From Halorubrum halophilum (GTDB lineage Archaea > Halobacteriota > Halobacteria > Halobacteriales > Haloferacaceae), in contig NZ_BBJP01000057.1 of the NCBI RefSeq assembly GCF_000739595.1, positions 1 to 50,529 on the forward strand: a stretch of DNA of 50,529 bases. The letters run 5' to 3'. This document shows, piece by piece, positions 1-50,529 of this stretch (position 1 is the first letter of the stretch; each line of letters starts with the position of its first letter). The translations under genes were made by a program, and so were the position numbers. The notes under the pieces are model-generated. The model had not been told where the DNA came from. It saw nothing but the letters and a program-made list of their open reading frames with translations, and did not search any database.

Positions 1-580
1 CCCACCACCTGCCATCCTGGATGACACCGAACTACCACGGCTCACATCAGATTTCCTCTTACGCCGGAGCGCAGGGGGCGAAATCCTCATTCGGGTGAGT
101 CGGATGAACCGACTCTGCGAAACCGGGACGAATTGAACGTCCCGAGTCCGCGGTGCGTTCTTCGCGTTTCAACCGAACGGGCTTATACACTTAAGCACGT
201 CGGAACGCTTCGACCGGCCGCGGTGCGGCCGACCGTTGCCCCCACGTCGGGGGACCTTCGCATCTAACACGAATGCCGGGTTATACTTAACCCCGTCGAA
301 CTATCGGCGCCACGTCATGCGTTTTCATTGAGAGCAGTTCGCACGAGACGGACAGATCGCTGCCTCCGAAACCGGTGGAATTTCGATCCGGACAGCTCGA
401 TCAACGATCGGGATACGCCCAGAGTTATCAGTATTTTATCATAGTTTCCCGGTAACGACGCACGCGTCAAACCGGGGGTGAAGTCGGTCGTCGATCGTGC
501 TGTGAAACGAGTATCCGCTCGCCGGCGGACGCGTACGTACGCAAGCAACCAAGGCACAACCATCGACGACCGAGCGGTCG
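1..580. other. Gene-free tract upstream of tbp with serial hairpins
   Basis: No reading frame here has haloarchaeal codon character. Between 97 and 253 I see several short perfect inverted repeats: 97-103 with 109-115 (GAGTCGG/CCGACTC), 124-130 with 138-144 (CGGGACG/CGTCCCG), and 239-243 with 249-253 (CCCCC/GGGGG). A GC-rich palindrome lies near 214-230. Two similar AT-rich motifs, TTATACACTTAA near 183 and TTATACTTAA near 281, could be promoters. The tract may encode a structured RNA or be the 3' region of something that begins before the window. I do not recognise a known RNA family. Confidence 0.35.
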
Positions 581-623
581 TTTATACCACGGGCGTTTAT
601 AAGGGAGGGGGACACATATAAAA
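581..623 (+). promoter_or_regulatory. tbp promoter region with three TATA-like boxes
   Basis: Three TATA-like elements are stacked before the tbp start: TTTATA at 581-586, TTTATAAG at 596-603 and ACATATAAAAG at 613-623. With the usual spacing of about 26 bp, the middle box would start transcription a few bases before the ATG at 631. The last box lies too close to the ATG to make a full-length message. It could be a site where TBP represses its own gene, which is inference. Confidence 0.5.
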
Positions 624-630
624 GCGAACG

Positions 631-1191
631 ATGACGAACCCTGCAGATTCGATCGAGATCCAGAACGTAGTTGCATCGACGGGGATCGGCCAAGAGCTCG
701 ATTTGGAGGCGCTGGCAGAGGACCTACCGGGCGCGGACTTCAATCCGGATAACTTCCCGGGGCTCGTCTACCGGACTCAAGAACCGAAGGCGGCCGCGCT
801 TATCTTCCGGTCGGGGAAGATCGTCTGTACGGGTGCGAAAAGTATCGACGACGTGCACGAGGCACTCGGGATCATCTTCGAGAAGCTCCGCGGACTACAG
901 ATCCCGGTCGAGGACGATCCGGACATCACCGTGCAGAACATCGTGTCGAGCGCGGACCTCGGGCACAACCTCAACCTCAACGCGCTCGCGATCGGACTCG
1001 GGCTCGAAGACGTCGAGTACGAGCCGGAGCAGTTCCCCGGTCTCGTGTACCGGATGGACGAACCGGAGGTCGTGATCCTCCTGTTCGGGAGCGGAAAGAT
1101 CGTCATCACGGGCGGGAAGCGGACCGACGACGCGGAGGAAGCCGTCGAGGAGATCGTTGAACGGATCGAAGGGCTTGGCCTACTAGGGTAG
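631..1191 (+). CDS. tbp: TATA-box-binding protein (TBP)
   Basis: General transcription factor that binds and bends the TATA box and recruits TFB and RNA polymerase. The 186-residue protein consists almost entirely of the two pseudo-symmetric TBP repeats, about residues 8-95 and 98-183. Each has the family signatures: QNVVAS and QNIVSS in the first strand, FPGLVYR in both halves, and FRSGKIVCTG and FGSGKIVITG in the DNA-binding saddle. The length is normal for an archaeal TBP, and the acidic tail is haloarchaeal. The ATG at 631 gives the usual short N-terminus. Many haloarchaea carry several TBPs; this full-length copy next to an origin is probably the main housekeeping one, which is an inference. 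Confidence 0.97.
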   Translation: MTNPADSIEIQNVVASTGIGQELDLEALAEDLPGADFNPDNFPGLVYRTQEPKAAALIFRSGKIVCTGAKSIDDVHEALGIIFEKLRGLQIPVEDDPDITVQNIVSSADLGHNLNLNALAIGLGLEDVEYEPEQFPGLVYRMDEPEVVILLFGSGKIVITGGKRTDDAEEAVEEIVERIEGLGLLG

Positions 1192-1319
1192 CGGGACGCC
1201 CTCAGAGGGCGCTCGGATCGCGATCGAATTGCGGTGGAACGAAAGACGACGGACGACAGGTAGTCGGATCGACCGGGTCGGACTGGTTCAGTACGAATCG
1301 GTGTTGCCTTTCGTGCAGA

Positions 1320-2522
1320 TTACTGTGAGGAGTCTTCCGTCAGCACCTCTTTGACCACGCTCGGGTCCTCCAAGAGCTGGTGTTTTGTGTAGCTCCCTTC
1401 CGCGCTCCCGCCGCTGTGTTTCGACTGTTCGATAATGTCGAGGAACGCGTGTTCCTTGAGGAGGTCACGAACGCGACGGAGCGACAGGCTGTCAGATCCC
1501 TCCTGACGGCAGATGTTCTCATAGATCTCGTACACACGGCTGGTGCGGAATCCATCCTGACGGCTGTTGGAAAGCGAGAGCAGTGCGAGCGCCTGAAGGA
1601 CATACCGAGAGTGCGGCGTCGATCCCCGGATCAGTTCGCGGAATCGGTCTGTCTCCGCGCGCTCGCGTGCCTGTGTGACAAACTCCTCCCTAACAGTCGG
1701 CTCACCGTTGCTCTGTGCGATCTCGCCCGCGTATCGGAGAATATCGATGGCTTTGCGCGCGTCCCCGTGTTCGCGCGCGGCGAGCGCGGCGGCGCGCGGG
1801 ACCGTCGACGGTTCGAGGACGTCGTCGTGAAACGCGTCCGCGCGTGCCTGCATGATCTCGCGGAGCTGGTTGGCGTCGTACGGGGGGAACACGAACTCCC
1901 GTTCACAGAGGCTCGATTTGACGCGCTCGTCCATGCGGTCCTTGTACTGGATCTTGTTGCTGATCCCGACGACCCCGAGCTTGCAGTCGGTGATCTTGCC
2001 GGCCTCGCCGGCCCGCGACAGCTGCATCAGGATGGCGTCGTCATCGAGTTTGTCGATCTCGTCGAGGATGATGAGAACGACGTCGTACCGCTGGTCGAGG
2101 ATCCGCCAGAGCCGCTTGTAGTACGTCGACGTCGAGAGACCCTTGTCCGGGACGTTGATCCCGGTTGCGTCCGGATCGTTGACCGCGTCGGCAATGGTCT
2201 GAACCGCCTGCGTCTCGGTCGTGTCCTGCGCGCAGTCGACGTATGCAAACGTCGCGTTGACGCCTTCTTCTCCGGCCGTCGAGACGAGGCGCTTGGAGAC
2301 GTACTTCGCACAGAGCGACTTCCCGGTCCCCGTCTTCCCGTAGATCAGAACGTTGCTCGGACTCTGGCCGAAAATCGCGGGATTGACCGCCGTGGCGAGA
2401 TCGGCGATCTCGTCGTCGCGCCCGACGATCCGACCCTCTCCGGGGAGATGGCTGATCTCGAGGAGTTCCTTGTTCGCGAAGATCGGGTCCTCCCTAGTGA
2501 AGAGGTCGTCCGCTGCGTCCAT
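1320..2522 (-). CDS. Orc1/Cdc6-type replication initiator
   Basis: AAA+ ATPase that binds origin-recognition boxes and loads the MCM helicase. From the ATG at 2522 the protein has 400 residues. The Walker A motif GKTGTGKS is at 62-69, Walker B IILDEID at 151-157, a sensor-2 region GDARKAID at about 253-260, and a C-terminal winged-helix domain covers about 300-400. I chose this start because the further upstream codons run through the TTTCCGGTGAAA origin repeats, and because initiators of this family begin shortly before the conserved DPIF..KELL motif (here at 12-22). The gene points away from the origin directly upstream of it, the normal haloarchaeal layout. Haloarchaea have many paralogues, so I do not assign a number. 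Confidence 0.95.
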   Translation of the reverse strand: MDAADDLFTREDPIFANKELLEISHLPGEGRIVGRDDEIADLATAVNPAIFGQSPSNVLIYGKTGTGKSLCAKYVSKRLVSTAGEEGVNATFAYVDCAQDTTETQAVQTIADAVNDPDATGINVPDKGLSTSTYYKRLWRILDQRYDVVLIILDEIDKLDDDAILMQLSRAGEAGKITDCKLGVVGISNKIQYKDRMDERVKSSLCEREFVFPPYDANQLREIMQARADAFHDDVLEPSTVPRAAALAAREHGDARKAIDILRYAGEIAQSNGEPTVREEFVTQARERAETDRFRELIRGSTPHSRYVLQALALLSLSNSRQDGFRTSRVYEIYENICRQEGSDSLSLRRVRDLLKEHAFLDIIEQSKHSGGSAEGSYTKHQLLEDPSVVKEVLTEDSSQ

Positions 2523-2530
2523 GGGATCGA

Positions 2531-2975
2531 CACCGTGTTTCCGGTGAAATGCGTTCCGCTTCGGACGTGACGAGATGGGATTTGAGACACACACCGTGTT
2601 TCCGGTGAAATGGGGCGGTTAGGGGTGGGGACCGGTGGGTCGGCGGGGGAGACAGGAGGAGGGCATAGAACGGGTGTCGAGATTACGGCAGTCAGGTTCA
2701 CCGGAAACCCGGTGTCATCAATGGGGTCTACCTCGCCGAGAAATGCGAGAACACAGGCAGAAACACGGGCACAAAATGGATATGAGTGATAGTAAATATG
2801 AGAGATAGTGAACGTGAGTGGACACAAGCTACGGTGGGAACGACAGACCGGATTTCCGATGAAACCCGACTTCCAACGGGATCCTTCCCTCATAAACATC
2901 GGTCTCCGATGAGACTCCACTTTTCGATAAGACCCGATCGTCGATCGTCGATCAAATTCAGTTTCCAGTGAAGAC
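2531..2975. repeat. Short ORB-like copies inside the origin
   Basis: Related cores are visible at about 2536-2550 (plus, TTTCCGGTGAAA), 2695-2714 (minus, TTTCCGGTGAAC), 2852-2864 (plus, TTTCCGATGAAA), 2902-2914 (plus, TCTCCGATGAGA) and 2961-2974 (plus, GTTTCCAGTGAAGA). They grade from a perfect core to weaker versions and lie between the initiator start and the AT-rich region. They are probably secondary initiator-binding sites. Confidence 0.65.
2581..2620 (+). repeat. Origin-recognition box, left arm
   Basis: The core TTTCCGGTGAAA is preceded by ACACACCG and followed by a G-rich tail ending in AGGGGTGGGG at about 2630. It matches the box at 3141-3179 on the opposite strand at about 35 of 39 positions, so the pair is inverted with the AT-rich region between them. 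A G-rich tail next to the core is known for haloarchaeal ORBs. Confidence 0.88.
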
Positions 2976-2979
2976 ATCG

Positions 2980-3060
2980 CCTTCGGCTCTATATCTTATT
3001 TTACTTTTGGCTTGACGAACTATACTCAAAAATCACTTATAGTTTTTTCCTATTTCATCC
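2980..3060. other. AT-rich candidate duplex-unwinding element
   Basis: This is the most AT-rich stretch of the left part of the window, with runs such as ATATCTTATTTTAC and AGTTTTTTCC, in DNA that is otherwise strongly GC-rich. It lies just inside the right-hand ORB at 3141-3179, the position expected for the DNA unwinding element of a haloarchaeal origin. Confidence 0.65.
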
Positions 3061-3140
3061 GAGGATGTTTGACGGTTTATTCGGGATGCGAAACGCGAGT
3101 TAACCGCTCGAAGCCGCCCCCACAAACCTCCCATCTCCAA

Positions 3141-3179
3141 CCAGCCCCGTTTCACCGGAAATACGGTGTGTCTCTCAAA
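3141..3179 (-). repeat. Origin-recognition box, right arm
   Basis: Read on the minus strand it carries ACACACCG, then the core TTTCCGGTGAAA, then CGGGGC and further G runs extending to about 3115. It is the inverted partner of the box at 2581-2620, with four mismatches over about 39 bases. Confidence 0.88.
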
Positions 3180-3187
3180 CGATCGTA

Positions 3188-3221
3188 GTCAGTCAAGTCC
3201 CCAGGTCAGTCAAGTCCCCAG
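3188..3221 (+). repeat. Perfect tandem 17-bp repeat beside the origin
   Basis: GTCAGTCAAGTCCCCAG occurs twice head to tail (3188-3204 and 3205-3221), immediately outside the right-hand ORB. Its role is unknown. Confidence 0.8.
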
Positions 3222-3360
3222 TAGACAATACGCCCGTCACCGAGGTTGGTCACGGGCTTCGTCCCGAGTTTTGTCATATAGAACGAGAAACGACGATGAA
3301 CAACGAGAGAAACAACGAGAACCCGAACGTAACGTGGTGCTGCAGGTATAACCATGATTG

Positions 3361-3391
3361 TTGCGGGTACCTTAGCTGCGAATACCCGCAA
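3361..3391. terminator. Hairpin between malic enzyme gene and origin
   Basis: TTGCGGGTA at 3361-3369 pairs perfectly with TACCCGCAA at 3383-3391, leaving a 13-base loop. It lies about 25 bases beyond the stop codon of the malic enzyme gene, so it could end that transcript or protect it from running into the origin. There is no long T tract, so the terminator role is only a suggestion. Confidence 0.35.
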
Positions 3392-3414
3392 GTACCGAAC
3401 CGAAGTCGGGTTCT

Positions 3415-5667
3415 TTACTCCTGTGCGTCGACGACCGCCACGCTGGCTAAGTTAACGATGTCTTTGACCTCGTCCCCTCGCTGGAGGACGTGGACGGGCT
3501 CGTCCATCCCGACCAGCATCGGGCCGATCGCTTCCGCTCCGCCGAGTCGCTGGAGCAGTTTGTAGCCGATGTTCCCGGCTTCGAGGTTCGGGAACACGAG
3601 GACGTTCGCGGCCTCGTCGAGCTCCGAGAACTCGTAGGTGTCGTTGAGGATATCGTCGACGACCGCGGTGTCGGCCTGCATCTCACCGTCGACGGGGAAG
3701 TCAACCTCCCCATCCTCGTGGAGGATATCGACCGCCTCGCGGGGCTTCTGAGTCCCCTCATTGTCGACGCTCCCGAAGTTGGAGTACGAGAGCATCGCCG
3801 CGCGCGGCTCGACGTTGAACCGACGGGCGAGATCGGCGGTGTGACGGGTGATCTCCGCGAGCGTCTCCGCGTCGGGGTCCTGGTTGACCGTGGTGTCGGC
3901 ACAGAAGATGACTCGGTTTTTGAACGTGAGCATGTACACGCCGGCGACGGTATCGGTGTCGTCCGCGGAGCCGACGACCTGCAGCGGCGGCCTGAGCGCC
4001 GACGGGTAGTGATGCGTCAGTCCCGTGAGCATCGCGTCGACGTCTCCCGACTTCACCATGACGCTTCCGAGGTAGTTCGTGTCTCGCCGGACCAGCTCGT
4101 TCGCCTCCCGACTCGTGATTCCCTTCCGCTTGCGCAGTTGGTAGAGTTGATCTCCGTACGCGGACACGTCGCGGTCGTCGGGATCGACGATCTCCGGACG
4201 GAACGAGAGTCCGAGGCGGTCGGCGGTTCGGGCGATCTCGTCGGCGTCGCCGAGCAGCACCGGCTCAGCGATTCCCTGCTCGGAGAGCTGGTAGGCCGCG
4301 CGGATCATCTTCTCGTCGGTCCCCTCCGCGAGCGCGATGCGCTTCGGATCGCTTTTCGCCTTGTTCAACACGACCCGCATCATCTCGCGGGATTTTCCGA
4401 GCCGCGCTTCCAGCCGTTCTCGGTACTGTTCGAGGTCGATCTCGGTCCGCGCCGACCCGGAGTCCATCGCCGCCTTCGCGACGCTCGGTGCGACCTCGAA
4501 GAGCACGCGGGGGTCGAGGGGCTTCGGGATCACGTAATCGGGTCCGAACTGGAGTGGGTCGTCACCGTACGCCTTCACGACGGCGTCCGGTACGTCCTTG
4601 CGAGCCAACTCCGCGAGTGCCTCCGCGGCCGCCCGCTTCATTTCTTCGTTGATTTCGGTCGCGCGCACGTCGAGCGCGCCGCGGAACAGGAACGGGAACC
4701 CCAGCACGTTGTTCACCATGTTCGGGTAGTCGGACCGGCCGGTCGCCATGATCACCGTATCGTCGCGCGCGTCTTTCGCGTCCTCGTAGGTGATCTCGGG
4801 ATCGGGGTTCGCCATCGCGAAGATGATCGGGTCCGACGCCATGGACCGGACCATCTCCTGCGAGACGATCCCGCCGACGGAGAGGCCGACGAACACGTCC
4901 GCGCCCTCCATCGCGTCAGCGAGGTCTCCACCCTCCCCTTCGCTGGCGAACTGGCTCTTGTACTCGTTGACATCGCCGTCCGCGACGCGCTCCTCGGTGA
5001 TGATACCGGAGGAGTCGCACATCGTGATGTTCTCCTTCTTCGCACCGAGCTCGACGTAGAACCGGGCCGTCGCGATCGCGGACGCGCCCGCGCCCGAGAA
5101 CACGATGTTGATCTCGGAGAGGTCCTTCCCGGAGATCTCCGTCGCGTTCATCAGCGCCGCTCCGGAGATGATCGCGGTCCCGTGCTGGTCGTCGTGGAAC
5201 ACGGGAACGTCCATCTCATCACGGAGCCGCTCCTCGATCTTGAAGCACTCGGGCGCCTTGATGTCCTCTAAGTTCACCCCGCCGAACGTCGGCTCCATCG
5301 CTTTCACGGCCTCGCAGAACGGGGCGACCTCGTCGATGTCGAGTTCGATGTCGAACACGTCGATGTCGGCGAAGCGCTTGAACAGCACGCCCTTCCCCTC
5401 CATGACGGGCTTCGACGCGGACGCCCCGATATTACCCAGCCCGAGCACGGCCGACCCGTTCGAGACGACCGCGACGAGGTTCCCCTTCGCCGTGTACTCG
5501 AACACCGATTCAGGGTCCGCGGCGATGTCGCGGCAGGGCGCCGCGACGCCCGGCGAGTACGCGAGCGAGAGGTCTCGCTGCGTGTTCGTCGGCTTCGTGG
5601 TCTCGATCGCGATCTTCCCCGGCGGCTCCTGTCGGTGATACTCTCTCGCGTCGTCGTCTAGTCCCAT
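3415..5667 (-). CDS. maeB: NADP-dependent malic enzyme fused to a phosphotransacetylase-like domain
   Basis: Oxidative decarboxylation of malate to pyruvate, linking the TCA cycle to pyruvate and supplying NADPH. The 750-residue protein is the MaeB type. Residues about 1-420 form the malic enzyme part, with YSPGVA, KGNLVAVVSNGSAVLGLGNI, EDIKAPECF, the metal site DDQHGTA and the nucleotide-binding GAGASAIA. Residues about 430-750 are a phosphotransacetylase-like domain (MLTGLTHHYPSALRPPLQVV), usually regulatory and catalytically dead in this family. The start at 5667 is favoured over codons further upstream because GGAGGAG lies four bases before this ATG, a strong and, for haloarchaea, fairly unusual ribosome binding site. 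Confidence 0.95.
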   Translation of the reverse strand: MGLDDDAREYHRQEPPGKIAIETTKPTNTQRDLSLAYSPGVAAPCRDIAADPESVFEYTAKGNLVAVVSNGSAVLGLGNIGASASKPVMEGKGVLFKRFADIDVFDIELDIDEVAPFCEAVKAMEPTFGGVNLEDIKAPECFKIEERLRDEMDVPVFHDDQHGTAIISGAALMNATEISGKDLSEINIVFSGAGASAIATARFYVELGAKKENITMCDSSGIITEERVADGDVNEYKSQFASEGEGGDLADAMEGADVFVGLSVGGIVSQEMVRSMASDPIIFAMANPDPEITYEDAKDARDDTVIMATGRSDYPNMVNNVLGFPFLFRGALDVRATEINEEMKRAAAEALAELARKDVPDAVVKAYGDDPLQFGPDYVIPKPLDPRVLFEVAPSVAKAAMDSGSARTEIDLEQYRERLEARLGKSREMMRVVLNKAKSDPKRIALAEGTDEKMIRAAYQLSEQGIAEPVLLGDADEIARTADRLGLSFRPEIVDPDDRDVSAYGDQLYQLRKRKGITSREANELVRRDTNYLGSVMVKSGDVDAMLTGLTHHYPSALRPPLQVVGSADDTDTVAGVYMLTFKNRVIFCADTTVNQDPDAETLAEITRHTADLARRFNVEPRAAMLSYSNFGSVDNEGTQKPREAVDILHEDGEVDFPVDGEMQADTAVVDDILNDTYEFSELDEAANVLVFPNLEAGNIGYKLLQRLGGAEAIGPMLVGMDEPVHVLQRGDEVKDIVNLASVAVVDAQE

Positions 5668-5785
5668 GTCTCCTCCAATTCGGTAACGGAGTAAAAAGGT
5701 ATGTGAACCCGTCGAATACTGATTCGACATTCGACGATCCTCAGCGGCGAGCCTCGAAAGCGACTCAATCGAATCCGGATCGCAG

Positions 5786-6841
5786 TCAGTCGCGGACAGT
5801 CGAATCCGGATCGATGTCTCGGTGAAGTACCATCAGTTCCGGGTCGATTCCGCCGAGCGTGTCGACCTCGTACGCAATTACGTACGACTGGGTAACGACG
5901 CTGACCGGGAGCGTCAGCGCCACCAGCGACGCCACGGCGACGATTCCGACGATCACGACGGTCGCTATCCCGGCCGTCGTACTCACCAAGGCGCCGAGAC
6001 CGCCGAGGGGGACGGCCGCAAGCAGGAGCGTACTCCCGGCGACCACAAGAACCGCCGAGCCGGCGATCACGAATGCGATCCCCTCAACGATCGCGGTTCC
6101 GAGCCGGACGAAGAAATGGACCGCGAGGTAGACGAGCAGTTCTGCCCACTCCCCGCTGATCGCGCGCCAAACCCGCCGCCATCCGTCTATCACACCGATC
6201 CCCTCGACGACCATCGCGGGGACGGCGAACTCGTAGGTGAGTCGGAGCGCGAGCGTCGCGATTAGGACAACGACACTCCCGAGGAGTCCGAGAACAACCG
6301 CAGGGCCGATCGAGAGCGATCCTGCCGCCGCCGCGAACGAGTCGACGGGCGCCCACCCGATCGACATCTCGCCCGCAACGCCGACGAGCACCGCTACGGC
6401 GACGGGTAAGACAGCGATCAACCACAGGAGGGCGGAGACGACGAACAGTCCGACCGCCTGTCGGAGCCGACCGAGAAACGGCCGCCATAGCCGCACCTCG
6501 TTCGTCTGGAGCGCGTCGTAGAAGACCAGCCGAAGGGACAGCGAGGCCACCGAGAGCGCGACCACGCCGACGATCGCGACCACCGCGACGACCGCGACGG
6601 CGACGATCAGCTGATCGTCCGCCGTACCGGCGAGGAGGTCCGAAACAACGGTGTCGAGCTCCATGGTGTCGAACCCCGCGGTGTCGGGAGCCGCGGGAAC
6701 CGACACGCCGGCGTTCGCACCGCCGCCCATCAGGAGGACGAGGAGAGCGAGTTTCGCCCAGCGAACGAGGCTAAACGGGAACAGGAACCGACGAGTGGCC
6801 TCGACGGCGTCGTCTACGGCTTCGACGGCGTGCCAACCCAT
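5786..6841 (-). CDS. Multi-pass membrane protein, haloarchaeal family of unknown function
   Basis: The 351-residue protein starts MGWHAVEAVDDAVEATRRFL and has about six to seven hydrophobic segments. It resembles a haloarchaeal family that I believe is catalogued as DUF7544, distantly like the membrane domain of glycerophosphodiester phosphodiesterases (GDPDase_memb). No catalytic domain is present. The central part, about 150-330, alternates long hydrophobic helices with a short amphipathic stretch, ending in a hydrophilic tail. The start at 6841 is supported by a TATA box 27 bp upstream on the same strand, giving a leaderless message. It is on the same strand as the malic enzyme gene but about 120 bp away, and probably separately transcribed. 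Function is unknown. Confidence 0.8.
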   Translation of the reverse strand: MGWHAVEAVDDAVEATRRFLFPFSLVRWAKLALLVLLMGGGANAGVSVPAAPDTAGFDTMELDTVVSDLLAGTADDQLIVAVAVVAVVAIVGVVALSVASLSLRLVFYDALQTNEVRLWRPFLGRLRQAVGLFVVSALLWLIAVLPVAVAVLVGVAGEMSIGWAPVDSFAAAAGSLSIGPAVVLGLLGSVVVLIATLALRLTYEFAVPAMVVEGIGVIDGWRRVWRAISGEWAELLVYLAVHFFVRLGTAIVEGIAFVIAGSAVLVVAGSTLLLAAVPLGGLGALVSTTAGIATVVIVGIVAVASLVALTLPVSVVTQSYVIAYEVDTLGGIDPELMVLHRDIDPDSTVRD

Positions 6842-6862
6842 GGGCCTCGATTCACCGGGGAC

Positions 6863-6872
6863 GCATATATAA
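6863..6872 (-). promoter_or_regulatory. TATA box for the membrane protein at 5786-6841
   Basis: On the minus strand this reads TTATATATGC, centred about 27 bp before the ATG at 6841. That is the spacing of a leaderless haloarchaeal promoter. Confidence 0.7.
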
Positions 6873-6983
6873 TGTGACGGGCGGAAGATCGGTCCCTGCA
6901 GCCCGACCGGATCGTCCACCCGTCACGCTCTCCACCCATCGCGACCCACAGCCCTTTACGCCGAACGAGACGAAGTGGCTCGC

Positions 6984-7814
6984 ATGAAGGTCCGCGGCGA
7001 ACGGGAGTGCCGGAAGTGCGGCGCGCGCTGGTCGTACTACGAGACGGGGTCCGTCGAGTGTCCCGACTGCGGGGCCCTCCGGAGCGTCGGCGTCGACGAC
7101 AGGACCGCCCACACCGACGCGCCGGCGACCCTCGATCTGACCCCCCACCGCGCCCGGTTCGGTGACGCCCGCGGGACGCTCCCCGAGGAGGGCGTCGACG
7201 ACCTCAAGGCCGACCTCCGCGAGTACGTCCGCAAGCGGGGGTTCATCCGCGGCGGAGAACTGCTCCCGCTCGATGACACCTACCTCGCCGCCCGCGAACT
7301 GCTAGAGGCGGTCGACCTGTACGATCGACTCCGCGATCCAACCGACCGCGACAGGGAGTACCTCCTCAGCCTGCTCGCCGGCGCCGACAACGGCGACCGA
7401 CCGGAGACCGAGGCGGTCCCCGACTCCCTCCGCGAGGCGCGGGGGATGGCGGCGGTCCGCGCGGTCGACGAGTATCGGACCGATCTCCTCGCGTTTCTCG
7501 ACGAACTCGCCGGGATCGAGCGGGCAGACACCAACGGAGCCGACGGAAGCGGAGCCGATAGCAGTGACGACTCTTCCGCTCCCACGGTCTCCGTCGCGGG
7601 CGACGACCCGCTCGCCCGGATTGATCGCGCGCGAGCGCTCCTCGAACGCCTCCGAGACCGGACGAAGCGCGCCGAGGCGCTCACGGGTGACGTGCCGCCG
7701 GGCGACGCCGACGCCCTCGTCGACGCAGCGAACGCGCTCGGCGAGTACGTCAGGACCGGCGACGAGACTCCCCTCGACCGGGCTCGCGATCGGCTCGCGG
7801 ACGCCGAGACGTGA
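6984..7814 (+). CDS. TFIIB-type zinc-ribbon protein, function unknown
   Basis: The 276-residue haloarchaeal protein opens with a zinc ribbon at residues 7-29: CRKCGARW, then CPDCGAL, giving four cysteines. The rest is a long, acidic, mostly helical region with repeated Arg/Glu heptads (about 60-150 and 205-276), separated by a low-complexity Gly/Ser/Asp linker at about 180-205. I think it belongs to a haloarchaea-specific family annotated DUF7117. ATG at 6984 is preferred to the GTG at 6975 because it places the ribbon directly at the N-terminus. It is divergent from the membrane protein gene at 5786-6841. A nucleic-acid or protein-binding role is possible, but nothing shows which. Confidence 0.8.
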   Translation: MKVRGERECRKCGARWSYYETGSVECPDCGALRSVGVDDRTAHTDAPATLDLTPHRARFGDARGTLPEEGVDDLKADLREYVRKRGFIRGGELLPLDDTYLAARELLEAVDLYDRLRDPTDRDREYLLSLLAGADNGDRPETEAVPDSLREARGMAAVRAVDEYRTDLLAFLDELAGIERADTNGADGSGADSSDDSSAPTVSVAGDDPLARIDRARALLERLRDRTKRAEALTGDVPPGDADALVDAANALGEYVRTGDETPLDRARDRLADAET

Positions 7815-7916
7815 CCGGTATCGCCACCGAGACGTGATCGCTCCCGACGCCGAAATGTAATCAGGACTGATACTCGCGGAGTCACGTTCAACTACCGGCC
7901 CGAGGATTCTCGGCAC

Positions 7917-8144
7917 ATGCCGCGCTTCGACGTGCACGACCACCGCCACGCGCTGAAACAGCTCAAGGACACGGGCGCGACGAGCCTCTGGGAGAACCGG
8001 AAGGACGTGGCGTGTCCGGTGTGCGGCGACCCGTTCGACCGGCTGTTCACCACCCGAGATACCGGGACGACCTTCCCAGAGAACGACGGCGCGCGCTTCT
8101 GCCTCCTCCGCGACGAGGACGCGATCCACCTGTTCCGGCACTGA
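7917..8144 (+). CDS. Small zinc-finger-like protein
   Basis: The 75-residue protein starts MPRFDVHDHRHALKQLKDTG. It has one CPVCGDPFDRL knuckle at about residues 37-46, one later Cys (CLLRDEDAIHLFRH) and several His residues, so a single metal site is plausible. Homologues in haloarchaea are, I believe, labelled flagella cluster protein or DUF7385, without experimental function. A GC-rich hinge follows the knuckle (TTRDTGTTFPENDGARF). The gene lies 100 bp after the zinc-ribbon gene on the same strand and converges with the MATE gene. Codon use and length support it as real. Confidence 0.75.
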   Translation: MPRFDVHDHRHALKQLKDTGATSLWENRKDVACPVCGDPFDRLFTTRDTGTTFPENDGARFCLLRDEDAIHLFRH

Positions 8145-8182
8145 TTCTCTGTCACTTCGCTCTCCGCTCCCTGCTCCCGCCC

Positions 8183-9853
8183 TCAGTCGTCGCCCGCGGG
8201 GTCGACGCCCGGCGCCGGGTCGTCGATGTACCGTTCCGTCCACGTCCCGCGCGCGAACCACGCGACGGCGACGGCCGCGCCGAGGATGTTCCCGAGCGCC
8301 ATTCCCACCCAGATCCCCGTCTCGCCCCAGCCGGCGACGAAGACGAGGTAGGCCACGCTGGCGACCCGCCCGACCCAGAGGGTGAGGATCGAGATCACCA
8401 TCGCAGTCTTCGTGTTGCCGGCCCCGCGGAACGCGCCGAGGATCACCTGCGAGACGCCGATGAAGGCGAACTCCACCGACCGGATCCGCACGTACTCGAC
8501 CGCGGACGCGACGGTCGCGGGCGCGTCGGGCACGTCTCCGAGGAAGGCGCCGACGATCGGCTCCGTGAACGTCACGGCGACGACCGCGACGAGGAACATC
8601 ACTCCGGCGCCGGTCGCGGCGGCGAGCTTGACCGACCGCGTCGCGCGGTCCGCCCGGTTCGCGCCGAGATTCTGCCCGACCATCGTGTCGATCGCGCGCC
8701 CGAGCCCCATCGCGGGGAGGAACACGAGCGAGATGAGCCGGTTCCCGAGCCCGTAGGCCGCCACCACCGGCGGGGAGAACGTGACCACCATCGCGGTGAG
8801 CGTGATCATCGCGAGCGCGCTGGTCGTCTGTTCGACGCTGGAGGGAAGCCCCAGCCGGAAGATGTCCTCGATGAACCCGAGGTCCGGACGAAGGTGGCTC
8901 AGGGAGACCGCCGGTCCCAGCCCCGTGGCGAACAGCAGCCAGATCCCGATCGCGGTGGCGACTCCCCGCGAAAAGATCGTCGCTATCGCGGCCCCCTCGA
9001 TCCCGTATCCGGTGAATCCGGTGGCTGCGAACAGGGTCTCCTGAATCCCCACCGGATCGAGCGCCGCGACGAGCGGCACCGCCGCCAGCCACTCGAACAG
9101 CGGGTTCGCCGAGAACCCGAAGATGAGGAACGGGTCAAGGAGGACGTTTAAGATGACCGAGACGAGCATCACCGCCATCGGCGTCCGAGTGTCGCCGTAT
9201 CCCCGCATCAGCGCGGAGAACACGAAGAACCCGAACATCAGCGGGATACCGGCAAAGATGACTTCCATGTAGTCGGCCGCGAGGGGGATCACGGTCGCCG
9301 CCGTGTCGGGGTCGCTCGGCAGAATTTCGAGCGCCGGGCGGGTGTAGAAGTACCCGCCGATTCCGATGAGCACCGACAACACGGCGACGCTGAAGATGGT
9401 CTGACCCGCGACGAGCCCGGCGGACCGGTCCCCGTCGGCGCCGGTGTACTGCGCGACGAGGATCGCTCCCGCCGTCGTGAAGCCGCCGGCGACCGCGATG
9501 AGCAGGAAGATCAGGGGGAACGCGAGGCTGATCGCGCCGACCGCCTCGGCCGACAGTCGCCCGAGGTACAGCGTGTCGACGACGTTGTACATCACCTGCA
9601 GCAGCTGGATAACCACGATCGGCCACGCGAGGTGGAACAGCGGCCGGATCAGGCTCCCCTCGGTGATCGACTCCTCCGACACGCGGTCGTCGGAGGGGTC
9701 GGCGGGACCGCCGCCGGCCGCGTCGTTACTGTTCGTCTCGTCGATCGTTTCGTCGATCGTTCCGTCGTCGCCGGCGTCATCGGCGGAATCTGGACCTGAA
9801 CCGCCAAACTCCGAAGGCGACTCAGACTGGTCTTCGGAGGGCTCGTCGCTCAC
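8183..9853 (-). CDS. MATE-family multidrug/toxin efflux transporter
   Basis: Membrane antiporter exporting cationic or organic compounds in exchange for Na+ or H+. The 556-residue protein has an acidic, unstructured N-terminus of about 70 residues followed by twelve hydrophobic segments in two homologous halves. Each half carries the family pattern around LFHLAWPIVVIQLLQVMYNVVDTLYLGRL split over the first two helices, the second half containing GLGNRLISLVFLPAMGLGRA. The GTG at 9853 is the longest-frame start. A TATA-like box lies only about 9 bp upstream of it, so translation may begin further in, for example at a GTG near 9682 just before the first helix. The substrate cannot be told. Confidence 0.9.
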   Translation of the reverse strand: MSDEPSEDQSESPSEFGGSGPDSADDAGDDGTIDETIDETNSNDAAGGGPADPSDDRVSEESITEGSLIRPLFHLAWPIVVIQLLQVMYNVVDTLYLGRLSAEAVGAISLAFPLIFLLIAVAGGFTTAGAILVAQYTGADGDRSAGLVAGQTIFSVAVLSVLIGIGGYFYTRPALEILPSDPDTAATVIPLAADYMEVIFAGIPLMFGFFVFSALMRGYGDTRTPMAVMLVSVILNVLLDPFLIFGFSANPLFEWLAAVPLVAALDPVGIQETLFAATGFTGYGIEGAAIATIFSRGVATAIGIWLLFATGLGPAVSLSHLRPDLGFIEDIFRLGLPSSVEQTTSALAMITLTAMVVTFSPPVVAAYGLGNRLISLVFLPAMGLGRAIDTMVGQNLGANRADRATRSVKLAAATGAGVMFLVAVVAVTFTEPIVGAFLGDVPDAPATVASAVEYVRIRSVEFAFIGVSQVILGAFRGAGNTKTAMVISILTLWVGRVASVAYLVFVAGWGETGIWVGMALGNILGAAVAVAWFARGTWTERYIDDPAPGVDPAGDD

Positions 9854-9971
9854 TGACTTATAAATAGGTGCCTCGGTCTATCAGGCTTCCGGTTCCTCGG
9901 AAGCGACCGTCACAGCGCGTGTCAGGCGTGAACACCACCGATAGCCGCCGGAGTCGGCGCCGCCAGCGGGG

Positions 9972-11090
9972 TTACCGATCGCCGCCGGAGCTACCGTCGC
10001 CGCCGGCGTCAGGTCTCGACGGTGGCTCTTCTCGAGTCGGCGTCGCGTCCGCGCGGTCGTCCGCCTCGGTCTCGTCTTCTCGCGCCCCGGTCTCGTCCCC
10101 TCGCGCCTCACCGGCGCCTCGACCCTCCGGATCGGGCTTGTCGCCGGCGCGCTCGCCCTCCGGACGACCGTTCTCCGGGCCGCCGACCCGAGCGACCCCG
10201 GAGGTGTCGTCGAAGACGAGGTGGCGGTGTGGGTACGCCATCTCCACGTCGGCGTCCCTGAGCCGCTCGCGAATCCGGATGTTCACGTCGGACTGGACCT
10301 TCGCGAGCTTGTACGGCTTCTTCACCCAGTACCGGAGGCGAAGGAGGACGCCGTCATCCCCGAACTCGTGGATCCGGCAGTCCGGGCCGGCCATGTAGCG
10401 CGCGACGCCGATCCGGATGTCGGGACCGCCGTCGATCACCGCGTCGCAGTCTCGCGCCGCGCGCTCGATGAGCCGCCGGGCCTCCGAGACGTCGCTCTCG
10501 TAGGTGACGAGTACCTCGGTCGTCCGCCGGGTCCGCTCGTCCTCGGCGGAGTAGTTTGTCACGTCGCGCTCGCGCATCGTCCCGTTCGGCACGACGATGA
10601 ACGTGTTGTCGAGCGTGAATATCTTGGTGTACCGGATCGTGATGTCCTCGACGAACCCGGTCGTCCCGTTCTCCAACTCGATCATGTCGCCGATCTCGAA
10701 GGGTTGGTCCGCGAGGATGAACACGCCGTTGATGAAGTTCCCGACGAGCGGCGCGAGGATGATCCCGATCACGGCGGAGAAGACGGCGGTCCCCACGAGG
10801 AGGTCGGTGAAGCGGAACCCGCCGGCCCAGAGGCCGACGAGCAGCGAGAACGTGATCGTTCCGACGCGGACGCCCCTGACGATCGTCTGCGCGACGCTCT
10901 GTCTCGAGACGCGACGCGCGACGGGGCGGCCGATGAGCCGCACGAGGAACTTGGAGACGAGGACGCCGACCGCGACCGACAGGATCACGAGCAGCAGCCG
11001 CCCGCCTGCGGACCCGAAGACGCCGCGGAGCACGTCCGCGAACCGCGTGATCCAGTTCGCGATCGACGCGATTCCTCCGGACTGTGCCAT
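9972..11090 (-). CDS. MscS-family mechanosensitive ion channel
   Basis: Small-conductance channel that opens under membrane tension and releases solutes on hypo-osmotic shock, directly relevant to a halophile. The 372-residue protein has membrane helices at about 30-50, 72-92 and 95-120. The last continues into the MscS pore and beta domain (LAPLVGNFINGVFILADQPF at about 112-131, then GDMIELENGTTGFVEDI). A cytoplasmic alpha-beta domain runs to about residue 285. The final 80 residues are an acidic, Gly/Arg/Glu-rich tail with no family match. The start MAQSGGIASIANWITRF at 11090 places a short helix before the first membrane segment. It is divergent from the PAC2 gene. Confidence 0.92.
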   Translation of the reverse strand: MAQSGGIASIANWITRFADVLRGVFGSAGGRLLLVILSVAVGVLVSKFLVRLIGRPVARRVSRQSVAQTIVRGVRVGTITFSLLVGLWAGGFRFTDLLVGTAVFSAVIGIILAPLVGNFINGVFILADQPFEIGDMIELENGTTGFVEDITIRYTKIFTLDNTFIVVPNGTMRERDVTNYSAEDERTRRTTEVLVTYESDVSEARRLIERAARDCDAVIDGGPDIRIGVARYMAGPDCRIHEFGDDGVLLRLRYWVKKPYKLAKVQSDVNIRIRERLRDADVEMAYPHRHLVFDDTSGVARVGGPENGRPEGERAGDKPDPEGRGAGEARGDETGAREDETEADDRADATPTREEPPSRPDAGGDGSSGGDR

Positions 11091-11240
11091 AGCGAACCCG
11101 CCGTCGCCCACCCGAAAAAGCGTTTCTCCCGACGACCGCCGGACGCCGACCGTTTCTCCCGACGACTGCCGGGTGTCGCCCGCCGCGGCGTCGCGCACCC
11201 GTTGGCCAACCACTAACACGTTCCCCCGCGAAGCGGGCTT

Positions 11241-11981
11241 ATGCCGAACTCCGCACCCGGCGGCCCGTCTTTCAGCGTCACACACGACTCCGCGCCGAGC
11301 GACGTGCTCGTCGCCGGATTCTCGTCGTTCGGACTCGCCGGGCTGACCGCCGTCGACTACCTCGTCGAGAACCTCGAACTCGAACAGTCGGGATTCGTCC
11401 GCGCCGAGGGGCTCCCCTCGATCACGCCCTTCGAGAAGGGGCGCCCGCGTCACCCGATCCGCCTGTACTCGGCGGAAAACCTAGACGTCACCGTGCTCGT
11501 GGCCGAGCAGTTCGTCCCGCCCGCGCTCGGTGAGCGGCTCGCGGCGGCGGTCCTCGACTGGACGGAGTCGGCGGGCGTCTCGGAGATTGCCGTGCTCTCC
11601 GGGGTTCCCCTCCCCCACGGCCCGGACGCGCACCGTACCTTCCACGTCGCGACGGAGGACTATCACGAGCGGCGCCTCGACGACGACCGGGTCCCGCCGA
11701 TGGAATCGGGGTTCCTCGACGGAACGAGCGCCTCACTGCTCGAACGGGGGATCGACTCGCCGCTCGGCGTCGGCGTGTTCATCACGCCGGTCCACGCGCA
11801 GGCGCCGGACGCCGACGCCGCGGTGCGGCTCGTGGACACGATCGACGAGACGTACGAGCTGGGCGTCGACTCGGGGCCGCTGGCGTCGTTCGCGGCCGAC
11901 GTGCGCCGCCACTACGAGGACCTGGCCGAGCGGATCGAGGAGCGCGAGCCGGACGGAACGTATGATCGAATGTACATGTAA
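11241..11981 (+). CDS. PAC2-family protein (proteasome assembly chaperone-like)
   Basis: Member of the PAC2 (PbaB-like) family, related to eukaryotic proteasome assembly chaperones and to archaeal ATP-independent proteasome activators. The 246 residues carry the PAC2 core: VLVAGFSSFGLAGLTAVDYL at about 20-39, LPSITPFEKGRPRHPIRLY at about 56-74, a Rossmann-like centre with VLSGVPLPHGPD, and GVGVFITPVHAQAPDADAA. The last three residues are Met-Tyr-Met, matching the HbYX pattern (hydrophobic-Tyr-any) that lets activators dock on the 20S proteasome. The gene starts MPNSAPGGPSFSV at 11241, probably with a very short leader. It is separate from the neighbouring trmB gene. Confidence 0.9.
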   Translation: MPNSAPGGPSFSVTHDSAPSDVLVAGFSSFGLAGLTAVDYLVENLELEQSGFVRAEGLPSITPFEKGRPRHPIRLYSAENLDVTVLVAEQFVPPALGERLAAAVLDWTESAGVSEIAVLSGVPLPHGPDAHRTFHVATEDYHERRLDDDRVPPMESGFLDGTSASLLERGIDSPLGVGVFITPVHAQAPDADAAVRLVDTIDETYELGVDSGPLASFAADVRRHYEDLAERIEEREPDGTYDRMYM

Positions 11982-12054
11982 AACGCGACTCTGAAAACGC
12001 GTGCTACTCGGCTCATAGTAAAAACCTATACCGGAGGACCGCCTCGACACGCCT

Positions 12055-13107
12055 ATGACCGACGATCTCCGCGGCACCCTCGACCGCGTCGGGGACCGCT
12101 TCAACCTCGGCGAGTACGAGATCGACGCGTACCTCGCCGTGCTCGAACACGGCGAGCTGACCGCGAGCGACATCGCCGACCGGACCGACATCCCGCAGCC
12201 GCGCGTGTACGACACGGTCCGGAGCCTCTCTGACCGGGGGCTCGTCGAGCTCCGCGAGTCGCGGCCGATGAAGATCGTCGCCGTCGATCCGGACGACGCG
12301 TTCGGCGACCTCCGGTCGTCGTTCGCGGAGATGGTGGACGAACTGGAGGCGCGCTACACCGCACCGACCCGCGAGACCGAGGCGGTCTCGCTGGTGAAGT
12401 CGCGGTCGACGATCCTCCGGTATCTCGAAGAGGTGATCGCCGGCGCCGAGTACGAGCTGGCGCTCTCGCTGACGCCGGGGCTGCTCCGCCGCTTCCGCGA
12501 CGAACTCGCGGCGAAGGTCCAGGCGGGCGTCAGCGTCGAACTCCTCGTCACGCCCGCGTCGCGGGCGCCCGACCCGGAGGAGTTCGACTACCTGGAGGTC
12601 GCGACCATCGCCCGCGCGCGCCGCGGGATCACCACGCCCATCCTCGCCGTCGGCGACGGCGAGTACTCCGTGTACGCCACGCAGGACGCGCTTCGCGACG
12701 ACCGCGAGCGCTACGGCGTCATCTTCAACCGCTCCGCGCTCGGGTTCCTCGTCTCCGGCTTCTTCGGCACGGTCCTGTGGACGACCGCCGAGACGCTCGC
12801 CGCCGACGGGGCCGCCCGCCCGTTCCCGCGTCGCTACGCCTCGATCCGCCGCGCGGTCAAGGACGTCCGCGAGTTCGAGGGCGAAACGTTCTACGCGACC
12901 GTCGAGGGGCGCGACATCGAGACGGGCGACTCGGTGACCGTGCGGGGTCGCGTCGTCGACCTCGCGTTCGAGGACACCGAGGAGGTGGCGTCGCTCACCG
13001 TCGAGACCGAGACGGGTCGAGTCGACATCGGTGGTCGCGTCGCCTCTTTGGAAGACATCGAGGGACAGGAGATCGTCATCGGCCGGGACGAGCCGCCCGC
13101 GCTGTGA
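12055..13107 (+). CDS. trmB: TrmB-family sugar-sensing transcriptional regulator
   Basis: Transcriptional regulator of the TrmB family, which in haloarchaea switches glycolysis/gluconeogenesis and other metabolic genes in response to sugars. The 350-residue protein has an N-terminal winged HTH at about 8-85 ([38 protein letters not shown]). A short helical linker follows, then the TrmB C-terminal ligand-binding domain from about 110 ([21 protein letters not shown] split around 105-130, [20 protein letters not shown]). The length and two-domain architecture match the global haloarchaeal TrmB. Upstream TGACTC/AAAACC-rich DNA at 12004-12030 may be the promoter. A T5 tract at 13177 could end the transcript. 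Confidence 0.92.
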
Positions 13108-13265
13108 TCGGCGCGCGACCAGCGTCGTGATCGGCGCGCCACTCGCCTCGCTCTTGCTGACCCGTCCGCGCTGTGATTTTTCAACCCCCGAGGCCGCCCG
13201 ACCCGGATGGATCACACGACGCTGGGGGACACGCGAGCGACCGTGTCCCTGTGTCGCCGTAACAC

Positions 13266-13273
13266 ACTTAAGA
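13266..13273 (+). promoter_or_regulatory. TATA-like box for the gene at 13296
   Basis: ACTTAAGA is centred about 26 bp before the GTG at 13296, the spacing expected for a leaderless start. This supports the GTG as the true start. Confidence 0.5.
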
Positions 13274-13295
13274 GCACACTCTGTACCAGTACCCA

Positions 13296-14018
13296 GTGGC
13301 ATCCCGACAGGGCGGGCCGGGAGACGCGGAGTCATCCCGTCCCGGATCGACGGAGCGTCGGACCGCGTCCACGACCGCGCCGGCGGGGTCTCGCCGGCGG
13401 GCGGCGACGAGATCGGATTCCCTCCCGCACGGGACCGACCCGGAGGTCCCCCGAAGCCGGAACCCGACAGCGGAGAAACGCCCCTCGGCCGGCAGAACGC
13501 CCGAGGACCCGCCGGTCCGCGACCCCGGGCGATACGCCCTCACCGATCACTTCCGCGAGCGGTTGGAACAGCCCGGTCGGTACGTCTCGACACGGACCGT
13601 CAGCGACGCGATCCGGCAGGGCCAACTCCGCTGGAACCGGACCGACGGCTGGCGGTTCGCCCTCGTCGACGGCGGGATCCGGTTCGTCGTCGTCGTGAGC
13701 GACACGGAGACGAACTCCCCGGTCGTCGTCACCGGCTGGACCGAGGTGGCAGACCGCGAGGCGGCCCTCGACGCCCCCCGGTGGGACCCCGTCGACGTCG
13801 ACACAATCGCCGTGCGGGCGGCGCTGAGCGAGTCCGCCTCGACGCCGATCCCCGACCGGATCCGCCCCCGGACCGTGACGCGCCCCTTCGTCGTCGGCGA
13901 CCACCGGCTCGAAACGGATCCGGGCGAGCCGTTCGTCCGCTGTACGGCCTGCGGCTGCCGGTTCCGGTCGAAGGACGCGATCACCGGCCGCGGCTGTCAC
14001 GGTCGCTCCGGTCGCTGA
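13296..14018 (+). CDS. Hypothetical protein with DUF4258-like core and C-terminal zinc knuckle
   Basis: The 240-residue protein starts with GTG. Residues 1-80 are low complexity and rich in Arg/Pro/Ser, without visible fold. Residues about 80-140 resemble a DUF4258-type RNase/toxin-like fold: RYALTDHFRERLEQPGRY, then SDAIRQGQLRWNRTDGW, then VVVVSDTETNSPVVVTGW. The C-terminus has a zinc-binding pattern: VRCTACGCRFRSKD, then GCHG. Antisense reading frames over the same DNA are longer but lack any family signature and have poor codon character. The DUF4258 assignment is a guess from the HF.ER pattern; function is unknown. Confidence 0.6.
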   Translation: MASRQGGPGDAESSRPGSTERRTASTTAPAGSRRRAATRSDSLPHGTDPEVPRSRNPTAEKRPSAGRTPEDPPVRDPGRYALTDHFRERLEQPGRYVSTRTVSDAIRQGQLRWNRTDGWRFALVDGGIRFVVVVSDTETNSPVVVTGWTEVADREAALDAPRWDPVDVDTIAVRAALSESASTPIPDRIRPRTVTRPFVVGDHRLETDPGEPFVRCTACGCRFRSKDAITGRGCHGRSGR

Positions 14019-14081
14019 AGCTCTGACACTTCCCCGCCCGCGGACGCTATCCATTTCCCCCTCGCGACCGAACCCGACGTA

Positions 14082-17000
14082 ATGACCGACGACTCCGGCG
14101 ACCCTGACCCCGACGCCGGCGACGCCCCCGACGTGCCCGATCCCGACGCCGGCGATGCGTCCGATTCGGACCCCGATTCTCCGGACGACGGCGCCGTAGA
14201 AGAACTCTCGCTCGACCGCTTCCATGAGGCGTTGGAGGCCGAGGAGCGCCCGGTCGCGACCGCGAGCGAGGTCGCGAGACGGCTCGGCACCTCGCAGGCG
14301 ACCGCGCGCGACGCCCTCGCGGCGCTGGTTGACCGCGGCGACGTGGACCGGCTCGACGTCGAGAGCGATCCCGTTGTTTTCTACCCGACCGACTGGGGCC
14401 GACTGGCGACCCGCGAGCGCGTCGTCGCGTTCCCCGACCGCCGAGAGATCGTGGTCGACCGCCCGACGCAGTTCACCCGCGCGCGGCTCTCGCAGTTCGC
14501 TCACCTCGTCGACACCACCGGCACCGAGCCCGGCACGCGCGGCTACCTCTACCGGATCCGCCAGGAGGACGTGTGGGCCGCGCCGTTCGACGACGCCGAC
14601 GGCCTGATCGCAAGCCTCCGCTCGGTGCTTCCCCGCCGATTCGACCACCTCGAGGAGTGGGTCCGCGACCAGTGGCGCCGCGCGCACCGCTTTCGCCTAT
14701 ATACCCACGAGGACGGATACGTCGTCTTACAGGCCGCCTCCGAGAGCCTGATGGGGAACGTCGCGGACCAGCACCTCGACGACGACCACCTCCGCGCGCC
14801 CATCTCCGAGACGGAGGCGTGGGTCAACGAGGACGCCGTCGCCGCGGTGAAACGCGCCCTCTACGACGCCGGCTACCCGGTCGAGGACGACCGCGACCTC
14901 GACGTGGGCGACCCCGTCGACATCGACCTGACGACCGACCTCCGAGAGTATCAGGAGACGTGGGTCGAGACCTTCCTCGACGCGCGCTCGGGGGTGTACG
15001 TCGGCCCGCCCGGCTCCGGCAAGACCGTCGCGGCCATCGCGACCATCGCCGCGGTCGGCGGCGAGACCCTGATTCTGGTTCCCTCCCGCGAGCTCGCCGG
15101 GCAGTGGCGCGAGGAGCTGCTCGAGCACTCCACGATCGATCCGGCCGACATCGGACTGTACCACGGCGGACAGAAGGAGATCCGGCCGGTCACGATCGCG
15201 ACCTACCAGATCGCCGGGATGGACCGCCACCGGGCCCTGTTCGACTCCCGAAAGTGGGGGTTGATCTGCTTCGACGAGTGTCTGACCGGAGATACCATCG
15301 TTGAAACACCGTCTGGGAGAACGACGTTCGATGAACTCGATGAGAGATATGAGTTGGAGAATGGGTGGACGACAGATATCGATCTCTCGGTCCGCACTTT
15401 TAGTCGAGAGCGGGGCACGTATCGGTTCACTCCCGTCACGGGTATCTATAAATCGACGGCACCGGTCGAACGGATCGAAACACGCCAGGGATACCCGATA
15501 ACGGCGACTGCGGGACACACTCACTTCGTCTTCGACCCCGAGTCTGCACGTATTTCGAAGCAAAAGGGTGTCTCTGAGGGTGATTTCATTGTTAGACCGC
15601 AAACAGAGTCGAAGAATTATACGGAGACGAACGCGTCCAGCACCGCATCTGCCGAACTGCTTGGCTGGTTCCTCGGAGACGGTCACCGAGATCGCCACGG
15701 ACATGCAAAGTTCTCGTTCGCACGGAATAAGCGGGAACAGATAGGTATACTCGAAGATCTGTGTGACCGTCTCGGGCTCGAATACTCGGTGTTCGAGAAC
15801 AGTAGGGGTGACCTCACGCTGTGGTCGAAACGCTTTGCAGACAAACTTCCGTGGGATATCCCGTCCGGGAGTAAGGCGGGGAGAGTGACTGTTCCGTCGG
15901 AAGCATACGGATGGTACCCAGACCAAGTCGGTGCGCTGTTGAGGGGACTATTCGATGCTGAGGGCTCTGTTGATAAGAAGGGACGAATACAGTTCAACAC
16001 GGTCTCAGAACGACTCGCGAAAGACGTCGTCTTGCTTCTACAGCACCTAGGAATCCCGTCGAGATATCTCAAGATAGACCGAGATGCTCCTCACAGCGAT
16101 CTGTATCGAATACTGATCGCCTCGCGGTACGGCGTGTTGTTCTCTGAGAAAGTCGGATTTAGATTACAACATAAATCGGAGCGGATCTCAGTTGGCAAGA
16201 CACCTGCAACGGGGGTTCCTGTTGGAACATATCTAAAACGGATCAAAGACGACGTGGAACTCTCGAACGAACAGATTGCAGATATGACCGACGTCTCCCG
16301 ACAAACGATCGGAGATGTCATTCGTGGAAACAACCGTCTGGGGCAACGGCATCTGAGTTCCCTCGCTGAGGGGCTTCGAAAATACGCACAAACGGATCCA
16401 ATTTCAACCAATTTGATGCGTGAAGATAATAACGTCACATACGCGGAAATCGGCGACAAAATAGATGTCTCAACCGGTCATGCGTACACTCTGGTTGGCC
16501 AAGGAGATGAACAAACAGAGAAAGTGATCGGTGAATGTGACCAAATGACCCGTATAAAGGCATCCAAGCATGCAGATCGGTTGGATCAGCTCGTAGATTT
16601 ACAGATCGTCGAAGTCACATCGGTCACGGAACAAGGGGTTGAGACGGTGTATGACTTCGAGACACAGGATCACACGTTCGTCGCAAATGGCTATCTAACG
16701 CACAACTGCCACCATATCACGGCGCCGGTGTTCTCCCGGTCCGCCGAACTCCAGACCAAACACCGCCTCGGCCTCTCGGCCACGCCGGTCCGCGAGACAG
16801 GCAGCGAGGAGGAGATATACACCCTGATCGGTCGGCCGATCGGCGCGGACTGGGACGAGCTGTTCGAGGCCGGCTTCGTCCAGGAGCCGGAGGTGGAGAT
16901 ACGGTACGTCCCGTGGCGCGACGAGATGGCGCGCAACGAGTACGCCAGCGCCGACGGCCGAGAGCGACGCCGGCTCGCGGCCGAGAACCCGGCGAAGATC

Positions 17001-17459
17001 GAGGAGATCCGATACCTGCTGGCCGCCCATCGCGACAAGAAGGCGCTCGTGTTCATCGAGTACCTCGATCAGGGCGAGGCGATCGCCGACGCGCTCGGCG
17101 TCCCCTTCATCAGCGGCGAGACGCCCCACTACGAGCGCGCGGAGCTGTTCCGGCGGTTCCGCGACGACGGGGAGTCGTCCGACTCCGACCGCGACGGCGT
17201 CGACGCCCTCGTCGTCTCCCGGGTCGGCGACGAGGGAATCGACCTCCCGAACGCCGAACTCGCGGTCGTCGCCAGCGGGCTCGGCGGCTCGCGGCGACAG
17301 GGGTCTCAGCGCGCGGGCCGCACCATGCGGCCGGCCGGCTCCGCGCTCGTGTACGTCCTCGCGACCCGCGGGTCGAGCGAGGAGGAGTTCGCGCAACGGC
17401 AGATGCGCCACCTCGCGCGCAAGGGGATTCGGGTGCGGGAAACGAACGTGGCGGAGTAG
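14082..17459 (+). CDS. XPB/Rad25-family DNA helicase containing an intein
   Basis: Superfamily 2 helicase of the XPB type, acting in DNA unwinding and repair. The precursor has 1125 residues; removing the intein (400-875) leaves a 649-residue helicase. The N-terminus is an acidic tail, then an HTH-like segment (VATASEVARRLGTSQATARD, about 65-84). Helicase motif I, GPPGSGKT, is at about 308-315. Motif II (Walker B) is split: FDE ends the N-extein and CHHITAP begins the C-extein, restoring DECHH after splicing. Motifs III-VI follow: LSATPVRE, VSRVGDEGIDLPNAE and QGSQRAGRTMRP. The C-extein begins with Cys, as protein splicing requires. Convergent with the isomerase gene at 17479. Confidence 0.96.
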   Translation: MTDDSGDPDPDAGDAPDVPDPDAGDASDSDPDSPDDGAVEELSLDRFHEALEAEERPVATASEVARRLGTSQATARDALAALVDRGDVDRLDVESDPVVFYPTDWGRLATRERVVAFPDRREIVVDRPTQFTRARLSQFAHLVDTTGTEPGTRGYLYRIRQEDVWAAPFDDADGLIASLRSVLPRRFDHLEEWVRDQWRRAHRFRLYTHEDGYVVLQAASESLMGNVADQHLDDDHLRAPISETEAWVNEDAVAAVKRALYDAGYPVEDDRDLDVGDPVDIDLTTDLREYQETWVETFLDARSGVYVGPPGSGKTVAAIATIAAVGGETLILVPSRELAGQWREELLEHSTIDPADIGLYHGGQKEIRPVTIATYQIAGMDRHRALFDSRKWGLICFDECLTGDTIVETPSGRTTFDELDERYELENGWTTDIDLSVRTFSRERGTYRFTPVTGIYKSTAPVERIETRQGYPITATAGHTHFVFDPESARISKQKGVSEGDFIVRPQTESKNYTETNASSTASAELLGWFLGDGHRDRHGHAKFSFARNKREQIGILEDLCDRLGLEYSVFENSRGDLTLWSKRFADKLPWDIPSGSKAGRVTVPSEAYGWYPDQVGALLRGLFDAEGSVDKKGRIQFNTVSERLAKDVVLLLQHLGIPSRYLKIDRDAPHSDLYRILIASRYGVLFSEKVGFRLQHKSERISVGKTPATGVPVGTYLKRIKDDVELSNEQIADMTDVSRQTIGDVIRGNNRLGQRHLSSLAEGLRKYAQTDPISTNLMREDNNVTYAEIGDKIDVSTGHAYTLVGQGDEQTEKVIGECDQMTRIKASKHADRLDQLVDLQIVEVTSVTEQGVETVYDFETQDHTFVANGYLTHNCHHITAPVFSRSAELQTKHRLGLSATPVRETGSEEEIYTLIGRPIGADWDELFEAGFVQEPEVEIRYVPWRDEMARNEYASADGRERRRLAAENPAKIEEIRYLLAAHRDKKALVFIEYLDQGEAIADALGVPFISGETPHYERAELFRRFRDDGESSDSDRDGVDALVVSRVGDEGIDLPNAELAVVASGLGGSRRQGSQRAGRTMRPAGSALVYVLATRGSSEEEFAQRQMRHLARKGIRVRETNVAE
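15279..16706 (+). mobile_element. Intein with LAGLIDADG homing endonuclease in helicase motif II
   Basis: In-frame, self-splicing insertion of 476 residues in the XPB helicase. It begins with Cys (CLTGDTIVETPSG, block A). Block B reads TATAGHTHFVF. Two LAGLIDADG motifs follow, LLGWFLGDG and LLRGLFDAEGSV, with an intact endonuclease core. Two HTH-like segments lie near precursor residues 727-753 (SNEQIADMTDVSRQTIGDVI) and 785-805 (VTYAEIGDKIDVSTGHAY). Blocks F and G read VYDFETQDHTFVANGYLTHN, with the Cys of the C-extein next. Its bases are visibly poorer in G+C than the flanking helicase, which suggests horizontal spread. Inteins in haloarchaeal Rad25 helicases have been reported, as I recall, so the insertion site class is known. 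Confidence 0.96.
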
Positions 17460-17478
17460 GGGGTCGGCCGGCGCTGAA

Positions 17479-18243
17479 TCACTCCAGCGCGTCCCGCAGC
17501 GCCTTCGCCCCCTGCTCGATCGATGCGATCGGATCTTCGGGATCGTCGTGTTCGTAGACGAGCCACTCGGCATCTGCACGCTGCGCGCTCGCGACGACCG
17601 CGCCGAGGTCCACGTCGCCCTCACCGAGCGCGACCGACTCACCGCGGGCGGCGTCGGCGTCGGCGGCGTGAACGTGGGTGATCCGATCCGCGTGTCGGTC
17701 GATCAGCGCGGCGGGGTCCGACCCGCCCACGAGCGCCCACCCCACGTCGATCTCGAACCCGACGCGGTCATCGGTTCGGTCGATCAGGCGCTCGATCGCG
17801 GGCGCGCCGTCGACCGTCGCGAACTCCTGATCGTGGTTGTGGTACGCGAGGCGAACGTCTTCAGCGCCGAGGGCCGCTGCGAGGCCGTCAAGCCGCGTCG
17901 CGACCGCGTCGACCGCGGCAGCGCTCTCGAAGTGTTCCGGATCGAGCCACGGAACAACGAGGGTGTCGACGCCGAGCCGGTCGTAGAAGTCGACGGTCTC
18001 GTCGAACCCGTCCTCCAACGCCTCGCTCGGAGCGTCTTCCAACGCCTCGATCGGGACGTGCGCGGACGCGGCGTCCAGACCGTTCCGATCGAGGGCGGCG
18101 ATCACCTCCTCGACCGGCGACTCGCGCACCCGGTAGGCGAACTCCACCCCGTCGTAGCCCGCCGCACCCACCCGGTCGAGGAGCTCCGGGAGCGGCGCCT
18201 CGAGCGAGCGCAACGTGTACAGCAGGACCGCGATGTCGAACAT
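17479..18243 (-). CDS. Sugar phosphate isomerase/epimerase (xylose isomerase-like TIM barrel)
   Basis: The 254-residue TIM-barrel protein of the AP_endonuc_2/xylose isomerase-like superfamily probably isomerises or epimerises a sugar or polyol. Visible strands and metal-site regions include VLLYTLRSLEAPLPELLDRV near the N-terminus, GYDGVEFAYRV (Glu), VRLAYHNHDQEFA (His/His), VGFEIDVGWALVGG (Asp) and ITHVHAADA (His). These fit the usual Glu/Asp/His metal site. The start at 18243 (MFDIAVLLYT) gives a normal N-terminal strand; upstream codons add a non-family leader. It is convergent with the helicase and divergent from the TPP enzyme. The substrate is unknown. Confidence 0.88.
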   Translation of the reverse strand: MFDIAVLLYTLRSLEAPLPELLDRVGAAGYDGVEFAYRVRESPVEEVIAALDRNGLDAASAHVPIEALEDAPSEALEDGFDETVDFYDRLGVDTLVVPWLDPEHFESAAAVDAVATRLDGLAAALGAEDVRLAYHNHDQEFATVDGAPAIERLIDRTDDRVGFEIDVGWALVGGSDPAALIDRHADRITHVHAADADAARGESVALGEGDVDLGAVVASAQRADAEWLVYEHDDPEDPIASIEQGAKALRDALE

Positions 18244-18377
18244 ACCCGCCGTCTCTCGCCCAACGACGTATCGGTTCGGGTGTCTCACGGGCTCGGAGAC
18301 AGCGACCTCCTCGGCAACGCCCGCCCCGAATTCCACGCCGTCGAAGGTTTCAACACCCGTGCCGTCGCCCTCGCCGT

Positions 18378-20141
18378 ATGGACACGGACGAGTCCCCAAG
18401 CGGCACGGACCCGGTAGGTACGGAACCGGACGCGGGTGACGCTCCGACCGTCGCCGAGGCGGTCGTCGACTGCATGCTCGACCGCGGGATCGACGTCGCC
18501 TTCGGGATCCCCGGCAAGCAGACCCTCCCGCTGAACCGGGCGCTCGGCGAGCGCGACGCCCGATTCGTCGTCGCGCGCCACGAGACGGCCGTGACCCATC
18601 AGGCGTGGGGGTACGCGGAGACGAGCGATCCCGGAGAGATGGCGGCGTCCATCGTCGTCCCGGGCCCCGGCGACATGAACGCGATGAACGGGCTGAAGAA
18701 CGCCCTGAACGACTGCGTCCCGCTCCTCCACATCGCCGTCGAGACCGAGCGCGAGGTCCGCGGCGGCGACGGCATCCACGAGACGCCCCCCGAGACGTAC
18801 GACGCGGTCGTCAAGGAGAACGTCCTCGTCGACTCGCCTGCCGGCGCGGTTCCCGCCGTCTCCGAGGCGATCCGGGTCGCCCGCGAGCACCCGCAGGGCC
18901 CCGTCCGCGTCGGGATCCCGAAGGACGTGCTCGCGAGCCGGACGCCGCAGCCGGCGGTCGGAGAGCGCGAGCCGGCCGCGCCACCGGAGCCCCCCGCGGA
19001 CGCGGTCGATCGCGCGGCCGACCTGCTCGAAGCGGCCGATGCACCCGTAATTCTCGCGGGCGGCGGCGTCAGGCGCGCGGGCGCGAGCGACTCGCTCCGC
19101 GCGGTCGCCGAGCGCCTCGACGCCCCGGTCGTCACGACGTACAAGGGGAAGGGAACACTGCCCGAGACGCACCCCCTCTCCGCGGGCGTGCTCTGCGGGG
19201 GGTCGAGCGTGGAACTCCGCGATCTCCTCGCCGACGCGGACCGCGGACTCGTCGTCGGCTCCGACCTCGACGCGGTCGCGACCGCCTCGTGGTCGGTGTC
19301 GCTGCCCGAGACGCTGATCCACGTCACGCTCGACGGCGACGACATCGGGTTCGGCTACGAGGCCGATCTCGGCGTCGTCGCGGACGCGGACCGGTTCCTC
19401 CGTGCTCTCGGAGACCGGCTGGGGGAGGAGGAAGAGGAGGCGTCGACGGACGGGTCGGCGGGCTCGGCTTCCCGTCCTGAGTCGCCCGGCGCCGCCCGGA
19501 CCGAGGCGGTCCGCTCCGCGGACCGGGAGCGGTTCGCGGCGGTCGCCGACGAGCGCGCTCCCGACGACCCTCTCAGTTCCGTCGAGGCCCTCCGCGAGGT
19601 CCGTGAGGCGCTTCCGGCAGAGGCCGTCGTCACCGCTGACGCCGGCGGATCCCGGCTGTGGACGCTCGTCTCGTTCCCTGCGGCCGGTCCCTCGCGGTAC
19701 GTGAACCCGGGGTCGTGGGCGACGATGGGGACCGGCCTTCCGTCGGCGATCGGCGCGAAGCTCGCGAACCCCGACCGCGACGCGGTGGCGGTCGTCGGCG
19801 ACGGCGGGCTCATGATGTGTGTTCACGAGCTGCACACACTGGCCGCGGAAGGGATCGACGTGACCGTCGTCGCGTTCAACAACGACGACTACGCGATCAT
19901 CAGCGAGGCGGCCGAGCGCTCGTACGATCTCCCGGCGGGCGCGTACGGCTGGGCGGAGGCGGGACTGGACCTCGTCGCCGTCGCGTCCGGAATGGGGGTC
20001 CGCGCCGAGCGAGTGACCGAACGCGACGCGGTCCGCGAGGCGGTCGCGTCCGCGCTGGACCGTGACGGACCATCCCTGATCGAAGTCGTCACCGATCCGG
20101 ACGAGCCGCAGGCGAGCGAGTGGATGACGCGGGAGCGGTGA
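18378..20141 (+). CDS. Thiamine pyrophosphate-dependent enzyme (acetolactate synthase-like)
   Basis: TPP-dependent decarboxylase/lyase of the acetolactate synthase superfamily, 587 residues. The N-terminal PYR domain has the conserved Glu in FVVARHETAVTHQAWGYAE (Glu at about 69). The middle nucleotide-like domain begins near 200 (VILAGGGVRRAGASDSLRAV). The C-terminal PP domain has the TPP motif GDGGLMM at about 474, followed by NNDDYAI at about 500. A short acidic, Ser/Pro-rich linker at about 350-385 separates the last two domains. There is no adjacent ilvN or ilvC, so this is probably not the main biosynthetic acetolactate synthase; related enzymes act on oxalyl-CoA, benzoylformate or sulfo-compounds. 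It is divergent from the isomerase gene, with about 135 bp between. Confidence 0.88.
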   Translation: MDTDESPSGTDPVGTEPDAGDAPTVAEAVVDCMLDRGIDVAFGIPGKQTLPLNRALGERDARFVVARHETAVTHQAWGYAETSDPGEMAASIVVPGPGDMNAMNGLKNALNDCVPLLHIAVETEREVRGGDGIHETPPETYDAVVKENVLVDSPAGAVPAVSEAIRVAREHPQGPVRVGIPKDVLASRTPQPAVGEREPAAPPEPPADAVDRAADLLEAADAPVILAGGGVRRAGASDSLRAVAERLDAPVVTTYKGKGTLPETHPLSAGVLCGGSSVELRDLLADADRGLVVGSDLDAVATASWSVSLPETLIHVTLDGDDIGFGYEADLGVVADADRFLRALGDRLGEEEEEASTDGSAGSASRPESPGAARTEAVRSADRERFAAVADERAPDDPLSSVEALREVREALPAEAVVTADAGGSRLWTLVSFPAAGPSRYVNPGSWATMGTGLPSAIGAKLANPDRDAVAVVGDGGLMMCVHELHTLAAEGIDVTVVAFNNDDYAIISEAAERSYDLPAGAYGWAEAGLDLVAVASGMGVRAERVTERDAVREAVASALDRDGPSLIEVVTDPDEPQASEWMTRER

Positions 20142-20208
20142 GTCCGATCGCGCGGCTCCGTATCGGCTGCGCTTCATCTCACCGGCGGCGTTTCAGGTAT
20201 CTGAAGCG

Positions 20209-20217
20209 AGATATATG
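20209..20217 (+). promoter_or_regulatory. TATA box for the membrane protein at 20241
   Basis: AGATATATG is centred about 28 bp before the ATG at 20241, fitting a leaderless or near-leaderless start. Confidence 0.6.
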
Positions 20218-20240
20218 CCGGTAGGAGCGCAATTTCGACC

Positions 20241-20681
20241 ATGCGTAACCCTTGGATCCACGACGACGTGCCGGCGGACGCCGGTTCCGGGTACGACGGC
20301 CACGTGCGCCTCCTCTCGACGCTCGTCTGGGGCGCGCTCGCCGTCGTTGTCGGCGGATTCGTGCTCCTCTCGGGAACGGGGATCGTGGATCCGGGGATCG
20401 GTGAATCGGCCGCGTCGGTCGTCACGTACGTGGTCGCCGCGCTGGCCGCGGTGCTGCTGCTTCCGTTGCTCCTGCGACTGCTCCTCATCTCGCGGCTCCT
20501 GGCGACGATCGCGTTTCTCGGGAGCGGCTGGGTCCTCGGCCGGTTCATGTGGGCCCGGGAGTCGGATCGGATCGAGCGGTTCCTGACCGACAGTGAACGT
20601 CTCGGGGTGGGAGCGGAATCGGTCGATCAGTTGCTCGAACTGCTCGACGTGCTTCTCGCCGCGTTCGCGGCGGCTCCGTGA
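20241..20681 (+). CDS. Small two- to three-helix membrane protein, unknown function
   Basis: The 146-residue protein has two strongly hydrophobic segments, about 28-50 (STLVWGALAVVVGGFVLLSG) and 62-85 (VVTYVVAALAAVLLLPLLLR), and a possible third at about 88-108. A charged C-terminal region follows (ARESDRIERFLTDSERLGVG) with a final amphipathic helix. I do not recognise the family. Its TATA box supports the start at 20241. It lies between the TPP enzyme and the Gfo/Idh/MocA gene on the same strand, but each has its own promoter. Confidence 0.75.
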   Translation: MRNPWIHDDVPADAGSGYDGHVRLLSTLVWGALAVVVGGFVLLSGTGIVDPGIGESAASVVTYVVAALAAVLLLPLLLRLLLISRLLATIAFLGSGWVLGRFMWARESDRIERFLTDSERLGVGAESVDQLLELLDVLLAAFAAAP

Positions 20682-20768
20682 CGCGCTTCCGGATCCCGCG
20701 TTTTCGGTTGCCCCCCCTACCCCCATCTGGAGCGTGAATGTTAACAATACTCGTTGTGAATTCGACCC

Positions 20769-21839
20769 ATGACTCACGCGAACGACGTGGCCGTCGGCAT
20801 CGTTGGTCTCGGCGGGATCGGACACCACCACGCGACGAAGCTGACCGAGCGCGGCGCGAACCTCGTCGGTGGGATGGACATTGACGCGGACGCGCGTCAG
20901 CGGTTCCACGAGGAGTTCGACGTTCACGCCTACGAGAGCGAAGAAGAACTCTACGGGGACTGCGACGCCGTCCTGATTACGACGCCGAACCGGTTCCACG
21001 AGGAGTACGCGGTCTCGGCGCTCGACGCGGGACTCGACGTGCTCCTGGAGAAACCGCTGGCGCACACGGTCGAGAGCGCGGAACGCATCGCCGAGGCCGC
21101 TCGCGCCGCCGAGGGGTTCTGCATGGTCGGATTCAACAACCGCTTCGCGGAGCCGGTACAGGTGCTGAAAAGGTACCAAGAAGAAGGCCGATTCGGTGAA
21201 ACCACCCACGTTGAGGCCAACTACGTCCGCCGTCGCGGCGTTCCCGGTCGCGGCTCGTGGTTCACGTCCGAGAACGTCGCCGGCGGCGGCGCGCTCATCG
21301 ACATCGGCGTCCACGCGATCGACCTCGCGCTCTACTTCCTCGACCACCCCGAGGTCGTCGAGGTGTCCGGCGAGACGCGCTCGGAGTTCGGCGGCCGCGA
21401 CGACTACGCGTTCGTCCACATGTGGGGCGACGACGACGGTCCCGAGGGGTTCGACGTCGACGACTCCGCGTCGGCGTTCATCCGCGACGCCGACGGCAAC
21501 ACCGTCTCGCTGGAGGTCGCGTGGGCGACGAACCGCCCGACCAACGACGAGTTCGTGATCCGGGGCACGGAGGCGGGCGCGACGTTCGACCGCGGGAGCG
21601 ACGAGCTCACGATCCACGAGGCGACCGCCTCCGACGGCGACCACCACCACTTCTCCGACGCCGAGATCGAGACGCGAGCGGGCGACAGCCACGCCGCCGA
21701 GCAGGCGACGTTCCTCGACGCGGTCGCCTCCGGCGAGGCGCCAGCCATCAACACGATCGAGGAGGCGCTGTCCGTCCAGCGCGTGATCGACGCGATCTAC
21801 CGGTCTTCGGAGCGCGGCGAGGCCGTTCGGCTGGACTGA
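20769..21839 (+). CDS. Gfo/Idh/MocA-family NAD(P)-dependent oxidoreductase
   Basis: Sugar or polyol dehydrogenase of the glucose-fructose oxidoreductase family, 356 residues. The N-terminal Rossmann fold has GIVGLGGIGHHHATKL at about 12-27 and the family motif EKPLAHTVESAERI with the catalytic-region Lys at about 98. The C-terminal domain carries GGALIDIGVHAIDLALYFL at about 176-194 with the conserved Asp/His pair. A TATA-like TTAACAAT is centred about 26 bp before the ATG. The substrate cannot be read from the sequence; neighbours do not form a clear sugar pathway. The isomerase at 17479 is of a kind often paired with such dehydrogenases but is not adjacent. Confidence 0.92.
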   Translation: MTHANDVAVGIVGLGGIGHHHATKLTERGANLVGGMDIDADARQRFHEEFDVHAYESEEELYGDCDAVLITTPNRFHEEYAVSALDAGLDVLLEKPLAHTVESAERIAEAARAAEGFCMVGFNNRFAEPVQVLKRYQEEGRFGETTHVEANYVRRRGVPGRGSWFTSENVAGGGALIDIGVHAIDLALYFLDHPEVVEVSGETRSEFGGRDDYAFVHMWGDDDGPEGFDVDDSASAFIRDADGNTVSLEVAWATNRPTNDEFVIRGTEAGATFDRGSDELTIHEATASDGDHHHFSDAEIETRAGDSHAAEQATFLDAVASGEAPAINTIEEALSVQRVIDAIYRSSERGEAVRLD

Positions 21840-21929
21840 TCGGTCCGCGGCGAAACGGTCTGGGCGGTCCGAGCGTTCGCCCGCTATCCGAACCTATTCG
21901 GTCCTGCGGTCCGTTCTCGAAGCCAACCC

Positions 21930-23132
21930 GTGACCCGCGACGCCGGCCCGACACCGCCCTCCGAACGCATCGTCAGCCTCGACGCGCTCCGGGGGCTCGC
22001 CCTGCTCGGCATCCTCCTGATCAACGTCTGGTCGTTCTCGATGCCCGAGCAGACGCTCCTGAACCCGAACGTCTACGGCGACTTCACGGGCGCGAACTAC
22101 TGGGCGTGGGCCGTCAGCCACGTGTTCGGACAGAACAAGTTCATCACCCTGTTCTCGGCGCTGTTCGGCGCGGGGATCCTGCTGTTCGTCGACAGCAAGA
22201 AGGAGAAGGGACAAGACGCGGTGCGGCTCCACTACCGGCGGACCGCGATCCTCATCGCGATCGGCCTCATGCACGCGTACCTGCTGTGGTACGGCGACAT
22301 CCTCGTCGCGTACGGGCTGACCGCGCTGGTGGTCGTCGCGTTCCGGAACCTCGAAGCCCGACAGCTCGCCGGACTGAGCGCCGTCTTCCTGCTGTTCCTC
22401 CCCGTGACGGAGCTCCTCGCCGCGGTCAGCCTCGGCGGCGACGCGATCGCTTCCCAGTGGGCGCCGTCGGAGGCCGCGATCCGCCAGCAGGTCGCGGCGT
22501 ACCGCGGCGGGTGGGTCGAACAGCTCGATCACCGCGTCTCCTCGTCAATCGGTCGGCAGACGACCGGCTACATCGGCGGGAGCTTCTGGCAGGTCGGCGG
22601 CACCATGCTCCTCGGCATGGCGCTGTACCGCTGGGGCGTGTTGACCGGCGAGCGGTCGGCGGCCCTGTACCGCCGGCTCGTCGCGCTCGGCGTCGTCGGC
22701 CTCGCGATCACCGTCGCCGGCGTCGTCTACATCGAGGCCAACGACTGGAGCGCCGGCGCCGCGCTGTACTGGCGACAGTTCATCTACGTCGGCAGCTTCC
22801 CGCTCGCCGGCGGCTACCTCGGGCTCGTGATGTTGTACGCCCGTCGGCGACCGGACGGCCCCGTGACTCGCGGACTCGCCGCGGTCGGCCGGACCGCGTT
22901 CACGAACTACCTGCTCCAGACGGCCATCGCCACCACCGTCTTCTACGGGCACGGCCTCGGGCTGTTCGGTTCCGTCAGCCGCGTCGAACAGCTCGGGTTC
23001 GTCGTCGCCGTCTGGGCGGTGCAGATCGTCCTGTCGGTGCTGTGGCTGCGGCGCTTCCGGTTCGGTCCCGTCGAGTGGGTGTGGCGGACGCTCACGTACG
23101 GGGAGACACAGCCGATGCGAAATCCGGAATGA
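21930..23132 (+). CDS. DUF418 domain-containing multi-pass membrane protein
   Basis: The 400-residue membrane protein of the DUF418 (YeiB-like) family has no known function. The N-terminus carries the family start SERIVSLDALRGLALLGILL, also found in related heparan-N-acetyltransferase-like acyltransferase membrane proteins. About ten hydrophobic segments follow. The DUF418 core lies in the second half: YRWGVLTGERSAALYRRLVA, then TRGLAAVGRTAFTNYLLQTA, with the conserved R-x-A-FTNYL motif. The start is GTG at 21930 (MTRDAGPTPPSERIV). It lies 90 bp after the oxidoreductase gene on the same strand. Confidence 0.9.
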   Translation: MTRDAGPTPPSERIVSLDALRGLALLGILLINVWSFSMPEQTLLNPNVYGDFTGANYWAWAVSHVFGQNKFITLFSALFGAGILLFVDSKKEKGQDAVRLHYRRTAILIAIGLMHAYLLWYGDILVAYGLTALVVVAFRNLEARQLAGLSAVFLLFLPVTELLAAVSLGGDAIASQWAPSEAAIRQQVAAYRGGWVEQLDHRVSSSIGRQTTGYIGGSFWQVGGTMLLGMALYRWGVLTGERSAALYRRLVALGVVGLAITVAGVVYIEANDWSAGAALYWRQFIYVGSFPLAGGYLGLVMLYARRRPDGPVTRGLAAVGRTAFTNYLLQTAIATTVFYGHGLGLFGSVSRVEQLGFVVAVWAVQIVLSVLWLRRFRFGPVEWVWRTLTYGETQPMRNPE

Positions 23133-23202
23133 GTGGACTGCGGACGTGTTGACGGATTCGATCGGAACTCTGTCATTGCTTTCCGGCGAACCTCAGTCAG
23201 TC

Positions 23203-23560
23203 GTTTATAAATGGTTGCTGTGAGCGAGGCGGTAAAGACCTCCAAAGCCCCAGCCGTGAGGACGGCGCACGCTCGCTGTCGTTCGAAAGGCGCTTCGCGC
23301 CTTTCGTGATGACGAGACGCCTCCGGCGTCTCGAACCACGCGCTTCGGTCGCTCGCGTTGCTCGCTCCCTCCAGTGCTTACGTCGCCTGCGCCGTCCTCA
23401 CGGCTGCCCCTTTGAGTCCCACCCAACTGCAACCGTCCCGCACCTCACACCTCCCCAGCCTCGTCGGTCGCCCGTCGCTTCGCTCGGGCGACCGACTCCC
23501 TCGCGCGTGCTCCTCGCGCCCGTTGGGCGCTCGGAGGCGCGCGCCACCGCACCTCGTTTA
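23203..23560. repeat. Hairpin-rich intergenic element between DUF418 and FAH genes
   Basis: A gene-free 440-bp stretch that begins with a TATA-like CGTTTATAAATGG at about 23202-23214. It contains a perfect 19-bp inverted repeat (23251-23269 with 23388-23406, CAGCCGTGAGGACGGCGCA and its complement), a 10-bp hairpin at 23284-23306, a 9-bp hairpin at 23313-23333, and a 12-bp hairpin at 23463-23496 (GTCGGTCGCCCG). It ends before a TTTAAAAG near 23559, which probably serves neither neighbour. I recall similar GACTCAAAGGGGCAGCCG-type sequences scattered in Halorubrum genomes. It could be a repeat family, a MITE-like element or a structured RNA gene. Confidence 0.55.
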
Positions 23561-23573
23561 AAAGTGTTCGCGG

Positions 23574-24293
23574 TTACTCTCCGTCGACGACCGTGTTCGA
23601 CAGCGTCCCGACGCCCTCGTAAGTGATCTCGACGCGCTCGCCGGGCTCGACGAGCCCCGGATTCGCCGGGCTCCCGAAGGCGATGCAGTCGCCGGGCTCG
23701 AAGGTGAACCGCTTCGAGAGGTACGAGACGATCTCGTGCGGCCCGAACAGCATCAGCTCGGTGTTGGCGTCCTGCCGCTGTTCCCCGCCGACGGTCGTCG
23801 AGATGTCGAGGTTCCTCGGGTCCACGTCGGTCTCGATCCACGGCCCGAGCGGGGCGGATCCGTCGAACGCCTTGCGCGCGGTCCGGCCCTGCTGGTCCAA
23901 GGCGTCCACGTCGTTCAGGATCGTGTACCCGCGGACGACCTCCGGTACGTCCTCGGGGTCCACGTCGCGGCACCGCTCGTCGATGACGGCGACCAATTCG
24001 CCCGCGTAGGTCAGCTCGTCGGTCCACTCGGGGTACCGAATCGGCTCGCCGTGCGCGAGCAGACTCGCGGGGGGTTTGATGAAGAAGTCCGGCTCCTCGG
24101 GCCGTTCGTACTCCATCTGGTCGAGCGTCTCCGCGTAGTTCCGGCCGACGCAGTAGAGCGCGCTCGGGTCGCAGGGCGGGAGGAGGCGACCGTCGCGGCC
24201 GACCTCGTACCGGCCGTCGTCGGCCACCACGGTTCCGTCCTCGTAGCGCCCCGAAACCGGTCCGTCCGGCGTGAGCAGACGAGCGAGTCGCAT
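23574..24293 (-). CDS. Fumarylacetoacetate hydrolase (FAH) family protein
   Basis: The 239-residue protein of the FAH fold has members that hydrolyse or decarboxylate 2-keto acids with a Mg2+ site. The family core is visible: YCVGRNYAETLDQMEYERPE at about 56-75, FFIKPPASLLAHGEPI at about 79-94, GYTILNDVDALDQQ at about 134-147 and GDCIAFGSPANPGLVEPGER near the end. The metal site normally has an E-x-E pair; here the stretch reads TYAGELVAVI, so the first Glu is Ala while the second and the later Asp are kept. The start MRLARLLTPDGPVSGRYEDG at 24293 is typical of the family. Its own function is not clear. Confidence 0.88.
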   Translation of the reverse strand: MRLARLLTPDGPVSGRYEDGTVVADDGRYEVGRDGRLLPPCDPSALYCVGRNYAETLDQMEYERPEEPDFFIKPPASLLAHGEPIRYPEWTDELTYAGELVAVIDERCRDVDPEDVPEVVRGYTILNDVDALDQQGRTARKAFDGSAPLGPWIETDVDPRNLDISTTVGGEQRQDANTELMLFGPHEIVSYLSKRFTFEPGDCIAFGSPANPGLVEPGERVEITYEGVGTLSNTVVDGE

Positions 24294-24347
24294 GCCGGCA
24301 CGTCTTCGCGGGGCGACGAAAAGGCGTCGGTGGCCGCAACCAGGCGG

Positions 24348-24785
24348 TCACTCCTCGTCGCGGTTCCCCGGGTCACCGGGGACGCCGATCACGACCCCGG
24401 ACCGTATCTCCAGCGCCGTCTCGAACTCCGCCCGTCGGTCACCGTCGCCGGCGCGCTCGACCGCGGCCTCGTGGGCCCGGGCGACCGCGTCGCGCTCGCG
24501 GTCCGAGAGGTCGAGCCGGTCGGCGACTCCCCCCCAGTGGTCGGGTTCGACGAGGAACGTCTCGCGCTCCGGCTCCGCCGCGACCCGTTCGTATCGCCGA
24601 CGGTACTCGTCGATCCGCGGCCCGAGGTCGTCCTGCACCCGCGCGAGTAGTTCGGGGAGCCGCTCGGCGGGGACGCTCGCGAGCGCGGCCGTCTTCACGA
24701 GGGCCGTCCCCTCGATCGGATACGGGCCGGGCGACCGGGAGTCGCTGTCGGGGGAGTTGCCGTCGGGAGCGTCGCCGTCGGACAT
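24348..24785 (-). CDS. Hypothetical acidic protein downstream of the SAMP3 cluster
   Basis: The 145-residue, strongly acidic, largely helical protein has no domain I recognise. The N-terminal 25 residues are low complexity (Ser/Pro/Asp). The rest is rich in Glu/Arg helices: ALVKTAALASVPAERLPELL, then FLVEPDHWGGVADRLDLSDR, then ALEIRSGVVIGVPGDPGNRD. The ATG at 24785 overlaps the stop codon of the upstream gene, so it is very probably translated as the third gene of the same operon as samp3. A GTG immediately before it could be an alternative start. Confidence 0.7.
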   Translation of the reverse strand: MSDGDAPDGNSPDSDSRSPGPYPIEGTALVKTAALASVPAERLPELLARVQDDLGPRIDEYRRRYERVAAEPERETFLVEPDHWGGVADRLDLSDRERDAVARAHEAAVERAGDGDRRAEFETALEIRSGVVIGVPGDPGNRDEE

Positions 24786-25117
24786 CACCCGCCCGCGCGC
24801 ATCGCTTTCTGTTTGTACTTCGGGAGCAGCTCGTCGAGGGCCTCGGGGTCACCGACGAACTCCGCGGTCACCTCCGTGATACGTATCGAGGCCGCGGCTG
24901 TCACCTTCTCGGCGCTGAGCGCGACGCGCCACCCGTCGCCGTCGACGCGAGTCGCCTCCGCCGGGTCGTCCGTCCCCACGAGCCGCCCGCCGAGATTGAC
25001 GAGGTAGTGGGCGGCGAGTCGCCGTGAGATTCCGCGGTAGGCGATCGTCTTGCGCGTCCATCCCTCTTCCGTCGGCGGGAGAGTCTCCGTGTCCGAATCG
25101 GCGTTCGAATCGGTCAT
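24785..25117 (-). CDS. SAMP3-linked protein ending in Gly-Gly, possibly MoaD-related
   Basis: The 110-residue protein overlaps samp3 by four bases (ATGA) and is followed by an overlapping third gene, so the three are almost certainly cotranscribed. After a low-complexity N-terminus it contains TRKTIAYRGISRRLAAHYLV, GDGWRVALSAEKVTAA, SIRITEVTAEFVGDPEALDE and LLPKYKQKAMRAGG. The C-terminus is exactly Gly-Gly, as in ubiquitin-like carriers. I suspect it matches the C-terminal domain of Thermus MoaD-related proteins (I recall the label DUF1952), split off as a separate gene here. That assignment is tentative. A role with tungsten or molybdenum cofactor, or as an accessory to SAMP3, is plausible. 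Confidence 0.7.
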   Translation of the reverse strand: MTDSNADSDTETLPPTEEGWTRKTIAYRGISRRLAAHYLVNLGGRLVGTDDPAEATRVDGDGWRVALSAEKVTAAASIRITEVTAEFVGDPEALDELLPKYKQKAMRAGG

Positions 25118-25395
25118 GCTCCGCCCGCCACCGGCGGAAACACCGAGACTCGGTCGCCGTCGTCGAGGGAGGTGTCGAGCCCGTTGAGGTGAAGCACCTC
25201 GCGGCCGTTCTTCAGCACGTTGATCTGCGGGGCGAGGTCGCCGTCGACGATCAGGCGGCCGTTCATCCCCTCGTACTCCGCCTCCAACTCTCGCAACACG
25301 TCGCCGACGGTCGAGCCGTCGGCGAACTCCGCCTCGACGACTTTCCCGCCGGCGGCCTCGCGGAACGTCGCGAAGAACCGCAGTTCGAGCTCCAT
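25114..25395 (-). CDS. samp3: Ubiquitin-like small archaeal modifier protein, SAMP3-type
   Basis: Beta-grasp sulfur carrier/protein modifier of the MoaD-ThiS-SAMP family. The N-terminal MELELRFFATFREAAG and the middle INVLKNGREVLHLNGLDTSL closely resemble Haloferax volcanii SAMP3 as I remember it. SAMPs act through a C-terminal diglycine that is adenylated by the E1-like UbaA. This copy ends FPPVAGGA: one extra Ala follows the Gly-Gly, because the frame shares GGA GCA TGA with the next gene's ATGA start. If translated as written, the tail would have to be trimmed before activation. 93 residues, normal length. First gene of a tight three-gene cluster. Confidence 0.88.
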   Translation of the reverse strand: MELELRFFATFREAAGGKVVEAEFADGSTVGDVLRELEAEYEGMNGRLIVDGDLAPQINVLKNGREVLHLNGLDTSLDDGDRVSVFPPVAGGA

Positions 25396-25455
25396 ACGGG
25401 TACATCGGGCCGCGGCGGCTTAAAAACGGGCGACATCGGGGACCCCCGGCGGCGC

Positions 25456-25839
25456 CTAGAGGTCGGACAGCCGGATCCCGTCCTCGACGAGCCGGAAGTT
25501 GCGCTCGCGGCCGAGGTCGTCGCCGAGCCACTCGTGTTCGTACAGCTGACCGATGAGCTCCACGTAGAGGTTCCGCCACGCGATGGCGTAGATCGGCGAC
25601 TGCCCCCACGCTCGCAGTTCCGGGACAAACTCGTGGTACGTGCTCGCCTGCGACTCCATGCGCTCGACGGCGTCGGCGACGATTTCGGCCGCCTCCGCGG
25701 GCTCCGCGTCCGCGATCTCGTCGTTCAGTCGCGACTGGATCCCGGCGATCGCGCGCCGCATGTCCTGTTCGGCGGTGCCGTCCTCCTCGGGCAGCGACTC
25801 GACGACGCCTTTCGGTACGCCGAGTTCGATCTCTGGCAT
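25456..25839 (-). CDS. Hypothetical haloarchaeal protein
   Basis: The 127-residue acidic protein starts MPEIELGVPKGVVESLPEED. It is mostly helical and has no motif I can tie to a function; AGIQSRLNDEIADAEPAEAA and YHEFVPELRAWGQSPIYAIA are its most distinctive segments. The last third (YVELIGQLYEHEWLGDDLGR) may form a small helical bundle. The ATG at 25839 was chosen over one 27 bases further out because the extra codons lack family character. It is upstream of samp3 on the same strand, separated by about 60 bp, and probably transcribed on its own. Codon use shows it is real. Confidence 0.7.
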   Translation of the reverse strand: MPEIELGVPKGVVESLPEEDGTAEQDMRRAIAGIQSRLNDEIADAEPAEAAEIVADAVERMESQASTYHEFVPELRAWGQSPIYAIAWRNLYVELIGQLYEHEWLGDDLGRERNFRLVEDGIRLSDL

Positions 25840-25923
25840 ACCGATCGATCCGACGGCGACGTTCAAAAAACCCGCTTCCCCGGCGATCCGACCGACGGTC
25901 GTCGTCGGCCCAGAGGCGTCAGG

Positions 25924-26922
25924 TCACGGCGTCGGCGCGGCCTTCTGCAGCGCCGTCTCCGCGACGTTCCCGCCGTAATCGGCCGACCGGAGCACGGAGT
26001 CGACGACCAGCCCGAGCAACTGCGCGCGGGTCGGATCCAGATCGCGGAGCAGTTCGTCGATCGCGCGCACCCGCTCATCGATCGCCCGGACGCCGGTACG
26101 CGCCTCGTTCGCGAGGGCGGTCGCCTCCTCGCTGCCGTCCGCGAACAGCGCGTCCATCGCGGTGTCGATCACCTCGACCGCGTCGCCGTAGAGCTCGTTG
26201 ACCGCGTCGACGACCTCGTCGGGAAGCGGCTCGTCGATGTTGAGCGTCAGGTGGGCGATCTTCGTCGCGTGGTCGCCGATCCGCTCCAGCTGGCGGGCGC
26301 TGGAGTGGTAATCGAAACACTCCTCGCGCGGGAGCCCCAGCTCCTCGGCCGCCTTCGGCGTTCGGAGGGTCGCCCGGAAGATCCGCGAGACGACGAGCCA
26401 CAGTCGGTCGAGGTCGTCGTCCCGCCCGATCACGTCGCGCGCGAGGTCGTGGTCGCGCTCGGCGAGTGCGGTGATCGCGTCCTCCAACATCGAGAGCGAG
26501 ATCAGTCGCATTCGCGTGACCGCGTTGTGGATCGAAAGCTCCGAGGAGTCGAGTAAGTCCTGCACGACCACTCGGTCGCGAGTCTCCTCTAACACCTCTA
26601 ACCCGACGAGGCTCTGGACCGCCTCGCGGACCGTCGACCGCTGCTCCGTCGTGATCTCGGAGCCCTCGAGTTCGATCACGTCGAATCCGCTGACGTACAT
26701 CGTCGTTACCGCGCGTGTTAGGGCCTGTCCCGACAGATCCGAGATGTCGAGCGTTCCGCGGGTGCGCTCCTCCTCGGAGTGCGGCGTGAGAAACAGCGAA
26801 TCACCGTCCGGGTGGAACTCGATCTCCGTCCCCGCCTCGACGTCGTTATCGGTCGCCCACGTCTTCGGAATCGAAACCGTGTACGTCGACCCGCCGGTGA
26901 CTTGCACCTTCCTCGTCTCCAT
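25924..26922 (-). CDS. AbrB-PhoU phosphate-signalling regulator
   Basis: Archaeal PhoU-type regulator with an N-terminal AbrB/SpoVT DNA-binding domain. The 332-residue protein opens with METRKVQVTGGSTYTVSIPK, then TWATDNDVEAGTEIEFHPDG (residues 1-45, AbrB-like swapped-hairpin). Two PhoU-like helical repeats follow at about 100-210 and 215-325, with ARQLERIGDHATKIAHLTL (about 215-233) being the signature metal-binding helix of PhoU. Members are thought to control phosphate uptake genes, but no pst genes adjoin; a Pho4-type transporter is at 47495. A TATA box at 26961-26970 gives a leader of about 17 bases. Divergent from the HTH protein at 27280. Confidence 0.92.
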   Translation of the reverse strand: METRKVQVTGGSTYTVSIPKTWATDNDVEAGTEIEFHPDGDSLFLTPHSEEERTRGTLDISDLSGQALTRAVTTMYVSGFDVIELEGSEITTEQRSTVREAVQSLVGLEVLEETRDRVVVQDLLDSSELSIHNAVTRMRLISLSMLEDAITALAERDHDLARDVIGRDDDLDRLWLVVSRIFRATLRTPKAAEELGLPREECFDYHSSARQLERIGDHATKIAHLTLNIDEPLPDEVVDAVNELYGDAVEVIDTAMDALFADGSEEATALANEARTGVRAIDERVRAIDELLRDLDPTRAQLLGLVVDSVLRSADYGGNVAETALQKAAPTP

Positions 26923-27279
26923 GTCTCGGTATGACTCCCCGTCTCCCTTAAACCTATCTGAAATATATATCCGCTTATGAAGGCCTCTTGCCGCCCATAT
27001 ACTAGCACTCAAACGGATATACAGATATCATCCGTCGCAAACAGCGTTTTCTCCGTTCAAAAATAAGTAGTTTATATAGTACTATATATTTTCGAAACTG
27101 TTGCCAAAACACCGGTTTCAGAGGGCAACAATCGACATGTAACCGTTAGTGATCGATCTGCTTGACCGTCGGGTCGGACACGAGATGATCGCGGCTTGCG
27201 GAAGCGCGTCGATCCCTTGTTTATCAAATTTGTGAAATAATTAGTAAATTTTTTGTAATTAGTTTCCAATTAGGCGGCA
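26923..27279. promoter_or_regulatory. AT-rich divergent promoter region between the PhoU-type and HTH genes
   Basis: This 357-bp stretch has no gene. It is markedly AT-rich, with ATATATATTT at 26961-26970 (minus strand) as the TATA box of the PhoU-type gene, and several AT runs at 27061-27090 and 27225-27265, one of which (GTAAATTTTTTG near 27244) could serve the gene starting at 27280. I see no further structure that I can name. Confidence 0.6.
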
Positions 27280-28305
27280 GTGACAGATCCGTCACAGACA
27301 CTCACTACTTATTTTAGCAGGTCGTCCTCCATTCTTCTTCTCGCTCCGTTACTCGAATCTCCGGATGACAGCGCCTGTATCGACCTGTTAACCCGCGATC
27401 CGCCCGATGAGACAAATGTGCTGTGCGTTACTCTTTCAACGTCTCCGACAGAGCGGCTGTCGATCTGGCAACGCGAAGCTGACGGCGGGCTACCAACACG
27501 AGCCGCGATCGTCGACGCACGACGAGAGATGACCAACGGGCAGCTCCCGACCTCCGAAGCGGGGTCGATCCCGGTGCGTGGAGTTCCCGAAGATGCGGAC
27601 CTCTACGACATCGGCCTCGCTATCGCCAGCCAACTTGGTGCGTGGAAGGACACCGACGAAACGACGGTCATGTGCCTTCACTCGGTAACGTCACTGCTCG
27701 CCGCCTACGACACCGATCAAGTCATCAGTCTCGTCACCGCTCTCAACACTCTCTGTGAACACCTCGGCGTGATCGCTCATCACCACGTCGACCCGAGTAA
27801 ACACGACGAGGAGACGGTCGCGACGCTTCGGCCGCTGTACGATGCGGTGATCGAGTACACTCCGGACGGCTGGATCCCGACAGAGCGTGAGAAGCGGACG
27901 ACGACGCCGACGTTCCGTTCGACGACGCCACCGCCGGGCGGAAGCGCGAAGACGGATCCGGACCACCCCGAAACGGTACCGATGCGGCACTCCTTCGATA
28001 CGGTCTTGGGTCTGCTGTCGTCTCCACGCCGACGTTCCCTGCTGTACAACCTGAAGAGCCAGCCGATCGATGAGATCCCGCTTGATCAACTGGTCGAGGA
28101 GGTCTACAATATCGATCGATCACTGCCGATCCGCGATGCGCCGTCACGCGAACAGATCCGGATCGAGTGTATTCATACCCACCTCCCAAGGCTCGAAGAA
28201 GCCGGAATCATCCAGTACGACGCCGACGCCGATACGGTCCACTACACGACGAACCAGGGGTTGGAATCGTTCCTTCGCTACATCGAAACGATCGAGATCG
28301 GGTAG
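27280..28305 (+). CDS. RecA-like plus winged-helix haloarchaeal protein (DUF7504/DUF7344-like)
   Basis: The 341-residue protein starts with GTG. The first 200 residues look like a degenerate RecA/KaiC-type fold, with alternating strand and helix (LLLAPLLESPDDSACIDLLT, TNVLCVTLSTSPTERLSIWQ) but no intact Walker A lysine motif. The C-terminal part, about 235-341, looks like a winged helix: VLGLLSSPRRRSLLYNLK, then THLPRLEEAGIIQYDADADT. This pairing is common in haloarchaeal signalling/regulatory proteins that I believe are labelled DUF7504 and DUF7344. A regulatory role is inferred. Divergent from the PhoU-type gene. Confidence 0.75.
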   Translation: MTDPSQTLTTYFSRSSSILLLAPLLESPDDSACIDLLTRDPPDETNVLCVTLSTSPTERLSIWQREADGGLPTRAAIVDARREMTNGQLPTSEAGSIPVRGVPEDADLYDIGLAIASQLGAWKDTDETTVMCLHSVTSLLAAYDTDQVISLVTALNTLCEHLGVIAHHHVDPSKHDEETVATLRPLYDAVIEYTPDGWIPTEREKRTTTPTFRSTTPPPGGSAKTDPDHPETVPMRHSFDTVLGLLSSPRRRSLLYNLKSQPIDEIPLDQLVEEVYNIDRSLPIRDAPSREQIRIECIHTHLPRLEEAGIIQYDADADTVHYTTNQGLESFLRYIETIEIG

Positions 28306-28453
28306 ATGACGGTCTCAAAGCAGGGACCCACGTATCGATCGGCGCTGAAACCCCGAACCGCACGACGTGGGAGGGAGACGTGACTCCGCGTTACGAGCGT
28401 CGACCGGTCGTCGACCACGGGGACTACCCTCACGGTGCCGCGACTTGAGAAGA

Positions 28454-28460
28454 GTTAAAT
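28454..28460 (+). promoter_or_regulatory. TATA-like box for tRNA-Glu
   Basis: GTTAAAT is centred about 29 bp before the first base of the tRNA-Glu gene, the expected spacing for an archaeal tRNA promoter. Confidence 0.45.
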
Positions 28461-28485
28461 TGGGTGCGGCACAATCCGAAATTGC

Positions 28486-28596
28486 GCTCGGTTGGTGTAG
28501 TCCGGCCAATCATGTTGGCCTTTCGACAGACGCGGCGCGAAAACGCGCCGGTTTGGAAGACAGCCGACGACCAGGGTTCAAATCCCTGACCGAGCA
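28486..28596 (+). tRNA. tRNA-Glu (UUC) with a 36-nt intron
   Basis: The acceptor stem GCTCGGT pairs with ACCGAGC, discriminator A at 28596; no CCA is encoded. The anticodon arm TTGGC/GCCGA carries loop CTTTCGA once spliced, so anticodon TTC. The T arm is CAGGG-TTCAAAT-CCCTG. Exons 28486-28525 and 28562-28596 give a 75-nt mature tRNA. Glu identity follows from the anticodon. The intron sits at the canonical 37/38 position. Confidence 0.93.
28526..28561 (+). other. tRNA-Glu intron with bulge-helix-bulge motif
   Basis: The intron of 36 nt folds into a GC-rich hairpin (GGCGCG-AAAA-CGCGCC). At the exon borders a canonical bulge-helix-bulge can be drawn: bulge CGA, a four-base helix CTTT/GAAG in which the anticodon pairs with the intron, and bulge ACA. 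Cutting after the second base of each bulge gives exactly the mature loop CTTTCGA. Splicing would be by the archaeal tRNA endonuclease. Confidence 0.88.
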
Positions 28597-28700
28597 CTTC
28601 TCTCAGTCCCACGCGGTCAGCGGTCGCGCTCGGCGTCTCCCGCTCTCCAGACCCGCCTCTGAAGGGGAAGAATCACTTCCCCCGGCGACGACCGTTCTGT

Positions 28701-29927
28701 ATGAGCGACCGATCCGACGCCGGCGGGGACAAAACCCAACACGAGGGCGACGCTCCCCGTGAGGGCGACGCCGACGACCGCCGCTTCGAGACCCGCGCGA
28801 TCCACGCCGGACAGGAGCCGGACCCGGAGACCGGCGCGCTGATGACGCCGATCCACGCGAACTCCACGTATAAACAGGACGCGCCGGGCGAACACCGCGG
28901 CTACGAGTATAGCCGGACCGGGAACCCGACCCGGACCGACTTAGAGGCGAACCTCGCCTCGCTGGAGTCGGGGAGCCACGCGCGCTGCTTCTCCTCGGGG
29001 ATGGCTGCGATAAACACCGTGTTGAACCTGCTGGAGGCGGGCGACCACGTCGTCGCCGGCGACGACGTGTACGGCGGGACCCACCGCATTCTCACGCAGG
29101 TGTACGAGCAGTACGACATCGAGACCTCCTTCATCGACACGACCGACCACGAGGCGGTCCGGGACGCGATGCGCGAGGAGACGGAGCTCGTCTGGGTCGA
29201 GACGCCGACGAACCCCCTGCTGAACGTCAACGACATCGGCGCGCTCGCCGAGATCGCTCACGAGGCGGACGCGCTCTGCGCGGTCGACAACACGTTCGCG
29301 ACGCCGTACCTCCAGCGCCCGCTCGAACACGGCGCCGACATCGTCTCCCAGTCGCTGACGAAGTACCTCGGCGGGCACTCCGACACCATCGGCGGCGCGC
29401 TGATCGTCGACGACGCCGAACTCGACGAGCGACTCGGCTTCTACCAGAACTCGGTGGGCGCGACGCCCGGCCCGTTCGACTCCTTCCTCGTGTTGCGCGG
29501 GACCAAGACGCTCTCCGTCCGGATGGACCGCCACTGCGAGAACGCCATGGAACTCGCCGAGTGGTTAGAGGGCCACGACGACGTGAGCCGCGTCTACTAC
29601 CCCGGGCTGGAGAGCCACCCGGACCACGATCTCGCAGCCGAGCAGATGGACGCGTTCGGGGGGATGCTCTCGTTCGAGTTCGATGGCACCCTCGATCAGG
29701 CGTCGACGGTCGTCAGCGAGACCGAGGTGTTCACGCTTGCGGAGTCGCTCGGCGGCGTCGAGAGCCTGATCGAGCAGCCCGCCGCGATGACCCACGCCGC
29801 GATCCCGCGCGAGGAACGGCTCGCGGCCGGGCTCACCGACGGGCTCATCCGCGTCTCGGTGGGGATCGAGCACGTCGACGACATGACGGCCGACCTCCAG
29901 CGGGCGTTCGACGCGGCGTTGGAGTAG
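28701..29927 (+). CDS. Cystathionine gamma-synthase/lyase-type trans-sulfuration enzyme
   Basis: PLP-dependent Cys/Met metabolism enzyme, 408 residues, of the family that includes cystathionine gamma-synthase, gamma-lyase and O-acetylhomoserine sulfhydrylases. The family signatures are present: FETRAIHAGQEPDPETGALM at about 29-48, YSRTGNPTRTDLEANLASLE at about 73-92, ARCFSSGMAAINTV, and the PLP-binding lysine in QSLTKYLGGHSD (Lys221). The N-terminal 28 residues are an acidic extension typical of haloarchaea. Which reaction it catalyses cannot be told from sequence alone. Its start follows the tRNA-Glu gene by about 100 bp. Transcribed in the same direction as the hydroxyacid dehydrogenase that follows after 81 bp. 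Confidence 0.92.
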   Translation: MSDRSDAGGDKTQHEGDAPREGDADDRRFETRAIHAGQEPDPETGALMTPIHANSTYKQDAPGEHRGYEYSRTGNPTRTDLEANLASLESGSHARCFSSGMAAINTVLNLLEAGDHVVAGDDVYGGTHRILTQVYEQYDIETSFIDTTDHEAVRDAMREETELVWVETPTNPLLNVNDIGALAEIAHEADALCAVDNTFATPYLQRPLEHGADIVSQSLTKYLGGHSDTIGGALIVDDAELDERLGFYQNSVGATPGPFDSFLVLRGTKTLSVRMDRHCENAMELAEWLEGHDDVSRVYYPGLESHPDHDLAAEQMDAFGGMLSFEFDGTLDQASTVVSETEVFTLAESLGGVESLIEQPAAMTHAAIPREERLAAGLTDGLIRVSVGIEHVDDMTADLQRAFDAALE

Positions 29928-30008
29928 AGACCGCCCTCCCGGCGGGTAGATCCGGCACCGGTCGCCGGACGACCATCCTTTTTACCCGTTGCGGCGAGTC
30001 TCTCCGCC

Positions 30009-30956
30009 ATGAGCGACCCAGATATCCTCGTGATGCGACAGACGATTCACGGCTCGGGCGGCGCGGAGCTGGCCGCGGCGCTCCGCGAGCGGCTTCCCGA
30101 CCGGTCGGTCGTGCTGGCCCGAACGCCGGCTGAGGAGCGCGATCTGCTCGAAACCGCCCGAATCGCGATCGGTCCCGACATCGACGAGGAGCTGCTGGCC
30201 GCGGCCGAGAACTTGGAGCTGTTCGCGTGCGTGTTCGCCGGGACGGGCCACCTCCCTCGCGAGGCGCTTGCGGACCACGGCGTCGCCCTGACGAACGCCT
30301 CGGGGGTCCACAAGCCGAACATCGCCGAGCACGTCCTCGGGTCGATGATCACCCACGCCCGGCAGTGGCCGCGCGCGCACCGCCAGCAGGAGCGCCGAGA
30401 GTGGCGGAGCTACGAGACGACCGAGGTGTACGGCTCGACCGTCGCCGTCGTCGGGCTCGGCGCGCTCGGCGGGGCGGTCGTCGACCGGCTGGAGCCCTTC
30501 GACGTCGAGACGGTCGGGGTTCGGTACACACCCGAGAAGGGCGGGCCGACCGACGAGGTGTACGGCTTCGACGAGTTCCACGACGCGATCGCGGACGCCG
30601 AGTACGTGGTGCTCGCGTGTCCGCTCACCGAGACGACCCGCGGGCTCGTCGACGCCGACGCCTTCCGAACGATGCGAGCCGATGCGATCCTCGTCAACGT
30701 TGCGCGTGGACCGGTCGTCGACACCGACGCCCTCGTCTCGTCGCTCCGGAACAACCGCATCCGCGGGGCCGCGCTCGACGTGACCGACCCCGAGCCGCTC
30801 CCCGAGGACCACCCGCTGTGGGGGCTCGGAAGCGTCACGATCACCCCGCACAACGCCGGTCACACTCCGCACTACTACGAGCGCGTCGTTGACATCCTCG
30901 CGGAGAACGTCGGCCGGCTCGACAGCGGGGAGGAGTTGGAGAATCTGGTGGTGTGA
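30009..30956 (+). CDS. D-2-hydroxyacid dehydrogenase family protein
   Basis: NAD(P)-dependent oxidoreductase of the D-isomer 2-hydroxyacid dehydrogenase family, 315 residues. The substrate domain is at both ends. The Rossmann domain in the middle starts with VAVVGLGALGGAVVDRL at about 145-161. The catalytic triad is complete: Arg233 in NVARGPVVD, Glu262 in DPEPLPEDHPLWG and His281 in TPHNAGHTPHYYER. The motif in the cofactor turn, VETVGVRYTP, has no obvious acidic residue at the end of the second strand, which leans towards NADP preference; this is weak evidence. The substrate is unknown (phosphoglycerate, glyoxylate and similar are possible). Confidence 0.92.
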   Translation: MSDPDILVMRQTIHGSGGAELAAALRERLPDRSVVLARTPAEERDLLETARIAIGPDIDEELLAAAENLELFACVFAGTGHLPREALADHGVALTNASGVHKPNIAEHVLGSMITHARQWPRAHRQQERREWRSYETTEVYGSTVAVVGLGALGGAVVDRLEPFDVETVGVRYTPEKGGPTDEVYGFDEFHDAIADAEYVVLACPLTETTRGLVDADAFRTMRADAILVNVARGPVVDTDALVSSLRNNRIRGAALDVTDPEPLPEDHPLWGLGSVTITPHNAGHTPHYYERVVDILAENVGRLDSGEELENLVV

Positions 30957-31013
30957 TCGGACGCCCCGAGGCGCCGAGCGTATTCGATCCGACGCTCCCT
31001 GTCGTCGTCGCAG

Positions 31014-31769
31014 TCACTCTCCGCCGTCTGACTCGATGAACGGGCCGACGGCGTCGAGAACGGCCTCCTGAGAGAGGGCCGAGTCGAACGCGTCCGGGAA
31101 GAGAGACTCGCCGTTGACATCGTTGAGGAACGCGGCGTGACGCGCCTCGACGCTGTGGATCGACAGCGCGGCACCCAAGAGGTCCGGACTCTCGATGAAC
31201 GGGGCCGCACCGGCGTAGGCCGCGACCCCCGTGTTCTCGAACACCTGAGCGGTCGCGAGGAACCCGTCCACGGTGTCGACTCCGAAGTCGTAGGAGGCTT
31301 CGGGGTTGGGCTCGCCGCCGAGCAGCGTGATCGCCTCGCCGAGGACCTCGACGTGGGTCGCCTCGTGTTCGCCGATAACCTCGACGCGGTCGTACGTCAT
31401 CTGGACCTCTTCGGCGGTCTCCGAGCTGAGACCGTCGAGGTTTTTGTCGTACATCTCCCGCGCGAAGTCGTCCACGCTGAACATGTCTCTCCCCTCGCGA
31501 TAGAACGCGTTCTCGAGGTTCTCCAGCGTGAGCGCGTAGTTCAGCACGTCGATGTCGGTTCCCGCCACGTCGTCGAAGTCCGCCTCCAGCTCGTCGTCCT
31601 CGTGTTCCGAGGCGAGGCCCGTACCGCTACCAAGTGCGAGTAACGCCCCTCCGGCCAGAACCGAGCGGCCCAAAAAATTCCGTCGAGAACCGCCGCTTTG
31701 CTCTGCCTGTTCTTTCACCGATTCCGCGATCCGCTCCGCGTACGCCTCCGGGTCGTTTATGCCAGTCAT
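31014..31769 (-). CDS. Tat-exported ferritin-like domain protein
   Basis: The 251-residue protein has a twin-arginine signal (SRRNFLGRSVLAGGALLALG, about residues 26-45) followed by ALGSGTGLASE, so it is exported folded. The mature part is a ferritin-like four-helix bundle of the Ferritin_2/DUF4439 type: DIDVLNYALTLENLENAFYR, then EVQMTYDRVEVIGEHEATHV, with Glu/His pairs (ENLENAF, EHEATHVE, SVEARHAAFL) that could hold a di-metal centre. No heme or catalytic domain is visible. The MTGIND start at 31769 lies downstream of a TATA-like CTATAACTA near 31820. A role in metal or peroxide handling outside the cell is inference. Confidence 0.85.
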   Translation of the reverse strand: MTGINDPEAYAERIAESVKEQAEQSGGSRRNFLGRSVLAGGALLALGSGTGLASEHEDDELEADFDDVAGTDIDVLNYALTLENLENAFYREGRDMFSVDDFAREMYDKNLDGLSSETAEEVQMTYDRVEVIGEHEATHVEVLGEAITLLGGEPNPEASYDFGVDTVDGFLATAQVFENTGVAAYAGAAPFIESPDLLGAALSIHSVEARHAAFLNDVNGESLFPDAFDSALSQEAVLDAVGPFIESDGGE

Positions 31770-31958
31770 TGTTGAACTGGGATGATCCCAGCGTTTCCAC
31801 ATTCGTGTGTATGCTTGATAGTTATAGACTACTCAGAAACACTATCGCTAGATTATTGTCATTAAATTAACTATTGGAGGCGGAACAACAGCCTACTAGA
31901 ATGGCGCCCCGTCGGATGTCTCATCGGCCAAGAACCGACAGCGCCGCGGATATCCGTC

Positions 31959-32525
31959 TTACTCGTCGACCGCGATCTGCTCGATCTCGACCGTGTCGCG
32001 GGGCTCGTCCTGGCGGTCAGTCGGAACGGCGCCGATCTCTTCAACGACGTCCATCCCGTCGATGACCTGCCCGAAGACGGCGTGCTTGCCGTCGAGGTGG
32101 GGCGTGGCGTCCAGCGTGATGAAGAACTGCGAGCCGTTCGTGTTCGGGCCGGAGTTCGCCATCGAGAGGATTCCCGGACCGTCGTGGGTCAGGTCGTCGT
32201 GGAACTCGTCGTCGAACTGGTAGCCGGGGCCGCCGCGGCCGCTCTCCTGCGGGTCGCCGCCCTGGATCATGAAGTCCTCGATGACGCGGTGGAAGACGTT
32301 GCCCTCGTACAGCGAGTCGCCGCGGACCTCGCCCGATTCGGGGTCCTCCCACGTGTTCGTGTCGCGGGCGGGATCGGCGTCGGCGGCGGGGTCGTGGCGC
32401 GCCAGTCCGAGGAAGTTCTCGACCGTCTTCGGCGCGCGGTCGGCGAACAGCTCGACGACGACGTCGCCGTGATTCGTCTCAAGCGTCACCTGCGGATTGT
32501 CGGGGTTGGAAACCTCTCGTGCCAT
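31959..32525 (-). CDS. Peptidyl-prolyl cis-trans isomerase (cyclophilin type)
   Basis: Folding catalyst that isomerises prolyl bonds. The 188-residue protein is a single cyclophilin domain: [20 protein letters not shown] at about 13-32, [16 protein letters not shown] at about 78-93 (active-site Arg/Phe region), [20 protein letters not shown] and [20 protein letters not shown]. The insert of acidic residues at about 48-70 ([19 protein letters not shown]) is usual for haloarchaea. The start [13 protein letters not shown] at 32525 gives the family length. No signal peptide, so cytoplasmic. Divergent from the XapX gene. Confidence 0.94.
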
Positions 32526-32657
32526 GTCCCCGTGGAGGGGCGCCCGTCTGAAAACCCTGCCCATCCGCGGCGTGGGCGGAGAGTCGTCGGTCCCCCTAAT
32601 CACACCGCACCGGCCGAGAACGCCGCCCTTATGAGTCGATACCGCCGAACCGCCGAC

Positions 32658-32858
32658 ATGAGTTCAACGCCCGTGGTGACGGTCGCGGCCCTGATCGTCG
32701 GCCTCACGGTCGGCGCGCTGTTCGCCTTCCTCCGCGTCCCGATCCCCGCCCCGCCCGAACTGCCGGGGGTGGTGGCGATCGTCGGGATCTACCTCGGCTT
32801 CAAGCTGGTCGGCTACGCCGGCGTCGGCTTCGACCTGCTCGACGCGCTCGGGCTGTAG
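32658..32858 (+). CDS. XapX domain small membrane protein
   Basis: The 66-residue protein consists of two hydrophobic helices (about 5-24 and 36-54) around the XapX signature [20 protein letters not shown], then [10 protein letters not shown]. The family is widespread in bacteria and archaea, with unknown function, and is often next to transporters or amidases. The ATG at 32658 is preferred because family members start just before the first helix. An in-frame ATG at 32631 would add nine residues and cannot be excluded. Confidence 0.82.
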
Positions 32859-32932
32859 CGCCGGGGTTGCCACGGTCGGCCCCCGATACGGCGGCCGGTA
32901 CCGTTTTGCACCCGGCGGGCGGACGCTCACGC

Positions 32933-33433
32933 ATGTACGACGACATCCTCCTCCCCGTGGCGCCGGGCGGGAAGGGAAACGACGCGATTCCGCACGCGAA
33001 GAGCCTCGCGGAGCGGTACGACGCGACCGTGTACGTCGTCTCCGCGATCGACACAATCGCGCAGACGCTGCGCGGTCCGCAGGCCGGCGCGTTCGCCGAA
33101 CGCGTCGAGGACGCGGCCGAGGAACGGGTCGAGACCGTGACGGCGGAGCTGGAGTCTGCCGGCGTCGACGTGGTCGGGAACGTGATCCGCGGCGAGCCCG
33201 TCGACGTCATCGAGAACGCGATCGGGGACGTGGGCGCCGACATCGTCGTGATGCCGAGCCACACCCGCTCCGGTCTCCAGCGCGTCCTGCTCGGCAGCGT
33301 CACGGAGAAGGTGGTCCGCGTCTCTCCCGTCCCGGTTGTTACCGTGCCGATGGCCGACCGCGAGGAGGATGCGGACGCCGCGGAGCGTGCGAAGGACGCC
33401 GGGAACGCGGGCGACGGCGCCGGCGCGGAGTGA
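32933..33433 (+). CDS. Universal stress protein (UspA family)
   Basis: The 166-residue UspA-fold protein starts MYDDILLPVAPGGKGNDAIP. The ATP-binding-type C-terminal motif is present as VVMPSHTRSGLQRVLLGSVT, followed by EKVVRVSPVPVVTVP, close to the G-x2-G-x9-G-S/T pattern. An acidic low-complexity tail of about 25 residues follows. The stop region overlaps the GTG start of truA by four bases (GTGA), so the two genes are probably cotranscribed. Function of individual USPs in haloarchaea is not known. Confidence 0.93.
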   Translation: MYDDILLPVAPGGKGNDAIPHAKSLAERYDATVYVVSAIDTIAQTLRGPQAGAFAERVEDAAEERVETVTAELESAGVDVVGNVIRGEPVDVIENAIGDVGADIVVMPSHTRSGLQRVLLGSVTEKVVRVSPVPVVTVPMADREEDADAAERAKDAGNAGDGAGAE

Positions 33434-34335
33434 CCGACGCCTCGAAGCGGGCGACCCGCGCGTTCCGAGTCGCGTACGACGGCCGCGCGTACGCCGGCTT
33501 CCAGCGGCAGCCCCACGCGACGACCGTCGAGGGAACCCTTCTGCGGGCGCTCGCCGAGCACGGAATTCTCGATCGCGGTGACGGGCCGACGCACGCGACG
33601 CCGCCGGGGTACGCCGCCGCGGGGCGAACCGATGCCGGCGTCTCCGCGGTCGCGCAGACGGTCGCGTTCGCGGCGCCCGACTGGCTCACCCCGCGGGCGT
33701 TCAACGGGCACCTCCCCGGTTCGGTCCGCGTGTGGGCGGCCGCAGACGTGTCGGAGGGGATCCACGCGACTCACGACGCGGTCCGGCGGACCTATCGGTA
33801 CCACCTGTACGCGCCGGCCCGCGGCGAAGACGTGGGCCACGGCTACGGGACGGATCGCGACCACGCAGTCGACGACGACCGCGTCCGCGACGCGCTCGCC
33901 CGGTTTTCGGGCGAACACGACTTCCACAACCTGACGAGCGACGAGACCGGGACCGTCCGAGACCTGACCGCGACCGCGACCCGGGAGGGCGACCTCCTCG
34001 TCGTCGAAGTGAGCGCCGGGGGGTTTCCGCGGGCGCTCGTGCGCCGGCTCGTCGCCGCGGTCCGCGCGGTCGGCCGCGGCACGGCCGACCGTTCCCTGAT
34101 CGACCGCCTGCTCGCCGCCGAACCTGTTCCCGGCGAACTCGGGGTCGGCCCCGCGCCGCCGGAGCCGCTGGTGCTCTGGGACGTGGACTACGAGGGCGTC
34201 GCGTTCGAGACCGATCCCGAGGCGGCCGAAAGCGCGCGTATCGCCTTCGGGGAGCGCTATCGGGACGCTCGACACGCCGCGGCGGCGACGGGCGCGATAC
34301 GGGACCGAATCGCGGGAACCGACACGACCGAATAG
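33430..34335 (+). CDS. truA: tRNA pseudouridine synthase TruA (positions 38-40)
   Basis: Converts uridines 38, 39 and 40 of the tRNA anticodon arm to pseudouridine. The 301-residue protein has the TruA N-terminal AFRVAYDGRAYAGFQRQPHA at about 11-30. The catalytic Asp is in AAGRTDAGVSAVAQTVAF (Asp68), and the second TruA half has YRYHLYAPARGEDVG and FSGEHDFHNLTSDE. It starts with GTG at 33430, overlapping the stop codon of the stress protein gene, which points to translational coupling. Convergent with the regulator gene at 34349. Confidence 0.95.
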   Translation: MTDASKRATRAFRVAYDGRAYAGFQRQPHATTVEGTLLRALAEHGILDRGDGPTHATPPGYAAAGRTDAGVSAVAQTVAFAAPDWLTPRAFNGHLPGSVRVWAAADVSEGIHATHDAVRRTYRYHLYAPARGEDVGHGYGTDRDHAVDDDRVRDALARFSGEHDFHNLTSDETGTVRDLTATATREGDLLVVEVSAGGFPRALVRRLVAAVRAVGRGTADRSLIDRLLAAEPVPGELGVGPAPPEPLVLWDVDYEGVAFETDPEAAESARIAFGERYRDARHAAAATGAIRDRIAGTDTTE

Positions 34336-34348
34336 GCGGCTGACCGCG

Positions 34349-34882
34349 CTACGCCGCCTGCTCCCCGCCCGGCGTCTCCATACCCTCGACGCGGACCAAC
34401 AGGGTGTTGCCGTCGACGTGAGTCGCGTCGACGACTCCCGAGAGCCGGAGCCCGCTCCCTGGCGTCGGGCCGACAGTCACCCGGTCGCCGGTGTCGAAGG
34501 AGCCGACCGGGCCGCGGATCACGAGTTCCGCCCGACACAGTTCGGGATTGGCGACGCTGGAGAGGTCGATCTCCTCGACGTTCACTCCCTCTACCGGATC
34601 GCCCTCGCGTTCGACGGGCGTGCTGGCGGCGTCGTCCATGCGCTCGACGCCGAGCGTCTCGTAGGCCGCGTCGGTCGGGACGTACCCGCCCTGCGGCCCG
34701 GCGACGCCCTCGACCAAGCCGATGTCGCGCAGGCTCTGCATCCGGTTCCGAACCGTACCGGCGTTGCGGTCGATCGACTCGGCGATCGCTCGGCCGCAGA
34801 CCGGCCGATCCGCGTTCTCCGCGAGGTTTACGAGCGCCGTGAGCACCCGTCTCTGACTGCTCGTGAGCTGTATCGTCGACAT
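34349..34882 (-). CDS. Winged-helix transcriptional regulator (Rrf2-like) with C-terminal beta domain
   Basis: The 177-residue regulator has an N-terminal winged HTH at about 1-75: QLTSSQRRVLTALVNLAENA, then GRAIAESIDRNAGTVRNRMQ, then GLVEGVAGPQGGYVPT. The pattern GLVEGVAGPQGGY is typical of Rrf2-like wings. No Cys cluster for an Fe-S centre is present. Residues about 105-177 form a separate beta-rich domain (AELVIRGPVGSFDTGDRVTV, then THVDGNTLLVRVEGMETPGG). A TATA box 27 bp upstream gives a leaderless start at 34882. Target genes are unknown. Confidence 0.85.
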   Translation of the reverse strand: MSTIQLTSSQRRVLTALVNLAENADRPVCGRAIAESIDRNAGTVRNRMQSLRDIGLVEGVAGPQGGYVPTDAAYETLGVERMDDAASTPVEREGDPVEGVNVEEIDLSSVANPELCRAELVIRGPVGSFDTGDRVTVGPTPGSGLRLSGVVDATHVDGNTLLVRVEGMETPGGEQAA

Positions 34883-35325
34883 AGTCGCATCGAACAAATT
34901 TTGATGTATAAATGTTTGGTTATTTCTCCCTTATATTGTTTATAAAGAATGTTCTGACTAAATATATTCCTATCTAGCTCAAAATCTGCCTTTTCTACTC
35001 GTGTATATCAAATTTCTAGTTCTGACAGAGATATAGTTGTCTTTCGTGGATATTCTGCGTACTAAATAGACGTTCAGGATAGAATTCATAGAAAAACAGA
35101 TCTTACACTGCGTGATATGGGTAAGTCCTTAAATAATTCACACCGTGAGTATTTACCCGTTCGTTCGGAAGCGACGGGCGAACATGAGCTTTCGAATCGA
35201 TGCCCGCAGGTGTTCACGGCGCACACGGGTCACGGGAACCGCTCGAACCGTCCGAGGATCGAGTGCTTCGAGCGGACCGCCCCCGAACCGACCGCTCTCG
35301 GAGCCGCCGTCCGGGGGGCGCACCG
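34883..35325. other. Intergenic region before nadE, AT-rich in its left half
   Basis: There is no convincing gene in this 443-bp stretch. 34890-35135 is strongly AT-rich for this genome, with many TATA-like words, for example CTTAAATAATTC near 35128, which could drive nadE with a long leader. The right half, 35160-35325, is GC-rich without a start that extends nadE plausibly. I see no clear hairpin or repeat. Its low GC content may point to foreign or origin-like DNA, but nothing else supports this. Confidence 0.5.
34906..34913 (-). promoter_or_regulatory. TATA box for the regulator at 34349-34882
   Basis: On the minus strand this reads ATTTATAC, centred about 27 bp before the ATG at 34882, the leaderless spacing. 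Confidence 0.7.
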
Positions 35326-36243
35326 ATGGGTGACTCGCAGTCGACCGCGTTCGAGCCGGAGGCGATACCCGACCGGTCCGCGGCTGCGACGGCGAGCGGA
35401 GACGATTCGCCGGCCGACGATATCCCCGACGACGCCGTCGACCTGCTTGACGCCCCTGACCCGGCCGCGGAGCGCGACCGGATCCGAACGTTCATCGACG
35501 ACGCGGTCGCGGCCGCGAACGCGGACGGACTAGTCGTCAACATGAGCGGCGGCCTCGACTCCACAGTCACGGCGGCGCTGGCGGTCGAGGCGCTCGGCGC
35601 CGACCGCGTGTACGGGTTGATCCTCCCCTGTAACAAGATCGGAGCGCCGCACGCTCGCGACGCCGAGGCGCTGGCGGACGCGCTCGGGATCGAGCACGAC
35701 ACGGTCCACCTCCAGCCGCTGTTCGCGCAGTTCGGCGCGGTCGCACCCGACCGGTTCGACCTCCACGACGAGCCGATTCGTTCAGGGAACGCGATCGCCC
35801 GGCTCCGGATGGCGATGGCGTACCTCGCCGCCAACACGACGAATCGGCTCGTCTGCGGGACGACGAACCGGAGCGAACACTTGCTCGGGTACGTCACGAA
35901 ACACGGCGACGGCGCCGCCGACCTGCTGCCGCTCGGGCACCTGTACAAGACCGACGTTCGCGCGCTCGCCGACGAGCTCGACGTGCCCGAGTTCGTCGTC
36001 GAGAAGCCGCCCACCGCAGGCTTTCTCCCCGGACAGCGCGATGCTGACGACCTCGGCGCCCCCTACGACGTGATCGACGCGGTGTTGCGGCTCGGGGTCG
36101 ACCGCGAACTCGACGCCGAGGCGATCGCGGAACGGCTGGGCGACGACGCCGACGAGGAGACGGTCGCGGACCTACTCGCGCGTCACCGCGCCTCAGCGCA
36201 CAAGCGCACGAGTCCGCCGATGCCGACGGGACGGGGGAACTGA
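35326..36243 (+). CDS. nadE: NAD+ synthetase
   Basis: Last step of NAD+ synthesis: amidation of deamido-NAD+ with ATP, using ammonia here. The 305-residue protein has no glutaminase domain. After an acidic N-terminal extension of about 45 residues it has the PP-loop GLVVNMSGGLDSTVTAALAV (SGGLDS at about 75-80) and the NAD synthetase motifs IARLRMAMAYLAANTTNRLV, GTTNRSEHLLGY and HKRTSPPMPTGRG at the C-terminus. The ATG at 35326 (MGDSQSTAFEPE) is preferred because longer frames run through Arg/Pro-rich non-family sequence. It ends two bases before the stop of the M28 peptidase gene, which is convergent. Confidence 0.94.
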   Translation: MGDSQSTAFEPEAIPDRSAAATASGDDSPADDIPDDAVDLLDAPDPAAERDRIRTFIDDAVAAANADGLVVNMSGGLDSTVTAALAVEALGADRVYGLILPCNKIGAPHARDAEALADALGIEHDTVHLQPLFAQFGAVAPDRFDLHDEPIRSGNAIARLRMAMAYLAANTTNRLVCGTTNRSEHLLGYVTKHGDGAADLLPLGHLYKTDVRALADELDVPEFVVEKPPTAGFLPGQRDADDLGAPYDVIDAVLRLGVDRELDAEAIAERLGDDADEETVADLLARHRASAHKRTSPPMPTGRGN

Positions 36244-36244
36244 T

Positions 36245-37711
36245 TCACTCCCAGCCGGCCGGCCAGAGGTCGGCCGCGCGCATCCCCGTCTCGAAGTCGG
36301 CCTCCCTGAGCGCCGCAATCAGGTCGTCGCGATCGAGTCGCGGCGCGTCGCGCTCGGGAGCCGCGAACTCGGCGACGAGCAGCGCGGTGAGTATCGCGTG
36401 CTCCCGGACGTTCCGGTCGTCGACCTTGTCGCGGGTGTCCGCGTGGGTGTGTCCCCAGCCGCGTCCCCGGTCGCCGGAGTCGCTGTGGAGCTGGAGCGCC
36501 GGCACCCCGCGTCGGACGAAGGGCCACTGGTCGGAGAACGGGTGCGGCTCCGCGTCCACCGCGATCGGCTGGTCGGTTCCGGTCGACACCGCCTCGGCGA
36601 CCGACGCCGCGGTCTCGGAGGCATGCGCCAGCGCCACGAGGTCGCGGAACCGCCCCGCGCCGTCGACGTTGACCACGCCCTTGACCCGGTCGAGGTCGAC
36701 CCGCTCGGCCAACTGCTCCGCGCCGAGTAACCCGACCTCCTCCGCGCCGACCGCGACCACGTCGACGCCGATCGGGAGGGCCGCCTCCGTCAGGATCTCC
36801 GCGGCGGTCGCGACGGTCGCGATCCCGCAGCCGTTGTCGAGCGCGCCCTCCGCGATGTCGTGGGCGTCGTAGTGCGCGAGCAGGAGCAGCCGCTCGTCGG
36901 TGTCCGGACCCGCGCGACCGACCACGTTCCGGCTCTCGCCCGGCAGCGTCGACGCCTCGACTGACAGCTCGGCGGTCGCCGCGGGGTCGGATTCGCTCGG
37001 GACCCCGCCGCCCCCGACGGCCCTGCCGCCCCCGTTACCCCCGCCGACCGCGTACTCCCGGAGCCACGCGCCCGTCTCCTTCGAGACGCCGACGGCGACC
37101 GCGTCGGCCTCCTCGCCGAAGGTCAGCGCTCCCGTGGGGGGTAGCTGGCCGTCGAGGTGGTTGACGAAGACGAAGCCGACCGCGCCCGCGTCGAGCGCGT
37201 AGCCGAACTTCTCCATCCGGTGGACGAATCGCCCGCCCTCCGGGGTCGTCGTCGACGCGACCGCGATCCGCCCCTCGACCTCCCGCTCGTCGATCTCGGC
37301 GGGCGTGCCGTATCCCACGTCCACGAGTTCCCCGGAAACACCCCCCTCGGGCGAGTAGGGGAGCGCGAGCGCCTCGAACTCGCGGGTCGCCGCCGCGCCG
37401 TCGCGTCCGGGCGCAGTCACCCGGAGCGTCGCGTCCCCGCGCTCCCACGCGTCCATCTCGAACGCCCTCGTCTCGACCTCGGAGAGCCCCGCGCGCTCGA
37501 ACGCGTCGGCGACGATTTCCGCGGCCCGGCGCTCGCCCTCGCTGCCGGCCATCCGGCTCCCGATCGCGGTGAGGTCGGTGAGGAAGCGCCGCGGTTCGCC
37601 GTCGGTCCATGCCCGGCCGAGCGCCGGCGCGAGTTCGGCGCGTCGCTCGAGGACCCGCTCGACGGCCGCCGGATCAGGCGTCGCGTCCGTCGCGTTCGGC
37701 TGTGAGTGCAT
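36245..37711 (-). CDS. M28-family metallopeptidase (aminopeptidase) with PA-like insert
   Basis: Zinc aminopeptidase of the M28 family, 488 residues. The metal ligands are all visible: His280 and Asp282 in LLAHYDAHD, Asp292 in ALDNGCG, Glu324/325 in GAEEVGLLGA, Asp350 in NVDGAGR and His421 in GWGHTHADTRDK. Residues about 115-220 form a PA-type insert (GGVSGELVDVGYGTPAEIDE) that often shapes substrate access. No signal peptide is present, so it is probably cytoplasmic, acting on peptides. A TATA-like CCTTAACC (minus strand) about 27 bp upstream supports the start at 37711. Confidence 0.9.
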   Translation of the reverse strand: MHSQPNATDATPDPAAVERVLERRAELAPALGRAWTDGEPRRFLTDLTAIGSRMAGSEGERRAAEIVADAFERAGLSEVETRAFEMDAWERGDATLRVTAPGRDGAAATREFEALALPYSPEGGVSGELVDVGYGTPAEIDEREVEGRIAVASTTTPEGGRFVHRMEKFGYALDAGAVGFVFVNHLDGQLPPTGALTFGEEADAVAVGVSKETGAWLREYAVGGGNGGGRAVGGGGVPSESDPAATAELSVEASTLPGESRNVVGRAGPDTDERLLLLAHYDAHDIAEGALDNGCGIATVATAAEILTEAALPIGVDVVAVGAEEVGLLGAEQLAERVDLDRVKGVVNVDGAGRFRDLVALAHASETAASVAEAVSTGTDQPIAVDAEPHPFSDQWPFVRRGVPALQLHSDSGDRGRGWGHTHADTRDKVDDRNVREHAILTALLVAEFAAPERDAPRLDRDDLIAALREADFETGMRAADLWPAGWE

Positions 37712-37733
37712 GGGGACGAGTCCGCCGGTGGCG

Positions 37734-37741
37734 GGTTAAGG
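37734..37741 (-). promoter_or_regulatory. TATA-like box for the M28 peptidase gene
   Basis: On the minus strand this reads CCTTAACC, centred about 27 bp before the ATG at 37711. It is a weak box but at the right distance. Confidence 0.4.
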
Positions 37742-37802
37742 GTGTGGCTCGCGGCACCGGAAACGCTACGTTCAAGTGTGAAGGTTCGGAACATTCGAGT
37801 GA

Positions 37803-37873
37803 GCACCGTTGGTCCAGTGGTAGGACATTAGCTTCCCAAGCTAATAGCCCGGGTTCAATTCCCGGACGGTGCA
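37803..37873 (+). tRNA. tRNA-Gly (CCC)
   Basis: The acceptor stem GCACCGT pairs with ACGGTGC, discriminator A at 37873. D arm GTCC/GGAC. The anticodon arm TTAGC/GCTAA has loop TTCCCAA, so anticodon CCC (Gly). T arm CCGGG-TTCAATT-CCCGG. 71 nt, no intron. Confidence 0.95.
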
Positions 37874-37887
37874 CTTCACTTCGTTCG

Positions 37888-37938
37888 TGCACCGTCCGTA
37901 CCCCCGCTCGCAAGCTCGCGGGGGTCCCGGACGGTGCA
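37888..37938. repeat. Long hairpin containing a copy of the tRNA-Gly 3' end
   Basis: TGCACCGTCCG at 37888-37898 pairs with CGGACGGTGCA at 37928-37938, and inside it ACCCCCGC (37900-37907) pairs with GCGGGGGT (37918-37925). Its 3' arm repeats the last 14 bases of tRNA-Gly (TCCCGGACGGTGCA). It may be a tRNA-end duplication left by an integrated element, or part of transcription termination. Confidence 0.6.
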
Positions 37939-38005
37939 TTTCTGTGGCGAGCAACACCGCGAGCCGTCGGGTTATCCGTGAGCGAATTGGACCCGCTCAC
38001 TCGCG

Positions 38006-38416
38006 CTACGTGCTCACCACCCGGCGCAGACCGTACTCGACGCCGCCAGTGACCAGTGCTGCCCCGAGGACGACGACCCACCCGATCAGGTACCAGCCGA
38101 ACGGCGTCGGGCCGACCGGTGCGGGGATCACCTCCGGTGCGACGTACACGGACCACGTCCCGTACGCCGACGCGACGAACGCGACGGCAACGACGATTGA
38201 CGGGGCGACGAGTCGGTTCTCGACCAGAAGCACCACCGGAACGGCTCCGAGCAGGAGGCCGCCGAGGGCGACGTACGCGAGAAACGGATTCGCGGCCCAC
38301 GAGAAACCGAACCACACGGAGAGCGCTCCGCCGACGATCAGGTGTGCGAGGCCGGCGAACAAGCCGATTCCAAGCGCTCGACGGGAGGGGGCGAGGGCGA
38401 CGTTCGCGGGAGACAT
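38006..38416 (-). CDS. Four-helix membrane protein, unknown function
   Basis: The 136-residue protein starts MSPANVALAPSRRALGIGLF. Four hydrophobic segments are visible: about 12-32, 38-62, 70-90 (PSIVVAVAFVASAYGTWSVY) and 105-128 (FGWYLIGWVVVLGAALVTGG). No motif points to a transport or enzyme function. The start at 38416 was chosen because an in-frame upstream ATG adds only a short non-hydrophobic stretch. It is on the minus strand between tRNA-Gly and the KaiC-like gene. Confidence 0.65.
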   Translation of the reverse strand: MSPANVALAPSRRALGIGLFAGLAHLIVGGALSVWFGFSWAANPFLAYVALGGLLLGAVPVVLLVENRLVAPSIVVAVAFVASAYGTWSVYVAPEVIPAPVGPTPFGWYLIGWVVVLGAALVTGGVEYGLRRVVST

Positions 38417-38470
38417 GGCGATCCGTTGCGCGATACCGATTGTAAAACCCACCGCGCGCGAGGATGCCCG

Positions 38471-39934
38471 TCAGAAGATGTTCGCCTGCCCGTACACCGA
38501 GATGCCGGTGTCGGTGATCTCGTACGGCTTCGACTGCCGCGAGTGGTTCGCGTCGCGGATCTTCTGGATCTCGACGGCGAGGCGCGTCTCGCGGAAGTCG
38601 GTGCCGCGGATGTACTGGAGCACGAACACCGCGTCGGTGAGGTACTCGACGATCCCGTGGCGGGAGGCGTAGGGGTTCCTCTCGCTCGCCTCCGAGGTGA
38701 GCAGGGTCGTGACACCCGCCTCCTTCAGCGACCGGGTGAACCCGAACACCTCGGAGCGGCGCTTCGCCGGGTGGTCGTACATCATCTCGAGGAGGGAGAC
38801 GGAGTCGAGCACCAGCCGGTCGGCGTCGAACTCGGCGATGAGCCGGACGAGGTCGTTCCGGATCGACGCCAGCGAGTTCGCCATCTCGATCGGGTCGATG
38901 GCGACCACCGCGAGCCGGTCCTCGTCGGCGTGCTCGCGGAACGACCACCCCTTCTCCTCGGCCGTCGCGAGGATCGACTCGCGGGTCTGTTCGAGGGTGA
39001 TGTAGATCCCCTTCCGATCGGACTCGAGCGCCTCGTTGAGGAACTGGAGCGCGAACGTCGTCTTCCCGGTCCCGGCGCCGCCGATGACCGACAGCAGCGA
39101 GCGACGCGGGACGCCGCCGAGGATCATCTCGTCGAGCCCTTCGATTCCGATGTCGGTGCGCTCGATCGACGACTCGAACTCGTCGGGGTCGACGTCGAAC
39201 CCCGGCGACGCCTCGCCGCTCTCTGCCCCGTCGAACTCGCCGAATCCGACATCGTTCGAGCCTCCCGAGTCGCCCGCGGCGTTCCCCCGGTACCCGCCGA
39301 AGGGGTCCGTCGACTCGCCGGTCGGCCCACTTCCGGTCTGTCCGCCGCCGGTCGGCCCGCCACCCTCGCCGCCCCCGCCGCCTCCGAAGGGATCGTCCTC
39401 GCCGAACGAGCCGCCGCCGAACCCACCTCCGGAGTCGGTCGGGTCCGCAGTGTCGCTTCCCGCGGATCCACCGCCGAAGGGATCGTCCTCGCCGAACGAG
39501 CCGCCGCCGAACGGATCGGACTCGGCCTCGTCGCCGTTCTCGTCGGCGGACTGCGACGGGTCGTCGGTGGACGAATCGTCTCCGAACTCGCCGTCTCCGA
39601 ACGGGTCGCCGTCCCCGGACTCGCCGCCTCCGGGACCGTCGTCGCCGAGGTCACCATCGCTGAGGTCACCCTCATCGAGGCTGCCAACGACGTCTCGAGA
39701 CGGGTCGCGCTCCCCCTCGCGGATCCCGCCGAACGGGTCGCTCCCGCGCTCGTCGTCGGGCTCGCCTCCTCCCTCGGGTTCGGACGCCTCACCGTCCGCG
39801 TTCTCGCCACCCGCCTCGTCGTCCGCTCCGGCTTGGTCGCCGCCGGACCCGCCGTTCTCCCCGTCGTCGACCGCGTCGCTGTCCGCGTCGGCGTCCCGCA
39901 ACGCGCGCTCGAACCAGTCGTCCTCCTCGCTCAT
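38471..39934 (-). CDS. KaiC-like RecA-superfamily ATPase with DPFG-repeat N-terminus
   Basis: The 487-residue protein. Residues about 250-487 are a KaiC/RadA-type RecA fold of the haloarchaeal HTR-like family: GIEGLDEMILGGVPRRSLLS, Walker A GGAGTGKTTFALQFL, Walker B-like region ADRLVLDSVSLLEMM, then GVTTLLTSEASERNPYASRH. The N-terminal 240 residues are acidic, Gly-rich and intrinsically disordered in appearance, with at least six copies of DPFG (SDPFGG, GDPFGD, EDDPFGGG and so on). Two 39-bp stretches of this DNA are identical (39384-39422 and 39474-39512), so the repeat expanded recently. The ATPase family is thought to regulate signalling or motility, but nothing here shows its target. Confidence 0.85.
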   Translation of the reverse strand: MSEEDDWFERALRDADADSDAVDDGENGGSGGDQAGADDEAGGENADGEASEPEGGGEPDDERGSDPFGGIREGERDPSRDVVGSLDEGDLSDGDLGDDGPGGGESGDGDPFGDGEFGDDSSTDDPSQSADENGDEAESDPFGGGSFGEDDPFGGGSAGSDTADPTDSGGGFGGGSFGEDDPFGGGGGGEGGGPTGGGQTGSGPTGESTDPFGGYRGNAAGDSGGSNDVGFGEFDGAESGEASPGFDVDPDEFESSIERTDIGIEGLDEMILGGVPRRSLLSVIGGAGTGKTTFALQFLNEALESDRKGIYITLEQTRESILATAEEKGWSFREHADEDRLAVVAIDPIEMANSLASIRNDLVRLIAEFDADRLVLDSVSLLEMMYDHPAKRRSEVFGFTRSLKEAGVTTLLTSEASERNPYASRHGIVEYLTDAVFVLQYIRGTDFRETRLAVEIQKIRDANHSRQSKPYEITDTGISVYGQANIF

Positions 39935-40055
39935 GGTTCCAGTCGGCCGTGGGGAGTCGACATGGTTCCCGCAAGGCGGGCGGGCGGCTTGAAACTTTCC
40001 GGAACCGCGGTCCGATGTCCGCATCCTTTTGTCCGGCGGCGAGAATCGGTGGCGC

Positions 40056-40883
40056 ATGGAGGTCGGAATCGTGGCGCGGAAGGGGAGCGAGCGCGCGGTC
40101 GCCGTCGCCGACGAGCTGCGCGACGCGGTCGCCGACGCCGGGGCGTCCGTCTGGCTCGACGCGGAGACCGCCGACGCGCTTGGCGAACCGGCGGTCGGGC
40201 GCGAGGTCGCCGCGCTCGCCGACTGCGACCTCGCGGTCGCGGTCGGCGGCGACGGAACGTTCCTCTTCGTCGCGCGCAACGCCGGCGACACCCCGATCGT
40301 CGGCATCAACCTCGGAGAGGTCGGCTTCCTCAACGCCGTCCCCCCGGAGGCGGCCGCGGAGGCCGTCGTCTCGGAGGTCGAGGCGTTCGACCGCGGGGAG
40401 ATGGACGTGCGGGAGGCGCCCCGGCTCGCCGCCCGGACCGGCGACTGGACCTCCGTCCCCGCGGCCAACGAGATCGTGATCCAAGGCGACCGACGCGGCC
40501 CCGGCGCGGGGATCGACTACGAGGTCCGCGTGGACGGGAGCCGGTACGGCGGCGGGCACGCCGACGGAGTCCTCGTCGCGACGCCCACCGGCTCGACCGC
40601 GTACAACCTCTCGGAGCGAGGACCGCTCGTCCACCCGACGGTGAGCGGGCTCGTCGTCAACGAGATGGCCGCCGACGAGGGGATGCCACCGCTCGTGGTC
40701 GACGCCGACGCGACCGTGACCGTGGCGGTCGAAGGCGTCGACGAGCTCGTCGTCGCCAGCGACGGGCGAAACGTGACGACCCTCCCCGCCCCGGCCGAGG
40801 TGACCGTCGAGCGATCGACTCCCCCGATGCGGATCGCCGGCCCGCCCTCCGACTTCTTCGAGGCGCTCGGGAAGCTGTCGTGA
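40056..40883 (+). CDS. nadK: NAD kinase (NAD+/NADH kinase)
   Basis: Phosphorylates NAD(H) to NADP(H). The 275-residue protein starts MEVGIVARKGSERAVAVADE. The family motif VAVGGDGTFLFVARNAGDTP is at about 62-81, with GGDGT at 64-68. The NE/D region reads VPAANEIVIQGDRRGPGAGI, and TPTGSTAYNLSERGPLVHPT is the second ATP/NAD region. Length and motifs are complete. Divergent from the KaiC-like gene with about 120 bp between. NADPH from malic enzyme and this kinase serve the same pool, but the genes are unlinked. Confidence 0.95.
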   Translation: MEVGIVARKGSERAVAVADELRDAVADAGASVWLDAETADALGEPAVGREVAALADCDLAVAVGGDGTFLFVARNAGDTPIVGINLGEVGFLNAVPPEAAAEAVVSEVEAFDRGEMDVREAPRLAARTGDWTSVPAANEIVIQGDRRGPGAGIDYEVRVDGSRYGGGHADGVLVATPTGSTAYNLSERGPLVHPTVSGLVVNEMAADEGMPPLVVDADATVTVAVEGVDELVVASDGRNVTTLPAPAEVTVERSTPPMRIAGPPSDFFEALGKLS

Positions 40884-40974
40884 GCGGGTCGACGCGAAGC
40901 CGCCCGGCGTCCCGCCTTTGATCTCCTCGACCGACTCGCAAGCTTCAACCGCCAGTCGGCCACATCTCCCGTCC

Positions 40975-41502
40975 ATGTCGCTTCCGATCGGGTTGGCCCC
41001 GTTCGCGAACCAGTCGCGGGCCGCCCATGCCGGCGTCCTCGTCGGCGGCGCGGTCGCCTGCCTGCTCGCCTACGTCGGCGCCGCCGCGCTCTTGTTCGAA
41101 CTCGGCGCCCTCGATCACGGGACGCCGGACGGCCCCCGACGGGTCGCCTCCGCGGTCGCGTCGATGGCCTGCTGGGGGTTCTACGCCGCCGCGTTCGTCC
41201 GCGGCAGGGGCGGACCGGTGACGGACGCGTTCGTCTACCCGGTCGCGACCGTGGCGCTCGTCCCGACCGCGTTCAGGTGGGTGGCGTTCGAGCCGGCGTG
41301 GGACGCGTTCCGAGACCGGATCGCTCTCTTCCTCTTCCGGCCGGGACTGTTCGTCGACGCCGCCGCGCTGGTCCTCCCCGGCGTCGCCCTCGCGGCCGTC
41401 CTGCTCTCGATCTGGGCAACCCGCCTCGACGAGTCCGCGATCGAGACGTGGCAGCGCGAGCACCTCTCGGCGGAGTTTCGCCGGGAGTTCATCGAGGAGT
41501 AA
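40975..41502 (+). CDS. Membrane protein of unknown function
   Basis: The 175-residue protein starts MSLPIGLAPFANQSRAAHAG. Hydrophobic stretches lie at about 18-42 (VLVGGAVACLLAYVGAAALL), 55-74, 85-105 and 130-155 (VDAAALVLPGVALAAVLLSI), with a charged C-terminus (TWQREHLSAEFRREFIEE). I do not recognise a family. It lies between NAD kinase and the VTT-domain gene, all on the plus strand, with gaps of about 90 and 60 bp. No function can be proposed. Confidence 0.65.
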   Translation: MSLPIGLAPFANQSRAAHAGVLVGGAVACLLAYVGAAALLFELGALDHGTPDGPRRVASAVASMACWGFYAAAFVRGRGGPVTDAFVYPVATVALVPTAFRWVAFEPAWDAFRDRIALFLFRPGLFVDAAALVLPGVALAAVLLSIWATRLDESAIETWQREHLSAEFRREFIEE

Positions 41503-41534
41503 TCTGGTTAAAAAGACGAGACGCTCCACAAAGC

Positions 41535-41541
41535 GTTTATC
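41535..41541 (+). promoter_or_regulatory. TATA-like box for the VTT-domain protein
   Basis: GTTTATC is centred about 26 bp before the GTG at 41564, fitting a leaderless transcript that starts at that GTG. Confidence 0.5.
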
Positions 41542-41563
41542 GCCCGAGAGAGCACGACCGTCC

Positions 41564-42241
41564 GTGAACCGCCGAACCGGCGTCGTCGGATACGTGCTCG
41601 CGGGAGTCGCGGTAGCCGCGTTCGCGGCGCTCGCGTGGGTCATCTCTCCCGACGCCGTGCTCGGGCCGCTGACGTGGCTCGCCGACGACCCGGTCCGGTT
41701 CGGCGCCGCGCTGGTCGCGCTGACGGCGATCAGGCCCCTCCTCGCGTGGCCGACCACCCTGCTCGCCGTCGTCGCCGGCTTCGGATACGGGTGGGCCGGG
41801 CTCCCCCTCGGCGTCGTCGCGATGGTGGTGACCGCACTTCCGCCGTACTGGCTCGCACGCGCCGGGCGCGTTCGAGCCCGCGAGGGCTCCCGGGTCGCCG
41901 ACCGGCTCTGCGGCGCCGGCGAGCGACTGACCGAGGCAACTGGCGGCGTTCGAGCCGTCACCGCGACGCGTCTGCTGCCGGTCCCCTCGGACGCCGTCTC
42001 GGTCGCCGCCGGCGGGTCCGGGATCCGGCTCCGATCGCTGCTCCTCGGTACCGCCCTCGGAGAACTCCCGTGGGCGGTTATCGGCGTCGCGGTCGGGGTC
42101 TCAGTCACCCGGCTCGCCGACGGCGGTGCCGCCACGATCGATCCGACCACACTGGTCGCGATGGCCGGTTTCGGGGCGCTGTTGCTCGCCGGACCGCTGT
42201 ATCGCACGTTTATAAGAGATCGCGCGTCGTCGACCGCGTGA
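41564..42241 (+). CDS. TVP38/TMEM64-family (VTT domain) membrane protein
   Basis: The 225-residue membrane protein starts with GTG. It has the VTT-domain layout: an N-terminal helix at about 8-28, then ALTAIRPLLAWPTTLLAVVA (about 53-72), FGYGWAGLPLGVVAMVVTAL (about 73-92), RAVTATRLLPVPSDAVSVAA (about 128-147) and IRLRSLLLGTALGELPWAVI (about 152-171), with the family G-x3-P-like bends. VTT/TVP38 proteins are implicated in lipid scrambling in eukaryotes; their archaeal role is unknown. It may be cotranscribed with the gene at 40975, but its own TATA box suggests otherwise. Confidence 0.85.
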   Translation: MNRRTGVVGYVLAGVAVAAFAALAWVISPDAVLGPLTWLADDPVRFGAALVALTAIRPLLAWPTTLLAVVAGFGYGWAGLPLGVVAMVVTALPPYWLARAGRVRAREGSRVADRLCGAGERLTEATGGVRAVTATRLLPVPSDAVSVAAGGSGIRLRSLLLGTALGELPWAVIGVAVGVSVTRLADGGAATIDPTTLVAMAGFGALLLAGPLYRTFIRDRASSTA

Positions 42242-42484
42242 CCGGTGTGGCCACGGCGCAGGTCGTCTCGCGCCCTCGCGTTGAACGAAACCCGACCGTC
42301 CCGTCGCGGTTTACCGCGTCGGGACGATCGAACGGGTCGTGTGCCTCTGACAGGGGGACCGATGCGAGCGTGCATTCCCCTGGTCCCCGAATCCCGGGAC
42401 CGCTCCCAGCCCTGACCCCGAAGCGCGCGGTCGTTCGGACCGTGGCTTCAACGGGGGACCGAGGGGAACGCGACGCGCCGCCGG

Positions 42485-43225
42485 CTACTCCGTCTCGTTG
42501 CCGCTCTCGTCGCTGTCGTCGCCACCTGTCTCCTCGTAGTCGACCTCGATCCCGCTCGGAACCGGACGCAGGAGGTACCGCCCGTTCCCGCGCCGGACCG
42601 GAGCGAAGTCGGCGGTGAACACCGTCCGGGTGTTCTCCTGAATGTCGAACTCCGCGTTGAACGTCAGCGGCGCGTTCCCCGGACGGTCGACCTCGGCGTC
42701 GTCGCCGCCCTCCAGGGTACCCTCGACGTTCGAGATGTTCAACTGGAGGAACCGGTACGTACCGACCGACAGCTCTCGCTCGTCGATCAGCTTCGTCTCC
42801 CCGTTCTGCAGCTGGACGAGGTCGGCCTCCTGGGGCTCGTCGAACTCGAGATACTCGCGGCCGGCGGGTTCGCCGTCGTCATCGTCGTCCTCCTCGTCGC
42901 TTCCGTCGTCGGTCTCGTTGCCGTCGGTGCTACTGGTGTCGCCGTCGGTCGCGTTCTGGCCGTCGGTCGCGTTCTCGTCGTCCGTCTCGTTCCCGTCCGC
43001 GCCGCTCTCGGCGCCCTCGGGGCCGAGCCAGATCCCCTCGACGGTGACCACGAGCGACTCGAAGTCCCCGATGTCGGCGGGCTGGTCGGTGACGGCGGTC
43101 GCGAGCGTCCCGGTCGCGCGACCGACGCAGCCGGCGAGCCCGGACACGCCGAGCGCGGCGGCGCCGGTCGCCTGCAGGTACGTCCGCCGGTCGAGCGCAT
43201 CGAGGTCGGGCGTGCGGTCCGTCAC
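42485..43225 (-). CDS. DUF4382-containing Tat lipoprotein
   Basis: The 246-residue exported protein has a twin-arginine signal (DRRTYLQATGAAALGVSGLA, about residues 12-31) ending in a lipobox-like LAGC, so it is anchored by a lipid at that Cys. The mature part matches DUF4382: TDQPADIGDFESLVVTVEGI near 46, then a low-complexity Asn/Thr/Asp/Glu insert (about 75-120), then LVQLQNGETKLIDERELSVG and YRFLQLNISNVEGTLEGG. The start is GTG at 43225, one base downstream of the stop codon of the gene at 43227, so the two are coupled. Confidence 0.85.
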   Translation of the reverse strand: MTDRTPDLDALDRRTYLQATGAAALGVSGLAGCVGRATGTLATAVTDQPADIGDFESLVVTVEGIWLGPEGAESGADGNETDDENATDGQNATDGDTSSTDGNETDDGSDEEDDDDDGEPAGREYLEFDEPQEADLVQLQNGETKLIDERELSVGTYRFLQLNISNVEGTLEGGDDAEVDRPGNAPLTFNAEFDIQENTRTVFTADFAPVRRGNGRYLLRPVPSGIEVDYEETGGDDSDESGNETE

Positions 43226-43226
43226 G

Positions 43227-43520
43227 TTATGCCTCCCCCTCGTCCGTGTCGGCCCCGTCGCCCTCACCGGCACCGTCGCCGGCCACGTCGCTCACGTTCT
43301 CACCGAGGTCGTCGACGCCGCCGGAGAGGAAGTCGTTCACGCTATCGAGGATGCCGCCGACGAAGTCCGGCACCTGGTCCGGCAGGTCGCTCGGCGGCCC
43401 CGCGTCACCCGGCGCGCCGTCCGGCCCGGGCGTCGCCGCGACGGCACCGGCGGCCGCGCCGGTCCCGATCAGTACCACCGTGGCGAGCGCCACGATCAGT
43501 GTCGTTCGGATCGCGTTCAT
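43227..43520 (-). CDS. Small secreted hypothetical protein
   Basis: The 97-residue protein starts MNAIRTTLIVALATVVLIGT, a clear hydrophobic signal/anchor (about 5-28). The rest is low complexity, rich in Asp, Gly and Pro, with one possible amphipathic helix (FVGGILDSVNDFLSGGVDDL). No domain. It ends one base before the start of the DUF4382 lipoprotein gene, so both are made from the same message, and it probably functions at the cell surface. A TATA-like box CTTTAATAC at 43548-43556 (minus strand) lies about 32 bp upstream, giving a leader of about five bases. Confidence 0.7.
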   Translation of the reverse strand: MNAIRTTLIVALATVVLIGTGAAAGAVAATPGPDGAPGDAGPPSDLPDQVPDFVGGILDSVNDFLSGGVDDLGENVSDVAGDGAGEGDGADTDEGEA

Positions 43521-43547
43521 GACGACTCCGGCTCGGGCCGCTGTCAC

Positions 43548-43556
43548 CTTTAATAC
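43548..43556 (-). promoter_or_regulatory. TATA-like box for the small secreted protein and lipoprotein operon
   Basis: On the minus strand this contains TATTAAAG, centred about 32 bp before the ATG at 43520. It is the only visible promoter for the two-gene unit 43520-42485. Confidence 0.45.
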
Positions 43557-43648
43557 CCCAAGCCGTTCACCCGAATTACGCCCGATTTAACTCGGTTTAA
43601 TCGCCGGAAGGCGACCTGACGAGACTGTTCCGGCAAAACGAGCGGTTA

Positions 43649-43778
43649 TTTATAAAAGAAGCAGCCGATCGGTCGCGGTCGACATCGCTGGCGCAGACCG
43701 CGCCAGCAACGAGCTTCGGCGCGCGCGGCAGACCGGATCGATTCCGAAGGGATCGATCTCGCTAGGGTTCTCGCTCGC
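43649..43778 (+). ncRNA. Possible small RNA antisense to the 3' flank of aspS
   Basis: A good TATA word, TTTATAAAAG at 43649-43658 on the plus strand, has no gene behind it. About 26 bp on, near 43680, a transcript could begin and run towards the end of aspS, which lies on the opposite strand. The following DNA folds into GCTGGCGC-agacc-GCGCCAGC and a GATCGAT-rich hairpin. This may be a small RNA; it could also be a chance TATA word. Confidence 0.3.
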
Positions 43779-45083
43779 TCAGGGCTCCAGCCGGTTCGGG
43801 TCGCGCGGGAACATGATCGCCTCCTTGATGTTGTCGAGGTCGGCGACCTTCTGGACGAGCCGGTCGATGCCGAGCCCGTAGCCGCCGTGGGGCGGCGTGC
43901 CGAAGCTGAGCGCCTCGATGTAGAACTCGAAGTTGGCCGTTTCGACGCCCTCCTCCTCCATGACCTCGACCATGCGGTCGGCGTCGTGTTCGCGCTGGCC
44001 GCCCGAGGAGAGCTCCTGACCCTTATAAATGAGGTCGAACTTCCGCGAGGCGATGTCGTCGCCCTCGACGTCCTGCATGTAGTAGAACTTCTCGTCGGGG
44101 TAGCCGACGACGAAGAACGCGGGGTGTCCCTGCTCCTCGAAGTGCTCGCCGAGCAGCTTCTCGCCCTTCGTGTCGAGATCGGTCGGGTCGTCCGGGAAGT
44201 GGCCGAACTCGGTCTCGAGGATGTCGAGCGCCTCGTCGAAGGTGATCCGCGGGAAGTCGTCCTCGGGTACGTCGAGGTCGACGTCGAGCAGGTCGAGCTC
44301 GCGCTCGGCGTTCTCGGCGACCTCGCGGAGCGCGTGGCGCAGCGACTCCTCCTGAACGTCCATCACGTCGTCGTGGTCGTCGATGTACGCGAGCTCCACG
44401 TCGAACATCGAGATCTCGGAGACGTGGCGGGAGGTCGCGAAGTCCTCGGCGCGGAACGCGGTCCCCGTCTCGTAGACGGCCTCGTAGCCCGACGCCATCA
44501 GCATCTGCTTGTACAGCTGGGGGCTCTGCGACAGGAACGCGTCCTTGTTGTAGTAGAGAATCGGGAACAGCTCGGCGCCGCCCTCCGCGCCGCCCTTCGA
44601 GATGAGCGGCGTCTTGATGTCGACGAACCCCTCGTCGTCGAACCACTCCTCCATCGCCGTCATCAGCTTCGAGCGCAGGGTGAACACCGCGAGCGTCTCC
44701 GGCTTGCGGAGGTCGAGCGCGCGGTTGTCGAGCCGGGTCGAGAGGTCGACCTCGATGTCCTTCGAGATCTCCAGCGGGAGCGGGGAGCCGGCCTCGTCGA
44801 TGACTTCGTACTCGGTGGGCGCGATCTCGACGCCGCCGGGCGCCTGATCGCTCTCCAGCGGTTCCCCCACGACCCGGACCACGTCCTCGGCGCCGACGTC
44901 TTGGACGGCCTCGAACAGTTCCGGCTCGCGCTCCTCCTTGAAGACGATCTGGATGAGTCCCTCGCGGTCGCGCACGATGAGGAAGACGAGGCCTCCCAGG
45001 TCGCGGATTTCGTGGACGTGGCCGGCGATGGCGACCTCGTCCGCGTCCGGTTCGACGTCCGACGTGTGGATTCGATCGATCAT
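43779..45083 (-). CDS. aspS: Aspartyl-tRNA synthetase (archaeal type)
   Basis: Charges tRNA with aspartate; the archaeal form often also charges tRNA-Asn for later amidation. The 434-residue protein has an N-terminal OB-fold at about 1-105 ([20 protein letters not shown]) and a class II catalytic core: motif 1 region [18 protein letters not shown], motif 2 [20 protein letters not shown], and motif 3 [20 protein letters not shown]. The length is normal for the archaeal enzyme and lacks the bacterial insertion domain. No clear TATA box is seen before the ATG at 45083. The stop at 43779 leaves a 258-bp space to the secreted protein gene. Confidence 0.96.
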
Positions 45084-45626
45084 GACGGGGGTTGCTTACG
45101 CGCAACTGGTCGGGCGTTCGTCATAGGCCTGTCGTCTCACCCTCGCCGGAACCGGCCGATATGGGTCATCTGCGCGGGATTCGCGGTTGCCGCCTGTCGA
45201 GTCGCCTCCCATCTGTAAAATGTTCGGTAGCATTTCACACGGTCGCCATAGATTTAATAACCACCCGACATACCGAAGCGGTAACGGCGCTCTGCGCCGC
45301 CGGAGTCCACGTATGACCCGCTTCCGTTCCACCGCCTCGGCGTCCGCCGCCCTCGTCAGCGGCGCGCTCCTCGGCTGGAACGGCTACGGGACTCCGGAGA
45401 CACGGTCCGTCCGCCCGACCGCGTGACGCGCGTCGGCTGGGGAGTTCCCCGCGGGACGGGCCGCATCCCGACTTCTCCAGCCGTCGCTGTGTCGCTCGTC
45501 GGCCGCCGACTACCGACCACCGGGCGCGACCGTACCCCTCGCGAGCGTCGGGTCCGCCGTCGAAGGTGGACTCGCCCTCGAGGCCGCGGACCGGTCCGTG
45601 CCGCGTTCGACTCGCGGCGAGGGGAT
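45084..45626. other. Intergenic tract with a possible very small gene
   Basis: Between aspS and the small protein at 45627 I see no well-supported gene. One candidate is a 37-codon frame at 45313-45426 (starts MTRFRSTASASAALVSG, one short hydrophobic stretch), with a TATA-like GATTTAATAA at 45251-45260 about 57 bp ahead. GGCGC-TCT-GCGCC near 45285-45300 is a small hairpin before it. The stretch 45430-45620 has reading frames in several phases, none with haloarchaeal codon character. Confidence 0.3.
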
Positions 45627-45938
45627 ATGGCAGCAGCCATCCACTCGCAGACCGTAGAAGCGACCGTGACGGTGCGCGTCTCGCAGGCCGCCGCCGGCGA
45701 CCTCGCCGCCGGCGCCCGCGCGCAACTGGAGCAAGTCGACGGCGTCGACGTCCAGAATCTGTCGATCGCCGGCCTCCAGCCCGGGCTCAACGACACCACG
45801 GTCGAGGCGGTCGCGACCCTCTCGGTCCCGGACGCGGACCGGCCTTCCGAGCGGGTCACCGAGCGCGTTGCCGACCGGCTGGCCGACGGGTTCGGCGTCG
45901 AGCCGGAGCGGGTCGAGCGGGTCGAACCGCCGGGGTGA
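45627..45938 (+). CDS. Small alpha/beta protein, unknown function
   Basis: The 103-residue protein starts MAAAIHSQTVEATVTVRVSQ. The secondary-structure pattern strand-helix-strand-strand-helix (VEATVTVRVSQ, AAGDLAAGARAQLEQV, VDVQNLSIAGLQPGL, TVEAVATLSVPD, RVTERVADRLADG) suggests a small ferredoxin-like fold. I do not recognise a family. GAGGGG lies just before the ATG, a possible Shine-Dalgarno site. Longer in-frame starts upstream exist but encode Arg-rich non-haloarchaeal sequence. Convergent with larC. Confidence 0.55.
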   Translation: MAAAIHSQTVEATVTVRVSQAAAGDLAAGARAQLEQVDGVDVQNLSIAGLQPGLNDTTVEAVATLSVPDADRPSERVTERVADRLADGFGVEPERVERVEPPG

Positions 45939-45961
45939 CCGGGGGTCGCACCAGTTAGCGT

Positions 45962-47341
45962 CTACTCCTCTCCGATCCGATCGCGAACCGCGCGCTCCGC
46001 CCGACGGAGCACGTCCCGGATCGGGAGGCCGGTCGCCTCGGCGACCGCGGCCGCGTCGTCGTACTCGGCGCTCACGTCGTAGGCGTCTCCCTCGGCGGTC
46101 GACGCGACCTTCACCGCCACCTCGTAGTCGTCGCCGTCGATCGAGAGAACCGCCGTCTCGAAGTCGCGCTCGGCGATCCACCGGTGGCTCGCGCCGGACT
46201 GGCGGACCCCCAGCGTCCCCGTCTCGCGGGCGAGCCGCTCCGCGACCGCCTCGGCGTCGTCGGGCTTGCAGATCACCTTCACCAGGTGGCCCGGACGCGA
46301 CTTCTTCATCGTGGTCGGCACGACCGTCACGTCGCGGGCGCCGGCGCGCTTGAGTGTCTCTTGGAGCCCGCCGAGCACCTCGGGGTCGGCGTCGTCGAGG
46401 TTCGTTTCGAGGACGGCGATGTCGTCGCGGACGAGGGCGTGGTCGTGAGGGTGAGCGCGATCCTCGGCGTCCAGCTCGCCCCCCTCGCCGACCAGCACCC
46501 GGAGCACGTTCGGATGGCTCTCGAAAGTCGCGTCGCCAGCCCCGTAGCCGGCGGCGTCGACATCGAAGTCGGGAAGCGAATCGGCTCCCTCGGCGACCGC
46601 GGCGAGAATCGCGGCGCCAGTGGGCGTGAGCAGTTCGCGGTCGATCGGCCCGCCGACCACCGAGAAGTCGGCGCCGGCCGCGATCTCGGTCGTCGCCGGC
46701 GCCGGGACCGGGTAGACGCCGTGGCTCATCTCGACCTCGCCGCCGCCGGTCGCCACCGGTGTCGTCACGACCCGCTCGGGATCGAGGTCGTCGAGCAACA
46801 GCGCCGCGCCGACCACGTCGGCGATCGCGTCGTCGGCGCCGACTTCGTGGAAGTGGGTCTCGTCGAGGTCGGTTCCGTGCATCGAGGCCTCGGCGCGTCC
46901 GAGGCGCTCGAAGGCGTCAAGCGCGACCGACTCGACGGAATCGGGGAGGTCCATCGACTCGACGAGCGCGACGACTTCGGGGTAGCTCCGGTGGACACCG
47001 GCCCCCTCGGCGTGTTCGAGGCCGTCGTGAGTGTGGGTGTGCTCGGAGCCGTCGTGGGAACGTTCGTGGGTGTGGTCGTGCTCGTGCGAGTGGCCGTCGT
47101 CGTCGCCATCGCTGCCGTCACCGTTTCCATCGCTGCCACCGCTTCCGTCGTCATCGTCGAGGAGCACGTCGACGGTCGTCGCCCGGATCCCGTTTTTGGT
47201 CGTCTCGCCGACCTCATACCGGACCGGGAGCCGATCGGTCACGGGGGAGAGGACTCCGGGGTCGGCGCCGGCCGCGATCAGCGCGGCGCAGATCATATCG
47301 CCGGCGGCGCCGGTCCGGCCGTCGAAGACGAGCGTTCGCAT
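45962..47341 (-). CDS. larC: Nickel pincer cofactor biosynthesis protein LarC
   Basis: CTP-dependent nickel insertase that completes the pincer cofactor of lactate racemase and related enzymes. The 459-residue protein is one uninterrupted frame (in Lactobacillus it is made by frameshifting). It begins MRTLVFDGRTGAAGDMICAA and continues with ALIAAGADPGVLSPVTDRLP. A His-rich insert at about 78-105 (GHSHEHDHTHERSHDGSEHT) probably binds nickel. Later come FHEVGADDAIADVVGAALLL, then LLTPTGAAILAAVAEGADSL, and the C-terminal LETNLDDADPEVLGGLQETL. No larA, larB or larE is nearby. Confidence 0.94.
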   Translation of the reverse strand: MRTLVFDGRTGAAGDMICAALIAAGADPGVLSPVTDRLPVRYEVGETTKNGIRATTVDVLLDDDDGSGGSDGNGDGSDGDDDGHSHEHDHTHERSHDGSEHTHTHDGLEHAEGAGVHRSYPEVVALVESMDLPDSVESVALDAFERLGRAEASMHGTDLDETHFHEVGADDAIADVVGAALLLDDLDPERVVTTPVATGGGEVEMSHGVYPVPAPATTEIAAGADFSVVGGPIDRELLTPTGAAILAAVAEGADSLPDFDVDAAGYGAGDATFESHPNVLRVLVGEGGELDAEDRAHPHDHALVRDDIAVLETNLDDADPEVLGGLQETLKRAGARDVTVVPTTMKKSRPGHLVKVICKPDDAEAVAERLARETGTLGVRQSGASHRWIAERDFETAVLSIDGDDYEVAVKVASTAEGDAYDVSAEYDDAAAVAEATGLPIRDVLRRAERAVRDRIGEE

Positions 47342-47461
47342 GGCCGATCGGAGGCCACCGCGAGACAAATACTCCCGGTATCCGACTCGCCGGCGACGCG
47401 CTCGGGTGTGACTCTCCGAACGACCACCCGCCCGGTTCTTTCGGGATGCGCAAACCTGTTC

Positions 47462-47468
47462 GTTTAAC
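47462..47468 (+). promoter_or_regulatory. TATA-like box for the phosphate transporter
   Basis: GTTTAAC is centred about 30 bp before the ATG at 47495, giving a leader of only a few bases. Confidence 0.45.
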
Positions 47469-47494
47469 CCGTCGTGTGTCGTTGTGGTCTGTAT

Positions 47495-48661
47495 ATGGTT
47501 GAGGTCTTACTTCTCGTCGGATTCGTGGTCGCGGCGTTCGTCGGATACAACATCGGCGGCGCGACGACGGGGCCGGCGTTCGGACCGGCGGTCGGCGCGG
47601 ACGTGATCTCGAAGTCGGGCGCCGCGGCGCTGATGTCGATCTTCTTTTTCATCGGCGCGGGGACCCTGGGACAGCGCGTCGTGACGACGCTCGGCGAGGA
47701 CCTCGTCACCGGCGGCAACGTGTTCACGCTGGAGACGAGCATCGTCGTCCTCTTTTTCATCGGCGGCGCGCTGTTCGTCGGCAACTTCGCGGGCGTGCCG
47801 GCGTCGACGTCGATGACGGCAGTGGGGGCCATCGCGGGGCTCGGGCTGGCGACCGGCACCCTCGACCGGGCCGTGATGGGCGAGATCGCCATCTGGTGGA
47901 TCGTCGCGCCGATCATCGGGTTCTGGGTCTCCGGCGTCGTCGGCCGGTACTTCTACCCCGCGATCGACAGCTGGGTGGCGATCGAGAGCACCGACGGCGC
48001 GCTGTTCGAGTTCGACCGGTCGGGGATCGTCCCGAAGCCGGTCCCGGGCCCGAACACGACGCGCCGCGAGATGGTCGGCGGGTTCGTCGTCATCGCGATC
48101 GGGTGTCTGATGGCCTTCTCCTCGGGCACGTCGAACATCGCGAACGCGATCGCCCCGCTCGTCGCGCTCGACAACGTCGAGATGACACCGATGATCCTCC
48201 TCGGGAGCGCCGCCGTCGCGGTCGGGGCGTTCACGATCGCGCGCCGGACGCTCGACACGCTCGGCAACGACATCACCGACCTCCCGCTGACCGCGGCGAT
48301 CGTCGTCGCCTGCGTCTCCTCCGGGATCGTCATCAGCCTCTCGGCGGTGGGGATCCCGGCGTCGTTCGTCATCATCGCGACGATGTCCATCGTCGGTCTC
48401 GGGTGGGGACGCGCGACGCGGACCGTGACGGTCAAACAGGGGATCAGCGGCGAGAAGGAGCCGAAAGTCTCCGTCGGCGCGCTGAAGGCCGACGAGACGG
48501 GACCGATCGGCGAGGGCGACCCGTCGGACATCCCCTCGGCGTCGGACCTGTTCAATCCGAGCACGAGCGCGCGCGTCGTGCTGATGCAGAACGTCGTCCC
48601 GATCCTCTCGACGGTCGGGGCGCTCGTCACGTTCACGCTCCTGTTCCGGTTCGTCTGGTGA
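47495..48661 (+). CDS. Inorganic phosphate transporter, Pho4/PitA family
   Basis: Low-affinity phosphate symporter of the PiT (Pho4) family, 388 residues, about ten hydrophobic segments. Both PiT signature repeats are visible: VGYNIGGATTGPAFGPAVGA near residues 17-36 and SSGTSNIANAIAPLVALDNV near 210-229, with GNFAGVPASTSMTAVGA and IVISLSAVGIPASFVIIATM as the internal repeats. A hydrophilic segment at about 310-350 separates the last helices. The start at 47495 gives MVEVLLLVGFVVAAFVGYN directly as the first helix; the longer frame adds a non-hydrophobic leader. Divergent from larC. Confidence 0.93.
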   Translation: MVEVLLLVGFVVAAFVGYNIGGATTGPAFGPAVGADVISKSGAAALMSIFFFIGAGTLGQRVVTTLGEDLVTGGNVFTLETSIVVLFFIGGALFVGNFAGVPASTSMTAVGAIAGLGLATGTLDRAVMGEIAIWWIVAPIIGFWVSGVVGRYFYPAIDSWVAIESTDGALFEFDRSGIVPKPVPGPNTTRREMVGGFVVIAIGCLMAFSSGTSNIANAIAPLVALDNVEMTPMILLGSAAVAVGAFTIARRTLDTLGNDITDLPLTAAIVVACVSSGIVISLSAVGIPASFVIIATMSIVGLGWGRATRTVTVKQGISGEKEPKVSVGALKADETGPIGEGDPSDIPSASDLFNPSTSARVVLMQNVVPILSTVGALVTFTLLFRFVW

Positions 48662-48691
48662 GGCGCGAACGCCTTCCTCTCACCCGCCCGC

Positions 48692-49360
48692 CTACCGACC
48701 GAACCGGCGCTGGCGGTCCTGGAAGTCGAGGACCGCCCTGAGGTAATCCCGCTTCCTGAAGTCCCGCCAGTTCACGTCGGTGAAGTAGAGCTCCGCGTAC
48801 ACCGACTGCCAAATGGCGAAGTCCGAGAGCCGCTCGGCGCCGGTCTTGATCACGAGGTCCGGCTCTTCGGGGAACACCAGCCGGTCCGAGACGTCGTCGG
48901 CGTCGATCGACTCCGGATCGAGGTCACCGTCGTCCACGTCGACCGCGATCTCTCGGACCGCGGCCGCGAACTCGGCTTTCCCGCCGAGCCCGACCGTGAT
49001 TCGGATCGGGGCGTCGCCCGGTCGCCCGTCTCGGTGTCGCCCTTCCGAGCCGTCTCCGGAGTCGATCGCGTCCCCGCCCAGCGTCGCGTCCTCCGGCCCA
49101 CGAACGACGAACCGTCGGGGGGCGTCGATCTGACGGAGCTCGCGGACGAGCGTCGGGACGACGGCCTCGTCGAGCACGGACACCGAGACGGTGACGCGCG
49201 CCGCGCCGTACTCGAAGGCCCACCCGAGCGCTGCCGACAGCGTGTCGAACGCGCCGTCGGCGAGGAGGTCGCGCTCGGTGATGACGATCGCGACGTGTTC
49301 GGGCGGGTCGCCGTCGTGGAAGCGGTGGCGGACGGCGAGATACGTGTCGTACAGGCCCAC
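48692..49360 (-). CDS. Divergent cis-prenyltransferase-like (UppS family) protein lacking the DGN motif
   Basis: The 222-residue protein carries the UppS/cis-prenyltransferase C-terminal signature PDLVIKTGAERLSDF (about 167-181) followed by AIWQSVYAELYFTDVNWRDF, and the middle VGLGGKAEFAAAVREIAVDV corresponding to the family YGGRAEI region. The catalytic N-terminus is changed: the usual HVAxIMDGNGRWA is HVAIVITERDLLADGAF, with no Asp-Gly-Asn. Full-length UppS enzymes need that Asp. In eukaryotes a partner lacking it (NgBR/Nus1) works with an active subunit. This protein may be such a subunit, or have lost activity. A TATA box at 49383-49390 is 26 bp upstream (leaderless). Confidence 0.85.
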   Translation of the reverse strand: MGLYDTYLAVRHRFHDGDPPEHVAIVITERDLLADGAFDTLSAALGWAFEYGAARVTVSVSVLDEAVVPTLVRELRQIDAPRRFVVRGPEDATLGGDAIDSGDGSEGRHRDGRPGDAPIRITVGLGGKAEFAAAVREIAVDVDDGDLDPESIDADDVSDRLVFPEEPDLVIKTGAERLSDFAIWQSVYAELYFTDVNWRDFRKRDYLRAVLDFQDRQRRFGR

Positions 49361-49382
49361 GTGGGAAGGTCCCGGCGCGTGG

Positions 49383-49390
49383 TATAAAAG
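49383..49390 (-). promoter_or_regulatory. TATA box for the UppS-like gene
   Basis: On the minus strand this reads CTTTTATA, centred about 26 bp before the ATG at 49360, a clear leaderless promoter. Confidence 0.7.
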
Positions 49391-49473
49391 TTCACGTCAC
49401 CCGGAACGTCATGACCCTGAGAGAAGCAGCGCCGACCGCAGTACTCCGGCCGGTCGCGCCCGTCGACGAGGGG

Positions 49474-49480
49474 TTTAATT
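49474..49480 (+). promoter_or_regulatory. TATA-like box for the membrane protein at 49504
   Basis: TTTAATT is centred about 27 bp before the ATG at 49504 and supports that ATG over an in-frame upstream ATG at 49411. Confidence 0.6.
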
Positions 49481-49503
49481 CGCCCTCTGCCCTAGCACGG
49501 TCG

Positions 49504-50052
49504 ATGGCAGACAGCTACCGCGGGGTGTTCGGTGCGATCCCCTACGCGATCCGCGAGACGGAGTCGTGGACCATGCGCGTGTACGGCGTGATCGGCGCGC
49601 TCGCGGCCGGGCTGATCTCGACCGTGGTCGCCCTCGCGCTCGTCGTCTGGATGGCCGAGACCGCGGAGGTGCAGGGCGGGACGTTCCTGTTCTCGCGGTC
49701 GCTGTACGTGATCGCCGGATTCGCTGCGGTCGCGCCGCTGCTCGCGCCCCTGCTGTTCGTCGCACGGCGGCACCGTCGTGGCGACCCCGTGAAGCCGGGG
49801 TACGACCGAAACCTCGCGTACGGCGGGTTCCTGTTCCTCGTCTCGCTGTACGTCGGGCTAATCATCTCTGCACCGGCGGAACTCCGCGAGCCGACCGAGT
49901 CCGCCGTCGTCGGCGCCCTCTACGGGCTCCCGCAGATCGCCGGCATCGCGCCCCCGATCCTCGCCGCCCTCGTCGTCTTCGCGATCCACTACCGGCTTCG
50001 GGGGAGCGAGACGACCAACGCGACCGACCCGCCCGACACCGACACCCCTTAG
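49504..50052 (+). CDS. Four-helix membrane protein, unknown function
   Basis: The 182-residue protein starts MADSYRGVFGAIPYAIRETE. Four hydrophobic segments are visible: about 22-48 (MRVYGVIGALAAGLISTVVA), 60-84 (LYVIAGFAAVAPLLAPLLFV), 98-118 (NLAYGGFLFLVSLYVGLIIS) and 138-165 (GLPQIAGIAPPILAALVVFA). A hydrophilic tail ends it. I do not recognise the family. The TATA-like box 27 bp upstream supports the start. tRNA-Ser follows on the same strand after 26 bp. Confidence 0.75.
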   Translation: MADSYRGVFGAIPYAIRETESWTMRVYGVIGALAAGLISTVVALALVVWMAETAEVQGGTFLFSRSLYVIAGFAAVAPLLAPLLFVARRHRRGDPVKPGYDRNLAYGGFLFLVSLYVGLIISAPAELREPTESAVVGALYGLPQIAGIAPPILAALVVFAIHYRLRGSETTNATDPPDTDTP

Positions 50053-50078
50053 TCGGACGCTCCCGACAGTCGGGGTGC

Positions 50079-50162
50079 GGTGGGATGGCAGAGTGGCCCA
50101 TTGCGCCGGTCTTGAAAACCGGTAGCCTCACGGCTTCCTGGGTTCGAATCCCAGTCCCACCG
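50079..50162 (+). tRNA. tRNA-Ser (UGA)
   Basis: The acceptor stem GGTGGGA pairs with TCCCACC, discriminator G at 50162. The anticodon arm CCGGT/ACCGG has loop CTTGAAA, so anticodon TGA. A long variable arm (GCC-TCAC-GGC) marks a class II tRNA, and the T arm is CTGGG-TTCGAAT-CCCAG. 84 nt, no intron, no encoded CCA. Confidence 0.95.
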
Positions 50163-50293
50163 TCAGCGCGCGGCGCACTCCGCGCCGCGCGCGTCTCGTG
50201 CAGGGATTCGAAGCCTGCGAGTCGCAGCGCCCGAGCATCGCGAGGGCGACCGTCTCGCATCGGTTCGAATCCCAGTCCCACCGTCAGCGCGCG
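50141..50293 (+). repeat. Duplicated 3' end of tRNA-Ser (att-like direct repeat)
   Basis: A 32-bp stretch running from the T arm of tRNA-Ser through its 3' end and 10 bases beyond (50141-50172) recurs without mismatch at 50262-50293, 121 bp downstream. Between them a further T-arm-like piece (GGGATTCGAA near 50204) and a second CGCGCGTCTCGT copy (50187 and 50287) are visible. This is what integrase-mediated insertion into a tRNA gene leaves behind, here with little or nothing between the repeats. No integrase is in the window. Confidence 0.75.
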
Positions 50294-50507
50294 TCTCGTA
50301 TACGCTGGGAAACCGCTTTCAGCCACATCTGGGCTCGATGCCGAGAGCGATCGGATCGTCGTCAAGCTCCCGTGCCGGCCTGAACCGCGAGCCAAGCGCT
50401 CTCGACCCCTCTCGTTCGAGGTTCCTCACGTCCGGTGACGCGTGGTACCGCATGACTCATTATCTTTAACAGGTTTCCGAGCCATGTTACTGACAGGTGA
50501 TTTAACG
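50294..50507. other. Intergenic tail after the tRNA-Ser repeat
   Basis: No gene visible. A TATA-like TTATCTTTAAC at 50460-50470 and AGGTGA at 50494-50499, nine bases before the next ATG, probably drive the partial gene that begins at 50508. The rest shows no structure I can name. Confidence 0.5.
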
Positions 50508-50529
50508 ATGAGCTACGAACTCGATCCGC
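50508..50529 (+). CDS. Start of an unidentified gene (cut by the window end)
   Basis: Only seven codons are present (MSYELDP). An AGGTGA Shine-Dalgarno-like sequence nine bases before the ATG and a TATA-like box about 40 bp before it support a true start with a leader of about 16 bases. No function can be inferred. Confidence 0.45.

Follow-up and report, generated by a model that had tools for sequence, protein, structure and literature searches.

A dispersed hairpin element of haloarchaeal chromosomes, probably formerly mobile and kept as a structured RNA

In the contig of Halorubrum halophilum analyzed here (NZ_BBJP01000057.1, 50,529 nucleotides in its whole length, hereafter the window), the stop codons of a plus-strand gene (21930-23132) and a minus-strand gene (23574-24293) face each other across a gap at 23133-23573, and this gap between a convergent pair holds a set of inverted repeats whose nature is the question addressed here. 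The initial annotation had listed a perfect 19-bp inverted repeat spanning 156 bp and perfect hairpins of 9, 10 and 12 bp, all of which proved exact: the 19-bp arms lie at 23251-23269 and 23388-23406, and the hairpins at 23284-23306 (10 bp), 23313-23333 (9 bp), and 23463-23496 (12 bp). Folded as single-stranded RNA, 23203-23420 of the plus strand gave z = -5.85 and 23203-23560 of the minus strand gave z = -7.62; since no shuffle equaled either value, the inverted-repeat stretch is beyond chance. An element had been proposed at 23203-23560, and a copy is indeed present, but the informative strand is the minus strand, on which it reaches to ~23550.

A DNA search with the window element scored 40 copies in this genome and returned further ones in 22 of 22 other Halorubrum genomes searched, with an identity among copies of ~75-88%. 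Using a covariance model of the element's 5' half (R1), at least 150 copies were found in this genome, a lower bound because 150 candidates were scored, together with 147 in the one-contig relative G042 and 66 in G045. Within the order, R1 matches came from 65 of 195 genomes, representing 20 of 66 genera, the named ones including Halorubrum, Haloparvum, Halobellus, and Halorussus, and a single genome of another family contained 88 matches. The dispersed repeat suspected in the initial annotation is thereby borne out: instead of a single copy lacking stem conservation, the nucleotide and covariance searches of this genome and its relatives gave many copies with preserved, covarying stems. The features of the window copy are summarized in Table 1.

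Table 1. Features of the window copy and its boundaries, with window positions and the strand on which each feature is read
Feature	Position	Strand	Basis or remark
Structured core	23239-23550	-	R1 match at 23443-23550, 105.5 bits
Core order, 5' to 3'	23239-23550	-	GCGGTGG - P1 - AGGGA - P2 - GAGGCTGGGGAGGTGTGAGG - GGGACTCAAAGGGG - P3 - GGGGCTTTGGAGG
Stem P1, with conserved GAG/CGA internal loop; bears G-U pairs	23502-23543	-	Anchor extraction, pair counts, alignment
Stem P2, the 12-bp hairpin of the initial annotation	23463-23496	-	Pair counts, alignment
Conserved block CGAGGCTGGGGAGGTGTGAGG, family signature across taxonomic families	23443-23463	-	Copies compared
P3 5' arm, GGG side of the GGG/GGG internal loop; includes right arm of the 19-bp repeat	23388-23414	-	
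P3 3' arm, other GGG side; includes left arm of the 19-bp repeat	23243-23269	-	
62-bp nested double hairpin GTCGTTCGA..GTGATGAC..TCGAACCAC, an independent mobile repeat	23278-23339		Breakpoints at query 94/155
TATA word region (CGTTTATAAATG on the plus strand), 3' boundary of the element	23202-23213		Copies compared
TATA-like CTTTTAAAC, 5' boundary of the element	23556-23564	-	Similar word at a relative's empty site

Between P2 and the long stem P3 stands the invariant block GAGGCTGGGGAGG. Among copies, P2 is exchanged as an entire hairpin and is also altered by paired substitutions, while 151 of 156 copies retain the 5' GGG of the P3 loop, a count in which the 3' GGG formed part of the extraction anchor. 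Most copies lack query positions 95-154, corresponding to the double hairpin at 23278-23339. This 62-bp unit is dispersed by itself in 16 of 23 genera and is inverted in L223, from another family, and on comparison of the copies it is a separate nested mobile repeat. The 9- and 10-bp hairpins, previously counted as parts of a single unit, thus belong to a nested insertion without counterpart in most copies. Across haloarchaea (L223, L244, and others), double hairpins with stems joined by GTGATGAC occur in both orientations, and their stems vary between copies yet remain paired. Further double-hairpin modules stand at several places within the core in L040, L078, L088, L093, L095, L102, L109, and L119, an example being GAGGGACC..GGTCCCTC plus CAGCCGGCGGCGAAGCCGCCGGCGA. 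At the 3' boundary, many other copies carry a tandem repeat of TATA plus GGCTGGGGCTTTGGAGG; in L013, L014, L025, L037, and others, a unit of TATA plus GGCTGGGGCTTTGGAGGTGTTCACC lies 3' of the core with one or two extra tandem repeats. Halorussus-type genomes (L215-L219, L235-L237, L240-L242) have a GTGCGGTCGCGGT-like repeat run after P2 and no obvious P3.

When 30 copies were aligned with MAFFT without regard to structure, 93.9% of the cells were paired and 17 of 25 pairs changed on both sides, giving a covariation score of 0.422, compared with 0.166 for shuffled (0/500) and at most 0.109 for slid alignments. A second alignment of 39 copies, mostly from other genera (including some Haloparvum and Halobellus loci) and fitted to the model, scored 0.488 versus 0.143 for the control. 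In P3, extracted by anchors, as many as four pair types occur at a single position. The same fold kept under changing sequence suggests that a functional RNA, or else a functional DNA hairpin, is being preserved. Selection on RNA tolerates G-U pairs on the RNA strand and does not tolerate A-C, and for this count extraction by flanking anchors only was relied upon because covariance-model alignments exaggerate the G-U skew. With this extraction, P1 contained 96 G-U cells versus 9 A-C cells (16 versus 6 by distinct haplotype, 8 versus 1 in other genera), an excess that points to a minus-strand RNA. The RNA reading has good support at P1; P2 (10 G-U, 12 A-C) and P3 (27 G-U, 16 A-C) show no significant G-U excess, so that DNA-level selection or arm-by-arm repair could maintain these two stems. 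The skew in P1 could alternatively arise from transcription-linked deamination, which would likewise require transcription of that strand.

It is somewhat unlikely that the element works as DNA throughout, forming cruciforms or single-strand hairpins that act as binding sites or as substrates of REP/IS200-like transposases, with pairing restored by template switching and no RNA involved. Such a role would suit P2 and P3, which are nearly all Watson-Crick with G-U and A-C counts alike, as well as the swapping of stems as modules and the insertion of small double hairpins at many places. It is at odds with the strong single-strand skew of P1, seen in Halorubrum and in other genera, and with the invariance of the unpaired blocks, including the GGG noted above. 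The copies in G042 also show neither strand order nor regular spacing, on which grounds an ordered, chromosome-organizing signal was rejected as well.

If the product is RNA, it might come from a family of trans-acting RNA genes, present in many copies and transcribed from their own promoter, mobility being incidental. Of 142 copies, 88 have a TATA-like word in the 45 nt preceding P1, compared with 0-3 of 142 in control windows, conservation is class-wide, and the viral contigs lack the signature; nevertheless, we consider such a gene family unlikely. Where a TATA box is present in Halorubrum copies, it stands ~13-15 nt before P1, a spacing that places the usual start within P1; the copies read from other genera have no such TATA, and the copies show no orientation preference relative to neighboring genes. 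In the window, the TATA-like word at the 5' boundary is probably host sequence, because a counterpart stands at the empty site of a relative, and we claim no promoter since a like word is found in this element-less genome. The other TATA word, TTTATAAAT (near 23203), placed at the left end in the initial annotation, lies on the 3' side of the minus-strand element, and a single unit with a left-end promoter is not supported.

The window locus has a copy in five relatives, two of them without P3, and the stems have been rewritten at the same site; in G019 the site is empty, with the two gene stop codons near each other and no element. At the L005 locus, intact cores were found in at least five relatives, with differing stem sequences and identical unpaired blocks. 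Because both loci are filled in relatives, old copies persist and keep folding, and the window copy is such an old one, with worn ends. The L082 copy is absent at the same place in five relatives, whose flanks diverge to the point that clean insertion junctions are unreadable. A selfish, neutral repeat, in which pairing persists just through gene conversion of whole hairpins between conserved blocks, would account for stem types common to several copies and for the wholesale differences between orthologous copies. It is nonetheless distinctly improbable, as conversion moves pairs without creating new ones, whereas single P3 positions hold as many as four pair types and the fold holds across families despite independent sequences.

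Regarding gene context, 171 classified copies lay in 81 convergent, 66 tandem, and 24 divergent gene pairs, compared with 119, 337, and 151, respectively, among 607 background gaps, and none of the classified copies was inside a called gene. This distribution is more in keeping with promoter avoidance than with a fixed 3' signal. That the element terminates transcription of convergent genes or insulates them from each other is very unlikely, for despite the enrichment in convergent gaps the family includes the tandem copies (35 in the same orientation as the genes, 31 opposite) and the divergent ones, and the core itself lacks a U-run.

Evidence on how the copies spread comes from the fuller ones. 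In these, inner inverted repeats GATCGATAGCGGGAGT, which were not found around the window copy, enclose the core; repeats of this kind (GATCGATAGCGGGAGTRGGT) occur at 107 sites in this genome versus 0 for the reversed control pattern. Paired inner repeats enclose 130-662 bp, too short for a transposase, and an autonomous partner bearing them was rejected for this reason. At L084 the pair encloses just 130 bp; the core is missing, and direct repeats of CGATCGCTTATAAA lie on either side of the loss. Beyond the inner repeats, one of two ends, both starting GTTGAAATCC, occurs in many copies; such ends delimit cassettes with differing cargo ORFs, several with exact 8-bp direct repeats. In L105 (G000:C91:129122-129804), IS6-type outer ends, inner repeats, and core occur together in 683 bp, and the 8-mers on either side agree at 7 of 8 positions. 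The IS6 pattern consists of an 8-bp duplication and GG tips with cTGTt (PMC7986276); ends of this type are present around L105 and sister cassettes, and the window copy is without such terminal inverted repeats. A possible target-site duplication, named in the initial annotation as a sign of mobility, is the imperfect 8-bp repeat at one full copy, the window copy having no ends. Because that full copy lies inside IS6-type ends with 8-mers matching 7/8, the family was probably mobilized as a non-autonomous cassette. The non-autonomous element and the structured RNA, originally offered as alternatives, are compatible, and both are supported, by the IS6-type ends of this copy and by the covarying stems. 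In L171-L179, on contigs C44, C54, C61, C65, C82, C92, and C96 of this genome, IS6-type ends GGCTCTGTTGAAATCC bound small-cargo cassettes whose cargo ORFs differ and whose 8-bp direct repeats are often exact. No transposase was recognized by eye among the ORFs of the IS6-type cassettes read.

All 66 R1 matches in G045 lie on one of its three contigs (2.74 of ~3.7 Mb), and the contigs of this genome rich in IS6-type ends (C44, C54, C61, C65, and C96) had no R1 match among the matches listed. A similar stretch was present in only two plasmid records, while fourteen Halorubrum plasmid records had an Orc/Cdc6-like gene and ten had IS6-type ends. Mobile elements are not usually confined to the main chromosome; a simple cause here may be a turnover of secondary replicons that outpaces the movement of so slow a family. 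A virus or plasmid origin was rejected on the basis of these two records only, the absence of any phage match for the window stretch, and the exact signature being found in 0 viral contigs searched.

Taken together, we favor with moderate confidence the reading that the copy in the window is old, worn at its ends, and part of a non-autonomous repeat family with IS6-type spread, the core fold of which is kept by selection, most likely as a minus-strand RNA. Fuller copies, some within IS6-type outer ends, would probably have been moved by an IS6-family transposase acting in trans; the ends and direct repeats are observed, and the transposase is postulated from them. Insertion would have occurred mostly downstream of genes, followed by decay of the outer parts, with the core retained and its stems rewritten with pairing preserved, as seen at the loci compared. 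The kept part would presumably be a folded RNA at transcript ends or a short separate RNA, with the invariant GGCTGGGGAGG block and the GGG/GGG loop as putative binding sites. The position of the TATA, where present, speaks against an RNA, because 13-15 nt is too short for the usual archaeal start upstream of P1. We still regard the element as a dispersed and formerly mobile structured one that probably yields an RNA. More tentatively, this could be an undescribed structured RNA class of the Halobacteria, carried as IS6-cassette cargo and later domesticated, with a shared protein partner at the GGCUGGGGAGG block and the GGG/GGG loop and roughly 70-150 copies on each Halorubrum chromosome (66 in G045, 147 in G042). 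A known RNA family was rejected: at the Rfam gathering score only two tRNAs were found in the window, and a relaxed search of six members gave one sub-threshold match. If true, few structured sequences on haloarchaeal chromosomes would match the element in abundance, although it is missing from Rfam, and it would be a test case for a selfish repeat becoming a kept RNA, given stems rewritten at the same locus between sister species with no loss of the fold or the unpaired blocks; gene annotation and the interpretation of RNA-seq would be affected in many intergenic regions of Halorubrum.

No description of this haloarchaeal repeat family was found in the literature searched, and new here are its copy number, spread, main-chromosome restriction, and covariation strength. 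Bacterial REP/BIME and REPIN sequences are likewise high-copy intergenic palindromic repeats, but as palindromes of 20-40 bp (PMC3733652, PMC3116915), whereas the present family has three stems with invariant internal blocks and, in the genome counted in full, lies on the main chromosome only. The PATEs of Haloquadratum are palindromic, transposase-free haloarchaeal repeats as well, resembling IS605 elements in their near-terminal palindromes and lacking terminal inverted repeats (PMC3119063), unlike our fuller copies, which do bear inverted repeats. The small mobile repeats (SMRs) of Haloquadratum walsbyi share with the present family a haloarchaeal host, short length, inverted repeats, the lack of a transposase gene, and frequent location within other mobile elements; the terminal repeats of SMRs are unrelated to known transposons (PMC3119063). 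SMRs are, however, ~80-110 bp long and commonly >95% alike (PMC3119063), above the ~75-88% of the present family, which is ~310-690 bp in length, covarying, and order-wide. IS6-family MITEs (PMC7986276) resemble the one full copy with IS6-type tips and 8-mers matching 7/8, and the sister cassettes with exact 8-bp repeats; in contrast to them, most copies, including that of the window, are without these ends, and the core is unrelated to an IS and outlasts the decaying ends.
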